Positions 1-21,011 of a stretch of DNA of 21,011 bases are shown here, piece by piece. Positions within the stretch are counted from its first letter, which is position 1, and each line of letters begins with the position of its first letter. The translations under genes were made by a program, and so were the position numbers. This DNA comes from a virus, in IMG/VR virus record IMGVR_UViG_3300009074_000044, positions 1-21,011 of that record; one strand, 5' to 3'. Below the pieces are notes generated by a model, which saw nothing but the letters and a program-made list of their open reading frames with translations, did not search any database and was not told the DNA's origin.

Positions 1-1
1 A

Positions 2-550
2 ATCGGCGGCGTAACCAAACGCTACGTCGAATATCTCGACCCCGACCTACACGTTGACTCAGCTTTGACCTACAGCGGTAGTGCGATCACCGGCATTACG
101 TCAGGCGGTCTCGCGCACCTCGAAGGTAAGACGGTAAGCATTCTGGGCGATGATGCAGTGGTGCCGAACGCAACGGTCAGCAGCGGCAACGTTTCATTCG
201 GTGGCGCATCTGTCACAAAAGCCGATATTGGTCTTCCTTTTACTAGCACGTTAAAGACGCTCGCAGTCGAAGGTGGTAATCCTGCCGGAACAGCGCAGGG
301 TCTACAAAAAAGATGGAATGAAATCTATGTGCGATTGCACGATTCATTTTTTCCAAAGATTAATGGGATTCGACCACCGGTCAGATCACCCGCGACAGGC
401 ATGGGAACAGCTGAACCAAAAACAACCGGCGATGTCCGGGTTAGAAATGAAGGAGTTGATTTGGACGGACAAGTGACGATTACGCAAGATCTTCCCGGCC
501 CGACTCACTTGCTGTCGATCTTTGGCACTCTTTCAGTGAACGGAGGTTAG
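2..550 (+). CDS. Phage tail protein, C-terminal part (5' end outside window)
   Basis: The frame is open from the first bases of the window to the stop at 548-550, so this is the C-terminal 182 residues of a longer gene. It shows the pattern I associate with a large podoviral tail/stabilisation protein: a segment with YVEYLDPD, then LTYSG, then HLEGKTVSIL with 'DDAVVPNATV' (β-rich repeats), then 'IGLPFTSTLKTL', a basic 'QKRWNEIYVRLHDS' stretch and a final 'VTITQDLPGPTHLLSIFGTL' strand. These alternating β segments fit a tail tube or hub protein located at the portal side of the tail. A TTG at 65 could be taken as a start, but the upstream residues continue the same family pattern, so I regard the gene as truncated by the window. 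Its stop lies 2 nt before the next ATG and its last codons supply that gene's Shine-Dalgarno. The family assignment is from memory of the pattern, not a search. Confidence 0.75.
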   Translation: MGGVTKRYVEYLDPDLHVDSALTYSGSAITGITSGGLAHLEGKTVSILGDDAVVPNATVSSGNVSFGGASVTKADIGLPFTSTLKTLAVEGGNPAGTAQGLQKRWNEIYVRLHDSFFPKINGIRPPVRSPATGMGTAEPKTTGDVRVRNEGVDLDGQVTITQDLPGPTHLLSIFGTLSVNGG

Positions 551-552
551 GA

Positions 553-1419
553 ATGGCAATTGATCCGGCAACAGCTTACGTTGTCACGACTGCTGTTTCC
601 GCTTTTTTGGGAAATTCAGCAGCCGACGATGCAGCTGAACGTGCAATTGAAATTGGAACCGCTAACGCAGAAGATTTAAGAACAATTTCAGTCGCTAACG
701 CTGATGAAGTTGTAAAAGTTGCCGGTCTTAATGCCGATGCAATTCTTGCGACGGCGAGCCTTAACGCTGACAGCACATTAAAAATTGCAGAAACGAACTC
801 TCTAGCGTTCCTGACTTCAGCTCGAGAAAACATTGATTTAGCCGCAACTGAAAATGTTGAGGTCTTGCGGCGCCACGTTCTTCAGGAAAATGCACTTAGT
901 GGATCGATTCGCGCAGCTGCCGGTGCAAGCGGTGTTCGTATCGGGGCCGGTTCCCCATTGGAAGTTCTTATCGATGCCGTCGAGCAGGGATATGGTGAGC
1001 GTCAATATATGGCGAACTATGCCAAGAAGCGCATTCAGATGATGGGAAATGAAAGTATTCGAAGAGCATCAATCACCATGATGGATGCCGAGGAAAGAGC
1101 AAAGGTGCTTATGGAAACTGCTTCAATGCAAGCAATGATTACTCGAGAAGAGGGCGCGTCATCAGCTCGAATAATGCTGAACGATGCGGAAGCTAACGCA
1201 AGATCAATGGAGCGTGGCGGTGCAGCTTATGCCTCAAGCTTGCGAGCCGGCGGTACAGCGACATTGATTAATGGGTTAATGAACGCCGGAAACGCTTATC
1301 TTCAGTATGGCTCTCCGAGCGCCGCTTCGCCGACTGCTTCTTCGCCGGCCTTTATTGGGCCGACAGTTGGCACCTCCGGCGGATATACAGGCGGGTTTTC
1401 AGCGGGGTATTCGGGATAA
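553..1419 (+). CDS. Internal virion protein with 11-residue coiled-coil repeats (T7 gp14-like position)
   Basis: A 288-aa Ala-rich protein preceded by a strong Shine-Dalgarno (GGAGG at 541-545). After a short hydrophobic N-terminus (about 9-20) it has a regular repeat that begins with Asn every 11 residues (N38, N49, N60, N71, N82, N93; consensus NADxxLxxAxL), the signature of a right-handed (hendecad) coiled coil. Residues about 105-150 ('LSGSIRAAAGASGVRIGAGSP...') resemble the conserved part of podoviral internal virion proteins of the T7 gp14 class ('RA..GASGV..GSP..VL'). A second helical stretch follows (about 150-235), and the C-terminus is Ser/Gly/Pro-rich. Family knowledge: such proteins are packaged in the capsid core and ejected to help form the DNA channel. 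Its position between a tail protein and two or three large proteins matches the internal-protein block. The gp14-class call is inferred from pattern and order. Confidence 0.72.
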   Translation: MAIDPATAYVVTTAVSAFLGNSAADDAAERAIEIGTANAEDLRTISVANADEVVKVAGLNADAILATASLNADSTLKIAETNSLAFLTSARENIDLAATENVEVLRRHVLQENALSGSIRAAAGASGVRIGAGSPLEVLIDAVEQGYGERQYMANYAKKRIQMMGNESIRRASITMMDAEERAKVLMETASMQAMITREEGASSARIMLNDAEANARSMERGGAAYASSLRAGGTATLINGLMNAGNAYLQYGSPSAASPTASSPAFIGPTVGTSGGYTGGFSAGYSG

Positions 1420-3305
1420 TGAGAATGCCACGTTTTCAATATTCGAGCAGTCCTTCAATGTCGGGCGCCTATTCAAGCCCGGTGTTACGAAGCGCGCCTA
1501 CGTTACGCACTCCGGCATTACGAAACACATCCAAATATTTGCGAGATCCTAGAGCCGGACAGCGCAATATGCAGCTCGAGGTTCAAGCTGAACTGGACAA
1601 AGCAAAACCATTTCAAGCTTTAGTCGCCGGGGCGGGTGAGATTGCCGAGACCTTTTTAAAGGCAGACATGAAAAGCAAGTTGACCGAAGCTGAACTCAAT
1701 CTTCGGATTACGACTGAAGGATTGCTTGCCAACATGAAATCCATGCCGGTTGGTGCAGCTTCAACAACGATTGATGGCAAAACAGGCCAACCAGATACGA
1801 ATTATCGTGCGGTTCACGAAACATCACTTGCAAGCTTTACCGATGAGTTTTCTCGCCACAGAGAAAAGTTATCCAAAACACTACCTCGGGCAGCAAAAGA
1901 CCAATTTCTCGCCGGTACAGCTGCATATGTCGCATCAGCTGAAGCTCAAGCTCAAGCGATCAATCGAAAGCAGCACGTTGCCTATTTGCAAGGCACAGTT
2001 TTTAGTAATTTGAGAAAAGCTGAGACTCTTGCCGAAATCGATATTATTGCCGGCGGTGCTGATGCGAGATTGGTTTACGCGCAAGATGATTTATTGAAGT
2101 TAGTAGACGCTCGAAAACGCGAGTTAGCCAATGACTACTTTGCGACCACAGTCATCGCAGAAAACACGCAGCTCGGATTAGAGAATCTTGAAAACGTTTT
2201 TGCAAATAACAATAGAGAATCTCAGCTTGATGATGAAAACGGCGATACGATCCCAATGACAGGCGCTCAAATGAGACAGTTTGAATTTATGGGTCATTTA
2301 ACCGCAGATGACAAACTTGCGTTCGACACAAAGATTCAAGCCAAGATTAAACGCTTACAGGCTGAAGACGAGCTTAGAAAAGAATCTAATAAGAACTCAA
2401 TAATGGGCGAGATTTATAACAATCCTGATCCAAACGTTTACACCTCTGACGCCTTCACCGCAGCTGCCGCAAGTGGCGAAATTAATTTTGAAGATATTCC
2501 TGATCTTGATGCGATAGTTAAAGCGCAAATTGTCGCAAGATCGCAAGCTGCTCCTGCAACCGATGTTTCTCTTCAGAATCATATTTTGGACAATATCGGT
2601 GATTTTGCTTATCGAACTGAAAGGTTGATGACGATGCCTTTGGATCCGAATTTTGCAAAAGAGGCGCTTGAGAAAAGACGAAGATTTGATCAGGGTATTC
2701 CAGATTGGAAAGATAAGAACAACCCTGCCGGTAATAAAGGAGCAAGAGCAAACAGAATTTTCGAAAATGCGTTTTATCGCAAAGATGGTGGTTTTATGGA
2801 TGCAATCTCAATCTTTTCGCCAGATAGAGTTGAGCAGCTAAACGACCGTTACTTTATCGCCGCGAAAGAGTTAGATGAGTATGCAAACAACGAGATAGAT
2901 CTCGCGATGGCTGACTCGGAATACACGTTCGATGAAGCGTTCGATAACATCTATTTGAAAGCCGAGCAGTTAGCGGAAAAAGAACGTCAATATTCTCAAA
3001 CCGTTAAACAAGAAAAAGGCGCATTTGATCTAGCGAAAGATGCCGGCTTCACTGGAAGCACAGGCCAATTTTCTCAATATAACACTTGGTCAAGAAACAA
3101 TAATCAGTTTACTTTCGACGATGTTCTGCAAATGGATCCCGGCCCGGCTCGAACTGAAAAAGCAAAAACATTGCAAAGTTTTGGTTGGACTTTTGATGCA
3201 AAGTTTTTCGAGGAAAAGCTAGAAACTCAAACAGCAGAGGAAAAGTTAAGCACCGTTGAAAAGATTTGGAATGCGGTGAACCCTTTTGCTCCAGAGGATG
3301 AATAG
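1419..3305 (+). CDS. Large α-helical virion protein, probable internal/ejection protein
   Basis: A 628-aa protein whose ATG shares an A with the preceding TAA (TAATG), so translation is probably coupled. There is no clear Shine-Dalgarno of its own. The first 45 residues are Ser/Arg/Pro-rich and poorly structured ('RMPRFQYSSSPS...', 'RAGQRNMQLEVQ'). The remainder is charged and α-helical, rich in Glu, Lys, Asp and Ala, without a convincing membrane segment or signal peptide. It contains helix-rich stretches such as 'AEAQAQAINRKQHVAYL' and 'EYANNEIDLAMADSEYTF'. I recognise no catalytic motif. Size, order and composition match the second internal protein (T7 gp15 position) of podoviruses, a structural protein ejected with DNA. 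It could instead be a non-homologous protein in the same slot. Confidence 0.62.
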   Translation: MRMPRFQYSSSPSMSGAYSSPVLRSAPTLRTPALRNTSKYLRDPRAGQRNMQLEVQAELDKAKPFQALVAGAGEIAETFLKADMKSKLTEAELNLRITTEGLLANMKSMPVGAASTTIDGKTGQPDTNYRAVHETSLASFTDEFSRHREKLSKTLPRAAKDQFLAGTAAYVASAEAQAQAINRKQHVAYLQGTVFSNLRKAETLAEIDIIAGGADARLVYAQDDLLKLVDARKRELANDYFATTVIAENTQLGLENLENVFANNNRESQLDDENGDTIPMTGAQMRQFEFMGHLTADDKLAFDTKIQAKIKRLQAEDELRKESNKNSIMGEIYNNPDPNVYTSDAFTAAAASGEINFEDIPDLDAIVKAQIVARSQAAPATDVSLQNHILDNIGDFAYRTERLMTMPLDPNFAKEALEKRRRFDQGIPDWKDKNNPAGNKGARANRIFENAFYRKDGGFMDAISIFSPDRVEQLNDRYFIAAKELDEYANNEIDLAMADSEYTFDEAFDNIYLKAEQLAEKERQYSQTVKQEKGAFDLAKDAGFTGSTGQFSQYNTWSRNNNQFTFDDVLQMDPGPARTEKAKTLQSFGWTFDAKFFEEKLETQTAEEKLSTVEKIWNAVNPFAPEDE

Positions 3306-6029
3306 ATGAGTAATTGGACGCCACCAATGCTCACCGATCAGCAAATCAACGAACGGTTTGAAGCGCAAACAGAAGCTGAAAATCAATCAATGAGAGATTG
3401 GATTAACACGACCAACGACGAGAATTTCAATACAACAGAAGATGATCTTCGCCAAAATCCACAGTGGATTCTCGCCAGTAGGGTTTTATACAACCAAAAC
3501 AACGGCAAGAAGTTCTCTGGAACTGATCAAGAAGCAGCCGACTATGGCCTCGATCAAATGGGTGCATTCAATTACTCATTCTTTAATATGGATGCGCCGT
3601 GGGCTGAAGAAGATACAGTCGGTATGGTTGGCTACCTTTCAAGGATTCAAGAGTTTGATGATCGCGGCAAGCTTGCCTTCTTGCTGTTGATGAACACCTA
3701 CGACGAGAAAGATGTCACTTGGGAAGGTGTCAAAAGAGGTTTTTCAAATGTTTTCCAAGATCCTACGACTTATGGCGGTATTACTACGCTCGCCAGTCTC
3801 GGCGCGAAATTTTCGGGACGGTCAGCTGTCAAAAGCGGAGTGAAGGCTTGGCTTGAACACGCAGCGCATGGCACTTTTTCCCGAACAGGCATGGCGATTG
3901 GCGCCTTTGAGGGTGGAAGCTATACCGCAGCCGATCAAGTTTATCGCGAAAGAATAGACGCAGAGCTTGGGGATCGAGAGGCTTTTAGCGATCTATCAGG
4001 GTGGCTATTGGAATCTGCACCTACAATCGTTTTGGGAACAACTATCGGCGCAGCTATCCCCGCAGCGGGAATGGCAGTCAATCGGCTTCGACCTCGACCC
4101 GATATTCCGGTTCCTGATCGACCTGATCTTATTGTTGAGGAAGTAAACAAAAACGGCAAACTTCAACGAAATGTTCGAGTTGATGAAGCTGCATTTGATG
4201 TTGACGCAGAAAATTTTAACTTTCCTGATCTAGAACCAACTCTTGCTGACAATCACAGACTTATTGCACAAGACAGTCAGGCCCGAAATAAGAAAGGCTT
4301 TGGCGAGCAAAGCGAATTCTTCAATCCAACATTTGGGCATGAAGGGCGCCCGGTCTATAAGGCGATTCGAACTCAATCGCACAACCGGATTATTAACAAG
4401 GCTATCGAAAAATCTGGCGACAGCATTCCCGCTGAAGGTGAGAAAAAGGTCGCTGTCTTTTTAGGCGGCGGCAGCGGTGCCGGCAAAACAACTGGCTTTA
4501 AATCGGGAATTGAAAGCGGCGCAATCCCAGATCGCCAATATGTGAACATCAACCCAGACGATATAAAAGAACAGCTTTCAGATTACAAGACAATCAAGCG
4601 CGAAGGAGACTATCGGGCAGCTATGCAAACCCACGAAGAGTCTTCAGACGTTGGGGATCTTTTGCTTGAGCGCGCTGTAAATGACGGTCGAAACGTTTTG
4701 ATTGACAAAACAATGGCAAATCCTGAGAAGAATTTGGCATTAATGGAGTTGTTGAGGTCAAAAGGCTACGAGATTCAGTTTATGGGGGTCTCAGTTGACG
4801 CAGGAACAGCTGCAATGCGTAACCTAGGGCGATTCTATAACTCAGGTCGCATCCCTTTCCTACAGGCAATTGGGAGGACTCATAAGGGATTTAACGCAAA
4901 TACCCGAGCCTATCTTGAAGCTGCAGATCAAGGCGTCATTATGGATAATTCCGGCGGGTCTTTAGTGATTGCAGCGCGAAAAGGTGAAGACGGCTCAGTC
5001 GAAGTATGGGATCCGATGGTCTATAATATGATCTTAGAAAGAGGTAACTTAAATGAAGAAGCAAAAACAATCCGAGAACTTCGTGGATCCTCGGTCACGA
5101 ATGATAACCCCGGAGATTATGGCGAAAGCCCGCAAGGAAGTGGAAGCGGAGGAGCGCAAACGGAAGGGGCCGCCAGTGGTCTTTCTCCCGAACGACTAAG
5201 AGAGCAGCGAGCTGCTGACCTTGGTTTCAGTGATGAAACCTTCTTTCACGGATCGACTCGGGATTTCACTGAATTTAGCGATAAATTTGGCAATCCCGAC
5301 AATCACTACGGTCTCGGTCATTACTTTACAACGAGCCTCGAAGACGCATCCGACAACTACAGCGGCAGTGGCCCTGATTTAAACATCAGGCTCGAGACTG
5401 TCGCGGAAAGTGCCTTCCCCGATCTTGAAGGTAAAGACGGAATCGATGCAGCTAGAAAGCTGCTTGGCGTCGAAAATGACGGTGTTGTTTACCCAGTTAA
5501 GCTTCGCACAGATAAGGTTGTGCGCGTTGGCGATGATGATGCTTACACTCTTGATGGCGAAAGAGAAACTTTCTGGGAATTAGATCCTTCTGATCCAGAT
5601 GAAGAAATCTTTGACCCATCCGGGGAGTTTATGGATGTTCTTGAAGCAACCATCGAAGCTGCTGACCAGTGGGGCGTTCCAGATACTAATGAGCTGCAGG
5701 GAAAACTTTTAGAAGCAGCTATGGATCAGGAAGGCATGGGCGCTTCTGAGTTTGAAAAAATCTTGCGAGACCATATGGCAAACCTTGGTGCAGACGCATC
5801 CCCCGGAACAGTTGTTTCTCAGGTTTACCATGATCTTGGATATGACGCTATAGATATGGACGCCGGCGTGTTTAAAAACATGGACGGTGTAGAAGGGCAG
5901 CGACACTTCATAATTTTTGATCCAACCAGAATAAGATCTATCCACGCCGAGTTTGATAAAAACAAAATCGACAGCGCAAACATTTTATCGAGTGTAGATA
6001 ATGGCAATCGAAAACGCAGATATTCTTAA
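3306..6029 (+). CDS. Polyvalent virion protein with zeta-toxin-like kinase and ADP-ribosyltransferase (ART-PolyVal-like) domains
   Basis: A 907-aa protein starting directly after the previous stop, with GAGG about 8 nt upstream. N-terminal about 1-330: acidic helical region with a hydrophobic stretch at about 230-255, probably the virion-association part. About 335-560: a zeta-toxin-like P-loop kinase with Walker A GGSGAGKTT (388-396), NPDD (416-419), the H443-E444-E445 'heess' element, a β-strand ending in D467 ('VLIDKT') and lid-type arginines R505, R509 and R515. About 595-640: Gly/Ser-rich linker. About 642-895: an ADP-ribosyltransferase-like domain with FFHGST (H648), GLGHYF (Y673), and a C-terminal GYDAID ... 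FIIFDPTRIRS block. Zeta kinases phosphorylate UDP-N-acetylglucosamine or other small substrates; ARTs transfer ADP-ribose from NAD to targets. The ejection-block location suggests it enters the cell with the DNA, as T4 Alt does. No antitoxin gene is adjacent. Domain calls are strong by motif; activity and target are unknown. Confidence 0.85.
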   Translation: MSNWTPPMLTDQQINERFEAQTEAENQSMRDWINTTNDENFNTTEDDLRQNPQWILASRVLYNQNNGKKFSGTDQEAADYGLDQMGAFNYSFFNMDAPWAEEDTVGMVGYLSRIQEFDDRGKLAFLLLMNTYDEKDVTWEGVKRGFSNVFQDPTTYGGITTLASLGAKFSGRSAVKSGVKAWLEHAAHGTFSRTGMAIGAFEGGSYTAADQVYRERIDAELGDREAFSDLSGWLLESAPTIVLGTTIGAAIPAAGMAVNRLRPRPDIPVPDRPDLIVEEVNKNGKLQRNVRVDEAAFDVDAENFNFPDLEPTLADNHRLIAQDSQARNKKGFGEQSEFFNPTFGHEGRPVYKAIRTQSHNRIINKAIEKSGDSIPAEGEKKVAVFLGGGSGAGKTTGFKSGIESGAIPDRQYVNINPDDIKEQLSDYKTIKREGDYRAAMQTHEESSDVGDLLLERAVNDGRNVLIDKTMANPEKNLALMELLRSKGYEIQFMGVSVDAGTAAMRNLGRFYNSGRIPFLQAIGRTHKGFNANTRAYLEAADQGVIMDNSGGSLVIAARKGEDGSVEVWDPMVYNMILERGNLNEEAKTIRELRGSSVTNDNPGDYGESPQGSGSGGAQTEGAASGLSPERLREQRAADLGFSDETFFHGSTRDFTEFSDKFGNPDNHYGLGHYFTTSLEDASDNYSGSGPDLNIRLETVAESAFPDLEGKDGIDAARKLLGVENDGVVYPVKLRTDKVVRVGDDDAYTLDGERETFWELDPSDPDEEIFDPSGEFMDVLEATIEAADQWGVPDTNELQGKLLEAAMDQEGMGASEFEKILRDHMANLGADASPGTVVSQVYHDLGYDAIDMDAGVFKNMDGVEGQRHFIIFDPTRIRSIHAEFDKNKIDSANILSSVDNGNRKRRYS

Positions 6030-9000
6030 TAAAGAAATCCCGCAAACCCCCACCGAAACCCCGGCACCCGCCGGGGTTTCTGCTTCTGGGGAGCTTGAAA
6101 TTGATTCTTGGATGGATCAACCCTTTGGAGATTCTGAAGAAGATCAAGTTTTAGTCGCCGGTCTGGGAAATGTAGCTCGCGCTATTGCGCGCCCGATCAC
6201 TACAGCCATTGGGATTGGCAAGGCAAATATGGGGGATGCGGTTCCCGAAAATCTCCGATTTAAAAATTTACCCAAAACCGAAGATGACTTTTTCATCAAG
6301 GTTGATGTTAATGAAGCGATAGACCGACCGATTCGAGTTGATGGTGAAAAGCTCGACACTCCAGAGCTACGCCAAGACAAGATTGACGAGCTTGACTCCC
6401 TTCTTAGCCAAGCGGATTACCAAGACTTTGATACAACGAAATCTTGGCAGCTAAACCCCCAGAACATAACTTCGGCTGAAGATTTTAATAAAGCTCAAAT
6501 GGCGATTGCAAAACGCTATCGCGTCGAGATAGATAAACAGCGGCGTGGAGTCGTGACCGAAGAAGAGCAGCTCAAGCTTGCTAGGGTTTTTTCCAACGAT
6601 CCTGAGTTTGCGAAAAAATTTATGACCACTGGGCCGGGAACCGCGTTATCTGCTGAAGAGCTTAAAGCTGCGCGTTTCCTTGTTTTAAAGTCTGCCGAAA
6701 ATCTAAAGGCTTCTGCGACTAATTTTAGACGCCAAGCAACCGGTGATGATTTACCAGTTGCTGAACTAGAATTTTTGCGGAACTGGAACATTCACAAAGA
6801 GTTGGTTGTGAAATGGATGGGCGCCAGAGCTGAAGCCGGTCGCTCACTTCGTGCAATCTCCGGGCAATCTATCGGAGATATGAAAGATCTATCGCAAGCG
6901 CATATCGATGAGCTGACCCGACATTATGGGAGCGCCGCTGATGTTGCGCGCCTTGCTGATCAAGTTATGGCAGCTCAAGGATTGATTGGCGTCAATAAGA
7001 CGGTTGCTGCCCAGAAGTCGGGCATAAGTAAATGGGGCGCGGCAATTGCCGAGAACATGACAGGATCAATTCTATCCGGCCTTTCTACTTTCGGCGTCAA
7101 TTTTTTTGGCAACGGTTTGATGATCGGTCGACACGCCACTCATCTTGCTGTCGCAGCTCGGTTAGGGCGTTGGACAATGGGAGATGCTGCTGTTGTCGAG
7201 AAGGGTGAAGCAATGGCTTATTTAATAGGTTCATTCGCATCTTTCAATCGAGCGCGCCAAGCTTTCGTCATTGCATTAAGAACCGGCGAGCCGTATGGCG
7301 GCACCGCGAAATTTGAAGGTGCAAAAGATAAAGCAATTTCTGCAACCTCTCTGGGCTACGACCCAAAGTCGGCTGCCGGCGCAGCGATCAACGTTTATGG
7401 TCATATCGCTCGCGCACCAATGGAGAGAATTCTCGGCCCGACAGATGCGCTATATAAAGTAACGAACGAAGGTGGTCACTGGGCGCAGCTCGCGTACCGG
7501 CAAGCTGCTAAAGACGCAAGAGCTGAAGGGTTGAGTGCTGCCGAGCAAGATGTCCGGTTGCAGCAGTATATGGCAAACCCGGATCAAGATACGTTGTTAA
7601 GGATGAAAGAATTTGGTGAATACCAGACTTTCACAAACCCCCTCGGTGAATGGGGTCGTTCAACTCAGAAAATGCTAAATCAGTTCACACTCGGAAGATT
7701 GTTAGTTCCGGTTTTTAGAACTCCTGCACAGATATTTAAAATTGGATTTCTTGAAGATACGCCGCTTGGGTTTCTTTCACAATCAATAAGAAAAGATTTA
7801 TATCCAGAGCCGGAAATCGGCAAAGCGCAATTGAGCAGTGAGCAGATGGAAAGAATGCAAATGGCTCAGTCTCGAATGACTGTTGGAACTATGACGGTCG
7901 CAACAATCGGAGTACTCGCAGCCAATGGATATGTAACAGGGTCGGGGCCGAAAGAATTTGGCGCTCGGGACGCAACGCGAGAGGTTGTACCTCCCCGCTC
8001 TTTTGTGGTGGAGCGTGATGAGTATGGGAATCCATCCAAATATATGTCTTTTGATCGGTTAGAGCCTTTCAGCTTGCAGATTGGATTGATGGCTGACTTT
8101 TATGAAATCTTACAAGCTTCACAACACATGGATTTGGATGAATCTCAGATGGAACAAATCATGGATGTTGGAGCTGCACTCACGTTAGGCGTCTATGAGA
8201 ACACGATCAACAAGACTTATATGCGGGGAATAAATGAAGCAATCAGCGCCACTCAAGATCCCGAACGATACCTAGAACGTTGGCAAGCTTCTTTCATTAA
8301 CGCGCAATTGCCGCTGTCTGGAATCCGGCGAGATATTCGCAAAATGATTGATCCGATGATGCGAACAACTGAAACACTGTTAGAGCGTTTAAAGAATCAG
8401 CTTCCCTATTTTTCAAAAGACCTTCCCGCCTTAGTAGGGATTCACGGTGAATATATTCCTTATGACCACCTCATGAATCTACCGCTAAAGACTAAAGAGG
8501 TTTCAGATGATCCAACCTTCCAAGAGTATAACCGTCTGTTTGAATCAACTCGGATTCCCCCGGTCACAAAAGGAACTGCAATTATTGGTGGGCATAAGTT
8601 AAATGCACAGCAGAAGCATGATTTCCAAATCATTTCAAGAAATGGAATAAAGCTCGAGCTTGATGATCAGAACAATGTTATCGGCGCTTCTTTACCGTCT
8701 TATGACCCAAACGCAAATTGGAAGGAGCGAATAAAGCCCAAAGGTAGCGGGGTGACCTTTGCAGGAGCTATTCAAAACTTAATGATCTCGGATCAGTACA
8801 ACTCACCAATGGTGACGGACTATGCGCGAGTTGAGATGATCAAGAAGATCCAAAACGGATTTGATCGAGCAGCGCGAGAGTTTTTGAAAGCAGAAAACCC
8901 AGAAATTCTAGATGCTGTTCTTTTGATTCAACAAAACGAAGCTAGAAGAATGATGGGAAGAGACGCAGCAGATCAAGCTTTTGAAGATGCCGGTGTCGAA

Positions 9001-9042
9001 GTATTAACGCCGAAAAGTGAACAACCCCTTTTTAGAAATTAA
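6001..9042 (+). CDS. Large internal/ejection protein with hydrophobic segments (LPD/gp16-like)
   Basis: A 1013-aa protein whose ATG lies 29 nt inside the end of the previous gene, in another frame; only a weak GAGTG precedes it. Residues 14-45 are Pro/Ala/Ser/Asp-rich. A mainly helical region follows. Hydrophobic segments are at about 351-385 ('GSILSGLSTFGVNFFG...LAVAARLG') and 626-645 ('MTVGTMTVATIGVLAANGYV'). After the second segment comes a conserved-looking motif, 'YMSFDRLEPFSLQIGLMADF' (681-700), which I associate with large phage internal proteins (pattern 'sy.RlEP....lGl.aD'). The protein is about the size expected of the largest podoviral ejection protein, which spans the cell envelope during DNA entry. 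I see no lysozyme or transglycosylase motif. A strong hairpin lies in its first 27 codons; if that is a terminator, the true start could be ATG 6112. Structural role is inferred from order, size and the hydrophobic segments. Confidence 0.7.
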   Translation: MAIENADILNKEIPQTPTETPAPAGVSASGELEIDSWMDQPFGDSEEDQVLVAGLGNVARAIARPITTAIGIGKANMGDAVPENLRFKNLPKTEDDFFIKVDVNEAIDRPIRVDGEKLDTPELRQDKIDELDSLLSQADYQDFDTTKSWQLNPQNITSAEDFNKAQMAIAKRYRVEIDKQRRGVVTEEEQLKLARVFSNDPEFAKKFMTTGPGTALSAEELKAARFLVLKSAENLKASATNFRRQATGDDLPVAELEFLRNWNIHKELVVKWMGARAEAGRSLRAISGQSIGDMKDLSQAHIDELTRHYGSAADVARLADQVMAAQGLIGVNKTVAAQKSGISKWGAAIAENMTGSILSGLSTFGVNFFGNGLMIGRHATHLAVAARLGRWTMGDAAVVEKGEAMAYLIGSFASFNRARQAFVIALRTGEPYGGTAKFEGAKDKAISATSLGYDPKSAAGAAINVYGHIARAPMERILGPTDALYKVTNEGGHWAQLAYRQAAKDARAEGLSAAEQDVRLQQYMANPDQDTLLRMKEFGEYQTFTNPLGEWGRSTQKMLNQFTLGRLLVPVFRTPAQIFKIGFLEDTPLGFLSQSIRKDLYPEPEIGKAQLSSEQMERMQMAQSRMTVGTMTVATIGVLAANGYVTGSGPKEFGARDATREVVPPRSFVVERDEYGNPSKYMSFDRLEPFSLQIGLMADFYEILQASQHMDLDESQMEQIMDVGAALTLGVYENTINKTYMRGINEAISATQDPERYLERWQASFINAQLPLSGIRRDIRKMIDPMMRTTETLLERLKNQLPYFSKDLPALVGIHGEYIPYDHLMNLPLKTKEVSDDPTFQEYNRLFESTRIPPVTKGTAIIGGHKLNAQQKHDFQIISRNGIKLELDDQNNVIGASLPSYDPNANWKERIKPKGSGVTFAGAIQNLMISDQYNSPMVTDYARVEMIKKIQNGFDRAAREFLKAENPEILDAVLLIQQNEARRMMGRDAADQAFEDAGVEVLTPKSEQPLFRN
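6055..6080 (+). other. Perfect 11-bp RNA hairpin inside the start of the 1013-aa gene
   Basis: GAAACCCCGGC (6055-6065), loop ACCC, GCCGGGGTTTC (6070-6080). The stem is perfectly paired and GC-rich. Only three T follow the GC part (TTTCTGC), so it is a weak candidate for a rho-independent terminator. Transcript processing, stabilisation or attenuation between the effector gene and the ejection gene is equally possible. It is translated as Thr/Pro/Ala/Gly codons. Confidence 0.55.
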
Positions 9043-9051
9043 GGCAAAAAA

Positions 9052-10692
9052 ATGACAGTTTCCACAACGACATCAAAGGTCAGTTATACAGGTAACGGCA
9101 CGAACGACACGTTCGCTTATACCTTCAAGATCTATGCTGACGGCGATCTCGAAGTCTACGTTGGCGGGGTCAAGAAAACACTCACAACGCACTATACGGT
9201 CACTAACGCCGGTACAGCTTCTGGCGGGAATGTGGTGTTCACGACCGGCAACATCCCGGTAAACGGTGCCATCGTAGTCATTGCTCGAAGCTTGGCGCGC
9301 ACCCAATCAAACGATTGGAACGATTATGATAGGTTTCCCGCAGAAACACTCGAGGACTCTGTCGACCGGCTGACGTTTATAGAACAGGAACAGGACGAGG
9401 AAGCAGCTCGGTCGATTAAGTTCGCTTTGACGGTAACAGATGTCGGTAACGTTGAAGTCACCGGCACAGCGGCTGAAAGGGCCAACAAGGTGTTCGGTTT
9501 TGATGCCGCCGGCAACCTGATCACCACGGTTGAGATCGGCAACTATGAAGGCGACTGGGCAGCTTCAACCGCCTATGTGACGCGCGATATTGTCAAAGAC
9601 ACCTCAACGGATAACATCTTCATTTGCTTAACGTCACACACCTCAAGTGGCGCGCAACCGCTTACAACGAACACTGATTCCGCGAAGTGGGCGCTGTTGG
9701 TCGACGCAGCTTCATCTTCAACCGATGCAGCGGCAGCCGCCGCTTCAGCAACCGCAGCTGCCGGCAGTGCAACAGCCGCAGCCACTAGCGCGACTTCAGC
9801 CGCTACCAGTGCGACAACAGCGACAACGCAAGCATCTGCGGCCTCGACGAGCGCAACGGCGGCAGCATCAAGTGCATCGTCAGCTTCAACAAACGCGACC
9901 GCAACAGCTGCCGATGCAGTCAGCACTGCCGCCGATAAAGTTGCAACAAACGCTGATGCCGTTTCGACAGCTGCCGATGCTGTCTCGACCGCAGCTGACG
10001 CAGCGACCGCAACCACGCAAGCTGCAACAGCAACGACTCAAGCCGCAACAGCAACGACTCAGGCCGGTAACGCTGCGACATCTGCAACGGCGGCGGCCAC
10101 GTCAGCAACCAATGCTGCAACAAGCGAGTCGAACGCTGCCACATCAAAAACCGCAGCTGAAACTGCAAAGACGGCAGCGGAAACAGCGCAAGCTGCGGCA
10201 GAGGCGGCACTCGACAATTTCGATGACATCTACCTTGGAGCGAAGTCGAGCGATCCCACGGTGGACAATGACGGCGCAGCTTTAACTGCCGGGGATCTGT
10301 ATTTCAACACTTCGACAAATCGAATGCGCGTCTATGACGGTAGCAGTTGGGCAGACGTTGCGCTCGACGCTGCAACAGTCGTTGCCAAAACTTCCGCTAC
10401 CGGATCAGGACAACTCCCCGCAGGAACCACAGCACAGCGGGATGGTTCACCGTCAGCGGGGATGATTCGCTACAACTCAACGACAGCCGGGTTTGAAGGC
10501 TACGGATCAGCATGGGGCGCAATTGGTGGGGGCGCGTCAGGCGGGAACGGTGAGGCGTTTGTCTTTGAAAATGAAATTACCATCTCTGAGGATTACACCA
10601 TGACGACAAATTTTAACGGCGTGAGCGCGGGGCCTCTCGTTATTTCGGGAACCATAACCATCCCTAGCGGATCAACTCTGGTAATCGTGTGA
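9052..10692 (+). CDS. Tail fibre protein, T7 gp17-like N-terminus and Ala/Thr coiled-coil shaft
   Basis: A 546-aa fibre protein with AAGG 8 nt before the ATG. Residues 1-125 match the T7 tail-fibre N-terminal domain pattern ('VSYTGNGTNDTFAYTFKIY', 'LEVYVGGVKKTL..HYTVT', 'GNVVFTTGNIPVNGAIVVIAR', 'FPAETLEDSVDRLTFIEQEQDE'), the part that binds the tail. Residues about 166-218 ('GDWAASTAYVTRDIV...ICLTSHTSSG...DSAKWALL') resemble a small carbohydrate-binding (CBM5/12-like) module. Residues about 219-388 are almost only Ala, Ser, Thr, Asp and Gln with heptad spacing (AATATTQ, AADAVST), a trimeric coiled-coil shaft. Residues about 397-440 carry the common fibre motif 'DLYFNTSTNRMRVYDGSSWADV'. The C-terminus ends in ITIPSGSTLVIV, a module echoed at the start of the downstream tip genes. 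It should be the fibre base onto which the tip proteins assemble. Confidence 0.9.
   Translation: MTVSTTTSKVSYTGNGTNDTFAYTFKIYADGDLEVYVGGVKKTLTTHYTVTNAGTASGGNVVFTTGNIPVNGAIVVIARSLARTQSNDWNDYDRFPAETLEDSVDRLTFIEQEQDEEAARSIKFALTVTDVGNVEVTGTAAERANKVFGFDAAGNLITTVEIGNYEGDWAASTAYVTRDIVKDTSTDNIFICLTSHTSSGAQPLTTNTDSAKWALLVDAASSSTDAAAAAASATAAAGSATAAATSATSAATSATTATTQASAASTSATAAASSASSASTNATATAADAVSTAADKVATNADAVSTAADAVSTAADAATATTQAATATTQAATATTQAGNAATSATAAATSATNAATSESNAATSKTAAETAKTAAETAQAAAEAALDNFDDIYLGAKSSDPTVDNDGAALTAGDLYFNTSTNRMRVYDGSSWADVALDAATVVAKTSATGSGQLPAGTTAQRDGSPSAGMIRYNSTTAGFEGYGSAWGAIGGGASGGNGEAFVFENEITISEDYTMTTNFNGVSAGPLVISGTITIPSGSTLVIV
10000..10062 (+). repeat. 21-bp tandem repeats coding the heptad AATATTQ
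   Basis: Three in-frame 21-bp units at 10000-10020, 10021-10041 and 10042-10062 each encode AATATTQ. The last two differ at only two positions. The same seven-residue period continues upstream as AADAVST-type units (about 9910-10000). Repeat-number change here would alter shaft length in whole heptads. Confidence 0.8.
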
Positions 10693-11378
10693 TGGGATCA
10701 ATAAACGTAAACGCAATAGACAAAGAATCAGGCTCAACGCTTACGTTGGGTGGGGCAGGGACAACCGTTGCAGTTCACGCATCTGCTACGACTTCTGGAT
10801 TTGATAGTGGTCTTGCTTCGGTGCAAACCTTTACTTCAAGCGGAACGTGGACAAAGCCGTCTGGCATTACAAAAATAAATATAACAATAATTGGTGGGGG
10901 AGCAGGTGGAGCAGGGGCGACTAATCAATACGGCGCAGGGTCGGGCGGAGCAGGTGGAACAGTAATTAAATATGCTCATGATGTTTCTTTAATTTCAACC
11001 GCAACAATAACAATAGGTTCTGGAGGTGTGGGAGCACTCTCTGCGGTTGGTACTGATGGGGGCAATAGCACTTACGTTGACACATCTTTGACTTTAACGG
11101 CGGGCGGAGGAGATAGCGATCAAGTTTCCCATGGTTCTGCATCTGGTGGCGATATAAACCTTGTTGGGGAAGCCGGAGATTGTCCTCATTTTTATGGTTA
11201 TAACTTAGGATCAAAAGGCGGAAGCACAATATTAGGTGGCGGTGGAGAAATGGCTTATTACGAATTTACCGGTCGAGATGCAGTTGGATATGGTTCCGGA
11301 GGTGGCGGGGGCGGTAGACAACAAGGAACAGGCGGTTCGGGAGCAAGCGGAATTTGCATTATTGAGGAGTACAAATAG
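10692..11378 (+). CDS. Glycine-rich tail fibre tip / adhesin
   Basis: The ATG at 10692 overlaps the fibre stop (TGATG); a GTG at 10689 is an alternative that adds one residue. The first 45 residues ('INVNAIDKESGSTLTLGG...SATTSGF') resemble the head modules of the two tips downstream. Next comes 'TFTSSGTWTKPSGITKINITIIG', a β-rich pattern often seen before glycine-rich phage adhesins. A long Gly-rich body follows (GGGAGGAGAT, GSGGAGG, GSGGGGGG), possibly a polyglycine-II bundle like that of T4-type gp38 adhesins. The end is GASGICIIEEYK. Role: receptor-binding tip at the distal end of the fibre. It is paired with the 89-aa gene immediately after it. Codon use (many GGA, TTT, ATT) looks more AT-rich than the fibre gene, suggesting module exchange. 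Confidence 0.8.
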   Translation: MGSINVNAIDKESGSTLTLGGAGTTVAVHASATTSGFDSGLASVQTFTSSGTWTKPSGITKINITIIGGGAGGAGATNQYGAGSGGAGGTVIKYAHDVSLISTATITIGSGGVGALSAVGTDGGNSTYVDTSLTLTAGGGDSDQVSHGSASGGDINLVGEAGDCPHFYGYNLGSKGGSTILGGGGEMAYYEFTGRDAVGYGSGGGGGGRQQGTGGSGASGICIIEEYK

Positions 11379-11648
11379 ATGAAATACGCAATCGTTAACT
11401 CTGGCATCGTTGACAACATCATTGAATGGGATGGCAGTTCTGAATACAACGTAGACGGCGTTTTTATTGAAGCAGATGCTAACGCATATATCGGCGGTGT
11501 TTACGCTGACGGCGCATTTGTAGCACGACCGCCCGAACCCGAACCAGAACCAACTCAAGCAGATTTAGATCGTCAAAGTGCAAGAGATAAATTGTCCGCA
11601 CTAGGTCTTTCTGACGCAGAAATTAACGCACTGTCAGGAGGTCTGTAA
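11379..11648 (+). CDS. Small fibre-associated protein, probable tip chaperone
   Basis: An 89-aa protein whose ATG abuts the previous TAG, with GAGGAG about 10 nt upstream. Residues 1-20 ('MKYAIVNSGIVDNIIEWDG') and the middle 'YIGGVYADGAFVARPPEPEPEP' match a widespread small phage protein found after fibre genes. The C-terminus 'KLSALGLSDAEINALSGGL' is the usual amphipathic end of that group. Such proteins often act as assembly chaperones or small tail components; here it should serve the Gly-rich tip just upstream. A Pro-Glu repeat (residues 52-58) separates the two parts. Function is inferred from family pattern and position. Confidence 0.75.
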   Translation: MKYAIVNSGIVDNIIEWDGSSEYNVDGVFIEADANAYIGGVYADGAFVARPPEPEPEPTQADLDRQSARDKLSALGLSDAEINALSGGL

Positions 11649-12247
11649 TGTCCAGTCTACTTAAAGCAAATTCAATATCAGCCGCGACAGGAGCCACGGT
11701 CACGATCCCATCAGGCACGACTCTCGACATTGCATCGGGTGCGACGATTGCAAACAGTGGAACTGCTTCTGGGTTTAGTAGCGGGTTTGTTTCTTATGCT
11801 CTTATTTGCGATCAGAAATCATCAGGCACTGCCGGAGGCACATTTGCAAATGCTTTGTGGCGAACCAGAGATTTGAATACAAAAATTGCTGACCCCGATG
11901 GCATTGTTTCAATTTCAAGCAATCAATTTACTCTTGGAGCGGGTTCATATCTTATAAAGTGGTCTGCGCCCGCCGCAAGAGTTGGTAGGCATAAAGCGGC
12001 ACTTTATGACGTTACAGGAACAGCGTACATCGAATATGGAGATGCACGATGGGGTGATACTTATGACGGTGAATCTGATCCTTCGACCGGAATGGCGCGA
12101 GTAACTCCTAGCGGGTCTAATGTTTACGAAATACGTCACCATTGTGCAACTGGGTACGCAACTTATGGGTTTGGGTTCGAGGGTGGTGCTGATACTGGTA
12201 ACGTTGTCGAAAAATACACTTTCGTCGAAATTTACAAGGAGGCGTAA
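11648..12247 (+). CDS. Second fibre tip protein (C1q-like β fold suspected)
   Basis: A 199-aa protein with a strong AGGAGGT site; the ATG overlaps the previous TAA (TAATG). Residues 1-48 form a β-repeat head ('SISAATGATVTIPSGTTLDI', 'GATIANSGTASGF'). The body has 'WRTRDLNT', 'SNQFTLGAGSYLIKWSAPA', 'HKAALYDVTGT' and a final 'VVEKYTFVEIYKEA', consistent with a jelly-roll receptor-binding domain of the C1q/TNF-like type used by many phage fibres. It is clearly paralogous to the 202-aa gene two positions downstream (shared WRTRDLNT, ADPD, NQFTLGAG, YDVTGT). Together with the following 104-aa gene it forms a tip/small-protein cassette. The exact fold is inferred. Confidence 0.75.
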   Translation: MSSLLKANSISAATGATVTIPSGTTLDIASGATIANSGTASGFSSGFVSYALICDQKSSGTAGGTFANALWRTRDLNTKIADPDGIVSISSNQFTLGAGSYLIKWSAPAARVGRHKAALYDVTGTAYIEYGDARWGDTYDGESDPSTGMARVTPSGSNVYEIRHHCATGYATYGFGFEGGADTGNVVEKYTFVEIYKEA

Positions 12248-12561
12248 TGGACATTAGTCTTTGCATTATTCATTTAGGTCTTAACGCCAATCAATATCGA
12301 TTAAGCCAGTCAAACACTCCGCATGAGATTATTGAGTGGAGTGGTTCTGATCCGCAACCAACACAAGCAGAACTAGAAACAGCATGGTCTGAAATTGAAC
12401 AAAGCGGGTATTTACAAAAAGAAGAAGATTATTCAAGAGCAAGAGCCGAAGCATATCCATCTTGGCAAGAACAAATGGACATGATGTTTCACGATCAAAC
12501 AGAAGGCTCACGCACTTGGTTAGATGCCATCGAAGCCGTCAAGGAGGCAGACCCTAAATGA
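12247..12561 (+). CDS. Small tip-associated protein (chaperone-like), cassette 2
   Basis: A 104-aa protein with AAGGAGG upstream and a TAATG junction with the tip gene. It begins 'MDISLCIIHLGLNANQYRL' and continues 'IEWSGSDPQPTQAELETAW', shared with the 106-aa gene at 13169 (about 34 of the first 47 residues are identical). The C-terminal half, 'AYPSWQEQMDMMFHD' ... 'WLDAIEAVKEADP', matches the common phage tail-protein pattern (YPs..eQlDml, W...I..vK). I interpret it as the assembly partner of the tip protein encoded just upstream. No catalytic motif is visible. Confidence 0.72.
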   Translation: MDISLCIIHLGLNANQYRLSQSNTPHEIIEWSGSDPQPTQAELETAWSEIEQSGYLQKEEDYSRARAEAYPSWQEQMDMMFHDQTEGSRTWLDAIEAVKEADPK

Positions 12562-13166
12562 GTGAAGTAAAAGTTGACACGATCTCCGAAAGAACTTCTG
12601 CTAATGGAGTTGTTGTTGATGGGGTCACAATTAAGGACAGTGGGCTAACGATTCCTAGTGGTGGAACGATTACTAACAACGGTACGGCTAGTGGGTTTGG
12701 GTTATTTACAAGTTATGCAATTATTTACGATCAAAAAACAGTAGGTACGAATGGCGGAAGTTTTACATCTGGAGCATGGAGAACAAGAGATTTAAATACT
12801 GTTCATGCTGATCCAGATTCAATAGTAACTCTTTCTGCCAATCAATTTACTTTAGGTGCGGGAACATATTGGATTGAAGCATTTTCAACTGCGGCTTATA
12901 TTCAACAGCATCAACTTGCAATTTATGATGTAACTGGAACTACGCTTTATCCCGGAATAAATAATTTTAGTCAAACTGGTGGAGATCATTGGGGATCTGT
13001 AATTGTCAGTATGAGACATACTGCTTCTGCGTCTAATACTTATGAATTGCAACATAGGTGTAGAACCACAAAGACTAGCACTTCTGCGTTTGGCATTTCA
13101 CATGGTGGTTACTGGTCGGATACTCCAGACATTTATTCCGTAGTTAAAATTTTTAAAGAGGCTTAA
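12558..13166 (+). CDS. Third fibre tip protein, paralogue of the second
   Basis: A 202-aa protein starting in an ATGA overlap with the previous stop; AAGGAGG lies 12 nt upstream. The head, 'EVKVDTISERTSANGVVVDGV' then 'LTIPSGGTITNNGTASGF', replaces the head of its paralogue but keeps the IPSG...GTASGF joint. The body retains 'WRTRDLNT', 'ANQFTLGAGTYWIE', 'HQLAIYDVTGT', 'NTYELQHRC' and ends 'SVVKIFKEA'. The loops between these strands differ, as expected for receptor-contact surfaces. The gene looks distinctly AT-rich compared with the main fibre gene, which suggests later acquisition. Role: alternative or additional receptor-binding tip. Confidence 0.75.
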   Translation: MSEVKVDTISERTSANGVVVDGVTIKDSGLTIPSGGTITNNGTASGFGLFTSYAIIYDQKTVGTNGGSFTSGAWRTRDLNTVHADPDSIVTLSANQFTLGAGTYWIEAFSTAAYIQQHQLAIYDVTGTTLYPGINNFSQTGGDHWGSVIVSMRHTASASNTYELQHRCRTTKTSTSAFGISHGGYWSDTPDIYSVVKIFKEA

Positions 13167-13168
13167 TC

Positions 13169-13489
13169 ATGGATATTAATATTTGCATTAACAGATTAGG
13201 TCTTAATGGAAACCGCTACCGACTTAATCAGTCTAATCCTCCACATTATTTTATTGAGTGGAGTGGATCAGACCCACAACCAACAGAAGCAGAACTGCAA
13301 TCGGCGTGGGATTCTTATGTTGCCGAACAACCCGCTACCCAATACCAACGTGATCGTCAGGCAGAGTATCCGTCTATTGACGAATTGATCGTTGCTCTAT
13401 GGGAAGGCGTGGTCGAAGAACGCATGGCATCTGTTACTGCGTTGGAAGCGGATCGACAGGCGGTTAAAACAAAGTATCCGAAACCATGA
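13169..13489 (+). CDS. Small tip-associated protein (chaperone-like), cassette 3
   Basis: A 106-aa protein 2 nt after the tip stop, with AGAGG about 10 nt upstream. Residues 1-47 repeat the start of the 104-aa gene at 12247. The C-terminal half differs: 'AEYPSIDELIVALWEGVVEE' followed by a basic helical end 'ADRQAVKTKYPKP', so the two copies are mosaic, with a conserved N-terminus and replaced C-terminus. I interpret it as the assembly partner of the third tip. The YPSIDELI..LWEG pattern is the usual one for this group of small tail proteins. Confidence 0.72.
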   Translation: MDINICINRLGLNGNRYRLNQSNPPHYFIEWSGSDPQPTEAELQSAWDSYVAEQPATQYQRDRQAEYPSIDELIVALWEGVVEERMASVTALEADRQAVKTKYPKP

Positions 13490-13863
13490 TCAAAGCCTTC
13501 GCGCTGACAGCCGCCTTGATAGGCGGTTTTTTTTCGTCTGCACATTCGCAACAACCGATGCCCAAGGGTATGTATGAGTTCGCCGCTCCAATGACGTTTA
13601 TGTGTGTCGACTCGTTCGTTCGGATGATGGAGATTCTTGAAAAAGATTACCGCGAAATCCCGATGGTGATTTCGCACCTCACTCCATCAATGAGCATAAT
13701 TCTTTTTGTCAATCACGACTCAACCACAAGCACCGTTGTCGTAACGAAGCGCACCAAAGAAAAAGAACAGGCTTGCATAGTTTTCGGTGGTGCATCTAAC
13801 GGCACTTCGTTTTCGTTAAACCCTAACCCAACCTTTCCGGTTGAAGCGAACTTTGAAGGTTGA
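13486..13863 (+). CDS. Secreted protein of unknown function with signal peptide
   Basis: A 125-aa protein starting in an ATGA overlap with the preceding stop, without a clear Shine-Dalgarno. Residues 1-22 ('MIKAFALTAALIGGFFSSAHSQ') form a good Sec signal peptide with likely cleavage near AHS-Q. The mature part contains 'MTFMCVDSFVRMMEILEKDY', 'MSIILFVNHDSTTSTVVVT' and 'KEQACIVFGGAS', with two cysteines that could pair in the periplasm. I recall similar short phage proteins ('CVD...L.kdY.E...', 'TVVVTK', 'C.i..G') but know no function. A terminator-like hairpin lies within the signal-peptide codons. If translation actually began at ATG 13558 the protein would be cytoplasmic; the quality of the signal peptide argues for 13486. 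Confidence 0.62.
   Translation: MIKAFALTAALIGGFFSSAHSQQPMPKGMYEFAAPMTFMCVDSFVRMMEILEKDYREIPMVISHLTPSMSIILFVNHDSTTSTVVVTKRTKEKEQACIVFGGASNGTSFSLNPNPTFPVEANFEG
13511..13534 (+). terminator. Intrinsic terminator overlapping a signal-peptide coding region
   Basis: Stem CCGCC (13511-13515), loop TTGATA, GGCGG (13522-13526), then eight T (13527-13534). This is the canonical shape of a rho-independent terminator and would end transcription of the virion/fibre block. It lies 25 nt inside the next gene, whose codons here read Ala-Leu-Ile-Gly-Gly-Phe-Phe, so genes beyond need read-through or their own promoter. Confidence 0.78.
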
Positions 13864-14066
13864 CAGACATATCCGAAAAAGAAATCGGACGGCTTATTGA
13901 AAAGGTTGAATCGACTGAAAGAATGATGCACGAGATGACAACGAGAATGACAAATCTTGAGGCGCAACTGCATACCCAAAGAGGCTTGGGGATTGGATTG
14001 TTAATTGCAATTACCACAGTTACAGCATCTGGCGCTTCGCTTATCACGAGGTGGCTAAACGCATGA
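13860..14066 (+). CDS. Coiled-coil membrane protein, XhlA-like
   Basis: A 68-aa protein, taken to start at TTG 13860 overlapping the previous TGA (TTGA). No ATG fits except M22/M23, which would remove the coiled coil. Residues 4-40 are a charged helix with heptad spacing ('EIGRLIEKVESTERMMHEMTTR'), followed by one transmembrane segment (about 43-63, 'GLGIGLLIAITTVTASGASLI') and a short basic tail. This layout matches the XhlA/haemolysin-like family of phage and prophage lysis cassettes, thought to anchor at the inner membrane and help holin or endolysin action. The start is uncertain because GAAGG sits too close to the TTG. Confidence 0.6.
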   Translation: MTDISEKEIGRLIEKVESTERMMHEMTTRMTNLEAQLHTQRGLGIGLLIAITTVTASGASLITRWLNA

Positions 14067-14377
14067 ATATCCCAACCTATTTAATCGGCGCAATCATTTT
14101 TCTTGTCGGTCAAACGACCGGCGCGATTTGGTGGGCGTCATCACTTTCAGCCGAAGTCGAAAGGCTCGGTGGAATACAAGGCGGTCAACACACCGCTCAG
14201 ATAAACGCTCTTCAAGAAGATGCACAGAAGTGTCAGCTTGAAATTCATAACCTTCAGAAACTTGTAACAGATCAAGGCAATCTGGCAACGGCTATCAAAA
14301 GCGTTGACGTAATGGAATTTCGCCTTGAGTCAATCGAGCAGATGCTCGACAAAGTTCTTGCTACAAAAATTAGATAA
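14063..14377 (+). CDS. Small membrane protein with periplasmic coiled coil (spanin-like)
   Basis: Start chosen at ATG 14063, which overlaps the previous stop (ATGA) and has GAGG about 10 nt upstream; a GTG at 14051 would add four residues. The 104-aa product has an N-terminal membrane segment ('IPTYLIGAIIFLVGQTTGAIWW') and then a long hydrophilic helix with heptads ('AQINALQEDAQKCQLEIHNLQKL', 'RLESIEQMLDKVL'). An N-in anchor with a periplasmic coiled coil is the layout of inner-membrane spanins (Rz), although Rz proteins are usually longer. Together with the neighbouring XhlA-like gene it suggests a lysis cluster. Function is not proven by any motif. Confidence 0.62.
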   Translation: MNIPTYLIGAIIFLVGQTTGAIWWASSLSAEVERLGGIQGGQHTAQINALQEDAQKCQLEIHNLQKLVTDQGNLATAIKSVDVMEFRLESIEQMLDKVLATKIR

Positions 14378-14387
14378 GGAGATAAAA

Positions 14388-14492
14388 GTGCCAAAAGTTG
14401 GAAATAAGAAGTTCCCTTACACGGCAAAGGGCAAAAAAGATGCACAGTCATACGCGAGCAAAAATGCAAAAAAAGCTAAATCAAAAAAGTGA
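14388..14492 (+). CDS. Small basic phage protein (34 aa, MPKVGNKKFPYT type)
   Basis: A short gene starting with GTG 14388, preceded by AAGGAG at 14376-14381. The product begins MPKVGNKKFPYTAKGKKDA and ends in a Lys/Ala/Ser run (12 of 34 residues are Lys). The pattern 'MPKVG.KKFPYT..G...A' recurs as a tiny gene in many unrelated tailed phages, often beside lysis or late genes. Its role is unknown; nucleic-acid or capsid-interior binding would fit the charge. It ends immediately before the ATG at 14493, so it is part of the same run of genes. Confidence 0.75.
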   Translation: MPKVGNKKFPYTAKGKKDAQSYASKNAKKAKSKK

Positions 14493-14705
14493 ATGAAGAT
14501 CTTTGAACACAACCACGCCAAAGGTAAATATTGGCAGCACGCAAAAAGGGCCGGGTTTATCTCCGGCCTTTTTATTGGTAGCGGAGTAGTCGGGATAGCT
14601 CATGCCGTTTGCCCGTGGTTCCTCCCTGAGTTTCTGACTGAGGCAAACAAACGGATCTCAAAAGAGCTTGATCAAAAACTTTGTGAATGTCCGGCTGATG
14701 ATTGA
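14493..14705 (+). CDS. Small membrane protein, DUF6356-like
   Basis: A 70-aa protein starting one base after the previous TGA. The pattern 'FEHNHAKGKYWQHAKRAGFISGLFIGSGVVGIAHAVCPWFLPEF' follows the DUF6356 arrangement I know from alphaproteobacteria and their phages (H-P-x-S/K..G..Y..H...A, one hydrophobic segment, HA..P..F). The hydrophobic stretch is residues 21-42. The C-terminus is helical and ends in CECPADD. Function is unknown; its place in this cluster makes a holin-like or envelope role possible. A terminator-like hairpin lies within codons 17-28. Confidence 0.65.
   Translation: MKIFEHNHAKGKYWQHAKRAGFISGLFIGSGVVGIAHAVCPWFLPEFLTEANKRISKELDQKLCECPADD
14543..14576 (+). terminator. Terminator-like hairpin inside the DUF6356-like gene
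   Basis: AAAAAGG-G-CCGG (14543-14554, one bulged G), loop GTTTATCT, CCGGCCTTTTT (14563-14573), then ATT. The A-tract pairs with the T-tract, so the hairpin could stop transcription from either direction. It sits about 50 nt inside the gene, coding Arg-Ala-Gly-Phe-Ile-Ser-Gly-Leu-Phe. Confidence 0.6.
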
Positions 14706-15126
14706 TCCCTATAAAGGTTTGAACGAATGGCTCAACGAGCTTGATCAAAAAACTAAAAAAGTATTCTTTATCCTTATTGTGGTTGGGTTTGTCCTAATGA
14801 TTTCAGCTTGCTCGTCAATGAAAGAGATGGCGTGGACTTCGGGAGCTGCACTCGCTACCGGCGCCGCAGCTTCAGTTGTGACCGGCACCTTGCCGGCAGT
14901 CGCAGCCGGAGCTGCTGCCGGGGGTCTTACCGCCGCGGTAATCTCTGACGCACCCAGTTCATTGCCGTCAGCTCCAGAACAGGCGACGAGCGGGTGGGGC
15001 GCACTGGCGGTGTTGTTCGCCACTAGTGGCAAATGGCTCGGGATCTGCGCGCTTGCTTTCATCGTTCTTGGTTGGTTGGTGCCTTCACCCTTCAAGCTGA
15101 ATAAGCGTGACACCAAGACTGGTTGA
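14698..15126 (+). CDS. Lipoprotein-like membrane protein with glycine-zipper middle
   Basis: Start taken at ATG 14698, overlapping the previous stop by 8 nt (ATGATTGA); an upstream ATG at 14668 would add ten residues but overlap more. The 142-aa product has a 20-residue charged N-terminus, a hydrophobic segment (22-37) ending in ISAC (C38), which fits a lipobox, then an Ala/Gly-rich stretch (about 48-82, 'GAAASVVTGTLPAVAAGAAAGG') of glycine-zipper type, a Pro/Ser linker, and a second hydrophobic segment (about 100-129) followed by a basic tail. It may be a two-span membrane protein or a lipoprotein with a C-terminal anchor. In a lysis-like cluster an envelope-disrupting role is possible; no family is recognised. 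Confidence 0.6.
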   Translation: MIDPYKGLNEWLNELDQKTKKVFFILIVVGFVLMISACSSMKEMAWTSGAALATGAAASVVTGTLPAVAAGAAAGGLTAAVISDAPSSLPSAPEQATSGWGALAVLFATSGKWLGICALAFIVLGWLVPSPFKLNKRDTKTG

Positions 15127-15340
15127 AGTTGTTTGGGAAGATATTGCCCAAGATGCGTCTTGGGCGACTGACACAGATTGCGTAACGGTCACTAGCGTCG
15201 GCTATCTGGCTGAAGACAGCGAGAAGTATCTTAAGATAGGTGGGTCAATCACAGAAGATGGAGACATTGCCGGAATTCTCGCTATGCCAAAAGGCTGCGT
15301 AATTCTAGTCAAATTTCTGTCGAGAGAATCGACGCCATAA
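15107..15340 (+). CDS. Conserved small phage protein of unknown function
   Basis: A 77-aa protein beginning with GTG 15107, 20 nt inside the previous gene's end. It has the pattern 'VEVVWEDIAQDASW...VTVTSVGYLAEDSEKYLKIGGSI' and ends 'GILAMPKGCVILVKFL', which matches a small protein frequent in phages of alphaproteobacteria and in pelagiphages ('V.W.D......W', 'GYL..d...yl.ia.s', 'iPkgcI..i..L'). It appears to be a compact β-rich soluble domain without signal or membrane segment. The role is unknown. The family memory makes it very likely a real gene in spite of the GTG start. Confidence 0.7.
   Translation: MTPRLVEVVWEDIAQDASWATDTDCVTVTSVGYLAEDSEKYLKIGGSITEDGDIAGILAMPKGCVILVKFLSRESTP
15146..15165 (+). 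other. 8-bp hairpin inside the 77-aa gene
   Basis: GCCCAAGA (15146-15153), loop TGCG, TCTTGGGC (15158-15165), perfectly paired. No T-tract follows, so it is not an intrinsic terminator. It lies about 40 nt after the start codon, in the same relative position as other hairpins in this window. Confidence 0.45.
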
Positions 15341-15350
15341 TAGGTGACCC

Positions 15351-15602
15351 ATGAACACCGAAAATTATCCTCAAACTATTTTTGAAACCCCCGGACTCTG
15401 CACAACAATAATGAAAATAAACCCGAATCCCATTCCCCCGGCGGGGCAATTCCATTCGCAGCTAATGAGCGCAAAATCGAAAGCTCAAGTAATCGACATC
15501 CTTTGCGCCCGAGGTTCTGCCGCCGGATGGTTCTCGGATATGCCTGACGGCTTGTTTGATAAGCTCGATCAGATGCGTCACACCAAAGGTGAAGCTGCGT
15601 AA
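15351..15602 (+). CDS. Small hypothetical protein, last rightward gene before attP
   Basis: An 83-aa protein with AGGTGA 5-10 nt before ATG 15351; a later ATG at 15411 (MKINPNPIPPAGQF) is possible. The first half is Pro/Thr-rich without structure. The second half looks like one or two helices ('SKAQVIDILCARGSAAGWFSD', 'LFDKLDQMRH'). No signal peptide or membrane segment and no recognised family. It ends three bases before the attP repeats begin. Confidence 0.5.
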   Translation: MNTENYPQTIFETPGLCTTIMKINPNPIPPAGQFHSQLMSAKSKAQVIDILCARGSAAGWFSDMPDGLFDKLDQMRHTKGEAA

Positions 15603-15604
15603 AA

Positions 15605-15628
15605 GTTGTGACCAAAGTTGTGACCAAA
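15605..15628 (+). repeat. Arm-type repeat pair, left (2 x GTTGTGACCAAA)
   Basis: Copies at 15605-15616 and 15617-15628, exactly tandem. The same pair recurs at 15822-15845. Location on both sides of the tRNA-derived core suggests binding sites for the N-terminal domain of the integrase. Confidence 0.78.
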
Positions 15629-15640
15629 ATAGAACAACCC

Positions 15641-15670
15641 CAAGCAGCTCCAAGCAGCTCTAAGCAGTTG
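15641..15670 (+). repeat. Three 10-bp tandem repeats in the attP left arm
   Basis: CAAGCAGCTC at 15641 and 15651, and TAAGCAGTTG at 15661. The 10-bp period places each copy on the same face of the helix, as in excisionase or cooperative regulator sites. Which protein binds is unknown; the excisionase-like gene at 18920-19093 is a candidate. Confidence 0.6.
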
Positions 15671-15721
15671 CAACTCCTAGACAGTCGCAAAAAACACTGT
15701 AATAATAGACTCCGGCAGGAA

Positions 15722-15767
15722 CTTGCCAAGGTTGGGGTCGCGAGTTCGAATCTCGTTTCCCGCTCCA
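15722..15767 (+). other. attP core: 3' part of tRNA-Gly(GCC)
   Basis: The sequence runs from the anticodon loop TTGCCAA (anticodon GCC at 15725-15727) through the variable region, T arm GCGAG-TTCGAAT-CTCGT (740-755 region), acceptor strand TTCCCGC, discriminator T and CCA (15765-15767). It matches the 3' half of bacterial tRNA-Gly(GCC). The upstream bases do not pair properly with the anticodon stem and no D arm or 5' acceptor is present, so this is not a tRNA gene. On integration it would restore the 3' end of the host tRNA. Confidence 0.88.
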
Positions 15768-15770
15768 TAA

Positions 15771-15783
15771 AATCAACGACTTA
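15771..15783 (+). promoter_or_regulatory. IHF consensus site in attP
   Basis: AATCAACGACTTA matches WATCAANNNNTTR at every defined position. It lies 4 bp after the tRNA-derived core and 38 bp before the right arm repeats, where a bend would bring arm-bound integrase to the core. Confidence 0.65.
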
Positions 15784-15821
15784 CGTCTGATCTGTATTAG
15801 TGGTTTCTGATATAGACCCCA

Positions 15822-15845
15822 GTTGTGACCAAAGTTGTGACCAAA
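15822..15845 (+). repeat. Arm-type repeat pair, right (2 x GTTGTGACCAAA)
   Basis: Exact copies at 15822-15833 and 15834-15845, same orientation and tandem arrangement as the left pair. Confidence 0.78.
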
Positions 15846-15853
15846 TCAGGCAT

Positions 15854-15886
15854 AAAAAAACGGACGTTGCTAAGCAACGTCCGTTT
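15854..15886 (-). terminator. Intrinsic terminator of the integrase operon
   Basis: A perfect 13-bp stem (AAACGGACGTTGC at 15858-15870, loop TAA, GCAACGTCCGTTT at 15874-15886). On the minus strand it is followed by a run of seven T (15860-15854), 15 nt after the integrase stop. It also shields attP from leftward transcripts. Confidence 0.9.
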
Positions 15887-15900
15887 CGAGGGGGGAGCTT

Positions 15901-17064
15901 CTAAGCTCTTCGAGCGGTAAGACTGACCACGTTACTGACAGCAGCTTCAGTTCTGGTTCTGGTTTGTTCCATCTTATCCATCTCGACCCATTCGTAGTCC
16001 TCGGGAACGTCGAGATACCGGAGAGTGGTTTCAAGCTTTGAATGCCCGGCCCATTTCATTGCCAGATGGATGGCAACGCCGTTGTTGACGCAATCGCTGA
16101 TGAAGGTGTGCCTCAGTCCGTGAAGCGTTCCGCTCGATTTGATTCCGGCTGCTGACTTATCCACTTTAAAGACTTTCGACCAACGATCCTCCCGCCAATC
16201 AGGTAAAAGACGATCACCGGGGAGGTTAAGGGTTAGGATCTCAAAATAGGCCGCTAGAGCGTCTGAATTGAGCGGTATCGAACGAGCTTTGCCGGTCTTG
16301 GTATCCATCCCTTCTTCGAGATCGTGATCCACTAGCACCCTTCTTTTATGGTTAGAGCCGATTATGTCTTGCTTTCGAAGGTTGGAAAGCTCTTTGCGGC
16401 GAAGCCCGGTGTTAGCGATGAATTTCCAAAAAGCAGCGTGGGCGGGGTTTACTTTATAAAGCTTGTCTAACTCGGCGGCGGTGAAGATCTTGATCTTTTT
16501 CTTGACGGTCTTTGAATTGGATGCGATCACCAGTTCGCCGACCGGTGAGGTCTGACAAAGATTCCATCGGTTGCCTTCCTTCTTGCCACCGGTACGAGCT
16601 GCCCGGTAAAGCGAGGCTTTGATGTCCTTCCATTCGTCTTTCACGGTTTCTGGTGAGACCACCTTTAGGCGGTCGACTTGCCAAGCGTTGAACGCGGTAT
16701 TCCAAAGATCAATCGTCGCAACATCATCTGCAATGGTTAGATTGCCGAAGTAGGGAAGCGCCGTTTTGCAGTGCCGTGTAAAGTGTTCGTGACCGGCTGC
16801 GCTGTAAACTGTTGCGCGCCATGTCAGAAGCTGCGGGAGAAATTCAGAATAGGTCATCACACGTTTCGGTCGAGCTGCCGGCTCGATAACAGCAATGCCG
16901 GATTTGGCAAGCTGCTCTTTTGCTTCCCACTCTTTGCAAACTTCTTCAGCTTGTTTCTTGGTCATGCGTGAAGCTGACCCCAAATATTTTACTCTAGGCA
17001 GAAGGTTGGTTTTGAGCCACCAGTACCCTTTGCCTTTACGCTCGTCAATATAAACACTTGCCAT
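15901..17064 (-). CDS. int: Tyrosine recombinase / phage integrase
   Basis: A 387-aa protein with all the hallmarks of the family: an N-terminal arm-binding-like domain (about 1-60, with 'YWWLKTNLLPRVKYLGSAS'), a core-binding SAM-like domain (about 70-165), and a catalytic domain with R222 (TGLRRKEL), K256/K259 (TKTGKARSIPL), H315-x-x-R318 (HGLRHTF), H341 (WAGHS) and the nucleophile Y350 (TTLRYLD). It should recombine attP at 15722-15767 with a host tRNA-Gly gene. The ATG overlaps the stop of the upstream small gene (TAATG), with GGAGG 8-12 nt before it, so it is the last gene of a coupled operon, ending at a strong terminator. Expression is probably set by promoter P1 and its operator at 17785-17814. 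Full length and intact. Confidence 0.96.
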   Translation of the reverse strand: MASVYIDERKGKGYWWLKTNLLPRVKYLGSASRMTKKQAEEVCKEWEAKEQLAKSGIAVIEPAARPKRVMTYSEFLPQLLTWRATVYSAAGHEHFTRHCKTALPYFGNLTIADDVATIDLWNTAFNAWQVDRLKVVSPETVKDEWKDIKASLYRAARTGGKKEGNRWNLCQTSPVGELVIASNSKTVKKKIKIFTAAELDKLYKVNPAHAAFWKFIANTGLRRKELSNLRKQDIIGSNHKRRVLVDHDLEEGMDTKTGKARSIPLNSDALAAYFEILTLNLPGDRLLPDWREDRWSKVFKVDKSAAGIKSSGTLHGLRHTFISDCVNNGVAIHLAMKWAGHSKLETTLRYLDVPEDYEWVEMDKMEQTRTRTEAAVSNVVSLTARRA

Positions 17065-17285
17065 TAACTTGCCTCCGGTAATTGTCTCTCAAGCATTCTG
17101 TAGGCCAATACAAGTTCCGTGTAATGTTCCCACCTATCTAGGTCATCAGCATCAGCGCCGACTCCTGAGTCTTTCAAGAATTCAAGGCTTCGCTCTTGCA
17201 TCTTTATTGCGGATTCGAGAACCCACATTCCGGATTGAGCCGAATCAGCCTCAGTCACTCCCTGCTTTAATACTAAAGTTCTCAT
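17064..17285 (-). CDS. Small hypothetical protein upstream of the integrase
   Basis: Start chosen at ATG 17285, which shares a base with the previous stop (TAATG) and follows GGAGG; an upstream in-frame ATG at 17348 would overlap the preceding gene by 64 nt and lacks such a site. The 73-aa product is helical and charged ('VTEADSAQSGMWVLESAIKMQERSLEFL', 'DDLDRWEHYTELVLAYRMLERQLPEAS'). It has no membrane segment or DNA-binding motif that I recognise. Translationally coupled to int by the same GGAGGCAAGTTAATG junction that begins this gene. A regulator or cofactor of integration is possible only by position. Confidence 0.6.
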   Translation of the reverse strand: MRTLVLKQGVTEADSAQSGMWVLESAIKMQERSLEFLKDSGVGADADDLDRWEHYTELVLAYRMLERQLPEAS

Positions 17286-17470
17286 TAACTTGCCTCCATT
17301 GCTTCGAGCTTGAAAGACATTTCGAACATCCGGTCGACCGCGTCCCAAAGGATTAAGTGCAACTTATCGTTCGGGTTCTCCAAATAATTTTCGCGGTAGT
17401 CATCAATCGCTTCTTCGATCTCCGAAAGCGCCCGGAGATCAAGGTCTTTTTCGACGTTGCTTCTTTTCAT
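17285..17470 (-). CDS. Small acidic helical protein of unknown function
   Basis: A 61-aa protein with AGGAG 7-11 nt before ATG 17470 and an ATGA overlap with the upstream stop. It is predominantly helical and acidic ('LRALSEIEEAIDDYRENYLENP', 'LILWDAVDRMFEMSFKLEAMEAS'). No family recognised. Its last four codons and stop (GAG GCA AGT TAA) provide the Shine-Dalgarno and junction for the next gene. Member of the P1 operon with the integrase. Confidence 0.6.
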   Translation of the reverse strand: MKRSNVEKDLDLRALSEIEEAIDDYRENYLENPNDKLHLILWDAVDRMFEMSFKLEAMEAS

Positions 17471-17778
17471 TTTTTCTCCTCTTTTTTTAAGTTGATCGTG
17501 GTGGTTTCTAAGATGTCAATATCAATTAAGTGTCCGTCATTGTTGCCATAGTCTTCATAAAATCGGCGCTCTTTAACAATGTCGAGCTGTACCGCGTCAT
17601 CTTCTGAATCTATCCAAGGGCTGCCGTCATTTTCTTCAATAACTTTTTCAATAAGTTTTATCTGCTTTTTGACTTCGGATAATTTCTGATAAAAATCGAC
17701 CTCGATGATGTCGCCGTCTTTATTGATCCATTCAAACTTCCATTCGGTTGTTTGTGTTTTTTTGTTTTTCATTGCCAT
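17467..17778 (-). CDS. Hypothetical protein, first gene of the integrase operon
   Basis: A 103-aa protein if it starts at ATG 17778 (MAMKNKKTQTTEWKFEW); ATG 17772 is close by. A longer reading from 17817 would run through the promoter -35 and -10 elements and the operator, so it is rejected. The -10 box ends 7 nt before ATG 17778, so the transcript probably begins at or within a base or two of the start codon (leaderless). The product is charged: 'FEWINKDGDIIEVDFYQKLSEVKKQIKLIEKVIEEN', then an acidic middle and 'GHLIDIDILETTTINLKKEEKK'. No family recognised. Overlaps the next gene by ATGA. Confidence 0.6.
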   Translation of the reverse strand: MAMKNKKTQTTEWKFEWINKDGDIIEVDFYQKLSEVKKQIKLIEKVIEENDGSPWIDSEDDAVQLDIVKERRFYEDYGNNDGHLIDIDILETTTINLKKEEKK

Positions 17779-17784
17779 ATCTGC

Positions 17785-17814
17785 ATAATAGGGCATTGCC
17801 CTAGTTACCGTCAA
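17785..17814 (-). promoter_or_regulatory. Promoter P1 (integrase operon)
   Basis: Minus-strand -35 TTGACG (17814-17809), 18-bp spacer, -10 TATTAT (17790-17785). The spacer contains a palindromic operator. Closely resembles promoter P2 at 18866-18894, including the bases after the -10 (GCAG..ATGG). Confidence 0.75.
17789..17803. promoter_or_regulatory. Operator O1, perfect palindrome in P1
   Basis: TAGGGCA-T-TGCCCTA, 7-bp perfect arms around one base, covering the spacer and the edge of the -10. A bound protein would block RNA polymerase. The Cro-like HTH protein at 17844-18074 is the likely ligand. Confidence 0.72.
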
Positions 17815-17828
17815 CAATTAATTGATAG

Positions 17829-17839
17829 TGGTCTGACCA
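17829..17839. promoter_or_regulatory. Palindrome TGGTC-T-GACCA upstream of P1
   Basis: A perfect 5-bp-arm palindrome 14 bp upstream of the -35 and 4 bp after the stop of the HTH regulator gene. The same element (TGGTC-A-GACCA) precedes P2 at the same relative place, so it is likely a second regulator or activator site. Confidence 0.6.
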
Positions 17840-17843
17840 AAAT

Positions 17844-18074
17844 TTAGATTTGTTTTTCTCCGAGCTTTATCTTGAGCAGCTCGAGATAGCCGGGTGGCAT
17901 GGTGCGGTGGGATGAGACATCGGGCGACTTGCGCCACGACTCCACGGTGCCGCGCTCGACGAGACACAGCTCGGCGATGGCCTGAGTAGTCAGGCCATGC
18001 TTCTTGATTAGACGCATCAGCGTCGAGCGAGATTTCGCGGTCATAGGCCGCAGTGTAACTTTGGACGCTGTCAT
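17844..18074 (-). CDS. Cro-like helix-turn-helix regulator
   Basis: A 76-aa protein with GGTGA 9-13 nt before ATG 18074. Residues 17-50 form a helix-turn-helix: 'LMRLIKKHGLTTQAIAELCLVERGTVESWRKSP', where LTTQAIAELCLVERGTVESW is the two-helix motif of Cro/CI-type proteins. The C-terminus 'MPPGYLELLKIKLGEKQ' matches the small phage Cro-like group ('.p..YLELLr.kLge'). It has no protease or dimerisation domain like CI, so it is a short repressor or Cro. It is the last gene of the P2 operon and lies directly before P1; both promoters carry the same GGGC-N3-GCCC operator, so autoregulation plus control of the integrase operon is the natural reading. Another frame over the same bases (17818-18096) has no HTH and is not a gene. 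Confidence 0.82.
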   Translation of the reverse strand: MTASKVTLRPMTAKSRSTLMRLIKKHGLTTQAIAELCLVERGTVESWRKSPDVSSHRTMPPGYLELLKIKLGEKQI

Positions 18075-18077
18075 TTT

Positions 18078-18326
18078 TCAATTCACCCATTTCCAACCCG
18101 GAGCCGGGGCAAGTCCATCAAGCTCGGTCGTATCCGAAATTGTGATCTTTTTGTAGTCAGAGAGTCGAACGTCACCGAGTTCGGTTTCGTATCCGTACAC
18201 CACCGCTTCAGCAAGATCCGGATCGTTATGATCGTAATCCGTAACGTAGACCTCCCAGAAATTTTTGAGGATGATGTGTCGCACCACGTTCACGGTGCCA
18301 ATTCCATTTTCACTTTCCATTTTCAT
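18078..18326 (-). CDS. Conserved small phage protein of unknown function
   Basis: An 82-aa protein whose ATG (18326) immediately follows the previous TAA; an ATG two codons later is also possible. Pattern: 'HIILKNFWEVYVTDYDHNDPDLAEAVVYGYETELGDVRLSDY' and C-terminal 'LDGLAPAPGWKWVN'. The sequence 'W.VYV....', 'A.V.G.E.ELG.V.L.e' and 'L.P.pGW.W' recalls a small early phage protein found near MSTR-type genes such as its neighbour. It appears soluble, acidic and β-rich. No function known. Part of the P2 operon with the HTH regulator 3 nt downstream. Confidence 0.65.
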   Translation of the reverse strand: MKMESENGIGTVNVVRHIILKNFWEVYVTDYDHNDPDLAEAVVYGYETELGDVRLSDYKKITISDTTELDGLAPAPGWKWVN

Positions 18327-18830
18327 TTAAGCTGCCTCGTTGGTTTCAATTTTCATCTTTTCTGCAATGCCGTCTTCGGCGAACTCTTTAGGGCGATGTT
18401 TATTTTCGGCCCTGATGATTGAGTTCATTTCTTCAATCGCATCGTTGACCGACCCGGCAAACTGTTCAGGACTTTGAAGATCGAGGTTAGTAAGGTTCGT
18501 CCAATCCTTTCGAAGCCCGGCGACTCGCGACCGGTTACGGTCGTTCCATCGAATGTTTACTTCAAGAACTTTGTTGTCACCGGTGAAACTACTGCCAAGA
18601 TGAATTTCATAAAGGTATTCGATGTCGCCGTGAATCCCACTGGTGATCTCGTAGTTTTCATCACTCGCGAAACTAACAAGAAGTTCATTCTTTGTTATCA
18701 TATTTAGCTGCGCGTCGATAAGTTTTTGAGCAATGTCTTTGCCGGTCTCGGCAAGATAGCCGTCCCAATGACGGTAGAAAATTACCCGGGTTTTGCCATC
18801 TAGAATTACGATGTTTGATCTAGTACTCAT
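18327..18830 (-). CDS. Conserved early phage protein, MSTRSNI... family
   Basis: A 167-aa protein with GAGGAA 7-12 nt before ATG 18830. It has the hallmark of a widespread phage family: 'MSTRSNIVILDG', 'IFYRHWDGYLAETGKDIAQKL', 'EITSGIHGDIEYLYEI'. Family knowledge: many tailed phages of marine and enteric hosts encode it among early genes, and no biochemical role is established. The C-terminal 60 residues are helical and charged. It is the first full gene after promoter P2, with a 10-codon upstream reading frame overlapping its ATG. Intact, with no frameshift. Confidence 0.75.
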   Translation of the reverse strand: MSTRSNIVILDGKTRVIFYRHWDGYLAETGKDIAQKLIDAQLNMITKNELLVSFASDENYEITSGIHGDIEYLYEIHLGSSFTGDNKVLEVNIRWNDRNRSRVAGLRKDWTNLTNLDLQSPEQFAGSVNDAIEEMNSIIRAENKHRPKEFAEDGIAEKMKIETNEAA

Positions 18831-18859
18831 TCTGTTCCTCGGTTGTTGTTTACTGCCAT
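18827..18859 (-). CDS. Possible leaderless 10-aa leader peptide
   Basis: ATG 18859 lies 7 nt after the P2 -10 box, where transcription should begin. The frame reads MAVNNNRGTE and its TGA overlaps the next ATG (ATGA). It contains the Shine-Dalgarno of that gene, so translation could be coupled. The equivalent position after P1 starts a real gene with ATGGCA as well. No independent coding evidence; could be chance. Confidence 0.35.
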   Translation of the reverse strand: MAVNNNRGTE

Positions 18860-18865
18860 GACTGC

Positions 18866-18894
18866 AGTATGGGGCTTTGCCCTAGATAGGTCAA
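18866..18894 (-). promoter_or_regulatory. Promoter P2 (regulator operon)
   Basis: Minus-strand -35 TTGACC (18894-18889), 17-bp spacer, -10 CATACT (18871-18866). Similar to P1 in -35, CTAGGGCAA.GCCC spacer and the GCAG..ATGG that follows. Expected to drive the genes from 18830 to 17844. Confidence 0.68.
18872..18884. promoter_or_regulatory. Operator O2 in P2, with extra half-site
   Basis: GGGC-TTT-GCCC followed by TA, matching O1 in eight arm bases and the TA flank, and placed in the same position of the spacer. A further half-site TGCCCTA (18895-18901) touches the -35 upstream, giving one and a half sites here. Confidence 0.62.
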
Positions 18895-18908
18895 TGCCCT
18901 AGCACAAC

Positions 18909-18919
18909 TGGTCAGACCA
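18909..18919. promoter_or_regulatory. Palindrome TGGTC-A-GACCA upstream of P2
   Basis: Same element as at 17829-17839, here 14 bp upstream of the -35 and directly against the stop codon of the upstream HTH gene (18920-18922). Confidence 0.6.
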
Positions 18920-19093
18920 TCAAGCAGAAAGGTGCTTTTCTATAGCGGAAACTAGGTCTGTTTTGCGGTACAGCTTTTTCCCCATGAAAGGGAAAGTCGG
19001 GATGCCAAGCTTTCGGCGGTTCCTGATGAAGTGGGTGTAAGACATCCGGCAATACTCCGCAGCTTCTTTGCCGGTCAGGTAGTCATTACTCAT
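18920..19093 (-). CDS. Excisionase/AlpA-like HTH protein
   Basis: A 57-aa protein when started at ATG 19093, which overlaps the previous stop (ATGA); a start at 19135 would lie well inside the upstream gene. It matches the MerR-like DNA-binding fold of the excisionase/HTH_17 group: 'YLTGKEAAEYCRMSYTHFIRNRRKLGIPTFPFMGKKLYRKTDLVSAIEKH' (helix-turn-helix, then a wing with G-K-x-x-Y-R-K, then a closing helix 'DLVSAIEKHL'). Family role: recombination directionality (Xis) or transcription control. With an integrase and 10-bp repeats in attP, an excisionase is plausible. It could instead regulate the TGGTCWGACCA boxes, one of which abuts its stop. Confidence 0.78.
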   Translation of the reverse strand: MSNDYLTGKEAAEYCRMSYTHFIRNRRKLGIPTFPFMGKKLYRKTDLVSAIEKHLSA

Positions 19094-19359
19094 ACAACAT
19101 AAACCGGCGTCACAAAGCGATTGGTTACCCGGCACTTGCGCTTCTGAGCTTCTTTAACCTTGCCGGATTTTTTCAATCCATTCACGCGACCTGACACTGC
19201 GTTGATTTCAAGACCGGTCAAACGGCTGATCTCTTTAAGGGTCATGTCTTCAGCAAACATCGACTCGCCGAGACACGCGAGGATTTGATCTTCTTGTTTG
19301 AGCGTAACGCCGGCTTGTTTGATTTGGCGGTACACCACGGTGCTTGTATTTCTTGGCAT
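19090..19359 (-). CDS. Winged-helix DNA-binding protein
   Basis: Start chosen at ATG 19359, with AGGAG 10 nt upstream; ATG 19392 lies inside the nuclease gene. The 89-aa product has a winged helix: 'QEDQILACLGESMFAEDMTLKEISRLTGLEINAVSGRVNGLKKSGKVKEAQKRKC', where 'LKEISRLTGLEINAVSGRVNGLKKSGKV' is the recognition helix and turn, and 'RVTNRFVTPVYVV' gives the wing strands. The type is common in early regions of alphaproteobacterial phages ('IT.R..eL...G....KR.CRVTGR...'). It may regulate early genes or replication. Overlaps the Xis-like gene by ATGA. Confidence 0.75.
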   Translation of the reverse strand: MPRNTSTVVYRQIKQAGVTLKQEDQILACLGESMFAEDMTLKEISRLTGLEINAVSGRVNGLKKSGKVKEAQKRKCRVTNRFVTPVYVV

Positions 19360-19369
19360 GGTTGATCTC

Positions 19370-20527
19370 CTAAAATGGGATGTCATCGTCAAAGGGAACG
19401 CCGTTGTCAGGCGGCTTGACCTCGAGGATCTCTGCGCCGGGCGTGAACGCCGCCATCGCTGTTAAGTAATGGGTATCGTTAACGAGCTTGTCAGGGTCGA
19501 GCCACTGCAAGTCTTTTGAAGTAAAGTCGCGATCGCTCCAGTTGTTTAATTCGCAATTGGTAAAGGTTTGATCACCACCATCGAACTGATAGGTGATTCG
19601 GTTTCTTTCCTTGTCCATCTCTTTCACGGTCGCCCACGGAATCAGGTCAGGCTTGAACAAATGTTTCGGGCAACCTTTCTTCTGGTCCTTCATGCTGATC
19701 TTTTTGTTGTGGAACTCGCAGCGCCAAACACCGAAGTCTTTTGTTTCCATTGTGTCGGGGTCGACCACTGGTGTTGAGTGCGCGCACGTTCGACAGTTTG
19801 CTTTGGCTGTTTTCTTCTCATGGCAAAGCTCGCTAAACTGACACCACTTACACTGAAAAAATTCGGGGTCTTCCGAAAGGCGGGGCGGCAGCTCGTTAGC
19901 TTTCAACAGCCTTGATGCTTTCTCGAACGCCTCGAGGAAATCTTTCTTGTTGAAGTTGGTACGCACACTGATCATGTCCCGACCGCCGGCAGTGCAGCAG
20001 ACTAGGTAATGCCGTTTGAGTTTGGTCAACCCCATGTAGAGCTGCGCTTGGGTGTAATAAACCTTTGACCATTCTTTCAGTGCTTCTTTCTCGCCATGCT
20101 TCACGAGCAGCCGCTCGAGCTTACGCATCCGCGCATCGCCCACGCATTTGACCTCATAAACGTGCCAAGTCTTTGGCGCTTCCAGAAGTCCTAAGACAAG
20201 TCCGTCAAGGTGACCGCGCAGATGCCCGGACAAACTTGCCACGCCCCATTGCCGTCCGTCTGGCCCGAAGGGGCGAAGGTCGACACCGGGTGTTGCTTTG
20301 AATCGTTTGTTAGTGAGATCCTCGGTTCGGTGTCCGTCATCAAACTTCATCAAGGTCGATGCCGGGTGAATCTCTTGGGACGCCCACCAAAATTGATATT
20401 GGAGCTGTCGCTCGCAACTAGATCCAAGACCGCTACATTGAACATATCCACGCAGCTCGGTGTGATGATCTTTTTGCATCTGATCCATCACCGCCGCGAT
20501 TGTCGGGTACTCGTTGACTAATGCCAT
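19370..20527 (-). CDS. PD-(D/E)XK nuclease with Cas4/RecB-type Fe-S cluster and SSB-like tail
   Basis: A 385-aa protein with GAGAGA before ATG 20527. N-terminal C38 (SSCERQLQY); nuclease motifs D108 (GHLDGL), E125-x-K127 (YEVKC) and Q160/Q162 (YYTQAQLY); then C226-x2-C229-x5-C235. The one-plus-three cysteine spacing is that of the Cas4/AddB iron-sulfur nucleases. A second cysteine group follows (C245, C248, C270, C286, with H289), probably a zinc site. The last residues are VPFDDDIPF; DDDIPF is identical to the C-terminal tip of E. coli SSB, which binds many DNA-repair partners. Family knowledge: such enzymes degrade DNA 5'-3' or make recombinogenic ends; here it probably serves replication or recombination. 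It is upstream of two DNA-binding genes in the leftward early block. Fold and catalysis are supported by motifs; substrate is unknown. Confidence 0.88.
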   Translation of the reverse strand: MALVNEYPTIAAVMDQMQKDHHTELRGYVQCSGLGSSCERQLQYQFWWASQEIHPASTLMKFDDGHRTEDLTNKRFKATPGVDLRPFGPDGRQWGVASLSGHLRGHLDGLVLGLLEAPKTWHVYEVKCVGDARMRKLERLLVKHGEKEALKEWSKVYYTQAQLYMGLTKLKRHYLVCCTAGGRDMISVRTNFNKKDFLEAFEKASRLLKANELPPRLSEDPEFFQCKWCQFSELCHEKKTAKANCRTCAHSTPVVDPDTMETKDFGVWRCEFHNKKISMKDQKKGCPKHLFKPDLIPWATVKEMDKERNRITYQFDGGDQTFTNCELNNWSDRDFTSKDLQWLDPDKLVNDTHYLTAMAAFTPGAEILEVKPPDNGVPFDDDIPF

Positions 20528-20542
20528 TTTCTCTCTCGGTGA

Positions 20543-20608
20543 AAACCCCGCAGCTCACAGACCAACCATGCCTTATTTTTCACCACAAAAAATTGAGCTG
20601 CGGGGTTT
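20543..20608. repeat. 15-bp inverted repeat with 36-nt loop, 5' of the nuclease gene
   Basis: AAACCCCGCAGCTCA (20543-20557) and TGAGCTGCGGGGTTT (20594-20608) are perfect complements. On the minus strand the second arm is followed by one more T, so termination is possible but weak. It fills the 83-nt gap between two leftward genes, just before the nuclease Shine-Dalgarno. The loop includes an AT-rich inverted element (TTTTTCACCACAAAAA region). Possible attenuator or protein-binding site. Confidence 0.6.
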
Positions 20609-20610
20609 CA

Positions 20611-20862
20611 TTAATTTGTCGTGGTTGAGTTGTTGGTGTTGTCGCTGTTGTCAGATTCGTCGTGCGTCCCGCACTCGGTGCCGGAGCAAACGTCAGCGGT
20701 CGATCCACCAATCTCAACGCAGCCCAACATCATGTGAAGGCAGACAATGATCAGGCAACCCCATCCAATAAATTGCATCCAGAACCACCGATACTTTGAT
20801 TCCCACTGTTCACGAGTTAAGACGTTTCGATTGCTTGCTTCTTTTGTTTTTGTTTCAGTCAT
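20611..20862 (-). CDS. Small membrane protein of unknown function
   Basis: Start chosen at ATG 20862, which overlaps the upstream gene by 8 nt (ATGACTGA); a start at 20955 would overlie that gene entirely. The 83-aa product has a charged N-terminus (1-24), one strong hydrophobic segment ('WFWMQFIGWGCLIIVCLHMMLGC', about 27-49), then a Cys-containing acidic region ('VCSGTECGTHDESDNSDNTNN') that ends in Asn/Thr. It may be an inner-membrane protein with a periplasmic or cytoplasmic disordered tail; the MLGC could be a weak lipobox. Paired with a small lipoprotein gene, it may act at the envelope. No family recognised. Confidence 0.6.
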   Translation of the reverse strand: MTETKTKEASNRNVLTREQWESKYRWFWMQFIGWGCLIIVCLHMMLGCVEIGGSTADVCSGTECGTHDESDNSDNTNNSTTTN

Positions 20863-20977
20863 GTTGAATTTTTCCGAGCGACACTGAGCCGACATAGGTG
20901 TTGTCGCCAACAGTGAGAGAGTGATGCGTTGAACAGCCGGCGAGCAGAAACACAACGAGCAGTGCGATGTGCGCCAT
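20855..20977 (-). CDS. Small phage lipoprotein (40 aa)
   Basis: ATG 20977 has GGGAGG 8-13 nt upstream. The sequence 'MAHIALLVVFLLAGCSTHHS' is a classic lipoprotein signal with lipobox LAGC (C15); the mature part is about 26 residues ('LTVGDNTYVGSVSLGKIQHD'). The stop overlaps the next gene's start by 8 nt, which supports translation. Very short lipoproteins of this kind include outer-membrane spanins (Rz1-like) and Bor-like exclusion proteins; position in the leftward early block favours a cell-surface or superinfection role over lysis. The gene is complete in the window; its promoter is not visible. Confidence 0.7.
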   Translation of the reverse strand: MAHIALLVVFLLAGCSTHHSLTVGDNTYVGSVSLGKIQHD

Positions 20978-21011
20978 GATGATGGCCTCCCATGTTAAAA
21001 GTTTTGAAAGT

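Follow-up and report, generated by a model that had tools for sequence, protein, structure and literature searches.

HTH76, a small helix-turn-helix protein of marine temperate podovirus-like phages, as a likely autorepressor of integrase and accessory operons through palindromic operators

In phage lambda, CII exerts coordinate control over the repressor and integrase promoters, with a direct repeat flanking the -35 box. The Cox protein of phage P2 and the Apl protein of phage 186 are dual excisionase-repressors, and the lambda-type CI and Cro proteins are helix-turn-helix (HTH) regulators that act on operators within promoters. In acr-aca operons, aca genes lie after the acr genes; the core promoter always has one inverted repeat, to which several families add a second, and Aca autorepression has been proposed to occur through blocking of RNA polymerase (PMC9410906). 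We analyzed a 76-aa HTH protein, here called HTH76, of an uncultured phage. Like the Aca1-Aca10 autorepressors, it is a small HTH protein whose gene closes a short phage operon, and one or two inverted repeats lie in the core promoter of that operon, both in this phage (O2a and O2b, below) and in most of its relatives. Unlike Aca, HTH76 is linked to an integrase and has candidate sites at three promoters of one genome. Because no anti-CRISPR gene was identified in the HTH76 operon and HTH76 matches Aca proteins weakly in sequence, which are two further differences, we do not claim Aca membership. Its candidate operators lie within promoters, as with CI and Cro; unlike these, HTH76 is co-directional with its proposed target operons and has no divergent partner, since the two promoters (P1 and P2) and HTH76 are all on the minus strand. 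We consider it likely that HTH76 autorepresses the integrase and accessory operons via these palindromes, and that lysogeny is decided by a separate HTH_3/Cro-like pair.

The DNA analyzed, hereafter the window, is an IMG/VR record of 21,011 bases, one contig fragment of a phage that is marine and temperate. Tail and internal virion genes of podovirus-like type occupy the plus strand of the window, and the early genes are on the minus strand. In minus-strand order, these are a Cas4-like exonuclease, an 89-aa winged-HTH-like protein, a 57-aa HTH_17 protein, promoter P2, a 167-aa protein, an 82-aa protein, and HTH76, followed by promoter P1, a 103-aa protein, 61-aa and ~72-aa frames, a tyrosine integrase, and a probable attP.

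20527-19370, minus strand: Cas4-like exonuclease
19090..19359, minus strand: 89-aa winged-HTH-like protein, a conserved upstream neighbour (phrog_1123, E 5e-12)
18920..19093, minus strand: 57-aa HTH_17 protein, candidate excisionase, AlpA/Xis-like (HTH_17, E 4e-4, below cut-off)
18327..18830, minus strand: 167-aa protein, gene 1 (cargo) of the P2 operon; open reading frame (phrog_1987, function unknown)
18078..18326, minus strand: 82-aa protein, gene 2 (cargo) of the P2 operon; 53% identity to its positional counterpart in L007
17844..18074, minus strand: HTH76, 76-aa HTH protein, proposed autoregulating repressor (phrog_7950 "transcriptional repressor", E 2e-7)
17467..17778, minus strand: 103-aa protein, gene 1 of the P1 operon; its ATG coincides with the predicted transcription start
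17285..17470, minus strand: 61-aa protein of the P1 operon; open reading frame without a family match
17064..17282, minus strand: ~72-aa reading frame of the P1 operon; open reading frame without a family match
15901..17064, minus strand: tyrosine integrase of 387 aa, closing the P1 operon (PF00589, E 3.3e-17; phrog_1, E 3.1e-38)

A frame related to the 89-aa protein occupies the equivalent place in the relative L015. An Rfam search of the window returned nothing. The first-pass annotation had placed a Cro-like HTH gene last in the P2 operon, just before P1. The position stands, and the similarity of HTH76 is to the HTH family, not specifically to Cro. Pfam gave weak HTH hits and NCBIfam nothing above cut-off. 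A sequence search of the PDB gave generic HTH hits only. Aca3 (9vt3) was matched weakly by profile (E 0.0076). AlphaFold predicted helices at residues 13-26, 30-38, 41-49, and 63-71 with low confidence (mean pLDDT 66), and a Foldseek search with this model gave no significant match. Among named phages, no relative was found by DNA or by the HTH76 protein. A Cupriavidus plasmid carries a weak match (39% identity) in an unannotated frame. Bacterial genome scans, the first of which was empty, yielded as their sole outcome an Azospirillum MAG locus, which was rejected because the protein is an ordinary HTH regulator.

A closely related contig, that of L005 and here called G003 (36,240 bp), encodes an HTH76 100% identical to that of the window and matches the window at 99.66% identity, ungapped, across all 21,011 bases. 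G003 has a 99-bp terminal direct repeat and was therefore taken as complete.

The two promoters of the window and the candidate operators within them are as follows.

17785..17814, minus strand: promoter P1 of the integrase operon, TTGACG-18-TATTAT (-35 at 17814-17809, -10 at 17790-17785)
17789..17803, minus strand: O1, perfect 15-bp palindrome TAGGGCAATGCCCTA (minus-strand reading), in the spacer/-10 of P1
18866..18894, minus strand: promoter P2 of the HTH76 operon, TTGACC-17-CATACT (-35 at 18894-18889, -10 at 18871-18866)
18870..18884, minus strand: O2a, candidate operator with 2 mismatches, in the spacer/-10 of P2, position equivalent to O1
18887..18901, minus strand: O2b, candidate operator with 1 mismatch, overlapping the P2 -35

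The first-pass annotation described a duplicated promoter-operator module, and the sequence agrees with it in most respects. P1 and P2 form a 46-nt repeat with 78% identity, both core promoters hold copies of TAGGGCAWTGCCCTA, TTGAC -35 boxes are common to the two, and GCAG..ATGG is present downstream of both. O1 is, as described, a perfect palindrome. The account of O2 as a near copy plus a half-site was correct for the near copy, which is O2a; the supposed half-site is a full 15-mer, O2b, and since it has one mismatch against two in O2a it is the better O2 site. The centres of O2a and O2b are 17 bp apart.

ATGG lies exactly 6 nt past the -10 at six promoters of the window, L007, L008, and L015 (17778 and 18859, minus strand, in the window; 4337 and 3756 in L007). 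Its A therefore falls at the predicted transcription start, so that AUG-first (leaderless) transcripts are possible, and the 103-aa gene of P1 may be among the genes with such a start. At P1, ATGG is in frame with this first gene; at the other promoters it opens mini-ORFs near the first gene (MAVNNNRGTE, MGSTRTTEA, and MVR[GE]WP).

Three sites with ≤3 mismatches to the palindrome were found in the window (0.29 expected), none of them outside P1 and P2. Extending the search to the rest of the genome and to relatives, as the first-pass annotation had proposed, gave four sites with ≤2 mismatches in G003 (0.01 expected), with no more at 3 mismatches, and the palindrome was also kept in the diverged relative L007. 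All four G003 sites are in promoter regions: one in P1, two in P2, and one in a third promoter, P0 (TTGACA-17-TACAGT), located with the terminase side on one flank and two small genes of the plus strand (69 aa and 94 aa) on the other.

G003 6276-6290: O0, fourth operator site, in P0

The exact 15-mer was present in 16 stretches of IMG/VR, and among these HTH76 is also encoded only in L025, L026, L028, and L033, which are known relatives; the bare palindrome elsewhere in IMG/VR was therefore taken as chance. The small 69-aa and 94-aa genes, located between the terminase and the early genes at G003 6327-6841 (L018 6327-6841), lie under an HTH76-type operator. A homologue of the 94-aa protein was not found in the named phages searched. 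Its counterpart in L070, a 98-aa protein with 77% identity (E 2e-54), is encoded within the HTH76 operon, and thus one cargo gene is found under an HTH76-type operator in two genomic places. This match is independent support for O0 as a candidate operator and for a predicted shared regulon. The operator marks its regulon, in that P0 was located via the palindrome and the P0 gene was then seen in the L070 HTH76 operon.

L007 encodes an HTH76 80-85% identical to that of the window and an integrase about 50% identical, and the layout is kept. Alignment of the two P1 regions showed TTTGGTCAGACCA, TAGGGCA-TGCCCTAT, and GATATGG unchanged. An O1 equivalent is kept at the matching place in P1, and O2a and O2b are both kept at P2. 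The palindrome is thus conserved, where its absence would have counted against the proposal of the first-pass annotation. By reading, the -10 starts 6 bp past the operator centre at both promoters of L007 and at P0, P1, and P2. For P1, P2, and L007 this common geometry is not fully independent evidence, as these promoters probably derive from each other by duplication. In L071 and L076 the -10 is in the same phase to the operator as in P0, P1, and P2.

More distant HTH76 homologues, with about 44-60% identity, are encoded by uncultured phages. Most of these distant relatives have the order HTH_17 gene, promoter, variable cargo, HTH76, integrase, and in L008, L014, L016, L070, and L071 the HTH76 stop abuts or overlaps the integrase start. 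The cargo between promoter and HTH76 differs among phages. L071 has none: directly after a promoter with two palindromes come HTH76 and the integrase. We scanned the loci automatically for tandem near-palindromes, retaining the best pair per locus and comparing it with 200 shuffles; the parameters had in essence been fixed on the initial loci. The locus-best pair was at the HTH76-operon promoter in L005, L008, L014, L015, L070, and L071. No shuffle reached the scan score in L008, L070, or L071 (0/200 each), and 8/200, 31/200, and 39/200 did so in L015, L014, and L005, the last two being unexceptional apart from location. In these three loci it is therefore the location that carries weight, together with the genome-wide count for L005. 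Five lineages were found later: two pass the pair scan (L070 and L071/L072), two have a single palindrome (L058 and L076), and L083/L084 (about 50% identity) is ambiguous, its best pair being off the promoter and only a TTGTACAAAGTACA over the -35 fitting. The single core-promoter palindromes of L016, L058, and L076 were seen by eye after the pair scan had failed.

Across lineages, the palindrome varies along with the recognition helix.

Window type: helix VERGTVESW, palindrome TAGGGCA
L008/L015: helix VSPVTVQHW, palindrome TTGTACA (TTGTACAW...)
L014: helix VQQTTVQKW, palindrome TTGCACA (TTGCACAW...)
L016/L058/L076: helices V[EK]LVTVQHW and VSLSTVQKW, palindrome TAG[TC]A-N5-T[AG]CTA
L070: helix VSHGTVRKW, palindrome ACCC...TTAGGGT, twice
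L071/L072: helix VTTGTVGKW, palindrome GGAACATTGTTCC, twice

The sites, the promoter geometry, their conservation, and the synteny are read directly from the DNA. Together with the conserved palindromes of L007 and the different palindromes found at the equivalent promoter in most distant relatives, they agree with the part of the first-pass annotation that assigned the module to control of both regulator and integrase: the operon of the HTH protein and that of the integrase are probably under the control of this one protein, via operators that the two have in common.

Two further features were seen near these promoters. A long leader with conserved blocks, CGGGGG...AGCCTGATACCGAGTGGGG...CTCACAAAACGCCG...GATAGCGACAAGCC...TTTGTCAGTATCAA, separates the HTH76-operon promoter from the first gene in L014 (2500-2640), L016 (1795-1960), and L070 (2870-2990), and also in L058, L076, and L083; it is possibly a structured RNA. 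In L083, a long AT-rich palindrome, AAACACTGTATATATAGTGTTT, lies at 2921, upstream of the HTH76 operon promoter.

The variable cargo between promoter and HTH76 brings in the reading of HTH76 as an Aca-like regulator that mainly damps an anti-defence cargo operon, with the integrase as a secondary target. The anatomy is that of acr-aca operons, in which the HTH gene comes last and the core promoter holds inverted repeats (PMC9410906), and the weak profile match to Aca3 and the cargo gene found in the L070 operon and behind P0/O0 in G003 point the same way. Against it, the cargo proteins have no known Acr or anti-defence match, although many Acrs are without recognizable homologues; L071 lacks any cargo, and the integrase is the most constant downstream partner. 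We regard this reading as rather unlikely, and prefer autorepression of both operons by HTH76.

The first-pass annotation proposed a minimal one-repressor lysogeny switch, unlike CI/Cro, in which HTH76 would be the sole lysogeny repressor, with P2 as the maintenance promoter and O1 and O2 as the switch. Operators at the promoters of HTH76 itself and of the integrase are consistent with such a role, as is the label of phrog_7950 as a transcriptional repressor. The proposal fails on the complete relative. In G003, ~5 kb upstream of P2 and outside the window, an HTH_3 (CI-like) protein (PF01381, E 1.8e-15; phrog_4, E 2e-16) is encoded opposite a Cro-like gene (P22_Cro, E 5.5e-5; phrog_8008, E 3e-16). 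Primase and helicase genes follow the Cro-like gene, and a Sak4 gene lies behind the CI-like gene. This second switch, which is directly visible in the sequence, has palindromes of its own, TAGGC..CCTA, located between the HTH_3 and Cro-like genes and before Sak4. None of the four HTH76 sites of G003 is at a replication or recombination promoter; all are at P0, P1, and P2. An HTH_3 protein above the family cut-off is encoded besides HTH76 in 6/8 records (G003, G001, G011, G006, G012, and G013), and in G012 and G013 it is within a divergent pair. Given the pair in G003 and the HTH_3 proteins of the relatives, HTH76 is most likely not the immunity repressor, and we judge the sole-repressor reading highly improbable. 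The HTH_3 protein is assumed to be the immunity repressor, which is probable from its homology and the divergent arrangement. A single contig fragment had thus suggested a one-repressor switch, and the complete relative reveals a second, conventional switch beyond the end of the window.

Downstream of the integrase gene is a probable attachment site.

15604..15844: probable attP, with AGTTGTGACCAA arm repeats at 15604-15627 and 15821-15844 and a tRNA 3'-end-like core near 15713-15768

Four AGTTGTGACCAA arm repeats (two pairs) flank the core and are also present in G003. A search for a complete tRNA found none. HTH76 resembles P2 Cox and 186 Apl as a small HTH protein tied to an integrase and to promoter control, and could be a recombination directionality factor of the Xis/Cox/Apl type that binds attP and represses the integrase promoter. 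Its gene adjoins int, and the VC1465 family (Xer activation factors) matches it weakly, below cut-off (E 0.0017). Unlike what is expected for Cox or Apl, the probable attP holds no operator-like sites, and a separate gene is the better excisionase candidate: the 57-aa HTH_17 (AlpA/Xis-like) gene just upstream of P2, present in the window and conserved in place in most relatives. The arms of L007 match the operator half-site over 7 bp, and those of other phages do not. A role of HTH76 as directionality factor is accordingly very doubtful, and control of the integrase at its promoter remains our preferred reading.

Two overlaps of the arm repeats were noted. In L007, arm-type repeats (TTGTAGGGCA) around the probable attP (5862-6090) have 7 bp in common with the L007 operator half-site. 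The arm repeats of the window (TTTGGTCACAAC) have TTTGGTCA in common with the TGGTCWGACCA element described below. Both overlaps are probably coincidence. The presence of TAGGGCA in the L007 arms suggested integrase arm sites as possible targets of HTH76; this was rejected, since the arms of the other phages inspected lack their half-sites.

P1 and P2 share a second element, TGGTCWGACCA, which the first reading had overlooked.

17829..17839: TGGTCWGACCA palindrome, 14 nt upstream of the P1 -35; identical 13-bp block at equal spacing in L007
18909..18919: TGGTCWGACCA palindrome, 14 nt upstream of the P2 -35; absent at L007 P2

It occurs twice in G003 and once in L007 (before P1). In L007 P1, the 14 nt separating the two palindromes are mostly changed, and both palindromes are kept. 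The element was not found at L007 P2, at P0, or in the more distant relatives checked. It was rejected as a terminator hairpin: a T-run is lacking, and the stem could reach 4 bp at most, around a 3-nt loop. The FadR-subfamily operator consensus is TKGT-N3-ACMA (PMC4494728), and TGGTCWGACCA fits this FadR/GntR consensus. No GntR gene was found in the seven phage records searched, and any GntR ligand would therefore have to be host-derived.

As with lambda CII, one short motif is found at a regulator promoter and an integrase promoter; unlike the CII site, TGGTCWGACCA is a palindrome at about -55 and is absent at L007 P2, and a CII-like protein was not identified. TGGTCWGACCA may be the main input, read by a host FadR/GntR-type regulator or by the 57-aa or 89-aa phage HTH protein, with HTH76 fine-tuning the response. 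The perfect palindrome, its equal 14-nt spacing at P1, P2, and L007 P1, the conserved block, and the fit to the FadR-subfamily consensus argue for such an input. Its patchy distribution argues against it, and for a palindrome this short, a fit to one or another regulator family may be fortuitous; we hold such an input to be quite unlikely. A broader view would combine several of these elements, with HTH76 as an undescribed integrase-linked Aca-like family of uncultured marine phages whose operators were retuned in each lineage with the recognition helix, whose dispersed regulon comprises anti-defence cargo and the integrase, and on which, in the clade of the window, a host FadR/GntR overlay acts at TGGTCWGACCA. 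In that full form it is a long shot.

Returning to autorepression of both operons by HTH76, the following sequence of events is proposed; in it we infer binding, repression, dimer state, and timing, as well as the roles of the HTH_17 and HTH_3 proteins. HTH76 would be a small, probably dimeric repressor. P2 would first yield cargo and HTH76, with HTH76 expressed last. HTH76 would then bind O2a, O2b, and O1, plus O0 in the complete relative, and with sites in the -35/-10 spacer and over the -35, RNA polymerase would be blocked at P2, P1, and P0. Synthesis of cargo and integrase, high in an early burst, would thereby fall to a low level, and the choice and maintenance of lysogeny would be left to the HTH_3 (CI-like)/Cro-like pair. 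HTH76 could in principle act as an activator instead. In related phages, a single promoter with palindromic operators would drive HTH76 and integrase together, with L071 as the minimal form. In the clade of the window, the integrase would have gained its own promoter and operator copy (P1/O1), probably by duplication of the P2 module.

If the FadR/GntR input at TGGTCWGACCA is true, it would couple integration to the carbon state of the host. The probable attP could identify the host through its attB. For a temperate podovirus group in which no named phage has a detectable HTH76 homologue, the locus provides a testable map of integrase control. The HTH76 family also supplies small HTH regulators in a natural series, paired with candidate operators, which is useful for decoding recognition-helix specificity.
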